Assembly: GCA_022843925.1 (NCBI GenBank) | Contig: JALHMS010000016.1 | Coordinates: forward strand, 1 to 64,000 | Direction of reading: 5' to 3' | DNA: 64,000 bases | Source: Burkholderiales bacterium | Lineage (GTDB): Bacteria > Pseudomonadota > Gammaproteobacteria > Burkholderiales > Ga0077523 | Shown here: positions 1-64,000 of the stretch, one piece after another | Layout of the letters: every line of letters starts with the position of its first letter | Position numbering within the stretch: the stretch's first letter is position 1 | Program-made: the position numbers and the translations under genes | Notes under the pieces: generated by a model | Database searches by the model: none | What the model was told of the DNA's origin: nothing | What the model saw: only the letters and a program-made list of their open reading frames with translations

Positions 1-473
1 ACCGCGAGGTCCTGGACGATGAGGAAGCCGACGGCGATGCGGCCGTGCAGGGAATCGAGTTCGCGCTTGTCGGACAGCAGCTTGACGATGATGATCGTGC
101 TGGAGAACGTCAGCGCCACGGCCACGTACAGCGCTTCCATCGGCGCCCTGCCCAGGAGCAGGATCAGCAGGAAGCCGAACACGATCGTGAATCCCAGTTG
201 CCCGAGCCCCGTGGCCAGGGCCACCGGGCCGATATGGCGTACGTGCTGGAGATCGAGCTTGAGCCCCACCACGAAGAGCAGCACGGCAACACCGACCTGC
301 GCGAGAAGATCGATCTGATCGTGCGCCGACACGAGGCCGAGCACGGCCGGCCCCACCACGATGCCCACGACGATGTACGCGATCAGCGCCGGCTGACGCA
401 ACCACAGCGACACCGCCCCCGCACCCGCGGAGATCAGCAGCAGGAGCGCAAACTCATTGAAGACTTCGTGCAC
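1..473 (-). CDS. CPA2-family cation/proton antiporter, N-terminal part (cut by window edge)
   Basis: The first about 157 residues of a membrane antiporter are present and the C-terminus lies beyond base 1. The reading starts at a GTG (471-473) as VHEVFNEFALLLL. Successive hydrophobic helices follow, with family signatures ALIAYIVVGIVVGP, LLFVVGLKLDL and ALTFSSTIIIVKLLSDK. These match the Kef/RosB branch of monovalent cation:proton antiporter-2 proteins, which exchange K+ or Na+ for H+ across the inner membrane. Whether a TrkA-N (RCK) domain follows cannot be seen. No strong Shine-Dalgarno sequence precedes the GTG. The family call is firm; the transported ion is not determined. Confidence 0.88.
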   Translation of the reverse strand, partial: MHEVFNEFALLLLISAGAGAVSLWLRQPALIAYIVVGIVVGPAVLGLVSAHDQIDLLAQVGVAVLLFVVGLKLDLQHVRHIGPVALATGLGQLGFTIVFGFLLILLLGRAPMEALYVAVALTFSSTIIIVKLLSDKRELDSLHGRIAVGFLIVQDLA

Positions 474-765
474 GGTCGGATCAGATCCAGGAATCGACGA
501 GACAACACTGCGCCGCCCTCTCGAACCTATCGGTCGGTCATGCGTCCGTCAAGGCGGTGCGCAGCGCCGCTTCCTGCTGCAGGAGCGCGCCACCGGTCCC
601 TGAGGGTGCATCAGGAGGCGAACCGTTCGTGCACCGCGGACGGCACGCCCGGTCCGAGACCGTAGTGACGTGAACGGGCGCGAATCGAATCACCGCCGGC
701 TTGGTGACCCCGGTACATGCGTCGACCCGCCGCGGCCCTCGGCGTGCGGATCGGCGCCTGATGCG

Positions 766-1578
766 TCAGCCCTGCACGATCCGCGTGACCTGCGTCGGCG
801 TCGGCGCGGGCCAGCCGGCCTCCTTGCAGGTGCGGACGATCGCCTCGTTGGTGTCGAAGTACACCTGCCAGTAGTGGGCGTTGTTCGTGTACGGCCGGAC
901 CGCGATCACGGACCCGTTGAGATTCATGTCGAGCAGGTTCACTTCGGGCGCGGGATCGGTGCTCACGTTGGGGATCCTGGCGACGGCCGCCTTGAAGCGT
1001 TCGATGGCCTCGAGCGGGTCCACGCTGCCGGCAAGCTGCGCTGTGCGGTCGACGCGACGCACGGGCAGGACCGAGAAGTTCTGGATGGTGTCGGAGAAGA
1101 TCTTGCCGTTGCCGACGATGGTCATCACGTGGTCGGGCGTGATGATCGTAGTCCCGAAGAGGCCGAGTTCGTGAACGGTGCCGGTGATCCCGCCGACGCT
1201 GACGAAGTCGCCCACCTTCACGGGACGCAGGACGAGCATGAACGCGCCAGCCGCGAAGTTGCCGAGCAATCCGCTCCACGCCGCACCGATCGCCAGGCCC
1301 GCACCGGCGAGCATCGCGGCGAAGGACGTCGTCTGGATCCCGAAGTAACCGAGGATGCCGAGGACCAGCGCAATGTTCAAGGCCACGGCGACGATGGACC
1401 CCAGGTACTTCGTCAGCGTCGGATCCACGTGATTGCGGTTCATGCTCGCCTGGATCAGCGAAATGACCCGTCCGATCAGCCAGCGACCGATGACCCAGAA
1501 GGCGACCGCCGCCAGGATCTTGATGCCCAGCTCCACGAGCGTGGTGCTGAGGAAGTGCTGAATCGCCTGCATGTCCAT
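766..1578 (-). CDS. Small-conductance mechanosensitive channel, MscS family
   Basis: A 270-residue MscS-type channel that would open under membrane tension to release solutes on osmotic downshock. The chosen ATG (MDMQAIQHFL) has GGAGAT 7 to 8 bases upstream; the frame stays open further upstream but without a ribosome site. Three hydrophobic segments fill roughly residues 15-120. They include the Gly/Ala-rich pore helix (FAAMLAGAGLAIGAAWSGLLGNFAAG is split here as AMLAGAGLAIGAAWS and LLGNFAAG), followed by a beta domain with KVGDFVSVGGITGTV. The length fits the short E. coli-like MscS group. It lies next to the antiporter on the same strand but with about 290 bp between them, so co-transcription is uncertain. 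Confidence 0.93.
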   Translation of the reverse strand: MDMQAIQHFLSTTLVELGIKILAAVAFWVIGRWLIGRVISLIQASMNRNHVDPTLTKYLGSIVAVALNIALVLGILGYFGIQTTSFAAMLAGAGLAIGAAWSGLLGNFAAGAFMLVLRPVKVGDFVSVGGITGTVHELGLFGTTIITPDHVMTIVGNGKIFSDTIQNFSVLPVRRVDRTAQLAGSVDPLEAIERFKAAVARIPNVSTDPAPEVNLLDMNLNGSVIAVRPYTNNAHYWQVYFDTNEAIVRTCKEAGWPAPTPTQVTRIVQG

Positions 1579-1783
1579 GGCAAGATCTCCGTCGGGATGG
1601 GGTGTCGTACTCGGGAACGTCGCTGCGTTCGAAGGGCATCGGTCACGTCGGCTCCGCACCATGGGCACCGTGCCGCACGTGCCCACCTGCCAAGCTGCCG
1701 AAGCGGTTGCGCGATCTTATCGTCATCGCCCGAAAGTTCCACATCGGGCGTCGGCCCTGCCCCTCCATCCCGCCGCGGGGATT

Positions 1784-1813
1784 AAAAAAAAAGGGGCCCG
1801 CATTGCGGGCCCC
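1784..1813 (-). terminator. Rho-independent terminator of the exported-protein gene
   Basis: A perfect 9 bp stem (GGGGCCCGC / GCGGGCCCC) with a 3-base loop spans 1793-1813. On the minus strand it is followed by a run of nine U (A9 at 1784-1792). It lies 39 bases past the stop of the 1852-2382 gene and has textbook intrinsic-terminator form. Confidence 0.93.
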
Positions 1814-1851
1814 AAGGGTCGGGATGACTTTGCTGGTGTGCGGATCGCGAG

Positions 1852-2382
1852 TCAGCGGACCCAGGACGCGTAGCCGGTCGCCGTGCCGTCCGCCCAGTTG
1901 ACCTGATTGGTGCCGAGGAAGGGGAACTTGCCGGACCAGTCCTTGTACTTTCCCGTGCCGCCGTTGTACTCGATGGTGCCGGCGTTCCTGGATCCGAACG
2001 CGGGGTTGCCCGAGGGGATCCGCCACGTCAGGTAAAGCCGGTCTCCCTCGAGGTCGGTGCCGATGCAATAGCCACCGGCGCTGGTACGCTTGTTGGTGAA
2101 ATCGAGATCGTTGAACCCCGGGCACTTGAGTCCGATCTTGTGCATCGGACTGCCGTCGCCCTTCTCGTTGAAGAATGTGCCGCTGAATTCCCCGACCCAG
2201 TAGAAGTGCCCCTTGTCGATCTCGTAGGTCTTGCCGACGCCGAGCCAGCCGAACTCGCCGACGATGCGGTCCTGTGCCTGCGCCAGCCCGGTCATCGACG
2301 CGAGGATGCCTATCGCAGTTGCCGCGGCCGCAAGATTGCGGGTGTTGCAGCGGCAGCCGATCGAACCCTTGATTCCGGTCAT
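1852..2382 (-). CDS. Exported protein of unknown function
   Basis: A 176-residue protein with an N-terminal signal peptide: basic start MTGIKGSIGCRC, a hydrophobic Ala-rich stretch, and a likely signal peptidase I cut after LAQAQ-like residues near 36-38. AAGGAGAA lies 7 to 8 bases before this ATG, so it is preferred to an upstream in-frame ATG at 2418. The mature part is rich in Gly and aromatic residues (VGEFGWLGVGKTYEIDKGHF, FYWVGEFSGTFFN). It has two Cys (KCPGF and YCIG) that could form a disulfide, which suggests a compact beta-rich periplasmic or secreted protein. I do not recognise the family. It is a single-gene unit ended by a strong terminator. Confidence 0.75.
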   Translation of the reverse strand: MTGIKGSIGCRCNTRNLAAAATAIGILASMTGLAQAQDRIVGEFGWLGVGKTYEIDKGHFYWVGEFSGTFFNEKGDGSPMHKIGLKCPGFNDLDFTNKRTSAGGYCIGTDLEGDRLYLTWRIPSGNPAFGSRNAGTIEYNGGTGKYKDWSGKFPFLGTNQVNWADGTATGYASWVR

Positions 2383-2949
2383 TGTGGTGTTCTCCTTGGT
2401 GGTTGTTGCGCGGGGCATTCATGGCCACCGCGCGCATGCCTTGCAGGGGCGCTCCTCTCAGCAACCGTCATTCAGACACCTCGGCTGCTCGGAATCGAGT
2501 CTGGCGCCCGACCGTGATGGTTTCGTCCGAAGGAACGTGAAAGAATCGTGAAAAGACAAAGTCCTTCCAGTTAGTCCATGGCCGGGACCGCATGGACACC
2601 GCTACATGGGCCTTGGTAGTTGGTCAGCAAAAGGTGAGCGACAGCAAATGGCTGGCAACGACTCGGCGGCGCCACGTCCCTGGATGGCGCGTCGCACAAA
2701 AGCGATCGAGCACCTCGGCACACTTGCTTCCTGCCTGCCCCCGCCCTCGACGGTGGTCGATCGACGCCCATCTCTCGCAGCGCGCCGCGACGAGCGATCG
2801 GTACATCTATCGAGCACACCACCCGTGACGCTGATCCGCCTGTGGTTCCGAAACTCGAGGTCGTTACGTCCCGCGTCTGTCCCGAGCCCGCATGAGTTCA
2901 CACCGGATCCTTGCCGGATCGACAGCACCATGCGACCGGGATCATTGTC
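2383..2949. other. Divergent intergenic region
   Basis: This stretch of 567 bp separates the minus-strand exported protein from the plus-strand BTAD regulator and should hold both promoters. Short frames exist on both strands, but none has a ribosome site or protein-like composition. No repeat or RNA gene was recognised. Confidence 0.5.
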
Positions 2950-5900
2950 GTGACGCGCCTCCGGCTCCAGTTGCTGGGAGGCTTCGCCATTGCAGCCAGC
3001 GACGGGATGGCGCTCGGTCCGCTGCCAAGGAAGGCGCGCGCACTCATCGCCTATCTCGCACTCGCTGATCCGCCGATCCAGTCGCGGCATCGCCTGGCTG
3101 GCCTCTTCTGGCCGGATATCGGCGAGGCTCAGGCCCGCGCAAGCCTCCGCCAGGCGTTGACAGCCATCCGGAAGCAGATCGGTGAACTTCTTCTGTCGGA
3201 TCAAGAGACCGTCGGCTTCGCTCCCGGCGCAGTCCAGGTCGACGTGACCGAATTCGATGCGCTCGCGCGGAGTCCCGTGCCCGAAGACCAGCAGCGCGCC
3301 CTGCTCCTCTACCGGGGCGATTTCCTCGATGGGTTCCAGTCGGACACCTCATCTTTCGACCAGTGGCTTTCGACCGAGCGAGAGCGCCTGCACCACCGGG
3401 TGATCGAAATCGCGACGACGCTGCTGGCGCAGCTGGAATCGGACGGTCAGCTGGACGCGGCCACTTCGATGGCAAACCGGATCGTCGCGCTGGATCCTCT
3501 GCGCGAGGACGCGCATCGGACCCTCATGCGCCTGTTCGCCCGCCAGGGACGCCCCACCCTTGCCATGCGGCAGTACCGCGTCGTACGACAGACTCTGCAG
3601 CGGGAGCTCGGCATCCTGCCCGATCCGGCCACGGAATCGGAGTACCGCCAGATCACGCAGACCCGGCAGGCTGCGACAGCGCGGGCCCCTTCAGCGCACG
3701 AACCTCTCACCGTTCGGGAAGGTTCCTCGACCGATCGAAGCGCTGGGGCACTGGCCGATATCGATGCCGCTGGATCAGGCGATGCGGGGCCGGTTCCAGG
3801 CGCTGCCCGACAGGCCGTCGGCCACGCGCCCGAGAACAGCGTATCCGAGGACGTGCCCCCCGCACCAGCCGAGCGACGGCATCTCACGGTAGTGGCCTGC
3901 GAGATCGCAGGCTTCAACGAACTGGCTGCGCGGCTCGATCCGGAAGATCTCTGGGAGATCGTGCAGGCTTACGACGCCGTCTGCACGGCGTGCATCACGC
4001 GGTTCGAGGGCAGCGTGCACCAGCGCCGCGGCGACGGCACCCTCGCCTTCTTCGGCTTCCCCGTCGCCCACGAGGACGAGGCGCGGCGTGCGATCCATGC
4101 AGCGCTCGCCATACTCGACGAGGTGCAATCTCTCGAGATCGCGGATGCCGGGATGCTCGAGGTGCGGATCGGTATCGCATCCGGCCTGGTTGTCGTGTCG
4201 TCGGCCGACAAGGGGGCGATCGGCGCGCCGGTGAACCTCGCGGACCGGTTGCAGGCCGTCGCGACACCCGGCGCTGTCGTGGTCGGCGAGTCGGTGCTGC
4301 GCCTGGCGGGCGGCGTGTTCGACTACGACGATCTCGGCGAGCAGAACTTGCGTGGCATCGAAGCACCGGTGCGCGCCTACGCCGTCCGACGCGCGAGCCG
4401 CGCACCCGACCGGTTCGAGGCTGCCACGCGGGGCCGGCTCACTCCCCTCGTCGGACGCGAACAGGAACTGCAGCTTCTGCTCGACCGCTGGTCGATGGCG
4501 CAGGACGGTGAGGGACAGGTCGTGCTTTTGTCCGGCGAGCCCGGCATCGGCAAGAGTCGCATCCTCAACGCGCTGCCCGAACGCCTCGCGACTCTGGGTG
4601 TGAAGGCATTGCGATTCCAGTGTTCGCCCTACCACGCGAACAGTGCGCTCTGGCCCAGCATCGACAACTTCGAACGGGTGCTCGAGTTCACCAGGGACGA
4701 CGAAGCAGACGCCAGGCTCGACAAGCTGGAATCCCTTGTAGTCGACCAGTACGCGAGGCCTCGCGGTGACGTCCGCTTCATCGCATCGATGCTGTCGATC
4801 CCGTACGCCGCCCGTTACGGCGAGATCTCAATGACGCCCCAGAGGCACAAGGACGAGACACTTCGAGCCCTGGTCGATCTGACCGAGGCCGCCGCGCGCC
4901 GGCAGCCGAGCGTGATGCTGTTCGAGGATCTGCAGTGGGCGGATCCGACGACGCTAGAGGTCCTGGATCTGCTGGTCGATCGCATCCGGGCCATCCCCCT
5001 TCTCGTCGTGTTCACCCACCGGCCCGAGTTCCAGTCACGTTGGGGAGCGCACGGTCATGTGGCGAGCCTGAACCTGTCGAAGCTCACGCGCGCCCAGAGC
5101 CGGACGATGGTCGCGGGGGTGACGGATGGCAGGGCATTGCCAGCGAACCTGCTCGAACAGATCCTCGCCAAGACCGACGGCGTACCCCTCTTCGTGGAAG
5201 AGCTGACCAAGTCGCTCCTCGAATCGGACCATCTGGTGGCGGTCGCCGATCGGTACGAGTACGTCGGCCCGGTCGACCACCTCAGCATCCCGGCCACGCT
5301 GCGCGACTCGTTCATGGCGCGCCTGGATCGCTTCGCGTCGGCAAAGGAGATCGCGCAGATCGGTGCCGTCATGGGACGCGAGTTCCGTCACGAACTGATC
5401 GCCGAGGTGGTCCCGCTGACGCAGGCACAGCTCGATACCGCCTTGCAGCAACTCACCGATGCCGGACTCGCCTTCCGTCGGGGTACGCCACCGACCGCCA
5501 CCTACACCTTCAAGCACGCGCTTCTGCAGGACGCAGCCTACGATTCCCTGCTGAAGAGCAGGCGCCAGGCATTGCACGGCAGGATCGCCCGTGTGATCGA
5601 GGCGCGCTTCCCGGGCATGAAAGACACCGAGCCGGAACTGATTGCCCATCACTACACGGCCGCGGCGATGAACGCCGTCGCGATTCCGTTCTGGCACAAG
5701 GCGTCCACCAACGCGATGGATCGCGTCGCCCTCGTCGACGCACTGGCGCATGGGGCAAGAGGACTCGCACTGATAGACGCCGTGTCCGACCCTACAGACC
5801 GCGCGCGCCAGGAGCTCGGCCTGCAGCTCGTGCTCGGCCAGGCTGCGGCGCTGTCGAAAGGATGGGCCGCACCCGAGCCCGAGCGGGCCTTCTCGCGCGC

Positions 5901-6966
5901 CCGCGAACTCTGCGAGGCCGTCGCCGATGCGCCGGAAGTCTTCCCTGCCCTCTGGGGCGTGTGGGCCTTCCTCGACGTCACAGGGCGCATGGAGGAGGCG
6001 CAGGCCGTCGCCATCGAGTTCCTGGAGCGCGCAGAGCGGATGGGCGACAGCGCCGCCGCCTGCGAGGGGCACCGGATCGTCGGCGAAATGGCCTATCGGC
6101 TGGGTGACCTCACGCGGGCGCGCGACCACCTCGAACACGGCGTCCGTCTCTACGACGCCGAAGCGCATCGGGGCAACGTCCAGCGCTACGGTCAGGACTC
6201 GTGTCTCACCAACCTCCTGTATCTCGGATGGGTGCTCTGGCTGCTCGGATTCCCCGATCGGGCGCGCAAGGCGCAGCAACAGGCCGTTGCTCTGGCAGAA
6301 AGCAGTGGGCGATCGTTCGACGTGGCCTGGGCCCACCTCTTCCACACATTCCTTCACGTCAACCTTCGCGACTGGAAGTCGGGCGCCGAAACCGCCGCGA
6401 AGGTCGTTGCGGTGTGCTCGGAGCACGGCTACGGTTTCTGGCTCGCGTTCGGACGCTGCTATCAGGGGCTGGCCCGGATGCATCTCGATGCGTCCACCGG
6501 CGGTGGTGACGCGGCCCTCCGGGAGATCGAAACCCTGCGCTCCTTCGGTGCGGAGGTCTCACTCACTGCCGTTCACGCCCTGCTCGCGGACGGGTATCGG
6601 AGCCTCGGTTGCGTGGACGAAGGGCTTGCCCAGGTGGCTGCAGGCCTCACGTTGGTCGAGAAGACCGCCGAACGTTTCGCGGAATCCGAGCTGCACCTGG
6701 TGCACGCCGAGTTGCTGATGAAACGTGGCCCGCAGTTCGAGGCGACGGCAGAAGACTGCTTTCTGCGGTCGATCGAGGTGGCCCGATCCCATGGAGCGCG
6801 TGCGATCGAGTTGCGCGCCGCGGTCCGCCTTGCCCGCATCTGGCACGGACGGGGCGGATCTGCGCAGGCGCGCGCGATGCTCGCCCCCTTGTACGCCGGC
6901 TGCACGGAGGGCTTCGACACGCAGGATCTCATCGACGCGAAAGCGCTGCTCGACGCGCCGACCTGA
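2950..6966 (+). CDS. BTAD / class III cyclase / AAA-ATPase / TPR signalling protein
   Basis: A 1,338-residue multidomain cytosolic protein. GTG at 2950 (VTRLRLQLLGGF) matches the usual start of the family; an in-frame TTG at 2911 would add 13 residues. Domains in order: OmpR-like winged helix (about 1-90, ending in SLRQALTAIRKQIGE); bacterial transcriptional activation domain BTAD (about 100-235); class III nucleotide cyclase homology domain (about 310-480); AAA/STAND ATPase with Walker A GEPGIGKSR near 530 and Walker B VMLFEDLQWAD near 656; and TPR-like helices to the end. The second cyclase metal Asp (RRGDG) and the Asn/Arg of VNLADRL are present. The first metal Asp is Glu (CEIAGFN), so cyclase activity is doubtful. 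It stands alone, convergent with tgt. Confidence 0.85.
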   Translation: MTRLRLQLLGGFAIAASDGMALGPLPRKARALIAYLALADPPIQSRHRLAGLFWPDIGEAQARASLRQALTAIRKQIGELLLSDQETVGFAPGAVQVDVTEFDALARSPVPEDQQRALLLYRGDFLDGFQSDTSSFDQWLSTERERLHHRVIEIATTLLAQLESDGQLDAATSMANRIVALDPLREDAHRTLMRLFARQGRPTLAMRQYRVVRQTLQRELGILPDPATESEYRQITQTRQAATARAPSAHEPLTVREGSSTDRSAGALADIDAAGSGDAGPVPGAARQAVGHAPENSVSEDVPPAPAERRHLTVVACEIAGFNELAARLDPEDLWEIVQAYDAVCTACITRFEGSVHQRRGDGTLAFFGFPVAHEDEARRAIHAALAILDEVQSLEIADAGMLEVRIGIASGLVVVSSADKGAIGAPVNLADRLQAVATPGAVVVGESVLRLAGGVFDYDDLGEQNLRGIEAPVRAYAVRRASRAPDRFEAATRGRLTPLVGREQELQLLLDRWSMAQDGEGQVVLLSGEPGIGKSRILNALPERLATLGVKALRFQCSPYHANSALWPSIDNFERVLEFTRDDEADARLDKLESLVVDQYARPRGDVRFIASMLSIPYAARYGEISMTPQRHKDETLRALVDLTEAAARRQPSVMLFEDLQWADPTTLEVLDLLVDRIRAIPLLVVFTHRPEFQSRWGAHGHVASLNLSKLTRAQSRTMVAGVTDGRALPANLLEQILAKTDGVPLFVEELTKSLLESDHLVAVADRYEYVGPVDHLSIPATLRDSFMARLDRFASAKEIAQIGAVMGREFRHELIAEVVPLTQAQLDTALQQLTDAGLAFRRGTPPTATYTFKHALLQDAAYDSLLKSRRQALHGRIARVIEARFPGMKDTEPELIAHHYTAAAMNAVAIPFWHKASTNAMDRVALVDALAHGARGLALIDAVSDPTDRARQELGLQLVLGQAAALSKGWAAPEPERAFSRARELCEAVADAPEVFPALWGVWAFLDVTGRMEEAQAVAIEFLERAERMGDSAAACEGHRIVGEMAYRLGDLTRARDHLEHGVRLYDAEAHRGNVQRYGQDSCLTNLLYLGWVLWLLGFPDRARKAQQQAVALAESSGRSFDVAWAHLFHTFLHVNLRDWKSGAETAAKVVAVCSEHGYGFWLAFGRCYQGLARMHLDASTGGGDAALREIETLRSFGAEVSLTAVHALLADGYRSLGCVDEGLAQVAAGLTLVEKTAERFAESELHLVHAELLMKRGPQFEATAEDCFLRSIEVARSHGARAIELRAAVRLARIWHGRGGSAQARAMLAPLYAGCTEGFDTQDLIDAKALLDAPT

Positions 6967-6976
6967 GCCGAGCCGA

Positions 6977-9465
<2,489 letters not shown>

Positions 9466-12400
9466 ATGACCGCATCCCACCTGTCCGCCCCGCATCGTCG
9501 GGCGGAAGCGCTGCGCCGTCGCGCAGCCCCTCGCCGCAACCGCCTCCTCCTCGCGCTCGCGCTCGCCTTCCCGGCGCTCGACGCGCAGGCCATCACCCTC
9601 TTCTGGGACGCGAACCTGATTGTCGCAGGCACGGGCGGGAGCGGCACATGGACGGCGAAGAGCGCCAACTGGGCGCCGACCGCTGCGGGTATCTCGCTGA
9701 TAGGGTTGGGCTCCAACGCGGTCGACTGGCCCAACAACCGCGACGGCCGCGCCGTGTTCGCGGGCAGCTTCGGCACCGTCACCATCGCCGGGACCGTGAT
9801 CGCCAACACGGTGGATTTCCGGACCAATGGCTATGGCTTGACGGGCGGCACCCTCTTCCTCACGAACGACAACGGCAACACCGGCGGCAGCATCGTCGTG
9901 AGCGCGGGCGCCACCGCTACGATCGCCTCCACCCTCGATGCCCCCGTGGCGCAAGGCGGCCGTCGCATCAATCTGGATGGCCCCGGCACCCTCGTCATGT
10001 CCAACCCCACGCGATTCACGGGCGCCCTGGACGTGCGCAGCGGCACGCTGCGTCCAAGGGAAGTGGACAGCCTCGGCGGCACGTTCGTCGATCTGTCCGG
10101 AGCGACATCCACCCTGGACATGGGCGCGCTGTCCACCGTCCACGTCGGGGGACTGTCCACGTCGCGTGCGCTGGCACTGGGCAATGCCCAACTGGTCATC
10201 ACAGGCGCCGGGGAGTTCGGCGGCTCGTCCCAGTGGCTGGGGACCGTGACAGGATCGATCAACAGCGGCGTGTTCGTCGGTACCGAGAGAGGCGTCACCC
10301 TCCGGATCGGCGCCCAGGGCCCGACCCGCACCACGGTCAACGCCGGATTCCTGCACTACAACGCCGGCGACTCGTTCATCCGCAATGCCGACGTGACCCT
10401 GACGCAGACCGGCAGCACCGGATTCAGCGGCCGTTCGTCGCTGTTCCTGGAACTCGGCACCAGCCTGACGGTGGACAACGGCTCCATCCTCACGCTGACG
10501 GGAACGCCGCAGCTCCACAACGACGCCGTGCTCACGGTCACGGGCGGGTCGAGGCTGTCCGTCGTGCGCACGCCGGCCGGCGACGAGGCGTCCCTGCGCA
10601 TCGGCTTCGCCGGGGGCACATCCAAGCTGAACGTAACCGGGCAGGGGACGAGGGTGGAGTCGGCCGACTCGCTGCGCCTCGGCTTCGCCGACTTCGCGCC
10701 GAATCCGGGCGTTGGCGAAGTGACCGTCGGCGCGGGGGCGACGCTGGTGGCACCGATCCTCTCCTTCTCTGCCCAGGCATCATCGCTGGTGGTGACCGAC
10801 GGCGGCACGGTCGTCTTCAACCGCTTCGACTCCCGTAGCGGCCGCGATCGCAGCGGCACCATCCGCCTCGACGGCGGCGCCTTCCAGATCGGCGGTGATC
10901 CGCAATCGTCCCTGGCCACCGGCGGCTCGTTCTTCAACGGCAGGCTGACCGGTGCCGCCGGCACCTTCACCAAGGTCGGCCCGGGAGATACGGTACTCAC
11001 GTCCAGCGAGAGCGATTTCGCCGGCGCCGTCGTGATCCAGGGCGGCCAGCTGCTCGTCGCACCCGGCGCGTTGAAGAACGCGGTGCTCACGATGGCGCCG
11101 GGCGCCGTCCTCACCGCCCCGGCGGCGACGGTCGACACGCCGCTGCAGATCGGCGCGCTGAGCGGACGGTTCGATTCCGCGCTCGCGAACGTGACCGTGC
11201 GGCTCGGTGGCGGCGATCACACGGCCACGTGGTCGGGACGGTTCACCTCCGGCGAGGTGGGTGTCACGCGGAGCGGGGGAACCGGCGTCCAGATCATCGA
11301 AGGCGGCACGAGTGCGGCCCCATTCACAGCCCCTCTGCTTTGGACGATGGGCGGCACGTTCCGGCTGTCCGGCGGCGCCTTCCGCCTGAACAACGTGACG
11401 ACGCAGGACCTGGCGCGCGCACCGCTCCGCGCCGACGGCGCGACCGCGCTGATCGACATCGCCGACGGGGCGCAGGTCACCACGGGGGCCGGGGTGGGGA
11501 TCGCCAACGGCGGAAGCATCCGTGTCGCCGGGATCGACACCCGGCTGACGGTGGATGGCAGCATCGGCTTCGGGGTGGCCCGGGTCGGTTGGACTGGCGG
11601 AGGGACGCTGGAAGTCACGAACGGCGCCTCGGTGTCGGCGGGCAATCTTTTTCTCGGGAATGCTGACGAACCGGACGCGGGCAGCGCGATCCGCGTGAAC
11701 AGGGGCGGCCGCATAGACGCGGACGTGCTGCATTTCGAAAGCACGACGGCGGCGCTGACGATCGACCAGGGCACCGTCACGACCCGTTCGATTTTCAGTC
11801 GTGATCCCGGCACCTCCGCCGGGATCATCAGCCTCAGCGACCCGATCGCCGCTCCGGGTGTGGCCACCCTCACCGCGCCAGCCGCATTGACGGTGACCCG
11901 CCGGGTGGGGATCCAGCAGGTCCGGGCAGTGACGATCACCGACGCCGCCTCCGGCCCCGGCAGCATCGCCTTCGTCGGATCGAACTTCGAGCAGACCTTG
12001 GGCGGCACCCTCACCTACACCGGACGCACGATCGTCGATGGCGCGGGAGCGAAGCTCAACCTGATATCCCCGCTCGCCTCCCGCGAACTCATCGCCCGCA
12101 ACGGCGGCACGATGACGTTCGCCGGCGTGGGAGCCGCGTTGCCCTGGGATGCCGGCCGCACGAACTTCCGCACGGACGCCACCAGTACCATCGCCTTCGA
12201 GGGCACGCGTCTCGAAGGCGGCGTGCTCCGCGGCACCGGCTTCCAGGTGAACGGCCCCGACGTGAGCACCTTCGACGGCACGACCCTCGGCATCAATTCG
12301 CGCCTCGCCGCAACCGGGGATGTGGCCTGGTCGAATGCCGTGCTGCAGGGCCGCCTCGACACCTTTGCCGGTGTCGCCCTCGACAACATGACGATCTCCA

Positions 12401-13185
12401 CCAGTGGTGCTGTGAACCTGCGGGCCTCCGCCACGCTCACCGACGTCGAGAACAATGGCGTGCTGGATCTTCGCAGCGGAGCCGGCGTCACGGTGATCGG
12501 CAACCTGGCCTCCGGCGGCGGATCGCGCATCGTGATCGGGCCCGATGCCGCACTGCGCGGCGACGGCATCTCGCTGAACGGCGCCCTGGTCACGAACAAC
12601 GGTATCGTCGCTGCGCCACTCACCATCAACTTCCTCGGCATGGCGAAGGGTGCGGGCACCTTCGGCGCGGTCACGGTGAACGACGGCGGCACCTTCGCCC
12701 CCGGCAACTCCCCGGGCATCGCGAGCACCGGTTCGGTCGTCTTCAATGAGGGCGGTCGCTACGAGGTGGAAGTGGCGGATGCGCTCGGCACGCCCGGCAC
12801 CGGCTTCGACCTGTGGGACATCGACGGCACGTTGGCCCTCGATGCCGGCCTCACCGCCAACAGCCAGTTCGTGATCTCGCTCGTCTCGCTGAACGCCAGC
12901 CACGCGCCGGGCCTCGCCCTGAACTTCGACAAACGCCACAGCTTCGCGTGGACCGTGCTGCGGGCCGATGCCGTCACCGGATTCGATCCGGATGAACTGC
13001 GCCTCGACACCGGCGGCTTCATGAACGACCACGACGGAACCTTCGGACTGGCGCTCGCGAACGTCGGCGGTCGGGCCGAGTTGCAGATCGTCTACCAGCC
13101 CGTCCCGGAACCGGCGACGAATGCAATGCTGGTGGGCGGGCTGGCAGCGCTCGCCGCATGGCGGAGGCGCCGGCGCCAGGGTTGA
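9466..13185 (+). CDS. Giant surface protein with autotransporter-like beta repeats and a PEP-CTERM signal
   Basis: A 1,239-residue exported protein. The ATG is fixed by AGGAG 7 bases upstream. After a long basic region ([17 protein letters not shown]) comes a hydrophobic signal segment ending LDAQA. The body is made of Gly/Thr/Asn-rich beta-strand repeats of the autotransporter-associated type (for example [32 protein letters not shown]), which predict a long beta-helix. It ends in [13 protein letters not shown], a hydrophobic helix and WRRRRR, the PEP-CTERM tripartite signal cleaved by exosortase. No outer-membrane beta-barrel translocator is present. It is paralogous to the gene at 38652-42521, sharing the near-terminal motifs [13 protein letters not shown] and DLWDIDG. 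Likely role: an extracellular matrix or exopolysaccharide-associated protein. Confidence 0.88.
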
Positions 13186-13309
13186 TCCGCCGGCGAGCGT
13201 CGCGGTGCGGGGTGCGCCGACGCCCCCGCCGCGACCCTCCAGGAATCGTCTCCTTCGTGACCGCGACGCCCCCGATGCAGCGGGCGCGTTCGCGGAACTC
13301 GTACGTCGA

Positions 13310-13465
13310 TTGCACCGAGAGGGCATCGACAGAACTCCCCTTGACCGTCGCCTGCGTACCGACAGGCACGAACACCGGTGTCTCCACCTCGCCGTGGCGC
13401 GTCCGGAATCGCGCCGCGCGCGCTTTGGAACCAGTGGGCTGACGTTCGATCGTGAAGTCGAGACG
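13310..13465 (-). pseudogene. Relic of the 5' end of tgt
   Basis: The minus strand encodes about 50 residues that match the start of the intact Tgt at 9058: [20 protein letters not shown], then [20 protein letters not shown] and VKGSSVDAL. Compared with the intact copy ([20 protein letters not shown]), most positions are identical and the frame is preserved. Homology stops after residue 51 (VDAL), and no start codon lies at the expected place. It is therefore a truncated duplicate rather than a gene. It lies on the far side of the giant PEP-CTERM gene from tgt, in the same orientation. Confidence 0.88.
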
Positions 13466-13583
13466 GGACGTGGATGCGCGCGAGGGAACGGAGATCCCCG
13501 GCGCGCGAACGACACCCGCCCGGAGGCCGCTGCGTCCGTGATCGACGCGCGACCACAGTTCGCACCGTACCGCGCAAATGCCG

Positions 13584-15872
<2,289 letters not shown>

Positions 15873-15880
15873 CGACTTGC

Positions 15881-15918
15881 ACTCCCCCTGCGTAGTCGCT
15901 GCGCGACGGAGGGGGAGT
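15881..15918 (+). terminator. Hairpin after katG
   Basis: ACTCCCCC (15881-15888) pairs perfectly with GGGGGAGT (15911-15918), enclosing a second small stem GTCGC/GCGAC. It starts 9 bases after the katG stop. There is no U tract, so it may act as a 3' stabiliser or a weak terminator. Confidence 0.55.
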
Positions 15919-16002
15919 CCTGGCATGACGCATGCGTGGCGCGACACAAGCCCTAGCGATGCCTCGCGCTTCGCACGCAAGAGTCCCCGCATCGAGCCCT
16001 AG

Positions 16003-16296
16003 GGAGCCTCTGCATAGCTTGCGCGGTCGCGACGGAGGTCTTCCGGGCGGATGACGCGAAGGACCAGGCCGCCGTCGATGCTGAAGACACATGATCGCGA
16101 AACGGCGGACTGTGCCGACAATGTCAGCCGCCCGGAAGGCCCCGTCCCGGAGGGTTGCGCCGCTTGGGGTACGTCGAACTGCGATCGCTGGCGGCGTTAC
16201 TCGGTTTGTCGATAGCCGGATATCGACTGCACCTCGCGCCTTGCCACCGATCGATTCCGACAGCAACGCGATCCGCGCAGGCTGTGCAGAGGCTCC
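16003..16296. mobile_element. 294 bp MITE-like element with CTAG target duplication
   Basis: Terminal inverted repeats GGAGCCTCTGCA (16003-16014) and TGCAGAGGCTCC (16285-16296) match perfectly over 12 bases and continue with a few mismatches (about 30 bases in all). A CTAG lies immediately outside each end (15999-16002 and 16297-16300), the target duplication typical of many IS5-family elements. A second, nested inverted repeat lies inside (CTTCCGGGCGG near 16038 against CCGCCCGGAAGG near 16131). No transposase is encoded. The right end sits 12 bases before the start codon of the phosphatase gene. Confidence 0.8.
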
Positions 16297-16307
16297 CTAG
16301 GAGTCGA

Positions 16308-16820
16308 ATGTCGATCTTCACCAACCAGGTGCACTGGATCTGCGATATCGCGCCCCATCGGATCGCCGTGTCCTGCTGCCCCGACGGCGACCATCGCCTC
16401 GCCGCACAAGTCAGGGCCTGGAAGGCGGAAGGTGTCGATGTCGTCGTCTCGCTGCTGGCGCCCCACGAGCAGAGGATGTTCGGTGTCGAGGCCGAAGCGC
16501 GGCTGTGCGCAGCGTCGGGGCTGACCTTCCGGTCCTTTCCGATCACCGACCATGGCGTCCCGGAGTCGGCGGATGCCTTCGCGGACTTCGTCCGCGACGT
16601 ACACCGCGAAGTCATCGACGGAAGAACCGTCCTCGTCCACTGCCTTGCAGGCATCGGCAGGACAGGCCTGATGACCTCCGGTCTGCTGTTCCTGTTGGGT
16701 GTGCCACTCGCGTCGATCGGCGGGATCCTCCAGAGATCACGAGGGTTCGCCATGCCCGAGACGATGGAGCAGCAGCGCTGGCTCGAACCGTTCTACGAAC
16801 TGCTGGCGACTCCCGGCTGA
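16308..16820 (+). CDS. Dual-specificity / tyrosine-like protein phosphatase
   Basis: A 170-residue protein of the Cys-based phosphatase superfamily. The P-loop HCLAGIGRTG fits HCxxGxxR(T/S), with Cys112 as nucleophile and Arg118 as phosphate ligand; Asp81 in ITDHGVP is a likely general acid. Start ATG 16308 is supported by TAGGAG, which overlaps the CTAG duplication of the adjacent MITE, so the element now supplies the 5' leader. No signal peptide is seen. It precedes dabBA by 125 bp on the same strand, but a promoter-like AT-rich stretch lies between. The substrate is unknown. Confidence 0.87.
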   Translation: MSIFTNQVHWICDIAPHRIAVSCCPDGDHRLAAQVRAWKAEGVDVVVSLLAPHEQRMFGVEAEARLCAASGLTFRSFPITDHGVPESADAFADFVRDVHREVIDGRTVLVHCLAGIGRTGLMTSGLLFLLGVPLASIGGILQRSRGFAMPETMEQQRWLEPFYELLATPG

Positions 16821-16855
16821 GCAGGGCGGGCTGAAGCGCCCGCGACACAGCCTTC

Positions 16856-16900
16856 GTTTTTATCAATCCATTCCGTCTAAAGAATGCGTTTTACGGAACG
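16856..16900 (+). promoter_or_regulatory. AT-rich inverted repeat upstream of dabB
   Basis: A short AT-rich patch in otherwise GC-rich DNA contains TTCCGT (16871-16876) and ACGGAA (16893-16898) as a perfect inverted repeat with a 16-base spacer. It ends about 47 bases before the dabB start. This is a plausible operator or promoter for the bicarbonate system. The regulator cannot be named. Confidence 0.4.
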
Positions 16901-16945
16901 GCTCCGCGTCGGCAAAGTACACCCATCACTTCCCCGGAGCGGCAC

Positions 16946-18571
16946 ATGGACCTGCAGACCGACCTCATAACCACCCTGCCGATATGGCACGCGGCCCTGC
17001 TTCTGGGGCCTGCCCTGGCAACCGCCGCGGCGGCATCGATCCCAGGCTCGGGCATCGCTGCGTCCTGGCGCCATGCGCGCTGGGCCACTTCCCTGGCGCT
17101 GGGCCTCGCAGCGCTTGCCCTGATGACACTGCTGTTCCTTCCGCACGGTACCGGGCATGGGGTGCGTGCGGACGTTCCGGGCGGCGTGGTCATGCTGCTC
17201 GTCACCTTCGTCGGCTGGGTCATCGTGCGCTACTCGCAGGCGTATCTGGACGGCGAGCAGGGTGAACGGCACTACGTGCGCTGGCTGATGGTCACGCTGG
17301 CGTCGGTGGCGCTGGTGGTGGCCACGAACCATGTGCTCGTCCTGGCGCTGGCCTGGACGGCCACCAGCCTGGCCTTGCACCGGCTGCTGACCTTTTTCGG
17401 CGATCGACCCCAGGCCGTCGTCGCCGCGCACAAGAAGTTCATCGTCGCGCGCCTGGCCGATCTGTCCATGTTCGGGGCGACGGGCCTGCTGTATCTGGGC
17501 TTCGGCACGCTGGACATCGATCGGATCGCCGCGCAGGCGGCGGCGTCGGCGACGCTCCCCTGGACCGCGCAGGCCGCGGTGCTGTTCATCGCGGGCGCCG
17601 CGCTTCTCAAGTGCGCACAGCTGCCGTTCCACGGCTGGTTGATCCAGGTGATGGAAGCGCCCACGCCGGTCTCGGCGCTGTTGCACGCGGGCGTGGTCAA
17701 TCTGGGCGGCTTCGTGCTGATCCGGTTCGCACCCCTGGTGGCCGAGGTGCCGGCGGCGCAGGTGCTGCTGGTGACTGCGGGCACCGCGACGGCCGTGCTG
17801 GCGGCCCTGGTGATGACCACCCGGATCAGCATCAAGGTGATGCTCGCGTGGTCCACCTGCGCCCAGATGGGGTTCATGCTCATGCAATGCGGTCTCGGCG
17901 CGTGGGACATGGCACTGCTGCACCTTGTGGCGCACTCGCTCTACAAGGCGCATGCCTTCCTCGGCGCCGGGGGTGCCGTGCGTCGCACGATGCTCGCGCA
18001 GCTCGCGCCGCCGCCCGTCGCCCCGGCACCGGCGGCGCTCGCGCTGGGCGCGCTGGTCGGCGCCGGCATGACGCTCGCTGCGGGGGCTGCCGTCGGCGTG
18101 CTGGTGCCGGGTCATGCCGCCTCGCCCGGAATCTGGGTGCTGGCCGGCATCGTCGCCCTGGCACTGGTGCCACTGGTGCACGCCCGGAAGGAACGGCTCG
18201 GAGGTTGGTGGTTGCCGGCGCTCGTGCTGGGTGCCTTCGGTGTCGCCCTCGCCTACTTCGCCCTGCACGCCGTCTTCACTGCCTGGTTGCCGCGGCCTGC
18301 GGCCATGCCGGCACCCGCGTTGTGGATCGGCGTGGCGCTCGCCTTCGGAGCGCTGTTCCTGCTGCAGACGATCATCACCGTCGCGCCCCACGGCACGCTG
18401 GCGCGCCGCATGTACCCCTGGTTCTATGGCGGGCTCTTCCTCGACGAGAAGTTCAACCGTCTGGCCTTCACTCTGTGGCGGCCACCGGAGCCCGCGACGC
18501 CGGCGAAGCCGCTGCCCGCCTGCGAGACCCTCATCGACACCTCGACCCAAGCCGCCGGAGCCCGCCCATGA
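16946..18571 (+). CDS. dabB: DabB: NuoL/ND5-like membrane subunit of the DAB bicarbonate accumulation system
   Basis: A 541-residue polytopic membrane protein of the proton-conducting complex I antiporter family. It has the channel-helix motifs LPFHGWLIQVMEAPTPVSAL and STCAQMGFMLMQCGLGAWDM, and a conserved His/Lys helix HLVAHSLYKAHAFLGAGG. Start ATG 16946 follows GGAG with normal spacing. It overlaps the following dabA by 4 bases (ATGA). This NuoL-like/DUF2309 pair defines the DAB complexes, in which DabB is thought to couple the ion gradient to carbonic-anhydrase-like DabA and drive one-way CO2 hydration. It is distinct from respiratory NuoL because of the partner and the lack of other nuo genes. 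Confidence 0.92.
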   Translation: MDLQTDLITTLPIWHAALLLGPALATAAAASIPGSGIAASWRHARWATSLALGLAALALMTLLFLPHGTGHGVRADVPGGVVMLLVTFVGWVIVRYSQAYLDGEQGERHYVRWLMVTLASVALVVATNHVLVLALAWTATSLALHRLLTFFGDRPQAVVAAHKKFIVARLADLSMFGATGLLYLGFGTLDIDRIAAQAAASATLPWTAQAAVLFIAGAALLKCAQLPFHGWLIQVMEAPTPVSALLHAGVVNLGGFVLIRFAPLVAEVPAAQVLLVTAGTATAVLAALVMTTRISIKVMLAWSTCAQMGFMLMQCGLGAWDMALLHLVAHSLYKAHAFLGAGGAVRRTMLAQLAPPPVAPAPAALALGALVGAGMTLAAGAAVGVLVPGHAASPGIWVLAGIVALALVPLVHARKERLGGWWLPALVLGAFGVALAYFALHAVFTAWLPRPAAMPAPALWIGVALAFGALFLLQTIITVAPHGTLARRMYPWFYGGLFLDEKFNRLAFTLWRPPEPATPAKPLPACETLIDTSTQAAGARP

Positions 18572-21072
18572 ACGCCGTCGTCGAAACGCCCGTGACGCAA
18601 TTGCAGCGCCTCACCGATCACATCGCCACGGCCACCGCGCGCGTGGCACCCACCTGGCCCCTCGACGAGTTCATCGCCGTCAATCCGTACTGGGGCTGGA
18701 TCGGTCAACCAATGCCCGAGGCCGCCGCAGCACTCGGCACGCTGGCCGGGACCCGGTTGACGATGCCGCGCGAGTGGTACCGGGAGCAGTGGGAAGCCGG
18801 TTGCCTGCAGCGCCGGCACCTGCAGCACGCGGCAGCGCAGGCCCTTGGCGTCGAGACCGACGATGCCGCCGGCGATGCGCGGGTTCAGGCGCTCGTGGGC
18901 GAGCTGGTGAGCGCCCTGCACCTCCCCTCCACGCCACTGTCACGCCTGCCCCTGGTCACGGATCTGCGCGACCGCGGCATGCCCCCTCGCCCGGGCACGA
19001 GCTGGACCGAGCTCGTCACCCACCAGATCAGCCAGCACTGCGCCGCGTTCTTCGACCGGCACCAGGCCCGCTGGACCATGGACACCTCGTCCGGTCTCTA
19101 TGACAGCTGGCGGCGGCAGCTCGCCGCCGACCACGGGCTGCCGTGGCGGCAGCCCCGTGCAACTCTGAGGCAACGGCTGGCCGCGCTGCCCGCCGAACCG
19201 CATAGCCTGATCGCCGACGCGCTGGCGGGCATGGGCGTGCCGGACGAGGGTCAGGAGGCCTATCTCAGCGCCGTGCTGATGGCCATCGGTGGCTGGGCGG
19301 CGTGGTGCGCGTACGAGCGTTGGCAGGCCCGACTGGGCGGCAACGACGACGACAGGATCGTTCACCTCCTGGCGATCCGCCTGGCCTGGGAGTGGCTGCT
19401 CTTCGAGGATGCGCCGTCCGGTTCGCTGCCGCCGGATTGGGCAGTACGCTGGCACAGCGCGCAGGATTCCGCCGACGCCCTGCAGGCGGCCCAGCGCACG
19501 GATTGGCTGTTGCAGAGCGCCGTCGAGATCGCATATCAGTTGCCGCTCATCGATGGATTGGGACAGTCCCGAGTGGCGGAGGCGGCCAGCGCGGTCCGCG
19601 TCCAGGCCCTGTTCTGCATCGACGTGCGCTCCGAGGTGTTCCGCCGCGCGCTGGAGTCGGCCAGCCCGGCGGTGCACACGCGGGGCTTTGCGGGGTTCTT
19701 CGGTCTGCCCATCGCGTACTCGCCCGCGGGCAGTGCCCTCGAACGTCCGCAGTTGCCCGGGCTGCTGGCGCCCTCGCACTGTGTCCACGAAGACGACGGG
19801 AACACGAGTGGCGGCCCGATGCTGGGCGCCTGGCGGCGCCGCGCGCTGCAGTGGCGTCAGCGCTGGGCCGATTTCCGCGGGGCACCCGCGTCGGCCTTCA
19901 GCTTCGTCGAGACCCTCGGATTGACCTATGCACCGAAGCTGCTCGCCGACACGCTGCCTTCGCGCGCCACGCCGCCGCGCTGGGAGGACACCGGACTGCC
20001 GCCCAAGGCGGCCGCCGCCCTGCGCCCCCGTCTCGCCCTCGCGAGCACCGATCCGGCTGCGGCCGCTGCGATGGCGAAGGGCATCCTGGGCGCCATGGGA
20101 CTCGTGAGCGGCTTCGCGCCCCTGGTGCTGCTGGCCGGCCACGGCAGCCGCAGCGCCAACAACCCCCACGCCGCCGGCCTCGATTGCGGAGCGTGTGGCG
20201 GCCAGACGGGCGAGGTGAACGCGCGCGCACTGGCCGACCTGCTCAACACGGCGGACGTGCGCAGGCATCTGCGCAGCCTGGGCATCGACATCCCGACCGG
20301 AACCCACTTCCTGCCCGCACTGCACAACACCACGACGGACGAGGTGGTCCTGTTCGACACCGACGCAGTGCCGGCGGAGCGGCAGGCCGACCTCGCGCAG
20401 TTGCGCGCCTGGTTGGAGGCAGCGGGCCGGCAGGCGCGTTCCGAGCGCGCTGCAAGCCTGGGCCTGGAGACCCTCTCCGGGCAGGACGCCGCGTTGAACC
20501 GCGCCGTGCTCGAACGCGCCAACGACTGGTCGCAGGTGCGGCCCGAGTGGGGCCTCGCGGGCAACGCCGCGTTCATCGTCGCGCCCCGCGCACGGACCCA
20601 ACATCTGAATCTCGAGGGCCGCAGCTTCCTGCACGAGTACGACCATCGGCTCGATCCCGAACTCAACGTGCTGACCCTGATCATGACGGCCCCGATGGTC
20701 GTCACGAACTGGATCAACATGCAGTACCACGCATCGACGGTCGACAACCGCCGCTACGGCAGCGGCAACAAGGTCCTGCACAACGTGGTGGGCGGTCACC
20801 TGGGTGTGTTCGAGGGCAACGGCGGCGACCTGCGCATCGGGCTGCCGATGCAGTCGCTGCACGACGGTCGGGCTCTCCGCCACACGCCGCTGCGTCTCAA
20901 CGTCTTCATCGAAGCGCCGCGGGCATCCATCGACACGGTCGTGTCAGCGCACGAGGTGGTGAGGCACCTCGTCGACAACGCGTGGCTGCACCTCTTCCGC
21001 ATCGATCCGGACACGGGCGCGGTCGAGCAGCGTCGCGATGGCGCGTGGACAGTCGTGGCCTCGGAGGCCTGA
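18568..21072 (+). CDS. dabA: DabA: carbonic-anhydrase-like subunit of the DAB complex (DUF2309)
   Basis: An 834-residue soluble, membrane-associated protein of the DUF2309/UPF0753 family. The beta-carbonic-anhydrase-like zinc ligands are intact: Cys350 and Asp352 in ALFCIDVRSE, His525 in LAGHGSRSANN, and Cys540 in LDCGACGG. Spacing is almost the same as in the characterised Halothiobacillus DabA. The N-terminus carries the family motif WPLDEFIAVNPYWGW. Start ATG 18568 lies inside the dabB stop, so translation is probably coupled. The complex hydrates cytosolic CO2 and traps it as HCO3-. No RuBisCO, carboxysome or cbbR gene is in the window, so its use in autotrophy or anaplerosis is open. Confidence 0.95.
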   Translation: MNAVVETPVTQLQRLTDHIATATARVAPTWPLDEFIAVNPYWGWIGQPMPEAAAALGTLAGTRLTMPREWYREQWEAGCLQRRHLQHAAAQALGVETDDAAGDARVQALVGELVSALHLPSTPLSRLPLVTDLRDRGMPPRPGTSWTELVTHQISQHCAAFFDRHQARWTMDTSSGLYDSWRRQLAADHGLPWRQPRATLRQRLAALPAEPHSLIADALAGMGVPDEGQEAYLSAVLMAIGGWAAWCAYERWQARLGGNDDDRIVHLLAIRLAWEWLLFEDAPSGSLPPDWAVRWHSAQDSADALQAAQRTDWLLQSAVEIAYQLPLIDGLGQSRVAEAASAVRVQALFCIDVRSEVFRRALESASPAVHTRGFAGFFGLPIAYSPAGSALERPQLPGLLAPSHCVHEDDGNTSGGPMLGAWRRRALQWRQRWADFRGAPASAFSFVETLGLTYAPKLLADTLPSRATPPRWEDTGLPPKAAAALRPRLALASTDPAAAAAMAKGILGAMGLVSGFAPLVLLAGHGSRSANNPHAAGLDCGACGGQTGEVNARALADLLNTADVRRHLRSLGIDIPTGTHFLPALHNTTTDEVVLFDTDAVPAERQADLAQLRAWLEAAGRQARSERAASLGLETLSGQDAALNRAVLERANDWSQVRPEWGLAGNAAFIVAPRARTQHLNLEGRSFLHEYDHRLDPELNVLTLIMTAPMVVTNWINMQYHASTVDNRRYGSGNKVLHNVVGGHLGVFEGNGGDLRIGLPMQSLHDGRALRHTPLRLNVFIEAPRASIDTVVSAHEVVRHLVDNAWLHLFRIDPDTGAVEQRRDGAWTVVASEA

Positions 21073-21166
21073 AGCCCCTCATGCACGCAGCAGGGGGCCA
21101 TCGTTCAGCGTGGCGCCGACGCGATGTCGACGCGATCGCTCGGCACTGGCGGTGGTCCCCCGCCCG

Positions 21167-22264
21167 CTATCCCGTCGCCGGCAACCGCACGTCGTGGAGG
21201 ACGAACCCGCCGAACGTGTATTGAGTGGCTTCCGCCCCGAGAAACCAAGCGTGCTCGCCCGGGCCGAGCGGATCCGACTGCAGCAGGGCGTCGAGCGCGA
21301 CCCAGATCGACGCGCTCCCGAGATTGCCGACGTGCCGACCGTTGCCGAAGCACTGCGATCGTGGGACCTGCCATCGATCGCTCAACCACTCGTTCATCCG
21401 TCCGTTCGCCTGATGCGGAACGATCGTGCGGGCGTGTGCCAGCCGTTCGCCGCACGATTCCAGCACCGCGCGCCCGGCATCGAGCAGTGCCGGCCCCCTC
21501 CGGGCGACGCGTGGGTAGTCGTGCTCGAAGCCCATCACGTGCGCGTCGACCCAGGGTTGATCCGACCCACCGCAGGATTGCTGGAGTCCGGCGGACTGGT
21601 CTCCGAGTTGCCCGATGAACGCCGACCGCAACGTCAACGCGCCCGCGCGCGCCGGACCGAGGATGATCGCCCCGGCGCCATCGCCCATCTGCAGCAGGTT
21701 GACCCACTGATCGTGGTCCTCCCGCAGGCGCCATGGATCGAAGTACACCGATCCGGTCTCCGACCCGACGATCGCCACCGGTGCGGCGTCGGGCTGCGAC
21801 AGCAGCGCAGCGGCAAACTGCAGCGCGTTCGCGAAGCCCGTGCATGCCTGGCGAAACTCCGCATGCGGGCCGCGGTACCGCACGAGTGCCGCGACCTCCG
21901 AGACGTTCGTGGGCAGCGGCCGGGCGGGTGTGGCCGTGTGCGCGAGGACATAGCCGAGGTCATCGGCCCGAAGACCGGCGCGGTCGAGCGCTCGGTTCAG
22001 CGCGATGCTTGCAAGATCCGGATTCCGATGCCCGGGGCGCGGTGCCTCGCGGCGGGCGGCGAAATCTCGGACGACGTGGCGTGTGGCGACCCCGATGCGG
22101 CGATCGAGCACGCGCGCGAGCCGCGCTTTCGTCACGTCGAATCTGCGTGCCATCCGGTCGATCAGCGCATCGCCCGTGATGGCCGGGCCTGGAAGCGCGA
22201 TGCCGGTGCCGAGCACCGACATACGTCCTGGGGCGACGCGCGCGATCGGAGGCACGGCAGTCAT
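21167..22264 (-). CDS. 3-oxoacyl-ACP synthase III family protein (FabH-like)
   Basis: A 365-residue thiolase-fold condensing enzyme. The KAS III triad is visible: Cys141 in FRQACTGFANAL, His in IVPHQANGRM, and Asn in HVGNLGSASI. The start ATG overlaps the upstream ferritin-like gene stop (ATGA), which indicates translational coupling; an in-frame ATG 14 codons later (MSVLGTGIALPG) is an alternative. The extra substrate loop (SETGSVYFDPWRLREDHDQW) and the absence of fab neighbours suggest a specialised FabH/DarB/CerJ-type enzyme rather than the housekeeping initiator. The substrate is unknown. Confidence 0.85.
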   Translation of the reverse strand: MTAVPPIARVAPGRMSVLGTGIALPGPAITGDALIDRMARRFDVTKARLARVLDRRIGVATRHVVRDFAARREAPRPGHRNPDLASIALNRALDRAGLRADDLGYVLAHTATPARPLPTNVSEVAALVRYRGPHAEFRQACTGFANALQFAAALLSQPDAAPVAIVGSETGSVYFDPWRLREDHDQWVNLLQMGDGAGAIILGPARAGALTLRSAFIGQLGDQSAGLQQSCGGSDQPWVDAHVMGFEHDYPRVARRGPALLDAGRAVLESCGERLAHARTIVPHQANGRMNEWLSDRWQVPRSQCFGNGRHVGNLGSASIWVALDALLQSDPLGPGEHAWFLGAEATQYTFGGFVLHDVRLPATG

Positions 22265-22944
22265 CCGGGGGTTGGGGCGGGACGGCGTTCCTTCGCGGGC
22301 GCGCGGGCACCAGAGCGCGGGCGGATCGGACGATCCGAACCGGTCATCACGCGTATCGCCGGCATGGCAGGCGCGAGAAGCACGGCGAGCCGCGCTTCCA
22401 CCTCGACGGCGACCGCCGAGAACTCCGCGGGACGCATGCCCAGACGAATCGCATGGGCGCGGGAGACACGCACGTGCTCGATCTCGTCGGACCGGATCCG
22501 CGACAGACCTGCGCGCAGCCCCGCGTACGGCGTGAGGGCGTCGCCTCGGATCAGCCGGCTCAGGAGGCGGCACACCAGGGCGTCCAACGCCGCGACCCGG
22601 GCGAAATGCAGCGCGCGATCCCGCGTCTGCAATCGCCGAAAGAAGCGTCGCGTGGCAGCCACGTCGAACGCGACGGGCGTCTCGGGGAGACTGGTCGTCC
22701 ACTGCCCGATCAGCCACGCATGCGCCGCCTCTTCTCGCGCGATGACTTCCAGCGACGCACGTTCGGTGTCGGCGAGCGAGTGAGGCAACGAATCACCGAA
22801 TGCGTGCGTGGCGGATTCCTCGCCACAGAGCAGGAACCGCAACAGCGTGGCCAGCGCGATGGCGATGTGCGGGGGCAGCGAGGCAATGTCGCGAACGGAG
22901 TCTTCCACCAAGGTCGGCTCGAAGCCGGTCGGTGCAGGGAACAC
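22261..22944 (-). CDS. Ferritin-like (possible diiron) protein coupled to the KAS III gene
   Basis: About 227 residues, mainly helical. Metal-ligand type motifs are spaced as in four-helix ferritin-like diiron proteins: an early GEESATH, then IAREEAAHAWLI and SDEIEHVRVSRAH. The C-terminal tail is basic and Pro-rich. The start is uncertain. GTG at 22944 has GAGG close upstream, but the frame stays open and coding-like to an ATG at 23292, which would give 343 residues with an extra N-terminal region. It overlaps the downstream KAS III by 4 bases, so the two products probably act together, perhaps oxidising an acyl or aryl intermediate. No exact family is recognised. Confidence 0.6.
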   Translation of the reverse strand: MFPAPTGFEPTLVEDSVRDIASLPPHIAIALATLLRFLLCGEESATHAFGDSLPHSLADTERASLEVIAREEAAHAWLIGQWTTSLPETPVAFDVAATRRFFRRLQTRDRALHFARVAALDALVCRLLSRLIRGDALTPYAGLRAGLSRIRSDEIEHVRVSRAHAIRLGMRPAEFSAVAVEVEARLAVLLAPAMPAIRVMTGSDRPIRPRSGARAPAKERRPAPTPG

Positions 22945-23382
22945 GGACCTCGGCGCAAAGCACAATCCGCCATTCGATCCGTGATCCGGGAGGAGGCCCC
23001 GGTGCGGGTGCGCATGAACGCTGTCCAATGTTCCAACCCTTTTGCGAGTGACGGTCTGGCCGTGCGCCGCGTTTCCGGCGCCGGGGCGTTGTGCGCGGAA
23101 CGATCTCCGACAGACAACGACGTCGTTGATACGGACGAGATCGCCTGCCGGATGCCCGAAAGGGCTGCCGGGGGCGAAGAAGCGGGACGCCCACGCCGCC
23201 GGACCCTCGCCATCTGAGGCAACATGCGCCCCGCCGCCCCCGCATCGAGGTTCGCCCGTGTCGAAGAGTTCGAGGACTACCGACGATTCCATGGCATCCG
23301 CTGCCAGCGCCCCGATGCCGGGTGAACACCAAACGGGGCGGATCCCGGCGCCGATGCTCGTGATCCATGGGTCGAGGTCGAC
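22945..23382. other. Divergent region between the ferritin-like gene and the symporter
   Basis: This holds the promoters of two divergent genes. Part of it (to 23292) may be N-terminal coding sequence of the ferritin-like gene, since that frame has no stop. A GAGG ribosome site for the symporter lies near 23374. Nothing else was recognised. Confidence 0.4.
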
Positions 23383-24735
23383 GTGGTAGCGCAGGGCGGC
23401 GTGCCGCCGCGCGAACAGTGGTCGGGACGCGCCGCGTTCGTGCTGGCCACGGTGGCCAGCGCGGTCGGGCTGGGCAACCTCTGGCGCTTCGCCTATGTCG
23501 CGGGCGAGAACGGTGGCGGGGCCTTCCTCATCGCCTACATCGCCGCGGTCGCGATCCTCGGGCTGCCGTTGATGGTGGCCGAGTTCGCGCTCGGGCGTCG
23601 AGCCCGCGCCGACATCGTGTCCGCCTTCACGTTCGGAATGCGCTCGCCGCGCTGGGCCTGGGCCGGCTGGCTGACGGTGTTCGCCGCACTGGCGATCGTG
23701 AGCTACTACGCCGTGATCGCGGGCTGGGCGTGGCGCTACTTCGGCACATATCTGATCCGCACAGAAGTCGGCGGCGGGAGCGAAGCCGTCACCGCCCACT
23801 TCTCCCAGTTCCTGGCTTCGCCGCAGACGCTCGCCTGGCAGGCGCTCGTGCTCGCGCTGGCGTCGGCAGCCGTGATCGGCGGTGTTCGGGGCGGTATCGA
23901 GCGCGTCGCACGCGCGGTGATGCCGCTGCTGGCCCTGATCGTCGTGGGCCTGGCCGCCTACGGCCTGACACTGGGCGCCGCGCGCGAGGGGCTGGCCTTC
24001 CTGTTCGCGCCGGAATTCGCGGCACTGGCTCGGCCCCAGGTGTGGCTGGCCGCCTTCGGGCAGGCCTTCTTCTCGCTCGGTGTCGGCGTGGGGACGCTGG
24101 CCACCTACGGCAGCTATGCACCGGGAGAAGCCCCGTTGGCGCGCTCGGCGGTGCTCGTGGTGGTCATCGACACTTGCTTCGCGCTCGTGGCCGGCATCGC
24201 CACCTTCCCGGCGGTGTTCGCCTTCGGGCTGGATCCCGCCCACGGACCGGCGCTGGCATTCGTGACGTTGCCTCAGGTGTTCGCCGTGATGCCGGGCGGT
24301 GCGTGGGTCGGGCTTGCGTTCTTCGCTCTGCTGGCGTTCGCCGCCCTGTCACCGACCATCGCCTTGATCGAGGTCGCAGTGGCTGCGTTGATGCAGGCGC
24401 GCGGTTGGACGCGACGCCGCACGGCGCTCACCGTGGGCGGCGTCGCCTTCATCGCCGGCGTGCCTTCGGCCCTCTCGGAAGGCGCGCTCGCAACGCTGCG
24501 CCCCTTCGGCGTCGGCGTGCTGGAGGCGATCGACCGGTCGGCATCCAGCCTGCTGCTGCCCGTCTGCGGGTTGTGCGTGGCGCTGGCCGTCGGCTGGGCC
24601 TGGCCGCGGGCCGAAGCGATCTCCGCGGCAACCCGGTCACCCGGCTGGCAAGCATCCGCCTGGCGTGGCCTCCTGCGTTTCGTCGTGCCCTTGGTGCTCG
24701 CAGTGGTGGTGGTCGGCAGCTTCGTCATGGCATGA
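23383..24735 (+). CDS. Sodium-dependent transporter, neurotransmitter:sodium symporter (NSS/SNF) family
   Basis: A 450-residue inner-membrane carrier of the LeuT fold. The helix 1 signature SAVGLGNLWRFAYVAGENGG holds the unwound Na+ and substrate site. It is followed by FLIAYIAAVAILGLPLMVAE and further helices including FFSLGVGVGTLATYGSY (helix 6) and LSPTIALIEV. The count is about 11 to 12 transmembrane segments, as in bacterial NSS members. Start GTG 23383 has GAGG 5 bases upstream. Bacterial homologues take up amino acids such as Leu, Trp or Tyr with Na+; the substrate here is not predictable. The gene stands alone on its strand. Confidence 0.92.
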   Translation: MVAQGGVPPREQWSGRAAFVLATVASAVGLGNLWRFAYVAGENGGGAFLIAYIAAVAILGLPLMVAEFALGRRARADIVSAFTFGMRSPRWAWAGWLTVFAALAIVSYYAVIAGWAWRYFGTYLIRTEVGGGSEAVTAHFSQFLASPQTLAWQALVLALASAAVIGGVRGGIERVARAVMPLLALIVVGLAAYGLTLGAAREGLAFLFAPEFAALARPQVWLAAFGQAFFSLGVGVGTLATYGSYAPGEAPLARSAVLVVVIDTCFALVAGIATFPAVFAFGLDPAHGPALAFVTLPQVFAVMPGGAWVGLAFFALLAFAALSPTIALIEVAVAALMQARGWTRRRTALTVGGVAFIAGVPSALSEGALATLRPFGVGVLEAIDRSASSLLLPVCGLCVALAVGWAWPRAEAISAATRSPGWQASAWRGLLRFVVPLVLAVVVVGSFVMA

Positions 24736-24814
24736 CCAGATGTCGTCCATGCGGCCATCCGAAAGCCTGCCGTGCCTCTGTGCGCCCTGATCACGCTCTC
24801 CCTGGAGTTCACCG

Positions 24815-25051
24815 ATGTGGACCCGCATGCCGATCTGGCGCACCGCGAGTGCCGCCCTCGCCCTGTTGTTCATCCCCTAGCCCGCCGTCCCCTGCAGGGG
24901 CATCTCGCTCGAGGCCGGCGACGGCGCGGTGGTCGTCGCCCGCACCGGGCAGATCGACATCGGACGGATCCGGCAGCAGGTGCTGAACGGTGGCGCCCGG
25001 CAGACCCAGGCCGTGCACGACATCACGCAGGCTGTCGAGACGCCGCGCTGA
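24815..25051 (+). pseudogene. Small secreted protein gene interrupted by an in-frame TAG
   Basis: ATG 24815 has TGGAG 7 bases upstream and opens a signal-peptide-like frame MWTRMPIWRTASAALALLFIP. This is broken by TAG at codon 22 (24878-24880). The same frame then continues without a stop for 57 codons (ISLEAGDGAVVV, TGQIDIGRIRQQVL) to TGA at 25049-25051. Codon choice after the TAG stays GC-rich and protein-like. It is probably a recent nonsense mutation in a 78-residue exported protein gene, or a sequencing error. The family is not recognised. It follows the symporter gene by 79 bp. Confidence 0.5.
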
Positions 25052-25393
25052 GCAGGATCGCGGCCTGCGTGCGTGCTGGCCGGTCGCGCCGCGCCCTGGT
25101 GCGCGGATGCACCAGCGCGGCGCCTGCATGGGTCGTCCCCGTTGGCAGACGGCCGCCCACGCAGGGGCTGTGGACGCGGAAGAGCCGTCCGTCTAACCTT
25201 CGCCCGCCGTGGCGCCGCGGTTTCGTTTCCGGATGTGAACCGTCGCGCGAGGCATTGGCGCGCTGCGTGCTGACGAAGGGCGCCAGGTTGGTTTCGAACG
25301 GGGACGCGGCCCTGCCGGCGGCTGTCCCCGCGGTCGGGAGTACGCCCTGCAGCGCTTTCCGGGGCGTTCCGTTCATCCGTTTCGGGAGATGAC
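25052..25393. other. Intergenic region before the polyamine ABC operon
   Basis: About 340 bp with no supported gene on either strand. It should hold the promoter of the ABC operon. A GGGAGA ribosome site lies at about 25384-25389. Confidence 0.4.
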
Positions 25394-26452
25394 ATGCGTC
25401 GTGCCGCTCGCCTTGCCACCGCCATCGGTCTCGTCCTCTTCACCGCCTCGACCGCCCACGCGGCGAAGGGCCGGCTCAATGTCCTCACCTGGGAAGGCTA
25501 CGCCGACCCGAGCTTCGTGAAGCCCTTCACCGAGAAGACGGGGTGCCAGGTCAAGGCCACCTACGTCGGCTCGGGCGACGAGTTCGTGGCGAAGATGGTG
25601 GGCAGTGGCAACATCTTCGATCTGGTGAGCCCGCCCAACGACATCGCCCGCCGCCTGGTCGATGCCGGAGCGGTGGAGCCGGTGGATCTCGCCAAGGCGC
25701 CCGTGACCACGAAGTTCTTCCCCGTGTTCCAGCGCCCCGCCTGGCTCGAGAAGGACGGCAAGACCTGGGGCGTTCCGTACAGCTTCGGCATCGTGCGCAT
25801 CGTCGTCGACGCCGACAAGGTGAAGAACCCGCCGGCCTCGGTCGCGGTGCTGTGGTCCGACGCCTACAAGGGCAAGGTCTCGCTCTGGGACGACATGGAG
25901 ACGCTCTACATGGCGGCCCGCTATGCGGGCATCACGAACGTGTACGAGATGACGGACGCCGAACTCGCCACCACCAAGCAGACGCTCTTGAAGGGCAAGC
26001 CGCTGGTCAAGAAGTACTGGTTCTCGGCGGGCGAACTCGACACCCTCTACAACAGCGGCGAGGTCGTGGCATCGAACGCCTGGGAGACCACCCTGGTGAA
26101 TGCCTGGAAGGCCGGCCGCAATCTCGTCGAGATCGTGCCCACCGAGGGCCGCGGCGGCTGGAGCGATTCCTGGATGGTGGCGAAGGGTGCAGGCAAGAAT
26201 CCGTGCACCTACCAGTGGATCGAGTGGGTCAGCAGTCCCGAGATGCAGGCGCTGGGTCATGCGGTGACGGGCTTCGGGTACTCGCACCCCGGGATGATCG
26301 ACAAGCTGGACCCCACCACCCGCGGATACCTCAAACGCCTCCAGATGGACGACCCGGCCGTCCTCTCCAAGGTGAGCTGGTGGCAGCCCGTGAAGCGGCG
26401 CAACGTATACCTCGAGACGTGGAACCAGGTGAAGGCCGCGAAGAAGCTGTGA
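25394..26452 (+). CDS. Polyamine-type ABC transporter substrate-binding protein
   Basis: A 352-residue periplasmic binding protein of the PotD/PotF family. The signal peptide MRRAARLATAIGLVLF...AHA is cut after about residue 23. The mature start KGRLNVLTWEGYADPSFVKP is characteristic of the spermidine/putrescine group, as are FDLVSPPNDIARRLVDAG and the lobe motif ARYAGITNVYEMTDAEL. The extended C-terminal lobe contains Trp-rich segments (GGWSDSWMVAKGAG). First gene of a four-gene operon in D-A-B-C order, 47 bp before the ATPase. Polyamine is the best guess; related systems take other cationic or carboxylic solutes. Confidence 0.9.
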   Translation: MRRAARLATAIGLVLFTASTAHAAKGRLNVLTWEGYADPSFVKPFTEKTGCQVKATYVGSGDEFVAKMVGSGNIFDLVSPPNDIARRLVDAGAVEPVDLAKAPVTTKFFPVFQRPAWLEKDGKTWGVPYSFGIVRIVVDADKVKNPPASVAVLWSDAYKGKVSLWDDMETLYMAARYAGITNVYEMTDAELATTKQTLLKGKPLVKKYWFSAGELDTLYNSGEVVASNAWETTLVNAWKAGRNLVEIVPTEGRGGWSDSWMVAKGAGKNPCTYQWIEWVSSPEMQALGHAVTGFGYSHPGMIDKLDPTTRGYLKRLQMDDPAVLSKVSWWQPVKRRNVYLETWNQVKAAKKL

Positions 26453-26499
26453 TGCCCCGAGCGATTCGGATGCACCGCCCTGTCTGCCCGGAGCGCTGA

Positions 26500-27588
26500 T
26501 TGGCCCTCGAACTCGTCGACCTGGTGAAGGCCTTCCCCGGTGCGGATGCCGCCCATCCCGCCGTCGACCGGGTGAGCCTCACCATCGAACGCGGCAGTTT
26601 CGTGTCGCTCATCGGCTCGTCGGGCTGCGGCAAGACGACGACGCTGCGCATGATCGCCGGCCTCGAATTCCCCGACCGCGGACGCATCCTGCACGAAGGT
26701 CGCGATGTCACGCTGGTGCCCACCAGCGAGCGGGGCATGCGGATGATGTTCCAGGACTACGCGCTCTTCCCCCACATGACCGTCGGCGAGAACGTCGCGT
26801 TCGGGCTGCGTCTGCGGCGCCAGCGCGGCCGCCACACCGCGGGCGAGATCGACCGCCTCGTCGACGAGCAGCTCGAACGCGTGCACCTGCCGGGCCTCCG
26901 CGGCCGCAAGCCCGCGGAGCTCTCCGGTGGCCAGCGCCAGCGCGTCGCACTAGCCCGGGCGCTCATCACGGATCCGGAAGTCCTGCTGTTCGACGAGCCG
27001 CTCGGCGCGCTCGACGCGGGCCTCCGCCGCGCCATGCAGTTCGAGTTGAAGCGACTCCACGCCGAACTCGGCAAGACCTTCGTGTACGTCACCCACGACC
27101 AGCACGAGGCCCTGGCCATGAGCGACCGCATCGCGGTCATGCACGCCGGACGCGTCCTCCAGTACGCGACGCCCGAGGATATCTACTTCACCCCGCGCAC
27201 CCGCTACGTCGCGCGCTTCGTCGGCTCGGCCAACCTCCTGGACGGCGTGCTCGTCGACGCCGACCGGCGGGTAGGTCGCGTGCGCCTGCCGAACGGTTCC
27301 GTGATCGAGGGCAGCGCGCCCGAGGACGCCCCGGCCGGAACGCGCGTCGCCGCAGTGATCCGCGCCGACCGCATCGAGATCCGCCCCGCGGGCAGCACGG
27401 ACGCCGTGCGCGGCACCGTGCAGGAGCGGCTCTTCCTGGGCACGCACGACGAGTTCCTCGTGCGTCTCGACGGGCTGGACGCCGACGTCTCCGTGCATCG
27501 GCCCACCGGCACCGGCGGCGCGATCTCCGTGGGGGATCCCGTCGGACTCGCCTGGCAACCCGAGAACGTCCGGGTCCTGTCGGAGTGA
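26500..27588 (+). CDS. potA: Polyamine-type ABC transporter ATP-binding protein
   Basis: A 362-residue ABC ATPase. Walker A GSSGCGKTT, Q-loop MMFQDYALFPHM, signature LSGGQRQRVALARAL, Walker B VLLFDEPLGALD and switch VTHDQHEA are all intact. A C-terminal TOBE-type beta domain (from about residue 270) is typical of PotA/FbpC. Translation starts at TTG 26500 with GGAG 6 bases upstream; no ATG or GTG is better placed. Its stop overlaps the GTG of the next permease (GTGA). It energises uptake through the two following membrane proteins. Confidence 0.92.
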   Translation: MALELVDLVKAFPGADAAHPAVDRVSLTIERGSFVSLIGSSGCGKTTTLRMIAGLEFPDRGRILHEGRDVTLVPTSERGMRMMFQDYALFPHMTVGENVAFGLRLRRQRGRHTAGEIDRLVDEQLERVHLPGLRGRKPAELSGGQRQRVALARALITDPEVLLFDEPLGALDAGLRRAMQFELKRLHAELGKTFVYVTHDQHEALAMSDRIAVMHAGRVLQYATPEDIYFTPRTRYVARFVGSANLLDGVLVDADRRVGRVRLPNGSVIEGSAPEDAPAGTRVAAVIRADRIEIRPAGSTDAVRGTVQERLFLGTHDEFLVRLDGLDADVSVHRPTGTGGAISVGDPVGLAWQPENVRVLSE

Positions 27589-28505
27589 AGACGACGGCAG
27601 CGGCGCGCGCGCCGGGCACGGACCTCTCTTCGGCCGGCACGGACGGCCGCGCCCTCGCCCGCCGGCGGCTGGTGCTCTGGCTCGCCCCGCCGATGCTGTG
27701 GTTCACCGCCTTCATGCTGGTGCCCTACGCGATCATGTTCTTCTACAGCCTGGGCAGCATGGATTACGTGGACTTCGTGCCCGGCTTCTCACCGGCGAAC
27801 TACGTGAAGGCGCTGACGGCCGAGCCGTACCCCGATGTCCTCCTCAAGTCGACCGTGAACGGCCTGCTCACCGCGCTGCTGTCGTCCGTGGTCGCGTTCC
27901 CACTCGCGATGTGGATGGCGTTCGGTCTCGCCTCGCCGCGCCGCCGGGCGCTCGTGTCGATCCTCGTCGTGCTGCCCTGGTGGGCCAGCTACCTCGTGAA
28001 GGTTTACGCGTGGAAGACCATCCTCGGCGCCGAGGGTGTGCTGAACACGGCGCTGATGGCGATCGGACTCGTCGACGAGCCCTTGTCGGTGCTGCTGTAC
28101 AACCGCTTTGCCGTGGTGCTCACCCTCACCTACATCTTCACGCCGTTCGCGGTGCTGTCGATCTATGCACAGCTCGAACGGATTCCGCGATCGCTCGTAG
28201 AAGCGGCGCGCAACCTCGGCGCCACCGACGGCGAGATCTTCCGCCGGATCATCCTGCCCATCAGCGTCCCTGGCGTCCTGGCCGGCGCCGTGATCACGTT
28301 CTCGCTCGGATTCGGCGACTTCGTCACGCCATCGCTGGTGGGCGGGCCGGACGATCTGATGATCACCAACCTCGTCGTGAATCTGCTGGGCGTGTCGATG
28401 GACAGACCTCTCGGCTCGGCCATCGGCGTGGTGGTCATCGCCTTCTCCGTGCTGCTGCTGATGGCGGCCAACGCCGCCGAGCGGCGCACGCAGGTGCGCT
28501 TCTGA
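27585..28505 (+). CDS. potB: Polyamine-type ABC transporter permease (PotB-like)
   Basis: A 306-residue inner-membrane permease with about six helices. The EAA loop (SLVEAARNLGATDGEIFRRI) binds the ATPase. GTG start 27585 overlaps the potA stop by 4 bases. The cytoplasmic N-terminus before the first helix is rather long (about 35 residues), so a start further in is possible. The conserved stretch TFSLGFGDFVTPSLVGGPDD is typical of PotB-type permeases. It pairs with the next gene. Confidence 0.9.
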   Translation: MKTTAAARAPGTDLSSAGTDGRALARRRLVLWLAPPMLWFTAFMLVPYAIMFFYSLGSMDYVDFVPGFSPANYVKALTAEPYPDVLLKSTVNGLLTALLSSVVAFPLAMWMAFGLASPRRRALVSILVVLPWWASYLVKVYAWKTILGAEGVLNTALMAIGLVDEPLSVLLYNRFAVVLTLTYIFTPFAVLSIYAQLERIPRSLVEAARNLGATDGEIFRRIILPISVPGVLAGAVITFSLGFGDFVTPSLVGGPDDLMITNLVVNLLGVSMDRPLGSAIGVVVIAFSVLLLMAANAAERRTQVRF

Positions 28506-29308
28506 TGCAACGCCCTGTCGAGTACGGCCGCCAGGGCTGGCTACGCGTCTCGGCCCTCGTCGTGCTCGGATTCCTGTACGTGCCGATCCTCACCATGGTG
28601 GTGTTCTCGTTCAACGAGAACCCGGTGATCGGACTGCCCCTGCGGGGGCCCACGCTCGACTGGTACCGTGCATTCATCGACAACGAGGACGTGCTCGAGT
28701 CGATCGTCAACGGTGCGATGGTGGCGGCCGGCTGCGTCTGCCTCGGCGTGGGCTTCGGCCTTCCGGCGGCGATCGCGCTGGACCGTCACGAGTTTCCCGG
28801 CAAGGCGTTCTTCCGCCGCGTGGTGCTGCTGCCGATCGTGCTCCCGGGCGTGATCACCGGCGTCGCCCTGCTCAACTTCCTGGTGCTCGTCTCGATCCCG
28901 CTGTCGCTGTGGACCATCGTCCTGGGGGTGGGCACCGCGCTCATCTGCATCACGGTGACCGAGGTCTTCGCACGCCTGCAGCAGCTCGGCCGCTCGCAGG
29001 AGGAGGCCGCCGAGAACCTCGGTGCCACCCCGGCGGAGGTGTTCTTCCGCGTGACGCTGCCCAACATCTCCACGGCGCTGTGGGGCTCCGCCCTCATCAC
29101 CTACGCGATCGCGTTCGACGAACTGGCGGTCACCTACCTGCTCACCGGGCGCGACAACACGCTGCCGATGGCGCTATGGTCGATGCTCCGACGCGAAGCG
29201 ACGCCCGAGATCAACGCGATCGCGACGACCGTGTTCGCCGCGTCGGCCGTGGTCCTCGTCGCCGGGCTGTGGCTGTCGCGCGGACGTGGGGAACAGGTGC
29301 AGTCCTGA
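28505..29308 (+). CDS. potC: Polyamine-type ABC transporter permease (PotC-like)
   Basis: A 267-residue permease, last gene of the operon. Its ATG shares a base with the potB stop (TGATG). It has six predicted helices. The EAA loop reads RSQEEAAENLGATPAEVFFR, and the following segment YAIAFDELAVTYLLTG is typical of PotC (FDE in place of the FGD of PotB). Together with the ATPase and binding protein it completes a canonical importer. A GC-rich hairpin (GACCCC...GGGGTC) just after the stop may end the transcript. Confidence 0.9.
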   Translation: MQRPVEYGRQGWLRVSALVVLGFLYVPILTMVVFSFNENPVIGLPLRGPTLDWYRAFIDNEDVLESIVNGAMVAAGCVCLGVGFGLPAAIALDRHEFPGKAFFRRVVLLPIVLPGVITGVALLNFLVLVSIPLSLWTIVLGVGTALICITVTEVFARLQQLGRSQEEAAENLGATPAEVFFRVTLPNISTALWGSALITYAIAFDELAVTYLLTGRDNTLPMALWSMLRREATPEINAIATTVFAASAVVLVAGLWLSRGRGEQVQS

Positions 29309-29419
29309 CCCCGCGGGACCGGGGGTCCCGAGCCTGCGACAGGGTCCCGTCGGCGCCTCGGGGATCGTGGCGACAATGGCTTCGGAGCGCAGGAAACGCG
29401 GCCTGCAACCCGTCCAGGA

Positions 29420-31291
29420 TCAGCCGGCGGTCTGCGGGGTACCGGGTGGCTGTGGCAGGACGACCACGATCGTGGTCCCCCGGATGGCATTGCGTTCGGC
29501 CCAGATGCGGCCGCCGTGCAGGGTGACGATCTGGCGGCAGATCGCCAGACCCAGCCCCGTCCCGCCGGCCCCGCTCCGCGTCTTGCTGCCCTCGACGAAA
29601 CGGTCGAACACCGTTGCCAGTTCCGCTTCGGCGATGCCCACGCCTTCGTCGATCACCTCGATCCGCAACGCCGTGGCGGATGAAGCCTCCGCGTCCGCGA
29701 CGAACTCGTCGACCAGTCGTACGAGTACCGTCGTGTCTTCCGGTGAATACCGGATCGCATTCGAAAGCAGCTCACGCAGCACCTGGCCCAGCTTCACGGC
29801 ATCGACGACGTACGGCGCATGGCCGAGCGACGCGTGCAGAAGGAGCTCGATGCGTTTCGCCTGCGCGAGGGGACGCATCTCGTCGAGTACCGGACCCACC
29901 AGCAGCGCCGGATCCACCGACGCCGGTGCGAGCACGACGGCACCCGCCTCGAGCCGGGAGAGATCGAGCAGATCGTCGATCAGAGAATTCAGGCGCATCG
30001 CGCTTTGTTCGATATTGCCGAAGAACCGCCCAAGTTTCTCCGACCCAGTCTCCCCGCGGGCGGCCGCCCCGGCACCCAGACGCGCGAACGAGAGCACCGA
30101 GTGGAGCGGGGTCCGCAGTTCGTGCGACATGTTCTCGAGGAACGCAGACTTGGCGCGGTTGGCCGCTTCGGCGGCATCGCGTGCAGCGACGAGCTCGACG
30201 GTGCGGATCGCGACTTCGCGGGCAAGAGCGTCGCGATGGTCCCGGATGACGGCCTCCGCTTCCTTGCGCGCCGTGATGTCGAGATGCCCCCCTACGAAGC
30301 GGACCGCGGTGCCATCGGCATCCCGTTCGATCCACGCGCGGGAGAGGATCCACACCCAGTGCCCATCTCGGTGGCGCATGCGGAACTCCTGCTCGCAGCG
30401 GTCGTCGCGGGAATCGCGAGCCAGTTGGCGGACCGCGACGAAGGCTTCCCTGTCGGACGGATGCACCAGCGCTTCCAGGCCCGCCCAGTCGGCCGGGATC
30501 TCCTCGGCGCCGTAGCCCAGGCGGCTGCAGAGGGGCTCGGCGATGTGGAGGGTGTCGTCCTGGACGGACCACGACCAGAGACGGAGGTCCGCGGCCCAGG
30601 TGGCAGCCCGCAGAAAGGCCTCGCTCTCCCGCAGTGCTTCCTCGGCGCGGCGACGATCGTCGATGTCGAGCGTCGATGCGATGATGAAACTCGCGCCGCC
30701 TTCGAGCGTCACCGCCGACTTGCACTTCTCGAACCAGCGGGTGCCGCCGCCCGCCACCGGCAACCGGACGTCCATGCGCAGCGGACGGCCCGTGGCAGCC
30801 ACCAGGGCATCCTCCTCCGCGACGATCCGGGCGACGTCCACCGACGACACTTCCGCATCGGTGCGGTTGAGCAGGTCCTCCCGAGATTTCTGCAGGACGA
30901 CGCAAGCACCGCGACTCACCACCACGAAGCGGCCCGCTGCATCCTTCACCAGGGTCGGGATGGGAAGCGCGTCCAGCACGGCCTCGAGAAACGCACGACC
31001 CCGGGCCTCCGTATCCAGCACCCGACTGCGCTCGCGCGCGACCTGCCGCTCGAAGGTGGAGACCAGCGCACTCACCATCATGGAGACCAGGACCGAGGCG
31101 ACGAATCCGGTGAGGAGATAGCCCGGATCGACCTCACCGAGCAGCAGGAGGCTCATGCCTGCCGTGATGACTTCGGCCAGGGCGAGCGATCCGCCCATGA
31201 TCAGCAGGATGATCGCGCGCTGCGACTGGTTGCCCCAGAAAGCGCTCAGCCGTTGCAAGAGCGTGGTGTTCGAAGGAGTGTCCATCCGCAT
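29420..31291 (-). CDS. PAS-domain sensor histidine kinase
   Basis: A 623-residue membrane kinase. Two hydrophobic helices lie at about 25-50 and 57-78 with hardly any periplasmic loop, then a short coiled linker. Two PAS domains follow (about 100-220, and 225-345 ending in a PAC motif [18 protein letters not shown]). HisKA has the phospho-acceptor His near 389 ([17 protein letters not shown]). The HATPase domain has N-box [13 protein letters not shown]1 DEGVGIAE and G2 GGTGLGLAI. No receiver domain or adjacent response regulator is present, so the partner lies elsewhere. The start could be either of two ATGs 6 bases apart (31291 or 31285); neither has a strong ribosome site. Confidence 0.9.
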
Positions 31292-31371
31292 TCGTATTGG
31301 CAGGGCTCAATGCCATGCGATTCGGTGTCGTCCGCCAGACGATGGCGAGACGTGCGCGAGACAGGCCCAAG

Positions 31372-31511
31372 GGCAATTGGCAATGGGCAGTGGGCAATGG
31401 GCAATGGGCAGTGGGCAGTGGGCAGTGGGCAATGGGCAATGGGCAATGGGCAGTGGGCAGTGGGCAGTGGGCAGTGGGCAATGGGCAATGGGCAATTGGC
31501 AATTGGCAACG
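31372..31511. repeat. Heptanucleotide tandem array, 20 units of GGCA(A/G)T(G/T)
   Basis: Twenty consecutive 7-base units run without insertion or deletion. The variants are GGCAATG, GGCAGTG and, near both edges, GGCAATT; the last unit is GGCAACG. The A/G alternation at position 5 is in blocks (A2 G A2 G3 A3 G4 A5). It lies 80 bases upstream of the histidine kinase gene. It resembles in form the degenerate heptamer STRR repeats known from cyanobacteria. All long frames through it are repeat artefacts. Confidence 0.95.
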
Positions 31512-32083
31512 GAACATGCACCAAAGGACTGGCGTCGGTTATAGCGGCGGGCGACTTGCTAAAGCAAGACTTATTCGCGGATGGTGCCCGGGCCGGAAGA
31601 GGTGGCGCCATGGCCTTGCTCCCGCCACCTTGATGCGGCGATTTCCTCGGTCTGGCACGAACCGCCGCGATCGACGCCCGCACAACCCGGAACGCAACGG
31701 GAGAAATTTCTGGGGAGCGTCGTGGCGCAACGACACACGGTCGACGGGATCCGGGCGATCGCACGTCACGGGGCCCGGTCATGCTCGCGTCGTTCGCTGC
31801 CCGGTCCACCGTCGCCGGATGACCGAGACTTTCGTGGCGAGCCCCCCTGGGAACGATCGATACATCGACCAGCCCCGCGCGCGGAAAAGCACCGGGGGTG
31901 GCTGCGAATGCGCGACGCGCTGGGCTGGGGGGCGATCTGTCGGGCAATATCGGGTTCAGCCTGCCGGCGGCCTTCGGGCTCAGCCTGGTCGGCGCGGGGT
32001 TCGCCCCCTGCAACCACGCCTGCGATGAACCCTTTGCCCGCCATGCCCTCCACGTTCCTCTCCAACCCCCATCGAGCCTGTCC
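31512..32083. other. Gene-free region after the heptad array
   Basis: About 570 bp with no supported gene. A hairpin AGGTGGCG/CGCCACCT lies near 31599-31632. Frames on both strands lack ribosome sites and family motifs. The promoter of the following monooxygenase is expected near the right end. Confidence 0.4.
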
Positions 32084-33067
32084 ATGACCGCACCCGCCCG
32101 CACGCTCCCCCCCGTCCTGAAGAACCTCGCGTTCCCCGTCATCGGCTCCCCGCTGTTCATCATCAGCAACCCCAAGCTCGTCATCGCCCAGTGCAAGGCG
32201 GGCGTCGTGGGCTCGATGCCCGCGCTCAATGCCAGGCCGGCATCGCAACTCGACGAATGGCTGGCCGAGATCACCGAGGCGCTGGCGGCGCACGACCGGG
32301 CGCACCCGGAGTCGCCCGCAGCGCCGTTCGCCATCAATCAGATCGTGCACAAGAGCAACGATCGCCTCGATCACGACATGCAGGTGTGCGCCAAGTACAA
32401 GGTGCCCATCGTCATCACCAGCCTCGGCGCGCGCGAGGACGTGAACCGGGGCGTGCAGGGCTGGGGCGGCGTCGTTCTCCACGATGTGATCAACAACGTG
32501 TTCGCGCACAAGGCCATCGAGAAGGGTGCCGACGGATTGATCCCGGTGGCGGCCGGTGCCGGCGGCCACGCCAGTGTGAAGAGCCCGTTCGCGATGGTCG
32601 CCGAGATCCGCGAATGGTTCGGCGGGCCCGTGGCGCTTTCGGGTGCGATCTCATCGGGCGGCGCCATCCTCGCTGCGCAGGCCATGGGCGCCGACTTCGC
32701 CTACATCGGCTCGGCCTTCATCGCCACCGACGAAGCCCGCGCCGTGGAGGGCTACAAGCAGATGATCACCGAGAGCAACTCGGACGACATCGTCTACAGC
32801 AACTTCTACACGGGCATTCACGGCAATTACCTGAAGGGCAGCATCCGCAACGCCGGCATGGACCCCGACAATCTGCCGCAGAGCGACCCGAGCAAGATGA
32901 ACTTCGCGAGCGGCGAAGGCGCCAGCGCAGCCAAGGCCTGGAAGGACATATGGGGCTGTGGTCAGGGCATCGGCGCGATCCGTGAAGTGGTGCCGGCGGC
33001 TGAACTCGTGGCCCGCTTGAAGCGCGAGTACGCGGAGGCCCGGGCGCGGCTCTGCGTCGGGAGTTAG
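32084..33067 (+). CDS. Nitronate monooxygenase (2-nitropropane dioxygenase family)
   Basis: A 327-residue FMN-dependent TIM-barrel enzyme that oxidises alkyl nitronates. It begins MTAPARTLPPVLKNLAFPVI. The characteristic segments are SPLFIISNPKLVIAQCKAGV, PFAINQIVHKSNDRLDHD, PVAAGAGGHASVKSPFAMV (flavin phosphate region with His) and GAISSGGAILAAQAMGADFA, then the family C-terminal ASAAKAWKDIWGCGQGIGAI. An in-frame extension to 31898 exists but is low-complexity and unlikely to be translated. It appears monocistronic. A detoxification role is inferred from the family. Confidence 0.92.
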   Translation: MTAPARTLPPVLKNLAFPVIGSPLFIISNPKLVIAQCKAGVVGSMPALNARPASQLDEWLAEITEALAAHDRAHPESPAAPFAINQIVHKSNDRLDHDMQVCAKYKVPIVITSLGAREDVNRGVQGWGGVVLHDVINNVFAHKAIEKGADGLIPVAAGAGGHASVKSPFAMVAEIREWFGGPVALSGAISSGGAILAAQAMGADFAYIGSAFIATDEARAVEGYKQMITESNSDDIVYSNFYTGIHGNYLKGSIRNAGMDPDNLPQSDPSKMNFASGEGASAAKAWKDIWGCGQGIGAIREVVPAAELVARLKREYAEARARLCVGS

Positions 33068-34045
33068 GGACGGCGGGCCCGACAGCGGGCGCCGGGCGGG
33101 CATCGGCCAGCGCTCGCCAAGATGAAGCGGGTCTGCCCAACCTGAAAAGAGCGACCACGCATTGACCGCCGTGTGGCCCTCGAACGGGCTGGACGTTCAG
33201 GTGGGCGGTTCACCATCGACATCGGCCGTGATTCGGGGGGGACGGGCGCGAGCGCCGGGGCATCGTGGACCATTGCATCCAAGACCAGGACGCAACGCGT
33301 GGCGCGGGCGTTCCCCGTCACCAGCACGTGCCCTGTGTTCTGGAAAACGCCCGCCGCATGGAACGCAGCGATGTTCCCGGGGCCCGGCGGACCTGCTTCC
33401 GGAGCCTGGGGAAAGGTGAGTCCACCAGACGGCACCCGCCGGGTTCACGCTGCCCGACCATGTCTTGAATTTGCCACCCGGGCTGACGACCGGCAACGGG
33501 AACGCTCCGGCACCGGAGCCGGACGCCTTGATCACCGCCGCGTCCCGATGGACGACAGACGCTCCCGCCAGGTTCGATCTCCGCGCCATGGCGAGGTCGT
33601 CCCGGACGGCATGGGCCGCTCGTCGATGCTTTTCGACGCGCGCGGGTCGACCGCACCCTGCGATTGCTTGCAGCCCAGTTGCATGCATCGTCGGAAATCC
33701 AGCTCGCGCCCGCGAGACGGGCGCTTTTTGCGGTGCTCCGTCAAAACCGCCAGCAGCGGAACAGCGTCCGGCCCGCCATCCGCCGACACGAACTTGCCCT
33801 TCCAAGGACACGGCGGCGCGTGGACCCGGCGCCGCGACCCCTGAACGCTGGACAGCGGCCGAATCGGATGCGGCAACACCGTGGGCACTCCCGAACAGTG
33901 CGAACGGACCATCGAGCGACGGTCCGCTCGAATGGGTTGGCGCAATGCAGGGACCGCAACCTTTCCCCCGAAGCACGACGAGAACGCGCCCCGGGATCGG
34001 GATCCGTCGCCCGAGCGCCCTACCGACAACAGCCAGGAGAACCCC
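33068..34045. other. Nearly 1 kb gene-free region, possibly a decayed gene
   Basis: No intact gene is supported. On the minus strand about 33200-33560, protein-like text runs in one frame (AFPLPVVSPGGKFKTWSGSV, NPAGAVWWTHLSPGSGS) and then appears to continue in another (NIAAFHAAGVFQNTGHVLVT). This could be a frameshifted remnant of an exported protein. The AGGAGA at about 34034 belongs to the next gene. Confidence 0.35.
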
Positions 34046-34732
34046 ATGATCAAGCAGCTCGTCTCCCTTACCGCCGTCGCGATGACGTTCGCCGTCGCAA
34101 CACCCGCCTCGGCCGCAGTGACCATCGCCGGGTGGACGTTCGAATCCAGCGTACCCACCTCGGCCGGCCCGCACGCCGCCGAAGTCGGCATCGGGACCGC
34201 AACGGGGTTCCACGCGAGCTCGTCGACCGTCTACTCGAACCCCGCCGGCAATGGCTCGACCGAATCCTTCAGCTCCAACAACTGGAGCGTCGGCGACTAC
34301 TACCAGTTCCAGGTGAGCACCCTCGGTTTCCAGGACATCATGGTGTCCTTCGACCACACGAGCAGCAACACCGGCCCGCGCGACTTCAGCGTGCAGGCGA
34401 GCACCGATGGCTCGACGTTCGGCAACCTCGGCAACTACGCGGTGCTGGCGAACGCGAGTCCCAACCCGGTGTGGTCCTCATCGATGCCCCGGAGCGACAT
34501 CTACAGCTTCACCTTCAGCGGAAACACGCAGATCGCCAACCAGGCCAACGTCCTTTTCCGCCTGGTCGCTGCTTCGACGGTCAGCGCGAACGGAGGGATC
34601 GTGGCCAGCGCCGGCACCAGCCGTGTCGACAACTTCGCCGTGATGGCGACCCCGGTGCCCGAGCCCGAAACGTACGCGATGATTCTCGCCGGGCTCGCCG
34701 TGGTGGCCTTCGGCGCGCGTCGCCGCCACTGA
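34046..34732 (+). CDS. Small PEP-CTERM exported protein
   Basis: A 228-residue secreted protein. ATG 34046 has AGGAGA 6 bases upstream; the open frame before it is not coding. The signal peptide MIKQLVSLTAVAMTFAVATP ends at ASAA. The mature part is Ser/Thr/Asn-rich and beta-sandwich-like (TIAGWTFESSVPTSAGPHAA, YYQFQVSTLGFQDIMVSFDH), a composition common among PEP-CTERM proteins. It ends PVPEPETYAMILAGLAVVAF then GARRRH, the form of the sorting signal typical of betaproteobacteria. It would be processed by an exosortase and linked to the exopolysaccharide matrix. Confidence 0.9.
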   Translation: MIKQLVSLTAVAMTFAVATPASAAVTIAGWTFESSVPTSAGPHAAEVGIGTATGFHASSSTVYSNPAGNGSTESFSSNNWSVGDYYQFQVSTLGFQDIMVSFDHTSSNTGPRDFSVQASTDGSTFGNLGNYAVLANASPNPVWSSSMPRSDIYSFTFSGNTQIANQANVLFRLVAASTVSANGGIVASAGTSRVDNFAVMATPVPEPETYAMILAGLAVVAFGARRRH

Positions 34733-34750
34733 GTCTTTCGCAGGAGTGAT

Positions 34751-34797
34751 GCGAGACGACCACGACCCCGGACATCGGGATTTCGTGGTCGTTTCGC
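34751..34797 (+). terminator. Hairpin terminator after the PEP-CTERM gene
   Basis: GCGAGACGACCACGA (34751-34765) pairs with TCGTGGTCGTTTCGC (34783-34797) with one mismatch. An inner CCCG/CGGG extends the stem. It starts 18 bases after the stop. No long U run follows. Confidence 0.65.
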
Positions 34798-35052
34798 ATC
34801 GACGCGGCCCTGTCGCGGTGCCGGACCGACCGGTATCGAGGATCGGGTGGCGCGTCGGTCGGCATGAACCTCGAACGCTTCGCGGCTGCGGGCAGGATGC
34901 CGGCGGATGAGAGTGAAGCACTGGCTTTCCGACCGCCTACCAACGGGACGTCGGCAGCCGCAGTTTTTCGTCCGGCGTTCGCGACATCCCGGGCTGCGGA
35001 ACTACACTCGCGGTGAAACCCGCCCTTCGCGCGGGGCGCTACGAGGAAGCCC
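34798..35052. other. Intergenic region before pncA
   Basis: About 255 bp that should carry the pncA promoter. Nothing else was recognised. Confidence 0.4.
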
Positions 35053-35685
35053 ATGGACCACCCGTCCTTCGATCCCGAGCGGGATCTCCTGCTGCTGATC
35101 GACATCCAGAACGATTTCTGCCCGGGCGGCGCGCTCGCCGTGTCCGCGGGCGACGAGATCGTGCCGGCCGTGAACCGCCTCGCCGCTCGCTTCGCGCATG
35201 TGGTTCTCACGCAGGACTGGCATCCGGCCGGCCACCGTTCGTTCGCCAGCGCCCACGCGGATCGTGCGCCTTACGAGTCGGTGGCGTTTCCGTACGGCCT
35301 GCAGACCCTGTGGCCCGACCACTGCGTGCAGGGCACGCAGGGCGCCGCGTTCCATCCCGCGCTCGACACCACGCGGGCCGAGCTGGTGATCCGCAAGGGC
35401 TTCCGACCGCAGATCGACTCCTACTCGGCGTTCTTCGAGAACGACCGCAGCACACCGACCGGGCTGGCCGGGTACCTGCGGGAGCGGGGCTTCACGCGGG
35501 TCGTGCTGTGCGGCCTGGCCACCGACTTCTGCGTCGCGTACTCGGCGATCGACGCACGGCGACTCGGCTTCGAAACCGTCGTGCTGCCCGGTGCGTGCCG
35601 GGCCATCGATCTGGGCGGGTCGCTCGCGGCGGCACTGGCTGCGATGCGCGATGCCGGTGTGGTGCTGGACGACGCCGTGCGGTGA
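35053..35685 (+). CDS. pncA: Nicotinamidase
   Basis: A 210-residue cytosolic hydrolase that deamidates nicotinamide to nicotinate in NAD salvage. The catalytic triad is Asp17 (LLIDIQNDFCPGG), Lys115 (VIRKGF) and Cys160 (CGLATDFCV). The metal-binding triad Asp55, His57 and His61 lies in QDWHPAGHRSF. WPDHCVQGT is also typical. Length and motif order fit the E. coli and Mycobacterium PncA group. It stands alone between two PEP-CTERM genes with no visible functional link. Confidence 0.95.
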   Translation: MDHPSFDPERDLLLLIDIQNDFCPGGALAVSAGDEIVPAVNRLAARFAHVVLTQDWHPAGHRSFASAHADRAPYESVAFPYGLQTLWPDHCVQGTQGAAFHPALDTTRAELVIRKGFRPQIDSYSAFFENDRSTPTGLAGYLRERGFTRVVLCGLATDFCVAYSAIDARRLGFETVVLPGACRAIDLGGSLAAALAAMRDAGVVLDDAVR

Positions 35686-35971
35686 TTCGCACCCGGCAAC
35701 ATCGACGAATGACGCTCGGACAGCGTGCTGGAGGTATGGCTGGTCGACAACCCCATACCAACGTCGATATGTGCATCCGACTATGGAGTGAAAGCCTTCG
35801 AATCGATGGAATGATCCCGAAGGATGTGCGCGAAAGACACCAGTGTCATGGCTCCCCGACTTCGAGACCCGTCCGATCCGCGCCATCCCCGGCAGCGCCT
35901 TCGCCCAGGGGCACCCCGCCCCCGCTTCTTCCCGGTGTCGACGGCGCGCGTCCAACCACCAGGAGAACACC

Positions 35972-36811
35972 ATGCGACTTCGTGCCCTGATACCCGCCGT
36001 AACCCTGCTGTTGCCTTTGTCCCAGGTTCTTGTCGCCGCCCCCGCGCTCGCACTGCCCTTCGACGCGAAGGTGGGCATCGAAGCCCGCGGCCGCGTTGAT
36101 TTCGACAACTTCGGGCCACTGCCTCCCATCTCCAACCTCGTCGAGGCCGAGATCGCCGAACCGTTCGACAAGTCCGTCGTGAGCGTCCAGGACGCGCAGG
36201 AGGAGCTGTTCTCCTACTTCGCATCGGCCGACATCGGCAACCTGGCGCTGAAGGTCTCCGGATCACTTTCGAACACCGGAGGCAGCCTGATCGGCTTTGG
36301 CGAGATCGCTCTGCTCGAAGCCATCGCGGAAGCACGGGACGTCCTCGTGCTCACGTCCACCCGCACGGACCCGTACGAGGTCACTCTCGAACTGGTCATC
36401 GACGGCACGCTCACGACGCCCGCAGGAAGTTCTGCGTTCGCGACCACCCTGATCAGGATGAACGAACCCGGCAAGCTGAGCGTCACGGACTCGGGCTTCT
36501 ACACCAACGGCGTGGTGGACGACATCCTGTCCGTCAGCCGCACCGTGTCCGGCACCGAGGTGACGCTGGAACTCCTCACGCAGATGGCCTATGGCGTCTA
36601 TCGCCTGGCCGCCGGTACCACGGCTTCAGGAGATCTAAGCAACACGGCCCACGTCCGTCTCATCCTTCCCGAGGACGTGATCATCTCGAGTTCCTCGTCT
36701 GGCACCTTCGGCGTTCCGATCGTGCCGATTCCGGAGCCCAGTTCGATGATGCTGTCGGCCGCTGGTCTGCTGCTGCTCGGGGCAGTGGCGCGGAAGAAGA
36801 TCCGGCGCTGA
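35972..36811 (+). CDS. PEP-CTERM exported protein
   Basis: A 279-residue secreted protein. ATG 35972 follows AGGAGA by 5 bases. The signal peptide MRLRALIPAVTLLLPLSQVL ends near ALALP. The mature part is rich in Leu, Glu, Ser and Thr and predicted beta (EVTLELVIDGTLTTPAGSS, VSGTEVTLELLTQMAYGVYR). It ends PIPEPSSMMLSAAGLLLLGA then VARKKIRR, a valid PEP-CTERM signal in which the basic tail is Lys-rich. It is not obviously homologous to the protein at 34046. Likely matrix or surface associated; function unknown. Confidence 0.87.
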   Translation: MRLRALIPAVTLLLPLSQVLVAAPALALPFDAKVGIEARGRVDFDNFGPLPPISNLVEAEIAEPFDKSVVSVQDAQEELFSYFASADIGNLALKVSGSLSNTGGSLIGFGEIALLEAIAEARDVLVLTSTRTDPYEVTLELVIDGTLTTPAGSSAFATTLIRMNEPGKLSVTDSGFYTNGVVDDILSVSRTVSGTEVTLELLTQMAYGVYRLAAGTTASGDLSNTAHVRLILPEDVIISSSSSGTFGVPIVPIPEPSSMMLSAAGLLLLGAVARKKIRR

Positions 36812-36904
36812 ACCGGAGGGCTGCGCCCGGGATGCGCCATGTGAAAGCGCGGTCGATCGAGGCGGTGCCGCTCGACGACCGCGCCGCCCACGTGCGTTCG
36901 CGGT

Positions 36905-38341
36905 TCAGTGATTCAGACGGTACTGCGCCGACATCATCAGCCGGAACGTGTCGGCTTCAAGCGAGTCCCGCGTTCGATTCGTGCCGTAGAGCAGCTCTCC
37001 GCCCACGCTCAGCGAAGGCAGCAGATCGGAGATCAGGTTGACGCTGTAGTACCCGGTGCGCCCATAGGCGGAGATCGGCTGCAGATCGTTGGTCTGCGAG
37101 CCGACCAGCGCGGCGACGAACGTGGAACGAAGGCGGTCCGTCCACGAGTGGGTGTAGCCCGCGAATCCCCCCGCAGTGCGCATCGGCTGCAGCGTTCCGT
37201 CCAGCAGAACGGTCCCATCGTTGGAACCGAGGTAGCTCGGCCCGCTGATGTAGCGCTGCAGTCCGCTGCCGGTGAAAGCACCCCAGACCAGATAGTCGCG
37301 AAGCTCGCTGAATCGGTAACTGCCGGAGACGTTCATGCCGCCCGCGAGCGCGGAGTCGTGTTGGCCCGGGCCGCTGCCGTAGGCGAGATGGCGCGCCGCC
37401 AGACTCAACTGCACGTGGCCGCGCTCGTTCTCCCATCGGGCTCGCGTGACGAGATCCGGGCCGCGCTTGCGGGCGGAGCAGTCCGGGAACACCGTGCACG
37501 TGATGCCGTCCGCCGCCGGCGGGCTCTCGACCGACCCTGCGAGGGTCAGGTGCTGCCCTAGGGCCCGGGCGTATCGCAACTGCGTGTTGATCGCGAAAGC
37601 GGCCGAGTTCGGTCCGTAGAAGTCCAGGGTGTCCGGGTACGAATCGATGTCCATGAAGAGCGAGAACGTCCTCCCTGCAGTCCACGGCCCCATCTGCAGG
37701 TACGCGTGCGGAAGATTGAATGCGTGCGGTCCCTGGACGAAGTCGTTCCGGTCGTCCCCGAAGAAGTTGAACTCGATGAACCCCTTGATCTCCCCGAGTT
37801 CGGTCGGGCGACGCCAGTCGAGGTTGAGGCGACTACCCCGTGCATTCATGCCGAACTGCGGACCACGGGAGGCGTCCACCCCCGACGTCGGGATGGACGA
37901 CGGCACGAACCAGTCCCGCGTCCCCATCGGGCGCGTGTCGTACATAGCGTCCATCTTGACGAAGCCACCGATGCGCAGGCGCGCGCCGGTTTCGGGGAAC
38001 TCGATGAACCCCTTGCGATCTCCGCGGACATCGCGGTCACCCAGCCGGGGTTCCCCCACCTGGTCGTCCTCGAAGCGCTCGGGCGGCCGGTAGACCCTCG
38101 TGGTCGCGTCCGGAACGCTCGCGCTTGCCGCCTGCGGGGACGTCGTCGTCACGGACGGTACGCCACTCGTTGGCCGCGCCGGCACCGGAGCAGCCTCCAT
38201 CTCGCGCAGGCGCCTCTCGATGCGTTCGATCTGCCGCTTGGCCTGTTCGAGTTCCTCGCGCAACTGCCGTGCTTCGTCCTGTGCGTGCGTTGCAAACGGG
38301 CACAGCAACGCCGCCAGAAAGACGTACCTGGATGTGAACAC
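36905..38341 (-). CDS. DcaP-like outer-membrane porin
   Basis: A 478-residue porin if translation begins at GTG 38341 (VFTSRYVFLAALLCPF, signal peptide ending ATHAQ); the frame is open to 38482 but without a signal sequence in place. After cleavage comes an N-terminal coiled coil (about 25-55, QLREELEQAKRQIERIERRL) and a Pro/Ser/Thr linker. The barrel starts GARLRIGGFVKMDAMYDTRP and shows alternating strands to a C-terminus TFRLMMSAQYRLNH. This layout matches the DcaP trimeric porin family, which passes small dicarboxylates and other organic acids. The substrate here is unknown. Convergent with the PEP-CTERM gene before it. Confidence 0.82.
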   Translation of the reverse strand: MFTSRYVFLAALLCPFATHAQDEARQLREELEQAKRQIERIERRLREMEAAPVPARPTSGVPSVTTTSPQAASASVPDATTRVYRPPERFEDDQVGEPRLGDRDVRGDRKGFIEFPETGARLRIGGFVKMDAMYDTRPMGTRDWFVPSSIPTSGVDASRGPQFGMNARGSRLNLDWRRPTELGEIKGFIEFNFFGDDRNDFVQGPHAFNLPHAYLQMGPWTAGRTFSLFMDIDSYPDTLDFYGPNSAAFAINTQLRYARALGQHLTLAGSVESPPAADGITCTVFPDCSARKRGPDLVTRARWENERGHVQLSLAARHLAYGSGPGQHDSALAGGMNVSGSYRFSELRDYLVWGAFTGSGLQRYISGPSYLGSNDGTVLLDGTLQPMRTAGGFAGYTHSWTDRLRSTFVAALVGSQTNDLQPISAYGRTGYYSVNLISDLLPSLSVGGELLYGTNRTRDSLEADTFRLMMSAQYRLNH

Positions 38342-38651
38342 TGGGGGATTCCGTGATGGGAGTCGTGGAGCGACGCCGCGGACGACCCGCATCCTGCGGC
38401 GCTGGGCGAATGTAGCCGCCGCGCACCGCGGGTGTCCAGCCGGTCGGGAAAGCCCGTCGCGCTGCTGCCGGGACCAGAACAAGCACAGACGGATGACGCG
38501 GGAAGCCCCCTCACGCCACGGCGATCATCAACGCGCGCATCGCTCGTTCAACCGGAAGCCACGGACGTAAGCGTCGGTGCGACGCGGTCGCGGAGCGCCG
38601 GAACATCGGCGCTCCGTCCAACTGCTGGCCATCTGCGACCGCGAGCCCAGG
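38342..38651. other. Intergenic region between two minus-strand envelope genes
   Basis: About 310 bp. Apart from the hairpin at 38592-38615 and the expected porin promoter, nothing was recognised. Confidence 0.4.
38592..38615 (-). terminator. Hairpin after the second giant PEP-CTERM gene
   Basis: A perfect 9 bp stem GGAGCGCCG/CGGCGCTCC with a 6-base loop lies 36 bases past the stop codon. It lacks a U tract, so it may be a weak or Rho-assisted terminator. Confidence 0.5.
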
Positions 38652-41600
38652 TCACGCCGCAGGCCGGCCCTCGCGACGACGAAGGCGCGCCGCCCAGGCG
38701 AGTCCGCCCAGGCCGGCCAGCAGTTGCGCCCAGGTCTGCGGCTCCGGCACCGGTGCGAACTGCAGGTACAGATCGCCGTCCTGCTCGGCGAGTTGCAGGG
38801 TGCCGCCGGCGAGCGGACTCAGGAATCCCTGCGTGTCGAGTGCCACGCGCGCCGGGTCGAAGCCCAGGATGCCGCCGGTGGTGTCGACGATCTGCCACTG
38901 CCACGCACGGGTCGGGTCGAAGCCGGCCAGCGGCGCGGCCCGGTCGAAGCCGTCCAGCGTGGCCAGGCTGATGGTGAAGCGACTGTTGGTCGTGATGCCG
39001 GACTGGATGGACAGGATGCCGTCGATGGCCCAGAGGTCCCACTGTTCGCCGGCGGTGCCGCTCGCTGTCGCAAGTTCCACCAGCAATCCGCCGCCGGCAC
39101 CCCAGGTGGCGTCGCCGGTGGTGACGGTACCCGGACTGTTCCCCGGCGAGAACCGGCCACCGTCGTTGACGATCACCGCGCCGTACTCGCCGGCGCCCTT
39201 CGCGAGGCTGCCGAAGTTCAATTCCACCGGGCCGACGATGCTGCCGTTGTTGACCAGCAGGCCGCCGTTGAGCTGCAGCCGCCCGCCGGCGCGCAGTTCG
39301 ATCGTGCCGCCGGGCTGGTCGACAGTACCCACCGTGGTGCGACTGCCACCGCCCAGCACCAGGTTGCCGCTCGTGCTGGCAAGCGTGCCGCCGGACGCAA
39401 CCTGGATCTGTCCGCCCGAGCTGAAGTTGCTGACGTTGGCGGTGCCGGCCACGTTCAGCGTGCCGTTGGGATTGCTGCCGCTGGTCCAGGTCAGGCTGCG
39501 GCCTGAAAGCACATCGACCGTGCCCTCGTTCACCACGCCGACGAAGGTGGTCCCCCAGGCCGGCGCGAGGACGCTTCCGCCGCCGACACGCGTGCCCACC
39601 AGGCGCCGCACCGCGCTGATGTCGTGGATGCCCTGGCCGGTCAGCAGGCCGCCGCTGACCGTGGTGTTGGTGTAGACGATCTGCCCGCCAGGCCCGGCCT
39701 GCAACACGGAAAAACCCAGGTTGCGCTCGCCCAGCCGCAAGGTGCCGCCGGTCACGTCGATCTCGGACGCACCGCTGGTGGCCATCTGCAGGGTGCCACC
39801 CTGCACCTGCACCATGCCGGTGAAGGTGTTGCTGCCGGCGAGCACCTGGGTGCTGGCGCCGAGCTTCACCAACCCGCCGTCGCCGTCGATGTCGCCGTTG
39901 TAGCTGAAGCTGCCGTTGTTCCCGCCCAGGGTCATGGCCCGACCGTCGGACGGATCGGCTGCCAGCGTGATCCGACCGCCTGCGGTGCCGCTCAACCCGA
40001 CAGTCCGAAGATTGCCGGCGTCGATGCGCAGACTGCTGCCGGCGGTCCAGAACCGGATCTCAGGGGTATCCACGACCCCGCCGTCGCTGATCGCCAATGC
40101 ACCGGTGCCGCCGGACTGTCCGACCGATACACCGCCCAGGCCCAGGTGAGAAGAGACCACCAAGCGGGTGCCGGCACCACTGACGGACAGGTTACCGGTT
40201 GAGCCCGGTAACAGGCCTGCCGCAACCACCGGCGCGGTGCCCTGGGCGCCCGACTCGAAACTGATCGTACCGACACTGCCATTGGCAAAGCCGGCAATCA
40301 GGCCGAAGCTGCCGTCGAACCGGCCGCCGTTGCGCACGGTGATCCGGCCCTGGCCGCTGTCGGCGGCGATCGTCTGGAAGCCCCCATCGAGCCGACTGCC
40401 GATGCCGTCGATCAGCAGTTCCGTGGTGGCGTCGCCGCTCAGGAAGATCGAGCTCGTACTGCCTGTCCTCACGGTCAGCCGGGCGCCGTTGCGTACCTCC
40501 AGCTTGCCAGCAGCGTTGAGCAGCAGCGCGACCGGGCCGGTCGCTCCGGAGGTGAGCGCCAGACTGCCGCCGTTCAGCACCACCGAGCCGCCGCCCTCGG
40601 CCACCATGCTGTCGAGACTGCTGCCGGTGGCCATCAGCGTGAGGTTGCCGCTGCCCTTCTTCAAAAGACGCGCTCCGGCGCCGCTCAGCACGCCTGCGTA
40701 CGTGGTATCGCGGTTGTCCTCGCCGAGCGTCAACTGGGAATTGCCCAGTGCCAGCGCACCGCTGCCGGCCAGGCTGCCCAGCACCACCTGCGGGAGACCG
40801 TTGACGTCCAGCCCGTTGTCGATCTCTATCTGCACCGTGCTGCCGCGCAGCGCGTCCTGGTGTCCGACCACCATGCGGCCGCCGCGGATGGTGGTGGTGC
40901 CAGTGAATCCGGGGCTGGCACCGGCCAGCGTCTGTGCGCCGCTGCCCGTCTTCAGCAGACTGCCGCCGCCGCTGAGGACACCTGCGAAGCTGCCGTCGAT
41001 GCTGCCTTCGATCCGCAGCGCTGCGCCGCCGACCGGATCCGCCAGCAGTGAAATGCCGCCCACCGCACCGTCGCTGACGAGCCGGCCGACCCGGAGAGTG
41101 CCACCCTCCACCGTGGCGCTGGCGGTGGAAGACCAGAATGTGAGTGCATCCGCCACCTGCACCTGGCCGCCGCCGGCCACGTTCAGCACGCCGGTGCCTC
41201 CGCGCTGCGCGCCGCTGAAGCCGCCGATGCCGAGGGCGTTGACGCTCCAGAGAGCGCCCGGCCCCGCCACGTCGGCCCGGCCCTGTGCGCCAGCCAGCAC
41301 GCCCAGCAGGCCGACGTTGCCGGTGACGGTGCCGCCCGGGCCGACCTGCAGGAGGCCATTGCTGGCATTGTTGAAGCCCATGGCCAGGAAGGTGCCGGCG
41401 GCCAGCGTGCCGCCATCTTCCACCAGCAGCGTGCCGCGGGCATGGTTGCCGACCAGCGCCTGGAACCCGGTGTCCAACCGGCTGCCAGCCCCGCTGATGC
41501 TCAGTTGCGTTCCTTCGGTGCCGTCGACCTGCACCGTGCGCCCGAGCGACGAGACGGTGGCCCCGCCGGTCACGGTCATGACCGACCCTGCGAGGGCCGC

Positions 41601-42521
41601 CGTGAGGCCGGTACCCACCACCAGGCCTTCGTTGGTATCGCCCAGCAACACCGAGCCGTCCTCGATCTGCAAACGTCCGGTGTTCACCTGCAGCCGGGCG
41701 AACTGCGAGGTGCCGGCCAGCCGGGTGGTGCTGCTACCGGCCTTGGTGATACTGCCGGTGGTGCCGGTGATGTTGCCGCTGTGCACGCCGATGGGCATGT
41801 CGTTGCCGCCCAGCGTGAGCGCGGTGGTGCCGAGCGCAAGCGCGCCGCTGCCCGACAGGTTGCCGAGCGTTGCCTGGGCCAGGGTACCGAAGCTCAGGCC
41901 GTTGTCGATGTCCAGCGCCACGTGCGCGTTCTGCAGCGCCCGCGCTTCGCGAAGCTGGACCTGACCGGCTTCGATGCGCACGGTGGCGTCATAGAAGCTG
42001 GCGCCCGCCAGCACCAGGTTGCCGGTGCCGCGTTTGGTCACCAGCATGGTGTCGCGGTTCAGGCCAGGGGCGCGCGACAAGTTGCCACCCAGCGTGATGT
42101 TGCCCGTGCCGTCCACCAGCAGGTTGGTGGCCAGCTGCATGTCATTGCCGACCGACATGCCGCTGCTGCTGTTCTGCAGCAGCCGGGCGTTGCTGCCATC
42201 GAAGCGCAGCGCATTGCCGCTGATGGCGAATGCTCCCGCGCCGACAGAAAAGCTCAGCGCATTCAGCGTGAAGGGGGAGGTCAGGTCGAGTACCGACGTC
42301 AGCCGCCGATTGCCCGCGAAGGTGATGGCCGTGGTGGCACCGGACACCGGCGCCTGAAAACCCTGCCAGTTGAATCGGTCAGACCAGTTGTTGGTGACGC
42401 CCAGGCCGGACCAGGTCTGGGCATGGGCCGTACCTATGCTGGCCATCAGAAAGACCAGCGCCTTGATGGCACTTTTCGGACTTTGACGGCGGGCACGTGG
42501 CCGCGTGTGTGGGTTCTGCAT
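38652..42521 (-). CDS. Giant surface protein with autotransporter-like beta repeats and a PEP-CTERM signal (second copy)
   Basis: A 1,289-residue exported protein. ATG 42521 (MQNPHTRPRARRQ) has AAGGAG 7 to 8 bases upstream, so the open frame to 42551 is ignored. The signal segment KSAIKALVFLMASIGTAHAQ is followed by AQTWSGLGVTNNWSDRFNWQ. The body has many Gly/Leu/Thr repeats (TKRGTGNLVLAGASFYDATV, LLKTGSGAQTLAGASPGFTG) that predict a beta-helix. The last 150 residues hold VNDGGRFSPGNSPGTVTTGD and EQWDLWAIDG, shared with the paralogue at 9466. It ends VPEPQTWAQLLAGLGGLAWA then RLRRREGR. There is no translocator barrel. A -10-like TATACT on this strand lies about 65 bases upstream of the start. 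Confidence 0.88.
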   Translation of the reverse strand: MQNPHTRPRARRQSPKSAIKALVFLMASIGTAHAQTWSGLGVTNNWSDRFNWQGFQAPVSGATTAITFAGNRRLTSVLDLTSPFTLNALSFSVGAGAFAISGNALRFDGSNARLLQNSSSGMSVGNDMQLATNLLVDGTGNITLGGNLSRAPGLNRDTMLVTKRGTGNLVLAGASFYDATVRIEAGQVQLREARALQNAHVALDIDNGLSFGTLAQATLGNLSGSGALALGTTALTLGGNDMPIGVHSGNITGTTGSITKAGSSTTRLAGTSQFARLQVNTGRLQIEDGSVLLGDTNEGLVVGTGLTAALAGSVMTVTGGATVSSLGRTVQVDGTEGTQLSISGAGSRLDTGFQALVGNHARGTLLVEDGGTLAAGTFLAMGFNNASNGLLQVGPGGTVTGNVGLLGVLAGAQGRADVAGPGALWSVNALGIGGFSGAQRGGTGVLNVAGGGQVQVADALTFWSSTASATVEGGTLRVGRLVSDGAVGGISLLADPVGGAALRIEGSIDGSFAGVLSGGGSLLKTGSGAQTLAGASPGFTGTTTIRGGRMVVGHQDALRGSTVQIEIDNGLDVNGLPQVVLGSLAGSGALALGNSQLTLGEDNRDTTYAGVLSGAGARLLKKGSGNLTLMATGSSLDSMVAEGGGSVVLNGGSLALTSGATGPVALLLNAAGKLEVRNGARLTVRTGSTSSIFLSGDATTELLIDGIGSRLDGGFQTIAADSGQGRITVRNGGRFDGSFGLIAGFANGSVGTISFESGAQGTAPVVAAGLLPGSTGNLSVSGAGTRLVVSSHLGLGGVSVGQSGGTGALAISDGGVVDTPEIRFWTAGSSLRIDAGNLRTVGLSGTAGGRITLAADPSDGRAMTLGGNNGSFSYNGDIDGDGGLVKLGASTQVLAGSNTFTGMVQVQGGTLQMATSGASEIDVTGGTLRLGERNLGFSVLQAGPGGQIVYTNTTVSGGLLTGQGIHDISAVRRLVGTRVGGGSVLAPAWGTTFVGVVNEGTVDVLSGRSLTWTSGSNPNGTLNVAGTANVSNFSSGGQIQVASGGTLASTSGNLVLGGGSRTTVGTVDQPGGTIELRAGGRLQLNGGLLVNNGSIVGPVELNFGSLAKGAGEYGAVIVNDGGRFSPGNSPGTVTTGDATWGAGGGLLVELATASGTAGEQWDLWAIDGILSIQSGITTNSRFTISLATLDGFDRAAPLAGFDPTRAWQWQIVDTTGGILGFDPARVALDTQGFLSPLAGGTLQLAEQDGDLYLQFAPVPEPQTWAQLLAGLGGLAWAARLRRREGRPAA

Positions 42522-42857
42522 CGGGGATCTCCTTGCGCGACGGGCCGGCACGCGCGCGCTTTATTTATTGACAGCGGCCGACCCGAGTATAGGACGCAGA
42601 AAACGACTGTTGGCCAGGCCCCTGCACGTGGCGCCGCGTGGACCGTCCGGACCAGGCCGCGCGCGGCTGCCGAGCAGTCCTCTGCGCCCGGCAATGACCT
42701 CCGCGATGCCACCTTGCCCTCGGTCGACTCGACGGTTGGAACACCGTGATTCGGGTGGATCGGAAAGCGTGTTCCTCGCTATGATTTCGCGGGACCAACG
42801 CGGACCTCCCACCCGCTGACCTCTCTGGATTTCATTCCTCCTTCCTCCGGATCCTTC
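42522..42857. promoter_or_regulatory. Divergent promoter region
   Basis: About 336 bp between the PEP-CTERM gene (minus) and the OmpA-like gene (plus). Minus strand: TATACT at 42591-42586 is a good -10 but no clear -35 is seen. Plus strand: TATGAT at 42780-42785 is a -10 candidate with a poor -35. An AT-rich TTTATTTATTG lies at 42560-42570. Confidence 0.4.
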
Positions 42858-44147
42858 ATGACCCATCCTTTTCACCAATGCGTGATCGCCGTCGCCCTCG
42901 CCTCCCTTGTTCTGCCGCTCGCCGCCAGTGCGGACGGTAAGGGCCGGTGGATCAACGACGGCCTGGGGCGGAGCACTCGCGACGGTCGAGGCAGCACCTG
43001 CGTGTCGAGCGGCGGCGATACCCATGCGTTCGCGAACCCGGACTGCGATGGCAATGGGGATGGCAGGAAAGCGGCTCCAGTCAAGGCAGCCACAGTTGAC
43101 CCAGCGGCGCCTGCGTCCAAGAGGGCGGACGTGGTACCGGCCCCGATCATCGTGGAACTCCGGTCGCCCGAGCCCGCAGCGACGGGTGCGCCCCTGCCTC
43201 CACCCACCATCCTGGACTCCTCGGGCAAAGCCGTGCGCAGCGGTGTTCTTCGTTCCTGCGTGAACGACTCGCGAGGGTCGATGGGTCTGGGCTGCGATGC
43301 CAAGAACGTGGCGGGACCAACTCTGGCGCCGGCAGCGCCCGCGATTTCGGCAGCCGGCGAAGCTGCGCAGCTCCCTGCCGACTCCGGCGATGCGGCCGCC
43401 GAGCCCATGTCGAGTGCCGATGGCGGCGACGACGAAGTCCCGACAAGCCTCGCCGCCGAGGACGCCACGGACAATGAAGCGGTGTGGCTTGCAGATGGCG
43501 CCGGTCCGGAGGACGACGTGCTCGCGGATCGGACCGGCCTCGCAGCGGCCTCCGTCGGCGGGTCGCTTCGTGATGACGCAGGCGGGGATGCAGCAATCGA
43601 AGCGGCTCCGGAGGAACAGCCGACAGACGCGGCGTCGGTTGGGTCGCAGGCCGAGGAAGCGCCGGCAGAATTTCCGGTCACCACTTACACGCCGGACAAC
43701 ACGCAGGACACCACGCCGGACACTCGCCCCGCCCCGCTGCTTCAGCGGACATTGCAGATGGAGAAGAGCGCCCTGTTCGACAGCAACAGTGCAGTCCTCA
43801 AGCGCGGCGCCATTCCTGAACTGGACGACCTCGCATCGTTTCTTCGCAAGGCGGGCAACTACGAGATGGTGACGGTGACCGGCCACACCGACCGGCTGGG
43901 CTCCGACGCGCTGAACCAGCGGCTTTCCGAACAGCGTGCGAAGGCGGTCCGGGACTACCTCGTGACCCACGGGGTCGACCCGACCCGCATCGTTTCGATC
44001 GGGAAGGGGCGCAGCGAGCCCGTGACCGTTGCCGCCGCGTGCGATCGCTCGAAGAGCAAGAAGGCGCTACGAGCGTGTCTCGCGCCGGACCGTCGTGTGG
44101 AGATCGAAGCCAGTGCAACGGTGACGGAAGCCGTCAAGTCGAATTGA
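42858..44147 (+). CDS. OmpA-family peptidoglycan-binding protein with a low-complexity middle
   Basis: A 429-residue exported protein. The signal peptide MTHPFHQCVIAVALASLVLP is cut near ASA-DGK. Residues 27-70 (RWINDGLGRSTRDGRGSTC) are Gly/Asp-rich with Cys residues. Residues about 80-290 are an Ala/Glu/Asp/Pro-rich acidic spacer. The C-terminal 130 residues are an OmpA-like domain: SALFDSNSAVLKRGAIPELD, TVTGHTDRLGSDALNQRLSE, QRAKAVRDYLVTHG, with the diaminopimelate-binding Asp/Arg type residues and PDRRVEIE. No beta-barrel precedes it, so it probably bridges peptidoglycan and another envelope part. It is divergent from the giant PEP-CTERM gene. Confidence 0.88.
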   Translation: MTHPFHQCVIAVALASLVLPLAASADGKGRWINDGLGRSTRDGRGSTCVSSGGDTHAFANPDCDGNGDGRKAAPVKAATVDPAAPASKRADVVPAPIIVELRSPEPAATGAPLPPPTILDSSGKAVRSGVLRSCVNDSRGSMGLGCDAKNVAGPTLAPAAPAISAAGEAAQLPADSGDAAAEPMSSADGGDDEVPTSLAAEDATDNEAVWLADGAGPEDDVLADRTGLAAASVGGSLRDDAGGDAAIEAAPEEQPTDAASVGSQAEEAPAEFPVTTYTPDNTQDTTPDTRPAPLLQRTLQMEKSALFDSNSAVLKRGAIPELDDLASFLRKAGNYEMVTVTGHTDRLGSDALNQRLSEQRAKAVRDYLVTHGVDPTRIVSIGKGRSEPVTVAAACDRSKSKKALRACLAPDRRVEIEASATVTEAVKSN

Positions 44148-44303
44148 GCGCGGTGAAGCAGCTTCGACGGACTTCGACTCGCCTTGGCGACGAGCGGTGA
44201 CCCCTGCTCGACCTCGGCACCATGGCGTCGCCCCCAGGGCGATCCACTCAGGGCCTGTGCATGGCCTGCGCTGTCCGCGCCTCGAGATGATTCGGCTCGC
44301 TGC

Positions 44304-45014
44304 TCACTCCGGCTTGCGGGCCACGATGAACACCCGGATGTCCCGTCCGCGCGTTCCGTGGCGTTCGATCGCGTCGATGACCAGGCCTTGACCGACGATG
44401 GCGTCCTGTAGCTGTTGCCCGGTGAAGCACAGCACGGGAGGTGCCTTGCCGATCGCACGCATGAGCGGCAGCGCGACGCGTGGCACGAGGGGGTGCATCT
44501 CCGAGATGCACGGCGTCTTGGATACGAACAGACCGCCCGGACGCAGGGCCCGCACGACGAAGGCCAGGGTCCGGTCGAGATCGCTCACGAGGTGCAGCAG
44601 GTTGAAGGCGAGCACCGTGTCGTGGACGGCCGGGTCGGAGACCGGCACGTCGGCATCGGCGACGGCAAAGTGGAGTGGCGAGACCGGTGCGACCGCGAGC
44701 TTCTCTCGAGCGATCGCGATCATGCCGCTCGAGACATCGGTGGCCAGCAGGCGGCGGGTGGACGGAGCCAGCCGCAGCGCGGTGCTGCCGGTGCCGCAAC
44801 CGATCTCGAGGACGTCCTGATCGGTCGACAGAAGGGCCTCCACGCGACGGAGCGTCGCCTCGTAACCCGCCTGGTCTGCGATGGGGTCGGCGGCGTATTT
44901 CCGGGCGATCCTGTTCCAGAAGCGGGCTTGGAGCCCCTCCCCCGACGCGCTTGCCTTCGGAAGGACTGCGGCGGCTGCGGTCCGGCTGACGGTGGACAGA
45001 GGCATCTCGAACAT
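44304..45014 (-). CDS. Class I SAM-dependent methyltransferase
   Basis: About 236 residues beginning MFEMPLSTVSRT (an ATG 3 codons later is equally possible). Motif I is VLEIGCGTGSTALRLAPSTR, followed by LATDVSSGMIAIAREK, the acidic motif HDTVLAFNLLHLVSD and RALRPGGLFVSKTPCISEMH. The C-terminal part holds GQQLQDAIVGQGLVIDAIER. This is the UbiE/Methyltransf_11 fold; the substrate cannot be predicted. It is divergently arranged with a LysR regulator, with under 100 bp between, so the regulator probably controls it. Confidence 0.87.
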   Translation of the reverse strand: MFEMPLSTVSRTAAAAVLPKASASGEGLQARFWNRIARKYAADPIADQAGYEATLRRVEALLSTDQDVLEIGCGTGSTALRLAPSTRRLLATDVSSGMIAIAREKLAVAPVSPLHFAVADADVPVSDPAVHDTVLAFNLLHLVSDLDRTLAFVVRALRPGGLFVSKTPCISEMHPLVPRVALPLMRAIGKAPPVLCFTGQQLQDAIVGQGLVIDAIERHGTRGRDIRVFIVARKPE

Positions 45015-45110
45015 CCCAGGGAACCCGACGAACAGGCGACACCGGGATCCTATCCATGCACAGTACGCAGGGGAATGGCGGTAATTCGCAGTGGAGATAT
45101 ACGTCTGCGC

Positions 45111-46013
45111 ATGGACAAGCTCGATTGGAACCAACTCAGGGCGTTCCTGGAGACGGCCGAGACCGGGTCGTTGTCGGCGGCTGCCCGCAAGCTGGGGCTG
45201 ACCCAACCCACGCTGAGCCGCCAGGTCGCAGCGATCGAGCAGCGTCTGGACGTGACGCTGTTCGAGCGGGTGGGCAAGCGCATGGTGCTGACTGACACGG
45301 GATTGGACCTGCTCGAGCACGCCCGCGCCATGGGGGCCGCCGCCGATGCGCTCGGCTTGTCTGCGACCGGCCGGTCCCAGGCTGTGGAAGGCGTGGTCTC
45401 GGTATCTGCGAGCGACGCGGTGGCCGCCCATCTGCTGCCTCCGCTGGTGCGCCAGTTGCGCAAGGACGACCCAGGTATCGCGATCGAGGTGATCTCGTCG
45501 AATGCGCTGAGCGACCTGCGGCGGCGCGAGGCCGACATCGCGATCCGCCACGTCAAGCCCGAACAGCCGGACCTCATCGCGCGGCTGATCCGCGAGGCCT
45601 CGGCCAGCTTCTACGCGTCGGAGGACTGGGTGACGGTCCACGGCCATCCCCGCAGCGCCGAAGACGCAGCCACCCTGCCCTTCGTCGGCTCCGACCGCTC
45701 GGGTCAGTACCTGGCCTACCTCCAGCGACACGGTCTGCCGGTGACCGAGGCCAGCTTCAGCTGCTATGCCGACCACTCGGTGTCCCACTGGGCGCTCGTC
45801 CGCCAGGGGCTCGGTATCGGCGCGATGATGGAGGAGATCGCCCGGGAAACGCCCGGCATCCGGCGCGTGCTCGACGATGTACCACCGGTGCGCTTCCCGA
45901 TCTGGCTGGTCACGCACCGGGAGCTGCGTACCTCGCGGCGGATCAGAGTGGTGTTCGACGCGTTGGCTCGGGGATTGGCACCGACGACGGGCGATCCGCC
46001 GCCGGCGGCCTAG
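45111..46013 (+). CDS. LysR-family transcriptional regulator
   Basis: A 300-residue regulator. The start MDKLDWNQLRAFLETAETGS is the normal LysR N-terminus; an ATG at 45075 would add 12 residues and is less usual. The winged HTH spans residues 5-62 (SLSAAARKLGLTQPTLSRQV). The rest is the LysR substrate domain (VEGVVSVSASDAVAAHLLPP, RREADIAIRHVKP). Composition resembles the group controlling single divergent genes. The likely target is the adjacent methyltransferase, through an operator in 45015-45110. The effector is unknown. Confidence 0.92.
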   Translation: MDKLDWNQLRAFLETAETGSLSAAARKLGLTQPTLSRQVAAIEQRLDVTLFERVGKRMVLTDTGLDLLEHARAMGAAADALGLSATGRSQAVEGVVSVSASDAVAAHLLPPLVRQLRKDDPGIAIEVISSNALSDLRRREADIAIRHVKPEQPDLIARLIREASASFYASEDWVTVHGHPRSAEDAATLPFVGSDRSGQYLAYLQRHGLPVTEASFSCYADHSVSHWALVRQGLGIGAMMEEIARETPGIRRVLDDVPPVRFPIWLVTHRELRTSRRIRVVFDALARGLAPTTGDPPPAA

Positions 46014-46055
46014 CTGGGAAGACTCCGATTCATCCGCACGGTCCCGCCGTCGCAA

Positions 46056-46787
46056 TCACCTCACGAGCGGTCGCACTGTGGTGAAGCCGCCATCCACCGC
46101 AATCACCTGACCGGTCAGGCGGGCCGCGCCGTCACCGAGCAGCCAGGCCATCACGTCGGCCACCTGCCCGGCGGTCTGCACGCCGCCCAGCGGGTACTGC
46201 CGGCCCGCGCCCTCGCGCATGGCAGGCACTTTCAACATGCCGGCCGTCATGGGCGTCTCGGTCATGCCCGGCGCAACGGCGTTGATCCGGAGGCCTTGCG
46301 ACGCATACGTCGCCGCCGCGCTGCGAACCAGGGCTTCGACGCCGCCCTTCGCCGCGGCAATGGCTTCGTGGTTGGCGACACCGATGCGCGCCACCACCGA
46401 ACTGACGAACACGGCGGCGCCGGGGCCGCCCTGCAGCGCACCGATCCACGCCTGCAGCATGAACACGGCACTGTCGAGGTTGACGCGCATCACCTCACGG
46501 TAGGCATCCGCGCGAGTGCGATGCAGCGCCGCGATTAGCGTGCTGCCGACGCAGTGCGCCAGCAAAGTCGGGGCGGCACCCAGTGCCTCCTGGCAGTGTG
46601 CGAGAGCCAGCGCGGCACCCTCGGGCGTGGTCGTGTCGGCGGCGATACGCACGGCGGCATCCACATCGACCAGACGACCTGCGTCGCGCCCCACGGCAGC
46701 GACCTGGATGCCCTGGGCAGTCAACTGCTCCGCCAGGGCGCGGCCGATGCCGCCGCCTGCACCGGTGATGAGGGCGATCGCTGTCAT
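46056..46787 (-). CDS. Short-chain dehydrogenase/reductase with a non-canonical active site
   Basis: A 243-residue Rossmann oxidoreductase. The cofactor motif is ITGAGGGIGRALAEQL, and the catalytic Ser region is AVFVSSVVARIGVANHEAIA. The expected YxxxK reads IAAAK, so the Tyr is replaced by Ile while Lys is kept. The C-terminus has the SDR motif LRINAVAPGMTETPM and the ending LTGQVIAVDGGFTT. GGAAG lies 9 bases before the ATG. It follows the DCC-domain gene by 31 bp on the same strand, so they are probably co-transcribed. The activity is uncertain because of the missing Tyr. Confidence 0.88.
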   Translation of the reverse strand: MTAIALITGAGGGIGRALAEQLTAQGIQVAAVGRDAGRLVDVDAAVRIAADTTTPEGAALALAHCQEALGAAPTLLAHCVGSTLIAALHRTRADAYREVMRVNLDSAVFMLQAWIGALQGGPGAAVFVSSVVARIGVANHEAIAAAKGGVEALVRSAAATYASQGLRINAVAPGMTETPMTAGMLKVPAMREGAGRQYPLGGVQTAGQVADVMAWLLGDGAARLTGQVIAVDGGFTTVRPLVR

Positions 46788-46818
46788 CGTCTGGCTTCCG
46801 AAGCTGAAGGGAATGGGA

Positions 46819-47265
46819 TCAACGGGGTGGCTCGTCGCGAGAATTCGCTCGCTCGATACCGGAGGGCTCCAGACGGAGTGCCCAGCGCTGCAGCGTCGGC
46901 CGCCAGCGCAGGAAGCGCCGGTAAACGCGGCCCATCACCCAAGTCGCGCCCGGTGCACGGCCGGCCAGCGCCAGCCACCGCCACCCCGGCAGTTCAGCCC
47001 ACAACGCCAGGAAAGCCTGCGCACCGCTCAGCAAGGCACCGTCGCGACCGCGAACGTGGAATCGCGCGAGCAGTTGCTCCCGCGTCGTGCCGGCCGGCAG
47101 CGCCACCGAGACATCGCTGACATCGGCAAAGCACACCGGCGCATCGGCCTGCAGGGGCCGCAGACCGCGGTAGACGCCGATCTCGCGGCGGCACAGCGGA
47201 CATGCCCCGTCGTACAGGACGGTGAGTGGCGGAGATTCGTCCACCGCCTTGTGAACAGGTTCCAT
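46819..47265 (-). CDS. Thiol-disulfide oxidoreductase-like DCC protein (DUF393)
   Basis: A 148-residue protein with the DCC signature VLYDGACPLCRREIGVYRGL near the N-terminus (Asp, then CxxC), the defining motif of DUF393/YuxK. The Trp/Arg-rich C-terminal half (WAELPGWRWLALAGRAPG, MGRVYRRFLRWRP) is typical. The chosen ATG (MEPVHKAVDESPP) has only a weak, distant ribosome site. First gene of a small operon with the SDR. Family members are thought to be thioredoxin-like, but the role is unknown. Confidence 0.85.
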   Translation of the reverse strand: MEPVHKAVDESPPLTVLYDGACPLCRREIGVYRGLRPLQADAPVCFADVSDVSVALPAGTTREQLLARFHVRGRDGALLSGAQAFLALWAELPGWRWLALAGRAPGATWVMGRVYRRFLRWRPTLQRWALRLEPSGIERANSRDEPPR

Positions 47266-47728
47266 CACGATCAACGAGCCTCTTCGATAGTCGGGTGTCC
47301 GGGACCGGGCAGAGACACGGGATCGCCGAATAGGTTGCAAATCCTCGACCACGGCCGGTACCGCCCTGCTGCGCGAGCCGTGACGCGGGTGACACCGAAC
47401 TCCACGCGTGCCTGCAGTGGATTGCAGCAGCCTCGCGAACCCGCTTCGAAACTGCAGTTGAACAAGTGGCCCGGCGCGACGGTCGGAGCCAGCTCGCGCC
47501 AGCGACCGACGGCGAAAATGCGGTGGTGCCGGTCGGGCGCCTCGGGAAGCTGAGAACTGCCGCAACGCCAAGCCGTCGAAGCCGGGCAGCATCCGGATTG
47601 TCCCGTCGGACCTTGCGCGATACCCATCGACACCTCGACCGTCTATCGACCATGCCCATGCCCCGCTCGCTGCGTCCCTTTGTTCGCATCGCCGCGGCCT
47701 ACTGCTGCCACACCAAGGCGAGACCACG
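47266..47728. other. Intergenic region with possible gene remnant
   Basis: About 460 bp between divergent genes. On the minus strand 47271-47633 a 120-codon frame ends 5 bases before the DCC start, with protein-like text in its second half (FNCSFEAGSRGCC, LQARVEFGVTRVTARAAGRY). The first half reads better in another frame (DGTIRMLPGFDGLALRQF). A frameshifted remnant is possible; no intact gene is supported. Confidence 0.3.
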
Positions 47729-48457
47729 ATGAACCACTCGATCTTCCGGAAATACGCCTGGCTGGCGTTGCTGCTCGCAACGACCACGGCGCTGGCACAG
47801 CCAGCCGAAACGTCCGAGCGCTACAGCTCTGCGCCGGCCAGTGCCGACGGGATCGGCAAGCGCTACATGGGGCGGGAAATCTCGGCAGTGATGGGCTGGC
47901 AGGGCGCGGCCTGGCTCGAGCGGGAGGAGCGCGAACGCGAGGAGCGCACCGACCTGCTGCTCGCGGCCCTGGCGCTGCAACCAGGGATGGTGGTGGCGGA
48001 CATCGGCGCCGGCACCGGTTACCTGTCGCGCCGCATGGCACCGGCGGTGATGCCGGGCGGCAAGGTCTGGGCTGTCGATGTGCAGCCCGAGATGATCCGC
48101 CTGCTGCAGGCCACCGTGAAGCGCAGCGGGCTCTCGCAGATCGAGCCGCGGCTCGGCGCGGTCGACGATGTCAGGTTACCCGCCGGTACGGTGGACCTCG
48201 CGATCATGGTCGACGTCTATCACGAGCTGGCCTATCCGTACGAGCTGATGGCCAGCGTGATGAAGGCGCTCAAGCCCGGCGGCCGCATCGTCTTCGTCGA
48301 GTACAAGGCCGAGGATCCGCAGGTGCCCATCAAGCGGCTGCACAAGATGAGCGAGGCGCAGATCCGGCGCGAGGCCGCCGGCTTCGCACTGGACTGGGAA
48401 CGCACCGTGAGCACGCTGCCCTGGCAGCACGTGGTGATCTTCCGCAAGCGGGGCTGA
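47729..48457 (+). CDS. SAM-dependent methyltransferase with an N-terminal signal peptide
   Basis: A 242-residue protein. The first 24 residues (MNHSIFRKYAWLALLLATTT, ALAQ) look like a cleavable signal peptide. The remainder is a class I methyltransferase: VVADIGAGTGYLSRRMAPAV (motif I), VWAVDVQPEMIRLLQATVKR, LAIMVDVYHELAYPYELMAS and KALKPGGRIVFVEYKAEDPQ. SAM is cytosolic, so an exported methyltransferase is paradoxical, though the family with this leader recurs in proteobacteria. The leader may instead anchor it to the membrane. It is followed 39 bp later by a DUF4149 membrane protein. Confidence 0.85.
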   Translation: MNHSIFRKYAWLALLLATTTALAQPAETSERYSSAPASADGIGKRYMGREISAVMGWQGAAWLEREEREREERTDLLLAALALQPGMVVADIGAGTGYLSRRMAPAVMPGGKVWAVDVQPEMIRLLQATVKRSGLSQIEPRLGAVDDVRLPAGTVDLAIMVDVYHELAYPYELMASVMKALKPGGRIVFVEYKAEDPQVPIKRLHKMSEAQIRREAAGFALDWERTVSTLPWQHVVIFRKRG

Positions 48458-48496
48458 CGGACCGGCCGACTCGCCATCCATGACCTTCTCAATCGC

Positions 48497-48901
48497 ATGA
48501 GCAACACCATGATTCCGTCCCTCGCTGTTCTCAGTACGTCCTTGCTGTTCGGCGGCATGACGCTCTATTCCTTCGGCTTCGCCGCCTTCCTCTTCAAGAC
48601 GCTGCCGGCGAAGACGGCGGGTGAAGCTCTGCGGCGCGCGTTCCCCTGGTTCTACGCGTTCGTGATCGCGACGTCCGCGGTGGCAGCCTTGCTGTGGTGG
48701 CCCAGCGACGCCGTCTTCGCCGCAGTGATGGCTGCGGTGGCCGTGACCACGGTGCCTGTGCGACAGATCCTGATGCCGGCGATCAATCGGGCAACCGACG
48801 CCGGGCAGCGTCAGCGGTTCCGATGGCTGCACGCGTTGTCCGTCGCGGTCACCGTCGGACACATCGCTGCCACGGGATGGCTGCTCTCGAACCTCGCTTG
48901 A
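48497..48901 (+). CDS. Four-helix membrane protein, DUF4149-like
   Basis: A 134-residue protein with four predicted transmembrane segments (LAVLSTSLLFGGMTLYSFGF, WFYAFVIATSAVAALLWW, FAAVMAAVAVTTVPV, ALSVAVTVGHIAATGWLL). A conserved-looking loop MPAINRATDAGQRQRFRWLH is present. Size and loop are like DUF4149 membrane proteins of proteobacteria. The function is unknown. Probably co-transcribed with the methyltransferase before it. No clear ribosome site; ATG 48497 or the ATG four codons later may be used. Confidence 0.75.
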   Translation: MSNTMIPSLAVLSTSLLFGGMTLYSFGFAAFLFKTLPAKTAGEALRRAFPWFYAFVIATSAVAALLWWPSDAVFAAVMAAVAVTTVPVRQILMPAINRATDAGQRQRFRWLHALSVAVTVGHIAATGWLLSNLA

Positions 48902-49015
48902 CCGCCGCTGCTGCGGCGGGCCGGTACCGCCCACCCTGTGCAGCCTCGCGATCATCGAACGCGAAACGCATCGCATCGAAGATGGCGTCGATGCCATCGA
49001 CGCGCCCACGCCCGC

Positions 49016-51502
49016 TCATCCACCCGCGCTGTTCCGGCGCAGGGAATCCGCTATCACCGTGAGGGCGTCGGCCAGTCGTCGCACCGTCTGCGGCGGTGGG
49101 AGTGGCAGACGCAGGCTGCACGCGCCGGTCACCGGGTCACGCTCCATCCAGGGATGCGATTCCGGCCCGGCATCGCCGACCGCGCTCAGCGCAGACACCA
49201 GTTGTGCGCCGGCTTGCAGGAGCACACCCCAGGGATCGACATCGGGTTCCGGCGGCCCCGGCGTGACAACTTCCTGCGCGAAAGCGCCGGCTGCCGGTGT
49301 ACCTTCGCCCGGCACTCCGGACTCGTAGGTGCCGACCGCTCCTAGGGGCGGGTCCACTTGCGCACCGGCGACGCGCTCCGCCTCCTCCGCCGGCACCATC
49401 GCTTCGCCCTCGCCCATCCGACCGGTGACGTTCTCGACTTCCTTCATGAAGCGGGTCAGGCGCGAACCGCCGAGCGAGATCTCGTTCTGGCCGCCGTCCA
49501 GGATGCCCGCGGAGAGCGAGCGCTTGAACGCGAGCACCGACAGCATCCCCTCCTCGATGGTGCCCTTGGCAATGAAGTTGACGATCTGCACCGGGCGCTT
49601 CTGACCCATGCGATGAACGCGCCCGATGCGTTGCTCCAGGAGCGCCGGGTTCCAGGGCAGGTCCATGTTCACGAGCGTCGAGGCGTGCTGGAGGTTCAGT
49701 CCTGCCGCGCCAGCATCGGTGGATAGGAAGACGCGACATTCCGGATCGGCGCGGAAGCGTTCGACCAGGGACGGGCGCTGCTCCGACGGCACACCGCCGT
49801 GGTAGCTGACATAGCCGATGCCGCGCGCCTCCAACCTGGGAATGATGACATCGTGGGTGCGCCGCCACTGACTGAACACCACCACCTTCGCATCCGGCTG
49901 CGCGAAGACGCCGTCGAGCAGCGCCGCCAGCTCGTCCGCCTTGACGCCGTGGTCGGTTGCCTGGTCGAGCAGATAGGTGCTGTTGCAGGCCATGCGCATG
50001 TTCTGCAGCGCACAGGTCAACCGCCGTTGATCCTTGTCGGACAGGAACTTCGTCCGCCGCCACCGCTTCACGATCTGCGCCACGACATCGGCGTTCTCCT
50101 TGTGATGCATGAGCTGCATCTCGGTCATCGGCACGAGCAGGTTCTGGTCGGTCCGCGCGGGCAACTGCGCCAGGACCTCGGACCGACGTCGGCGGATCAG
50201 GATTGGCGCCAGCGTCCGGCCGATCTGCTCCAGCCCCGTGTACCCGGTGACGCGGCCGAATTCGTCCCTGACCTGGTGCTCGTGCAGCAGCTTCCAGGTG
50301 GGGCCCAGTCGGTGCTGGTCGACGAACTGCACGATCGAGATCAGCTCCTCCAGCCTGTTCTCGAGTGGCGTGCCGGTGAGCACGAGGGCGTAGGGACTGT
50401 CGATGCGCTTCAGCGCCCGCGCGGCGATGGTGTTCCAGTTCTTGATGCGCTGCGCCTCGTCGACGATGACGAGTTCCGGCGCCCATCCGGCGATCAGATC
50501 GAGATCGGGCCTCAGCTTCTCGTAGTTGGTGATCTTGCAGAAATCGTCGACCCCGAAATCGATCTCGCGCTGCGCCCGGCCACCGGCCATCACCCGTGCA
50601 GCGCGGCGGGAGAAGCGGCTGATCTCGCTTTGCCACTGGTACTTGAGCGAGGTCGGGCAGACCACCAGCACGCGCGTGACTCCGAAGTGTCGCGCCAGTA
50701 TCTCCATCGCCGCGATGGCCTGGATGGTCTTGCCCAACCCCATGTCGTCGCCGATCAGCGCGCGACCGGCGCGCACCGCGAACAGCGCGCCCTCGGCCTG
50801 ATAGGGATACATCGGCGCCTCGAGCAGCTTCGCCAGCTTCCTGTCGGACGCGCCACGGGGGAACAGACCAGCGAGGACCTCCGCCCGTCGCGCGGCATCG
50901 CGCCGGCCGGCGACGAAGTCGAGGGCGTCGTCGTAGGCCCGCACCTCGTGGCGGCACTTCGCCGCCTTAGCGAGCAGATGCTCCAACTCACCGAAGTGCT
51001 CCTCCGGCAGGAGGCCACCTCGAGAAGCGTCGAACACCCTCGCCGCGGCCTTCATGACGGCCGGCGGACAGTCCGATCCGGCGCGGAAGTACACGGCCCG
51101 CCTGCCGTCGTTGCGCAGGTAGATCTCGGAGAATGCGGGACGCCAGCCCCTGGCAAAGGCGGCCTTGGCCCCCCGCTTCTGCTCGAGCCGGGCGAGAACG
51201 AACTCGACGTGCTTGCAGGTGCCCAGTTCGTTGGTGGCGTAGTCCGGGCAGGAGCAGTAGTTGTCGCCCGCATTCGGGCCGCGTATCGCCACGCGGTAGC
51301 TTGCCTTCGACTGCGGATTGACGACGCGAAACTCCGAGAAGAACGCTTGGTCGCCCCGATTCTCCAGCACGAAAGGTTGGTCCCGTCCGAACTGACGGCG
51401 CAGCGCACGCTGCCAGTCGGCGGGAGCGAGGTCGACCGGCGGATGGGCGCGAGAGAGCTTCGGTTCCTTGACCGAACGGTTGCTGGCAGGCTGTCGCTTC
51501 AC
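49016..51502 (-). CDS. SWIM zinc-finger SNF2-family DNA helicase/ATPase
   Basis: An 828-residue protein. The N-terminal SWIM finger YCSCPDYATNELGTCKHVEF (CxC-x(n)-CxH) lies near 82-102. The SNF2 ATPase core follows: Walker A IGDDMGLGKTIQAIAAMEIL (about 250-268), motif Ia LVVCPTSLKYQWQSEI, DEAQ box VIVDEAQRIKNW, and ALVLTGTPLENRLEE. The helicase C domain has VVFSQWRRTHDVIIPRLEAR, VFLSTDAGAAGLNLQHASTL and EQRIGRVHRMGQKRPVQIVN. The last 130 residues are a Pro/Ala/Gly-rich tail. It resembles RapA/HepA-like remodelers acting on protein-DNA complexes, but the target is unknown. It is convergent with DUF4149 and stands alone. Confidence 0.92.
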   Translation of the reverse strand: MKRQPASNRSVKEPKLSRAHPPVDLAPADWQRALRRQFGRDQPFVLENRGDQAFFSEFRVVNPQSKASYRVAIRGPNAGDNYCSCPDYATNELGTCKHVEFVLARLEQKRGAKAAFARGWRPAFSEIYLRNDGRRAVYFRAGSDCPPAVMKAAARVFDASRGGLLPEEHFGELEHLLAKAAKCRHEVRAYDDALDFVAGRRDAARRAEVLAGLFPRGASDRKLAKLLEAPMYPYQAEGALFAVRAGRALIGDDMGLGKTIQAIAAMEILARHFGVTRVLVVCPTSLKYQWQSEISRFSRRAARVMAGGRAQREIDFGVDDFCKITNYEKLRPDLDLIAGWAPELVIVDEAQRIKNWNTIAARALKRIDSPYALVLTGTPLENRLEELISIVQFVDQHRLGPTWKLLHEHQVRDEFGRVTGYTGLEQIGRTLAPILIRRRRSEVLAQLPARTDQNLLVPMTEMQLMHHKENADVVAQIVKRWRRTKFLSDKDQRRLTCALQNMRMACNSTYLLDQATDHGVKADELAALLDGVFAQPDAKVVVFSQWRRTHDVIIPRLEARGIGYVSYHGGVPSEQRPSLVERFRADPECRVFLSTDAGAAGLNLQHASTLVNMDLPWNPALLEQRIGRVHRMGQKRPVQIVNFIAKGTIEEGMLSVLAFKRSLSAGILDGGQNEISLGGSRLTRFMKEVENVTGRMGEGEAMVPAEEAERVAGAQVDPPLGAVGTYESGVPGEGTPAAGAFAQEVVTPGPPEPDVDPWGVLLQAGAQLVSALSAVGDAGPESHPWMERDPVTGACSLRLPLPPPQTVRRLADALTVIADSLRRNSAGG

Positions 51503-52557
51503 CGTTGAACCCTTGTCTGAAGTTGTTGGTCGAGGGGAAGTCCGGCCTCGAAGGCTGCTCTAGCAGGCGTGACTTCGCGCATGCATGGAGTCGGCTCGCG
51601 CAGCAATCCCGATGAGGCTCGTCACCCATTTTTGTGAGCGACGGGCAGGCGCATCCACGAAGTCGATGACCCACAGGCCCGTCTTGGGAGACCACGCCCG
51701 ATGCAGGCGCCTGGCGTACGGCTGTGCAGGGTTCCCTGCATGCTTGCCGCGCTGGGTCGCGATCCCGCAATCCCCAGGTGCGAATCGGGTCGACGACGCG
51801 GAGGGTGATGAAAAACGACGACCTCGTCGCTCCGCGCTTCGCGAGATCGACCGCGATGCCGACCCGTCCGGTCGTGTTCCTCGGCGCCGAAGGAGCGGTC
51901 TTCCGAATTCATTGCCTGATGCCGCGCCGGACGTCCGATGCGAGCCAAGCGCGTTCTCGCTGCACCGCACTATCCACCGGTTCTGCATGGTTTTCGCCAG
52001 GACCTGTCCTCGACGGATCGCTGACGAAGGGAGCGATGACGATCGCGCAGACACCGCAGCAACGCCGGGCATGCTCGCGGAGACACAGATGATCGAAAAC
52101 TCAGCGCGTTGCGATCGAACGCTATCGCTTCTCGAAGCAGTGGGATCGAGGACATATGCCCCGGCGTGCATATGGGGGGACCCAGGGAAGTCCGTCGCGG
52201 CCAGCACCAAAGTCGGATCCACGTTGCGCTGCACTATCGCGTTCCCTCGCCATAGTTTCTGTTTTTCCTCGGAAAACCCGCTGATACTGGATACCCAATC
52301 GCTTTGGGATAATGGTATACATCGCTCGGACTTAGGCAGCAGCGCACCACCTCGCGTCATGTCGCAGCGCGTCGGTGGCTTGCTCCAGCAGAGCATGACG
52401 CTGTAGTCCGCCGGGTTCGCAGGGTCCGAAGAGGCCCAGTAGAAGTGCCGTCTCGTTTTCCAAGACAGTCGCGGGTGACACGGGGTATGTCCGTCATCGC
52501 TCTCGAATCACGACGGACATTCTCGAGCACCAGAACTAATCGAGAGGAGGAACTTCA
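51503..52557. other. 1 kb gene-free region upstream of xoxF
   Basis: No gene is supported on either strand; the longest frames (about 270 codons each way) are mirror images with no motif. The left end should hold the helicase promoter and the right end the xoxF regulatory region (separate entry). AGGAGG for xoxF lies near 52544-52550. No mobile-element ends were found. Confidence 0.45.
52261..52325 (+). promoter_or_regulatory. AT-rich palindrome cluster upstream of xoxF
   Basis: A local AT-rich patch holds a perfect palindrome TTTTCC-TC-GGAAAA (52263-52276). A second inverted repeat CCCAA-N5-TTGGG (52294-52308) is followed directly by ATAATGGTATAC, which includes -10-like sequence. The patch ends about 240 bp before xoxF. 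This is a plausible promoter/operator with a long leader; the regulator is unknown. Confidence 0.4.
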
Positions 52558-54366
52558 ATGAAGCTGAAACAGATGTCGTTTGCTGTTGTGCTTTGCAGTG
52601 CCATCGCATTGCCTGCCGCGGTGCAGGCCAACCCGGAAGTCGAGGGGTTGATCGCCGACCCCGGCAACTGGGCCATGCAGGCCGGTGACATGTACAACCA
52701 GCGCTACAGCAAGCTGAAGCAGGTCAAGGACAGCAATGTCAACCGTCTCCAGGTCGCGTGGACATTCTCGACCGGTGTGTTGCGCGGCCACGAAGGTTCG
52801 CCACTCGTGATCGGCGACACCATGTACATCCACACCCCCTTCCCCAACAAAGTCTTCGCGATGGATCTCAATTCGCAGACCATCAAGTGGAGGTACGAGC
52901 CGAAGCAGGATCCGGCCGTCATCGCGCAGATGTGCTGCGACACGGTCAATCGCGGTGTGGCCTATGGCGACGGCAAGATCTTCCTGCAGCAGGCCGATTC
53001 CATGCTCGTGGCGCTGGATGCGCAGACGGGCAAGGTGGTCTGGTCGGTGAAGAACGGCGATCCGAAGATGGGCGCCGTGAACACCAACGCCCCGCACGTC
53101 TTCAAGGACAAGGTGATCACCGGGATCTCGGGCGGTGAATGGGGTGTGCGCGGTTTCGTCGCGGCCTACGACATCAAGACCGGCAAGCTGGTGTGGAAGG
53201 GCATGAGCCAGGGCCCGGACAGCGAGATGCTGGTGGATCCGGACAAGACCACCACCTGGATGGACGGCAAGGTCCAGCCGGTCGGGCGCAATTCCTCCAT
53301 CAAGACCTGGACGGACGACGAGTGGAAAGTCGGAGGCGGCACGACGTGGGGTTGGTACAGCTACGACAAGGAGCTGAACCTGATGTACTACGGTACCGGC
53401 AACCCCGGCACCTGGAACCCCTCGCAGCGCCCCGGTGACAACCGGTGGTCGATGACCGTCTTCGCACGCGACGTGGACACGGGGATGGCCAAGTGGGTCT
53501 ATCAGATGACGCCGTTCGACGAGTGGGACTTCGACGGCATCAACGAAATGATCCTCGCGGACATCAACGTCAAGGGCAAGATGACCAAGGCCCTCGTGCA
53601 CTTCGACCGCAACGGCTTCGGCTACACGCTCGATCGCACCAATGGCGCGTTGCTCGTCGCCGAGAAGTTCGACCCGGCGGTGAATTGGGCAACGCACGTG
53701 GACATGAAGTCCGGTCGTCCACAGGTCGTGTCGAAGTACAGCACCGCGCAGAACGGTCCGGATGTCAACACGAAGGGGATCTGCCCTGCCGCGCTCGGTT
53801 CCAAGGACCAGCAGCCCGCAGCGTTCTCGCCCGTCACCCGCCTGTTCTACGTACCGACCAACCACGTCTGCATGGACTACGAGCCGTTCAAGGTCGACTA
53901 CGTTGCGGGTCAGCCCTATGTCGGCGCCACCCTGGCGATGTACCCCGCACCGGCCAGCCATGGCGGAATGGGCAACTTCATCGCGTGGGATGCCGGCACC
54001 GGCAAGATCGTCTGGTCCAACCCCGAGAAGTTCTCGGTGTGGAGCGGCGCTCTCGCCACCGCGGGCAACCTCGTGTTCTACGGGACGCTCGAAGGCTACC
54101 TCAAGGCGGTGCGCAAGACCGACGGCAAGGAGCTTTGGAAGTTCCGGACGCCCTCCGGCATCATCGGTAACGTGTTCACCTACGAGCACCGTGGTCGCCA
54201 GTTCGTCGGCGTGTACTCTGGCATCGGCGGCTGGGCCGGCATCGGCATGGCCGCAGGTCTCGAGAAAGACAGCGACGGCCTCGGCGCCGTGGGCGGTTAC
54301 CGGGATCTGGCGAAGTACACCGACCTCGGCGGCTCCCTGATCGTGTTCGCCTTGCCCGAGAACTGA
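52558..54366 (+). CDS. xoxF: Lanthanide-dependent PQQ methanol dehydrogenase XoxF
   Basis: A 602-residue periplasmic quinoprotein with signal peptide [20 protein letters not shown] (cut near VQA). AGGAGG precedes the ATG. It is an eight-bladed propeller with Trp-docking repeats. The vicinal disulfide over PQQ is Cys126-Cys127 ([11 protein letters not shown]). The active site [12 protein letters not shown] has catalytic Asp324 and the extra Asp326 two residues on; that second Asp coordinates the lanthanide and separates XoxF from Ca-dependent MxaF. It oxidises methanol (possibly other alcohols) and passes electrons to the cytochrome encoded next. MxaI is absent, as expected. No pqq genes are in the window. 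Confidence 0.96.
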
Positions 54367-54412
54367 TCGGTTCACTGCACCGAAGTCGCATAGACGGCAC
54401 GGCTCCTTGCGT

Positions 54413-54444
54413 GCGCCCGAGCCCCCGGGTTCGGGCGCGCTTTT
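54413..54444 (+). terminator. Intercistronic hairpin between xoxF and xoxG
   Basis: GCGCCCGA (54413-54420) pairs with TCGGGCGC (54431-54438) with a 10-base loop, followed by GC and TTTT. The form is that of a partial intrinsic terminator. It could let most transcripts stop after xoxF, giving more dehydrogenase than accessory proteins. Confidence 0.65.
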
Positions 54445-54503
54445 GCACGGTATCTCACATACAAGGCCCGCTAGCAGGCCGGCGAAAGAAGGAAAGAAGA
54501 ATC

Positions 54504-54896
54504 ATGATCCGGAAGTTGACGTTTGCGATCTGTCTCGCAACAGCGATGTCCGGTGGAGCTTTCTCGGAGGACAAGCTCTACACGGTGGTGGACGGTTTCA
54601 AGGTCGATGCGAACACCATGAAAGGGTTCCGGGCGTGGCGTGCTGCCGCCTGCGATCGCTGTCATGGGCCGAACCAGGAAGGGATGGTGGGGCCGTCGTT
54701 GATCCAGAGCCTGAAAGTCCTCACCAAAGAGGAGTTCATGAAGGTTGTCATGGAGGGACGGCTCGAGAAGGGGATGGTCAGCTTCAAGGAGAATCCCCAG
54801 GTCGTGCAGAACATCGATAGTCTCTACGCCTACCTCAAGGGTCGCTCCGACGGCGCGATCACCCGGGCGAAGGTACAGGAGATCTCGAGCGAGTGA
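54504..54896 (+). CDS. xoxG: XoxG-type cytochrome c (cL), electron acceptor of XoxF
   Basis: A 130-residue periplasmic monohaem cytochrome. The signal peptide MIRKLTFAICLATAMSGGAF is cut near FSE. The haem site is Cys50-x-x-Cys53-His54 (ACDRCHGPNQ), and a Met in GRLEKGMVSF is the likely axial ligand. A purine-rich GAAGGAAAGAAGA precedes the ATG. Size and position directly after xoxF mark it as the dedicated acceptor. Its last codons overlap the next gene (GTGA). Confidence 0.92.
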   Translation: MIRKLTFAICLATAMSGGAFSEDKLYTVVDGFKVDANTMKGFRAWRAAACDRCHGPNQEGMVGPSLIQSLKVLTKEEFMKVVMEGRLEKGMVSFKENPQVVQNIDSLYAYLKGRSDGAITRAKVQEISSE

Positions 54897-55759
54897 TCCC
54901 CTTGCGCCCCCTCGTCGTAGGGACCGGACTCGTTCTCGCGGTTGCGTTGCTCGCACTACCCGCACGCGGCAATGAAGGGTTGGAGGGCGTCCGTGCCCTC
55001 CGCGTCTGCGAGGACCCGAACAATCTGCCGTTCTCCAACCAGGCCCAGGAGGGCATCGAGAACCGCATCGCCAAGATCCTGGCCCGTTCTCTCGCTCTGC
55101 CGCTCGAGCACTACTGGTATCCCCAGCGGGTGAACTTCGTCCGGAATACGCTCCGTTACAAGCTGCCCGGAGATGCCGAGTTCCGCTGTGACGTCATGAT
55201 GGGCGTTCCCGCCGGATTCGATCAGGTCGCCACAACGCGTCCCTACTACCACTCCACCTACGCGCTGGTCTACGTGAACGGACGCAAGCTCGACGGCATC
55301 GACAGCAGTGCGGCGTTCCTCGCCAGGGCCTCGGCGGCGGCTGACGTCAAGATCGGGCTCTACGATCGCTCCCCCGCGACGCAGTGGGTGAACCGGCACG
55401 GCCTGAGCGAGCAGGCGATTCCCTACCGCATCCTGAATGCCGATCCGGAGCACTACCCCGGTCAGATCATCGAGAAGGACCTGATGGCCGCCAAGATCGA
55501 CGTGGCCATCGTGTGGGGGCCCATCGCAGGCTTTTTCGCCAAGCGTGCCGCCGGCCCCGGCCTGACGGTGATTCCATTGCAGTCCGAGCCCGGCGTGAAG
55601 TTCGACTTCGGGATGGCGATGGGTGTACGACACGGAGAACCGGCGTGGCGTGACGCCATCCAGGCTGCGCTCGACGCCAACGCAACCGAGATCGAAGCGG
55701 TGCTCCGGGAATTCGGCGTACCGCTGGTCGACGAGACCGGCAAGCAGCGGCCCCGTTAG
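54893..55759 (+). CDS. xoxJ: XoxJ/MoxJ-like quinoprotein-associated periplasmic binding protein
   Basis: A 288-residue exported protein starting at GTG 54893 inside the xoxG stop. The signal peptide ends near ALPARG. The family start ALRVCEDPNNLPFSNQAQEG is clear, and the periplasmic binding fold type II continues (RCDVMMGVPAGFDQVATTRP, IDVAIVWGPIAGFFAKRA). It matches the quinoprotein dehydrogenase-associated binding proteins placed next to xoxF/xoxG. They have no ABC permease partner and are thought to help activate or mature the dehydrogenase. Confidence 0.92.
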   Translation: MIPLRPLVVGTGLVLAVALLALPARGNEGLEGVRALRVCEDPNNLPFSNQAQEGIENRIAKILARSLALPLEHYWYPQRVNFVRNTLRYKLPGDAEFRCDVMMGVPAGFDQVATTRPYYHSTYALVYVNGRKLDGIDSSAAFLARASAAADVKIGLYDRSPATQWVNRHGLSEQAIPYRILNADPEHYPGQIIEKDLMAAKIDVAIVWGPIAGFFAKRAAGPGLTVIPLQSEPGVKFDFGMAMGVRHGEPAWRDAIQAALDANATEIEAVLREFGVPLVDETGKQRPR

Positions 55760-55768
55760 CAGCGGGCG

Positions 55769-56041
55769 ATGCCCGCGAAAGCGACGGTTGCGGTGGAAGA
55801 GGTTCCCGGTATCCGCCGCGTCCGCGGCCATGGACCGCTCTGCAGAGGCGGTGGTTGCACCAACTGCCGCCGCGACGGTCACGATTCGCAGGCTGATGTC
55901 GACGGCGCAACGTTCAGAGAGCGAGGATGGATCGTGAAGCATCCGACGCCCCTAGCGGGGCAATGCAGGGAGACCTCAGCGCATCATCGGCTGCTCACCC
56001 ACAGTCGCAGGGTACTCGTTTCGAGAGCCCCCGGTTGCTAG
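55769..56041 (+). CDS. Possible small Cys-rich protein (doubtful)
   Basis: A 90-codon frame fills the gap between xoxJ and the protease. It begins MPAKATVAVEEVPGIRRVRG and holds a metal-ligand-like cluster CRGGGCTNCRRDGHD. Its first about 60 codons use GC-rich third positions like the neighbours; the rest does not. There is no convincing ribosome site. It may be a small unexported protein or simply the leader of the next gene. Confidence 0.25.
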   Translation: MPAKATVAVEEVPGIRRVRGHGPLCRGGGCTNCRRDGHDSQADVDGATFRERGWIVKHPTPLAGQCRETSAHHRLLTHSRRVLVSRAPGC

Positions 56042-56058
56042 CCGAACGGCCGAACACC

Positions 56059-57102
56059 ATGCGTTCACGCGCGGCATCGCCCCGCAGTCGAACGATCGGA
56101 TGGTGCTGGGCGCTGGCACTCCTGGCCGCGGTGCCCGCTTGGTCCGCGCCGGACCACGCACTCTTCCTGCGACTCGCCCGCAGCATCGTGAAGGTCGAAG
56201 TGGTCATGGACGGAGGGCGCTACTTCGTCGGGACTGGCACGGTCGTGGCGCGCGAACGGGTCGTCACGGCATGCCACGTCACTCAGCGGGCGACGCGGAT
56301 CCACGTGCTTTTCGGGGGCGTCAGGCGCCCGGCGGTCAGTCAGCGCGCGGACATGGCCCACGATCTCTGCCTGCTCGATGTCCCGGACCTCGAAGCCGAG
56401 CCCGCCGAAGTGGGACGCAGCAATCTGCTGCAGATTGGCGAACAGGTGGTCGCCCTCGGTTTCACGGGCGGCGCGAGCCTCAGCCCCGCGGTGGGGACGG
56501 TCGAGGGGTTGCATCGCGTGGACGGCGCGCAGGTCGTGCAGTCGGATGCGGGGTTCAGTTCCGGTGCGAGCGGTGGCGGCATGTTCGACGAGCGGGGAGC
56601 TCTGGTTGCCATCCTGCTTTTCCGCATGCGAGGTCCCGGTCCCCAGTTCTTCGCGGCACCGGTCGAGTGGTTCGAAGACTGGATCGCGCGCACGGACGCC
56701 TACGCGCCGGTCATGCCGCTGACGGGCGCGCCGTTCTGGGCGAAGGAGACGGTCGATCTCCCCAACTTCATGCGCGCAAACACGCTCGAGGCGCAAGCCC
56801 GGTGGACTGATCTGCAGGCGTTTGCCGACCTTTGGGCATCGGAGGATGGCGCCAGCTCCGAGGCGGCGTACTGGCAGGGTTTCGCCGCGTCCCGCCTGAA
56901 TCTCGACGCATCGGCGATCGCCGCTTTCGAGCGCGCCGTGCGGCTCGATGAGAAGCATGCTCTGGCGTGGTACCGCCTGGGCCAGACCTTCCTCCATGCA
57001 GGGCGCGCCGCCGATGCGCGGGCCGTCATTCCTCACCTGCTCGCGGCGAGCGAACCCCTGGCGCGCAGGCTGATCCACGACCTTCCGGACATACCAGACT
57101 GA
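56059..57102 (+). CDS. Exported trypsin-like serine protease with TPR-like C-terminus
   Basis: A 347-residue protein. ATG 56059 precedes a signal peptide (SRTIGWCWALALLAAVPAWS). Residues 35-215 are a chymotrypsin-fold protease: His73 (VVTACHVTQR), Asp102 (MAHDLCLLDV) and Ser171 (GFSSGASGGGMF), in the correct order. Residues about 250-345 form helical TPR-like repeats (AIAAFERAVRLDEKHALAWY, RLGQTFLHAGRAADARAVI). No PDZ domain is present, unlike DegP. It lies in the same direction as xoxFGJ and 2 bp before the next gene, so it looks like part of the quinoprotein cluster, perhaps for processing or quality control. Confidence 0.85.
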   Translation: MRSRAASPRSRTIGWCWALALLAAVPAWSAPDHALFLRLARSIVKVEVVMDGGRYFVGTGTVVARERVVTACHVTQRATRIHVLFGGVRRPAVSQRADMAHDLCLLDVPDLEAEPAEVGRSNLLQIGEQVVALGFTGGASLSPAVGTVEGLHRVDGAQVVQSDAGFSSGASGGGMFDERGALVAILLFRMRGPGPQFFAAPVEWFEDWIARTDAYAPVMPLTGAPFWAKETVDLPNFMRANTLEAQARWTDLQAFADLWASEDGASSEAAYWQGFAASRLNLDASAIAAFERAVRLDEKHALAWYRLGQTFLHAGRAADARAVIPHLLAASEPLARRLIHDLPDIPD

Positions 57103-57104
57103 CC

Positions 57105-57458
57105 ATGAACAAGACTTGCCACGGCCTGATGTTTGCGGCGTTGGGAGCGATCGCGACGAGCGACGCTTGGGCCCACGACTATCCCACCGCGGAGCGGGTC
57201 GAGTTCGTCCTCGAGTGCATGCGAGACCACCCGGGCCCGGAGTTCGAGATGGTCCACAAGTGCTCGTGCGCGATCGACCGCATCGCCGAGGTACTCACCC
57301 ACGACGCCTTCGTGGAGGGTTCGACGCTGGCGAAGGCCGTGACCATCGCCGGGGAGCGCGGCAGCGTGCTGCGGGACAATGAGGCGGCTCAGGCCGACGC
57401 GCGCAAGTTCCGTTCGCTCTACAAGGAGGTTCGTCGGAAATGCATGTTCCGTCCATGA
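57105..57458 (+). CDS. Small exported cysteine protein of the quinoprotein cluster
   Basis: A 117-residue protein with signal peptide MNKTCHGLMFAALGAIATSD (cut near AWA-HDY). The mature protein is mostly helical with Cys in VLECMRDHPG, HKCSCAIDRI and RRKCMFRP, which suggests two disulfides or a metal site. It begins 2 bases after the protease stop and overlaps the next gene by 19 bases, so the three are surely co-transcribed. I do not recognise a named family. Confidence 0.8.
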   Translation: MNKTCHGLMFAALGAIATSDAWAHDYPTAERVEFVLECMRDHPGPEFEMVHKCSCAIDRIAEVLTHDAFVEGSTLAKAVTIAGERGSVLRDNEAAQADARKFRSLYKEVRRKCMFRP

Positions 57459-58267
57459 CGCTGCTGCTCACGATCGCGCGCACGGTGATCCTGGCGGGTG
57501 CGCTCTGCGCTGTGCACGCGCTGCCGGCAACGGCGGCCGACAGCGAGGATGTCTGGCCCCGAGTCCGGGCGGGTCTGTTCGGCGATCGTCCGATCGCCGA
57601 CGCCGGCTTCGCACTGGCCCTGGCAGTGCCGAAGCGTGCGGAGGACGCCGCGGTGGTGCCCATTGCGATCCATGCGTTTCCCGCAGAGGGCCGGGGTGCG
57701 CCGCGCAAGCTCTATCTCATCATCGACGGCAACCCCTCCCCCGTCTCGGCGGTCTTCGAGCTGGGCGAGGCCGTCGGCCGCGCGGAGATCGCCACGCGCG
57801 TGCGGGTAGAGGACAACAGCACGGTGCGCCTGATAGCGGAAGAGGCCGATGGCTCGCTCTCGATGACCACGCGGACCATCAAGGCGTCCGGTGGTTGCTC
57901 GGCCCCGGCCAACAAGCGGGAGGGCGACGCGAACCTGCTCGGCCAGATGCGCTGGCTGTTGCCGGAATCGGTGGTGCCGGGCGAGTCGACCCTCGTCACA
58001 CTGCTGATCCGCCATCCCAACCGGTCCGGCCTTGCGATGGATCAGCTGACCCGTCTGTACGAACCGCCGCACTTCGTCCGGCAGGTGAAGATCACCTATG
58101 CCGGGCAGACGGTCCTCTCCGCGGACGTGGACTTCTCCATCAGCGAGAACCCCGCGTTTCGCTTCGCGTTCAAGCCCTCGGTCGCCGGCGCACTGGCGGC
58201 GGAAGTGATCGACTCCAACGATCTCGTATTCGAAAGCTCGGTGGACATCCGTCCGACCCAGCCCTGA
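57440..58267 (+). CDS. Quinoprotein-dehydrogenase-associated SoxYZ-like carrier
   Basis: A 275-residue exported fusion of SoxY-like and SoxZ-like halves. Start ATG 57440 has AAGGAGG 10 bases upstream, within the previous gene; an ATG at 57455 is too far from it. The signal peptide ends LPATAA. The SoxY-like half carries the swinging-arm Cys153 in KASGGCSAP, here internal instead of C-terminal. The SoxZ-like half follows (LVTLLIRHPNRSGLAMDQLT, FVRQVKITYAGQTVLSADVD). This fused form is known from quinoprotein gene clusters. It may carry a sulfur or other covalent intermediate in the periplasm; no sox genes are nearby. Confidence 0.9.
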   Translation: MHVPSMTLLLTIARTVILAGALCAVHALPATAADSEDVWPRVRAGLFGDRPIADAGFALALAVPKRAEDAAVVPIAIHAFPAEGRGAPRKLYLIIDGNPSPVSAVFELGEAVGRAEIATRVRVEDNSTVRLIAEEADGSLSMTTRTIKASGGCSAPANKREGDANLLGQMRWLLPESVVPGESTLVTLLIRHPNRSGLAMDQLTRLYEPPHFVRQVKITYAGQTVLSADVDFSISENPAFRFAFKPSVAGALAAEVIDSNDLVFESSVDIRPTQP

Positions 58268-58286
58268 CCGGCAGGCGGATCGCTCG

Positions 58287-58781
58287 CTACCTCAGCCGTT
58301 CGCAAAGGCGCTTCGCCAGGGCATCCGTTGCCCGCAGCCAGGACTGATCGGTGTTGCCGCGCATGTCCACGGACCGCACATCGAGCACTCTGCCCGCGGC
58401 GTCCTGCACCTCGGCATTCAGATTCACGATCAGGTTGCTCACTTTCTGCACCCAGGTGAACACCACGACGTCTGCGCCGGCGGCCTTGGCGATGTCCTCT
58501 GCGCAGCCGTTGCACTGGTGCACGTAGGCGATCCGACTCTCCAGAAGCTCGACGACTTCCCGCGGCGGCGGGACGATCGAGAGCGTGGCGCAGGCACGTA
58601 GAGCGTCGGGAAATCGCGCTGTGACTTTTCTCATCCGACTTGCGTCCCCCTCACGCGTGACCGGGTCCCGCATCTCGTCGATCAGTTCGAATTCCAGCAC
58701 GACCGCGCGGGTCTGGGCCACGACCGGCATGACCGGCGACATGGCGATCAACAGGGCGGCGAGCATCCAGAGTCGGGGCAT
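58287..58781 (-). CDS. Exported DUF3280-like protein facing the xox cluster
   Basis: A 164-residue protein with signal peptide MPRLWMLAALLIAMSPVMPV (cut near VAQ). GAGGAG lies about 11 bases before the ATG. The mature sequence has IAYVHQCNGCAEDIAKAAGA, with a CxxC pair, then VVVFTWVQKVSNLIVNLNAE and DMRGNTDQSWLRATDALAKR. This matches the DUF3280 type often placed beside quinoprotein dehydrogenase genes. It converges on the SoxYZ-like gene with 19 bp between stops. The biochemical role is unknown. Confidence 0.8.
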   Translation of the reverse strand: MPRLWMLAALLIAMSPVMPVVAQTRAVVLEFELIDEMRDPVTREGDASRMRKVTARFPDALRACATLSIVPPPREVVELLESRIAYVHQCNGCAEDIAKAAGADVVVFTWVQKVSNLIVNLNAEVQDAAGRVLDVRSVDMRGNTDQSWLRATDALAKRLCERLR

Positions 58782-59101
58782 TGGTGGGGCTCCTCGGGCG
58801 GGGACAGGTGTCGCGTGCGGCGAACACGCCGACCACCGGAGTATGGACTCAGGAGGGCGACGTCCGATACCGGCCGCCTCGACCAGGGCGACTGCGCCGC
58901 CGCCCGATGTCGTCGAGGCGCCACGCACGCGGCGGTCTGCCGCGCGCGGCTCCCACTGCCCATCGCTGCAGCGCCGGCGCTCTTCCATCCCGAGTCGAGT
59001 CATGCACAAACTCGGGACTGTCCGTGCGTTTGTCACGACTTCGTCATCGCGCCGGGCGCACCATCCACCACCGGTTCGACACAAGGGCAGAGAATTCAAC
59101 C
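58782..59101. other. Intergenic region before the phosphorylase relic
   Basis: About 320 bp with the expected promoter of the DUF3280-like gene on the left. No gene, repeat or RNA was recognised. Confidence 0.4.
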
Positions 59102-60092
59102 TTGACGAACGCCGCCGCGATCGCCTGCTTCTCGATGGAAATCGGTCTAGCCGACGCGCTGCCCACCAGCAGTGGCCATCAGCGTCTACGTCCACGGCGT
59201 GGCCAAGCGCCACGGTGCAATCTCGCGCCAGATGTTCGCGCAGCACAAGGTCGACTCGATCACCAACGGCGTGCACGTCGGATTCTGGACCGCGCCGGCG
59301 ATTCAGGCGCTGTACGATCGTCACATCACCGCCCGGCGCGAGGACAACGCGAGGCTGCGCTACGCGCTCGGCATTCCGCGCCATGAGGTCTGGGCTGCGC
59401 ACCAGACGGCGAAGGAAGACCTGGTCCGAGTGGTCAACCACCGCACCGGTGTCGGCATGTTCTCGAACGTGTTCACGCTCGGCTTCGCGCGCCGCGCCAC
59501 GCCATACAAGCGCGCCGACCTGCTGTTCCACGACGTGCCGCGGCTGTTTGCGCTGCACCACGCCGCCGGGCCGATCCAGATCGTCTACGCCGGCAAGGCC
59601 CACCCGCGCGACGGCGGTGGCAAGGACCTGATCCGGCACATACACGAGCACATCCGCGCGCTCGAGGGACAGATCAGCATCGCCTACCTCGAGGACTACG
59701 ACATGGCGCTCGCCCGCAGGATGGTGGCTGGCGTGGACTTGTGGTTGAACACGCCGCAGCCGCCGCTGGAGGCTTCGGGCACCAGCGGAATGAAGGCCGC
59801 CATGAACGGCGTGCCGCAGCTGTCGATACTCGACGGCCGGTGGCTGGAGGGCTGTATCGAAGGCGTGACGGGCTGGGCGATCGGCAACGACAACGGGACG
59901 AACTCCGCCGACGATCGCGCTGTCGACGCCCAGTCGCTCTACAACAAGCTCGAGACCGTGATCCCGCCGCTGTACTACCGCTACCAGGACCGCTATATGG
60001 ATGTGATGAAGCACGCCATCGCTCTGAACGGCTCCTTCTTCAACACCGAGCGCATGGTCGATCAGTACGTGCGCAAGGCCTACTTCCGCTGA
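59102..60092 (+). pseudogene. Alpha-glucan (glycogen) phosphorylase with internal deletion and frame change
   Basis: TTG 59102 opens LTNAAAIACFSMEIGLADAL then PTSSG, the normal N-terminus of short alpha-glucan phosphorylases. After about 24 residues homology jumps, in the +1 frame (from about 59172), to the C-terminal half: [45 protein letters not shown] and the PLP-lysine motif [14 protein letters not shown]. That half runs intact for about 306 residues to 60092. Some 200 or more central residues are missing, so the enzyme cannot be functional. The shortened frame could still be expressed from GTG 59172. It lies 26 bp before phosphoketolase, a common pairing. Confidence 0.85.
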
Positions 60093-60118
60093 ACACCGAA
60101 CCTATCCGGGGGCCAACG

Positions 60119-62506
60119 ATGGACATCCGCATCGCACCGACCACAACGACCCCGCCCTCCCAGGACGAACTCCGCAAGCTGGACGCCTACTGGCGCGCAG
60201 CCAACTACCTCTCGGTCGGGCAGATCTACCTGCTCGACAACCCCCTCCTCCGCGAGCCGCTGACGATCGAGCACGTGAAGCCGCGCCTGCTCGGGCACTG
60301 GGGCACCTCGCCGGGCCTGAGCTTCATCCACGCGCACCTGAACCGCGCCATCAAGCGCGACGATCTGAACGTCCTCTTCATCTGCGGTCCCGGCCACGGC
60401 GGTCCGGCCCTGGTGGCCAACACCTGGCTCGACGGCACCTACACCGAGTTCTATCCCGACGTGACGCACGACGCCGAGGGGATGCGGAGACTGTTCAAGC
60501 AGTTCTCGTTTCCCGGCGGCATTCCCAGCCACGCCGCGCCCGAGACACCGGGCTCGATCCACGAAGGCGGTGAACTCGGCTATGCGGTGTCGCACGCCTA
60601 CGGCGCGGCCTTCGACAACCCCGATCTGATCGTCGCCTGCGTGGTGGGCGACGGCGAGGCCGAGACCGGACCGCTCGCCACCGCGTGGCATTCGAACAAG
60701 TTCCTCAACCCGATCACCGACGGCGCCGTGCTGCCGATCCTGCACCTGAACGGCTACAAGATTGCCAACCCGACCGTCCTGGCGCGCATCCCCCACGCGG
60801 AACTCGACGCGCTCTTCACGGGCTACGGCTACGAGCCCTACTTCGTCGAAGGCGACGAGCCGATGGAGATGCATACGCTGATGGCCGCCACCGTCGACCA
60901 CGCGCTGGCCAGGATCCGCACGATCCAGCAGACCGCGCGCTCGACCGGCGTCGCCGAGCGGCCGCGCTGGCCGATGATCATCCTGCGTTCGCCGAAGGGC
61001 TGGACCGGACCGAAGAGCGTCGATGGCCTGCAGACCGAAGGCTCGTGGCGCTCGCACCAGGTACCGTTGTCGGACATGGCGGCCAACCCCGAACACGTGA
61101 AACTGCTCGAGCAGTGGATGAAGAGCTACCGGCCCGAAGAACTGTTCGACGCCGACGGCGCACTGGTCCCGGAACTGCGCGCGATCGCACCCACCGGCAA
61201 CCGGCGCATGGGGGCCAACCCGCACGCCAACGGCGGCCTCTTCCTCGAGGACCTGCGGCTCCCCGACTTTCGCGATTACGCGGTCGACATCAGCCGACCG
61301 GGCGGAGCGTTGGCCGAGGCGACCCGCGTGATGGGCAGCTATCTGCGCGACGTGATGAAGCTCAGCATGGATCATCGCAACTTCCGCGTGATGAGCCCCG
61401 ATGAGCTGACCTCCAACCGCTGGGGCGCGCTGTTCGAGGTGACCAACCGTGCCTGGATGGCCGAGCGGCTCGCGGGCGACGATCACCTCGCGCCCGACGG
61501 CCGCGTGATGGAGATGCTGTCCGAGCACACCTGCCAGGGGTGGCTGGAAGGCTACCTGCTCACCGGGCGGCACGGCTTCTTCTCGTGCTACGAGGCGTTC
61601 ATCCACCTGATCGACTCGATGTTCAACCAGCACGCCAAATGGCTGAAGGTCACCAGCAAGGAGATCCCGTGGCGACGGCCGATCGCGTCCCTGAACTACC
61701 TCCTGACATCGCACGTCTGGCGCCAGGACCACAACGGCTTCTCGCACCAGGACCCGGGCTTCATCGACCACGTGGTCAACAAGAAGGCCGACGTGATTCG
61801 CGTCTACCTGCCTCCCGATGCGAACACCTTGCTGGTGGTCACCGACACATGCCTACGCAGCCGCAATCTCGTCAACGTGGTGGTGGCCGGCAAGCAGCCG
61901 CAGCAGGTCTGGCTGACGATGGACCAGGCGATCAAGCACTGCGCGACCGGCGTCGGCATCTGGGAGTGGGCCAGCAACGACTACGGCGCCGAGCCCGACG
62001 TGGTGATGGCGTGCGCCGGCGACATCCCCACGCTGGAGACGCTCGCTGCGGTCGACCTCCTGCGCCAGTGGGTGCCGGACTTGAAGATCCGCGTGGTCAA
62101 CATCGTCGACCTCATGACCCTGCAGCCACGCGAGGAACATCCGCACGGCCTGTCGAACAAGGACTTCGATGCCTTGTTCACCACGGATCGGCCGATCATC
62201 TTCGCCTACCACGGCTATCCGTGGCTGATCCACCGGCTGACGTATCGCCGCACCAACCACGGCAACCTGCATGTGCGCGGCTACAAGGAGGAAGGCACCA
62301 CCAGCACGCCGTTCGACATGGTGGTGCGCAACGACCTCGACCGCTTTCACCTGGTGGCCGATGTGGTCGAGCGCGTGCCACGGCTGACGCCGTTGGCTGC
62401 CTACATCAAGCAGCGCGTCCGCGACAAGCTGGTCGAGCACCGCGAGTACATCGTGCTGCGAGGCACCGACATGCCGGAGGTCGCCGACTGGAACTGGCCG
62501 GGATGA
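60119..62506 (+). CDS. xfp: Xylulose-5-phosphate/fructose-6-phosphate phosphoketolase
   Basis: A 795-residue thiamine diphosphate enzyme that splits xylulose 5-phosphate (and fructose 6-phosphate) with phosphate to acetyl phosphate. The start [20 protein letters not shown] is chosen at 60119. Family motifs: [77 protein letters not shown], and the ThDP site [20 protein letters not shown]. The C-terminus has [20 protein letters not shown]. Length is normal and no residue is lost. It is directly downstream of the broken phosphorylase, so the former glycogen-to-phosphoketolase operon keeps only this enzyme. No acetate kinase gene follows. Confidence 0.96.
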
Positions 62507-62770
62507 TGTGAAGTGTGGACGGCGCAGCCTGTTGGCGCCGACAGATTGTTGACCCACTGTGCCGCCTGCAGCTTGGCCCGAGCCAGCTCACAGCATCTGT
62601 CCCACCGGCAACTGCTCGACAATGCTGCAGGCTGCGCTGAACACCCGGGTCAGTATGGAATCCGCAAAGCCCACCTCAACGGGTCAATTCTCGGTCGGCG
62701 TCAACACGGTCACGTCGGCCTTTCCGAGTCGGTGATCACGCGAGTCCACCTCCATGCAGCAACGACGACG
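62507..62770. other. Convergent region between phosphoketolase and amidase
   Basis: About 264 bp between two stop codons. No clear terminator hairpin or gene was recognised. Confidence 0.4.
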
Positions 62771-64000
62771 TCAGATGCGGGGACCCTTTCGCAGCAACGT
62801 CGCCTGCTCGAAGTCGTACGCCAGAGCCAGCAACTTCGCTTCGGTGAAGCGCGCCGGGCCGACGATGTCGATCGCGATCGGCCGACCATCGGCCAGGAAA
62901 CCCGCCGGAATGGTGATGACGGGCAGGCCCATCTCGTTGATCTGGGTGCCGACCACCTGGTCGCCGAGGTACTGCACGGTGTCGCCGTCGAGATCGGGCA
63001 ACGGATTGATGGATCGCGGCACGAAGAGGGCATCGATCGATTTCTCGGCCAGGATGTCTTCGTAGCGCTTGCGCAGTGCGGCCGCAGCTTCCATCACGGC
63101 AACGATTCGAGGATCGCCGGGTTGGACGTTGATGTCCGGATTGGCGAGCAGTCCATGGAGCGGTGCCGTGGTGCCGACACCGATGTCGAATCCGGCCCGT
63201 TCCTTGAAGTCGGCGCGCGACGCCGGGTTGTTGCCGCCGAGGCCGGCGAGGAAGGCATCGACGCCGGCCAGATAGGAATTGCAGTGCACGAAGAACCGGC
63301 GCGCGTCCCATTGATCCTTCCAGTCGGTGTCGCCGAACACCACGGGCACGGTGATCGCGCCGAGGGACTCGATGATCGCGACCATGCGCCGGTAGTGCTC
63401 GGCGACGGCCGGGTGCAGATCCGCCGCCCACTGACCCGGCTCGTACAGGCCGATGCGGGCACCCTTGAATGCACCCTTGCGCAACGCCGTGACATAGCCT
63501 GCCCCATCGCGAAACGCGCCGGCATCCGCGGCGGCGAGCGTGCGGGGATCCTTCTCGGTCGGCCCTGCGAGGACAGCGAGCAGGGCAGCCGCGTCGTACA
63601 CCGTCTTCGTCATCGGGCCGGGCACATCGTGATGGCTCGAAAGACCCGGAAACACCCCATGGATCGGGATCAACCCGAAGCTCGGCTTGAGCCCGACCAG
63701 GCTCTGCGCCGACGCGGGAAACAGGATCGATCCGGCGGTGTCGGTGCCGAGCCCGACCGTGCCGAAGCCGACGGACACGGCGGTCGCCGTGCCGGTGCTG
63801 GAAGCACCCGGCGCGAACCGATCGCCATAGGGGTTGAGCGCGTCGCCGTTATGGCTCGAGTCCGCACGGAGCCCGTCCAGACCGAAGTCGGGCAGGTTGC
63901 TCTTGCCGATGATGATCGCGCCCGCTTCCTTGAGCCGCGCCACGAGCATCGCATCCTCCACCGGCATGAGGTCGATCCCGTTGTGGCAACCGGTGGCCGG
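62771..64000 (-). CDS. Amidase (amidase-signature family), N-terminus beyond window
   Basis: About 409 C-terminal residues are present; the reading is open at base 64000. The Gly/Ser-rich amidase signature is clear: FAPGASSTGTATAVSVGFG followed by VGLGTDTAGSILFPASAQSL, holding the cis-Ser and nucleophilic Ser of the Ser-Ser-Lys triad. The catalytic Lys should lie upstream, outside the window. Further motifs are KPSFGLIPIHGVFP and the ending GLPVITIPAGFLADGRPIAI. Without GatB or GatC neighbours it is more likely a catabolic or peptide amidase than GatA. The substrate is unknown. Confidence 0.92.
   Translation of the reverse strand, partial: PATGCHNGIDLMPVEDAMLVARLKEAGAIIIGKSNLPDFGLDGLRADSSHNGDALNPYGDRFAPGASSTGTATAVSVGFGTVGLGTDTAGSILFPASAQSLVGLKPSFGLIPIHGVFPGLSSHHDVPGPMTKTVYDAAALLAVLAGPTEKDPRTLAAADAGAFRDGAGYVTALRKGAFKGARIGLYEPGQWAADLHPAVAEHYRRMVAIIESLGAITVPVVFGDTDWKDQWDARRFFVHCNSYLAGVDAFLAGLGGNNPASRADFKERAGFDIGVGTTAPLHGLLANPDINVQPGDPRIVAVMEAAAALRKRYEDILAEKSIDALFVPRSINPLPDLDGDTVQYLGDQVVGTQINEMGLPVITIPAGFLADGRPIAIDIVGPARFTEAKLLALAYDFEQATLLRKGPRI

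Follow-up and report, generated by a model that had tools for sequence, protein, structure and literature searches.

A conserved four-cysteine protein accompanies XoxF5-type lanthanide methanol dehydrogenases and is a candidate periplasmic helper

The xox locus and its genes

The window, a stretch of 64,000 nucleotides from a Burkholderiales bacterium, contains a xox gene cluster in which six genes run in the same direction and a seventh faces them, as the initial annotation had described. The cluster starts with xoxF (52558-54366, + strand), which scored 732 bits against TIGR03075 (cut-off 480), followed by a c-type cytochrome gene (54504-54896, +; PF13442, 36.4 bits, cut-off 27) that we call xoxG by position only, because its score of 60.4 bits against the methanol-related c-type cytochrome model TIGR03874 is below the cut-off of 161.75. 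The third gene is xoxJ (54893-55759, +), coding for a quinoprotein-associated periplasmic binding protein (TIGR03871, 275.7 bits, cut-off 212.15). Downstream lie a 347-residue trypsin-like protease (56059-57102, +; Trypsin_2, PF13365, 82.3 bits, cut-off 27.6), a 117-residue protein with four cysteines and no family match, named c117 here (57105-57458, +), and a fused SoxYZ-like carrier (57440-58267, +; TIGR04557, 230.3 bits, cut-off 140). The facing gene codes for a DUF3280 protein (58287-58781, − strand; PF11684, 114.8 bits, cut-off 30.1) and was seen again in related loci. In the window sequence, c117 starts 2 bp after the end of the protease gene and the carrier overlaps c117 by 19 bp, or by 4 bp if the carrier starts at the ATG at 57455. 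The nearest relative (L022) keeps all seven genes in the identical order with 76-94% identity, and the gene set beside xoxF is therefore not a chance assembly.

To place the window XoxF among the known clades, we relied on a quick tree of 77 rows with several long branches, in which it falls inside a 52-row XoxF5 clade (SH-aLRT 99) that holds two records annotated as XoxF5. The protein has a vicinal cysteine pair (Cys126-Cys127) and, as Asp324-Phe-Asp326, the DxD motif with the extra metal-binding aspartate. This extra aspartate has been described before, and XoxF5 was reported as the largest XoxF clade so far (PMC10875860).

The catalytic residues of the protease (His73/Asp102/Ser171) are present in the translation as proposed, behind a signal-like N-terminus. 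The TPRs assigned to its C-terminus are weak, since TPR_17 was the only TPR model to reach its cut-off, and did so exactly (24.4 vs 24.4). Within the order, the protease adjoins xoxF in 16 of the 26 XoxF5 genomes and a search at E ≤ 1e-20 detected it in 21 of these 26 and in 23 of the 224 others (up to eight candidates per genome were scored, and the negatives may hide some). In the phylum sample it was present in one of 20 loci, making it a lineage-restricted neighbour.

A small cysteine protein without a family match

The c117 protein has a signal-like N-terminus, suggesting that it is probably secreted, and cysteines at positions 38, 53, 55 and 113. Searched against Pfam and NCBIfam it matched nothing at E ≤ 1, and its profile found no match among the PDB sequences. 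When 15 homologues were searched against Pfam and NCBIfam, only scattered weak matches appeared (the best at E 0.019 in Pfam, for one member, and at E 0.05 in NCBIfam, for a family touched by three members), which we read as chance. The homologues are annotated as hypothetical, and in the parts of the open-access literature that were searched, we found no account of c117 as a family.

The conservation of c117 is concentrated in its cysteines. In an alignment of 64 rows, 61 of which are distinct over the last 80 residues, Cys38, Cys53, Cys55 and Asp58 are present in all 64 and Cys113 in 63; the sole row lacking Cys113 is a fragment at a contig end, and every full-length aligned homologue thus has the four cysteines. 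An AlphaFold2 model built from an alignment of five sequences shows five helices with a mean pLDDT of 76.2 and a pTM of 0.62. Foldseek gave no match of this model to the PDB at E ≤ 0.001, and VIA-align on 99 chains reached a best Z of 3.6, a value that speaks for neither a known nor a new fold. We take c117 to be a small helical protein, probably stabilised by disulfides. Its conserved cysteines could equally well serve the structure alone or take part in redox chemistry.

c117 occurs with XoxF5

In three genome samples combined, c117 was found in all 77 genomes with XoxF5, where XoxF5 status was assigned by identity to the window XoxF (at least 71% in the order sample and at least 57% in the phylum sample, some over partial length) and checked by the tree for 44 of the 77. 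In the order sample c117 was present in 26/26 XoxF5 genomes vs 2/224 others, and in the phylum sample in 38/38 vs 0/359; the negatives in these counts may hide some genes, as the best five (order) or three (phylum) XoxF candidates and up to 18 (order) or 11 (phylum) c117 candidates were scored per genome. A further family (f94) gave 18/18 vs 1/53. Related genomes are not independent, and counting each genus once, which lessens the effect of kinship and does not remove it, left XoxF5 with c117 in 13/13 (order), 22/22 (phylum) and 17/17 (f94) genera.

Three genomes (G012, G040, G641) have c117 with no detected XoxF5. All 11 genomes with other XoxF clades only lack c117; for G082, G224 and G253 the non-XoxF5 call comes from hit pattern and family, not from the tree. 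Within the genus of the window, three genomes (G003, G005, G006) lack both XoxF5 and c117. In 30 of 37 phylum genomes the c117 gene lies no more than 25 kb from xoxF, with varying gene order, and two genomes (G347, G419) have it far from xoxF. The protease and c117 are kept beside xoxF in many genomes, and the initial proposal of a linked module therefore does not fail for want of conservation.

Likely counterpart in M. extorquens AM1

Two loci of our samples (L122 and L118) have the order xoxF-G-J, folK, folB, folP, c117, a second gene without assigned function, pqqE, fused pqqCD and pqqB. In M. extorquens AM1 the locus numbers are 1740-1742 for xoxFGJ, 1746 for orf6, 1747 for orf7, 1748 for pqqE, 1749 for pqqCD and 1750 for pqqB (PMC7391723). 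The layout of L122 and L118 fits this numbering, with three genes separating xoxJ from c117 and one separating c117 from pqqE, and judged by gene order and locus numbers c117 is likely the counterpart of orf6 (META1p1746). The layout is not fixed, as another locus (L121) has one extra gene (YkuD) between xoxJ and folK. Their fused pqqCD, together with a tree in which their XoxF groups with the plasmid XoxF of M. extorquens CM4 (SH-aLRT 82), leads us to regard the L118/L122-type genomes as probably Methylobacterium-like. Two other genomes considered as Methylobacterium-like (G308, G530) were rejected because pqqC and pqqD are separate there. Around the CM4 plasmid XoxF, an incomplete gene table, searched by annotations only, lists no xoxG, xoxJ or c117 over ~32 kb.

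The second gene (11201-11929 in the Azoarcus locus L102) is the predicted positional counterpart of orf7 (META1p1747). It had been considered as the protease, and this was rejected when the alignment showed no likeness. It reached no family cut-off, and a search of the genome that carries the window, lacking a positive control there, did not find it. The name orf7 is also given to another gene elsewhere, and locus tags matter for this reason.

Deletion of orf6 or orf7 was reported to impair growth of AM1 on methanol with La (PMC7391723). The orf6 mutant grew at 0.03 per h and the wild type at 0.16, while the xoxF1 xoxF2, xoxG and xoxJ mutants grew at 0.04 per h, and the requirement for orf6 appears only with La (PMC7391723). 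If c117 is orf6, as gene order predicts, this slow-growing strain is a c117 mutant, contrary to the normal methanol oxidation that would have spoken against the initial proposal. We found no complementation reported for orf6, so the deletion may be polar; orf6 and orf7 are termed unknown, and we found no mention of a family or an XoxF5-wide link (PMC7391723).

Discussion

The co-occurrence of c117 with XoxF5, its linkage to xoxF, the conservation of its cysteines and the gene order form the basis on which we favour, as a reasonably probable reading, that c117 is a dedicated periplasmic helper, an assembly or activation factor, of XoxF5-type lanthanide methanol dehydrogenases, and that XoxF5 probably needs it. 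Such a helper might act together with XoxJ in the assembly or activation of XoxF5, for example by holding apo-XoxF5, or by keeping its disulfides intact, during the insertion of PQQ and the lanthanide. The protease and the SoxYZ-like carrier would then be lineage-dependent extras, perhaps for quality control and thiol chemistry, respectively, and dispensable for c117 action. Counting against a helper, XoxF5 proteins have been isolated and crystallised with neither such a partner nor a second subunit present, and no structural match gives a clue to a mechanism. A more specific version, which we offer tentatively, is that c117 founds a family of XoxF5-specific assembly factors whose redox-active Cys-x-Cys forms or protects the vicinal disulfide of XoxF5 before or during PQQ and lanthanide loading. 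To our knowledge, no dedicated disulfide factor for a quinoprotein has been described before.

The fused carrier invites another explanation, namely that c117 is its thiol partner in a relay, together with a zinc metallohydrolase or a CXXCW protein, that moves sulfur or electrons or guards PQQ from sulfur compounds. A single reading frame of the carrier holds both the SoxY and the SoxZ Pfam domain, and its Cys153, verified in the translation, sits in a GGCSAP motif and is conserved in the alignment, so that both proteins have conserved cysteines; c117 also often adjoins or overlaps the carrier gene. The SoxYZ-like carrier and zinc metallohydrolase set is associated with PQQ dehydrogenases, and disulfide or PQQ-protection roles were proposed for the SoxYZ/SoxH/rhodanese set of the ped cluster (PMC12997753). 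However, these genes gave minimal phenotypes in P. putida, though tested without rare earths (PMC12997753). Moreover, three of the 26 XoxF5 genomes of the order (G066, G127, G150) have c117 but yielded no fused carrier scoring above the family cut-off, and 22 of 47 carrier-bearing genomes lack c117 (the 22 being within the 250-genome order sample). We therefore regard this relay as unlikely. The initial annotation had envisaged a maturation or relay module including the protease and both cysteine proteins; its maturation half lives on in the role we would assign to c117, whereas a relay with the protease and the carrier as necessary partners is unsupported, given that the former is next to xoxF in 16 of the 26 genomes and the latter was not found above its cut-off in 3 of them.

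Slightly more doubtful is a role as a stable small subunit of XoxF5, or as its docking factor for electron transfer, like MxaI or MxaD. Each genome has a single c117 match (except G083, with two pieces), which along with the XoxF5 specificity would suit a subunit, and several c117 loci contain an MxaD-like SRPBCC gene, and AM1 likewise depends on the homologue of this gene when La is supplied (PMC7391723). On the other hand, c117 matches no subunit family, and neither it nor the 14 homologues matched the Pfam family of the methanol dehydrogenase beta subunit (MxaI); the isolation and crystal structures of XoxF5 mentioned above, with no second subunit, also speak against it.

The alphaproteobacterial c117 genes near ABC-transporter and beta-propeller genes, which we take as lut-like, could point to a periplasmic lanthanide carrier delivering metal to XoxF5. 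This is improbable, as Asp58 is the single acidic residue kept in all 64 rows while positions 25, 48, 71 and 84 vary, and c117 is absent from genomes whose XoxF proteins all belong to other lanthanide clades. Similarly improbable is that c117 is a hitchhiker of methylotrophy islands and contributes nothing to XoxF5: the genes do form clusters, and an island can travel as a unit, but the 77/77 co-occurrence persists through many gene orders and at a distance from xoxF in two genomes, the cysteine frame is conserved, and orf6 has a phenotype in AM1 if the orthology holds (PMC7391723).

If XoxF5 needs c117, the gene would be a marker for XoxF5 methylotrophy and a component that heterologous production of XoxF5 has lacked and would have to include. 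The AM1 genes orf6 and orf7, of unknown function, would become testable assembly factors, and a dedicated partner would have been hidden under the annotation "hypothetical".

Among known systems, the cluster protease shares the trypsin-like domain and catalytic triad with HtrA/DegP and other Trypsin_2 proteases, but it lies far under their cut-offs (at best 48.2 bits for TIGR02037, cut-off 416.2), has no PDZ domain among its model matches and ends in the weak TPR tail. The SoxYZ-like carrier (TIGR04557) and zinc metallohydrolase set neighbours c117 in many loci and differs in distribution, the carrier being found without c117 in 22 of 250 genomes and not found in three with XoxF5. AM1 orf6 and orf7 occupy the predicted positions of c117 and the second gene and are needed for full growth on methanol with La (PMC7391723), a likeness drawn by gene position, not sequence. 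XoxJ/MxaJ (TIGR03871) comes from the same clusters as c117, and the AM1 xoxJ mutant is as slow with La as the xoxF1 xoxF2 and orf6 mutants (PMC7391723). The two proteins have no family in common, and while XoxJ-type proteins also accompany other quinoproteins (PMC12997753), c117 is found only with XoxF5, bar three genomes.

Co-occurrence of c117 with XoxF5

The cluster consists of seven genes, with xoxF (52558..54366), xoxG, xoxJ, a protease gene, c117 (57105..57458, encoding a 117-residue protein) and a fused SoxYZ-like carrier gene on the forward strand and, pointing toward them, a DUF3280 gene; all seven are present in unchanged order in the nearest relative (L022). Curated families match every part except c117, which has no family, and xoxG, which matches a general cytochrome model only. 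The residue numbers of the initial annotation (protease His73/Asp102/Ser171, carrier Cys153) were correct when checked, and a family match bore out its protease, but the TPRs assigned to that protein are weak, scoring at the edge of the cut-off. Beside the cluster, the open frame of an alpha-glucan phosphorylase at 59172-60092 corresponds to no more than positions 262-599 of the 600 in the profile. By eye, a sequence resembling a phosphorylase N-terminus appears to sit directly 5' of it in a different frame, and the gene looks like one with a large internal loss.

Co-occurrence with xoxF, which the initial annotation had suggested surveying for both c117 and the protease, was complete for c117 and the XoxF5 type in three genome samples (77 of 77 distinct genomes with XoxF5, the lanthanide-type methanol dehydrogenase clade that includes the window copy; c117 is in 80 distinct genomes overall), but only partial for the protease, whose gene is ~2.5 kb or less from xoxF in 16 of the 26 order genomes that have XoxF5. 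A search with profile A1 found c117 in 28 of 250 order genomes, including all 26 with an XoxF at least 71% identical to the window's (over part of the length in G008 and G131); the exceptions, G012 and G040, have c117 without such an XoxF. Among 397 phylum genomes, 38 carry c117 and 37 of these gave an XoxF5-like match in the XoxF search, while reading the locus of the 38th (G478) revealed an XoxF5 of 71% identity where the contig ends, making 38/38. In the further family f94 (71 genomes), c117 is in all 18 XoxF5 genomes and in G641, in which XoxF5 was not found; the c117 locus there (L145) retains genes typical of xox loci (SoxYZ-like carrier, zinc metallohydrolase, ABC) and is possibly a relic of a lost xox cluster. 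Counting each genus once, c117 accompanies XoxF5 in 13/13 (order), 22/22 (phylum) and 17/17 (f94); the Fisher values by genome (2.6e-33, 5.7e-54 and 6.1e-16) treat kin genomes as independent.

The association of c117 is with XoxF5 rather than with all XoxF types. A quick tree of 77 rows gathers the XoxF5 sequences in a clade of 52 rows (SH-aLRT 99, without bootstrap), which represents 44 of the 77 XoxF5 genomes. Besides the window copy, this clade contains two records with an XoxF5 annotation and, at 56-57% identity, the most divergent of the copies linked to c117; three more groups and an XoxF4-like one from family f26 lie outside it. c117 was not found in the 11 genomes holding only non-XoxF5 types (G036, G082, G125, G162, G194, G224, G253, G450, G470, G486 and G593, with G082, G224 and G253 outside the tree). 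The M. extorquens CM4 plasmid pCMU01 (L106) has an XoxF5-clade gene and a two-component system among transposases; no xoxG, xoxJ or c117 is annotated in the stretch read, where the gene table is incomplete.

Position of c117 and its neighbors

Among 37 phylum genomes tabulated, c117 is at most 25 kb from xoxF on the same contig in 30, on another contig in five and distant in two. Its place differs by locus: some copies follow the protease gene, some precede xoxF or diverge from it, and others lie downstream of pqqE. Presence kept while position is shuffled argues for a functional tie to XoxF5 rather than operon inertia.

At E <= 1e-20, the protease was found in 21 of the 26 order genomes with XoxF5, all but G066, G068, G080, G127 and G150, as well as in 23 of the remaining 224; in G160 it adjoins c117, with xoxF on a separate contig. 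Only one of 20 phylum-sample loci has it, and that locus belongs to the window's order. A fused SoxYZ-like carrier, over cut-off and free of stops, occurs in 47 of 250 order genomes, 23 of them with XoxF5; the XoxF5 genomes G066, G127 and G150 have none over cut-off. Contigs C7, C4 and C9 of the window's genome hold at least three further such carriers over the family cut-off.

A second protein is frequently encoded directly 5' of c117 (Azoarcus locus L102 11201-11929, 2-bp gap; L121 8981-9694, overlapping; also L103 5570-6244), in the slot that the protease occupies in the window. It has no Pfam or NCBIfam family over cut-off and no match in the window's genome. A ~203-residue protein recurs in alphaproteobacterial xox loci (L103 8744-9352, without a Pfam match; L105 21973-22581).

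Proposed role of c117

The N-terminus of c117 looks, by sequence, like a signal peptide, which would leave a mature protein of ~94 residues with four cysteines. Cys38, Cys53, Cys55 and Asp58 are in 64/64 aligned rows (61 distinct in the last 80 residues), and Cys113 in all but one contig-end fragment. The predicted structure is all-helical (mean pLDDT 76), and structure searches with it gave no usable match. We found no description of the family in the open literature searched, Pfam or NCBIfam.

We suggest that c117 acts in the periplasm and works with XoxJ in an assembly or activation step. Its Cys-x-Cys could possibly act on the XoxF vicinal disulfide, here Cys126-Cys127, and structural disulfides account for the cysteines equally well. 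A lanthanide carrier is unlikely because a single acidic residue is invariant in the c117 alignment.

Gene order may connect c117 with published genetics of M. extorquens AM1. Loci L122 (G388) and L118 (G478) read xoxF, xoxG, xoxJ, folK, folB, folP, c117, the second protein gene, pqqE, fused pqqCD and pqqB, and their xox genes are oriented toward the others; L121 (G281) is otherwise alike but adds a YkuD protein gene between xoxJ and folK. In AM1, xoxF1/G/J are META1p1740-1742, orf6 1746, orf7 1747, pqqE 1748, pqqCD 1749 and pqqB 1750 (PMC7391723). The numbers 1742 and 1746 leave room for three genes. From gene order and locus numbers, we therefore infer that orf6 is the ortholog of c117, and we predict orf7 to be the counterpart of the second protein. 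Both were recovered in a transposon hunt for XoxF1 function, and on methanol with La the orf6 mutant grew at 0.03 per h vs 0.16 for wild type, the xoxF1 xoxF2, xoxG and xoxJ mutants at 0.04 per h and the orf7 mutant at 0.08 per h after a 9 h lag (PMC7391723). According to the discussion there, the requirement is apparent only with La; we found no orf6 complementation reported. The associations of SoxYZ-like proteins and of XoxJ with quinoproteins are already published (PMC12997753) or stated in curated family names, and c117, as a proposed dehydrogenase accessory factor, is not a new kind of protein.
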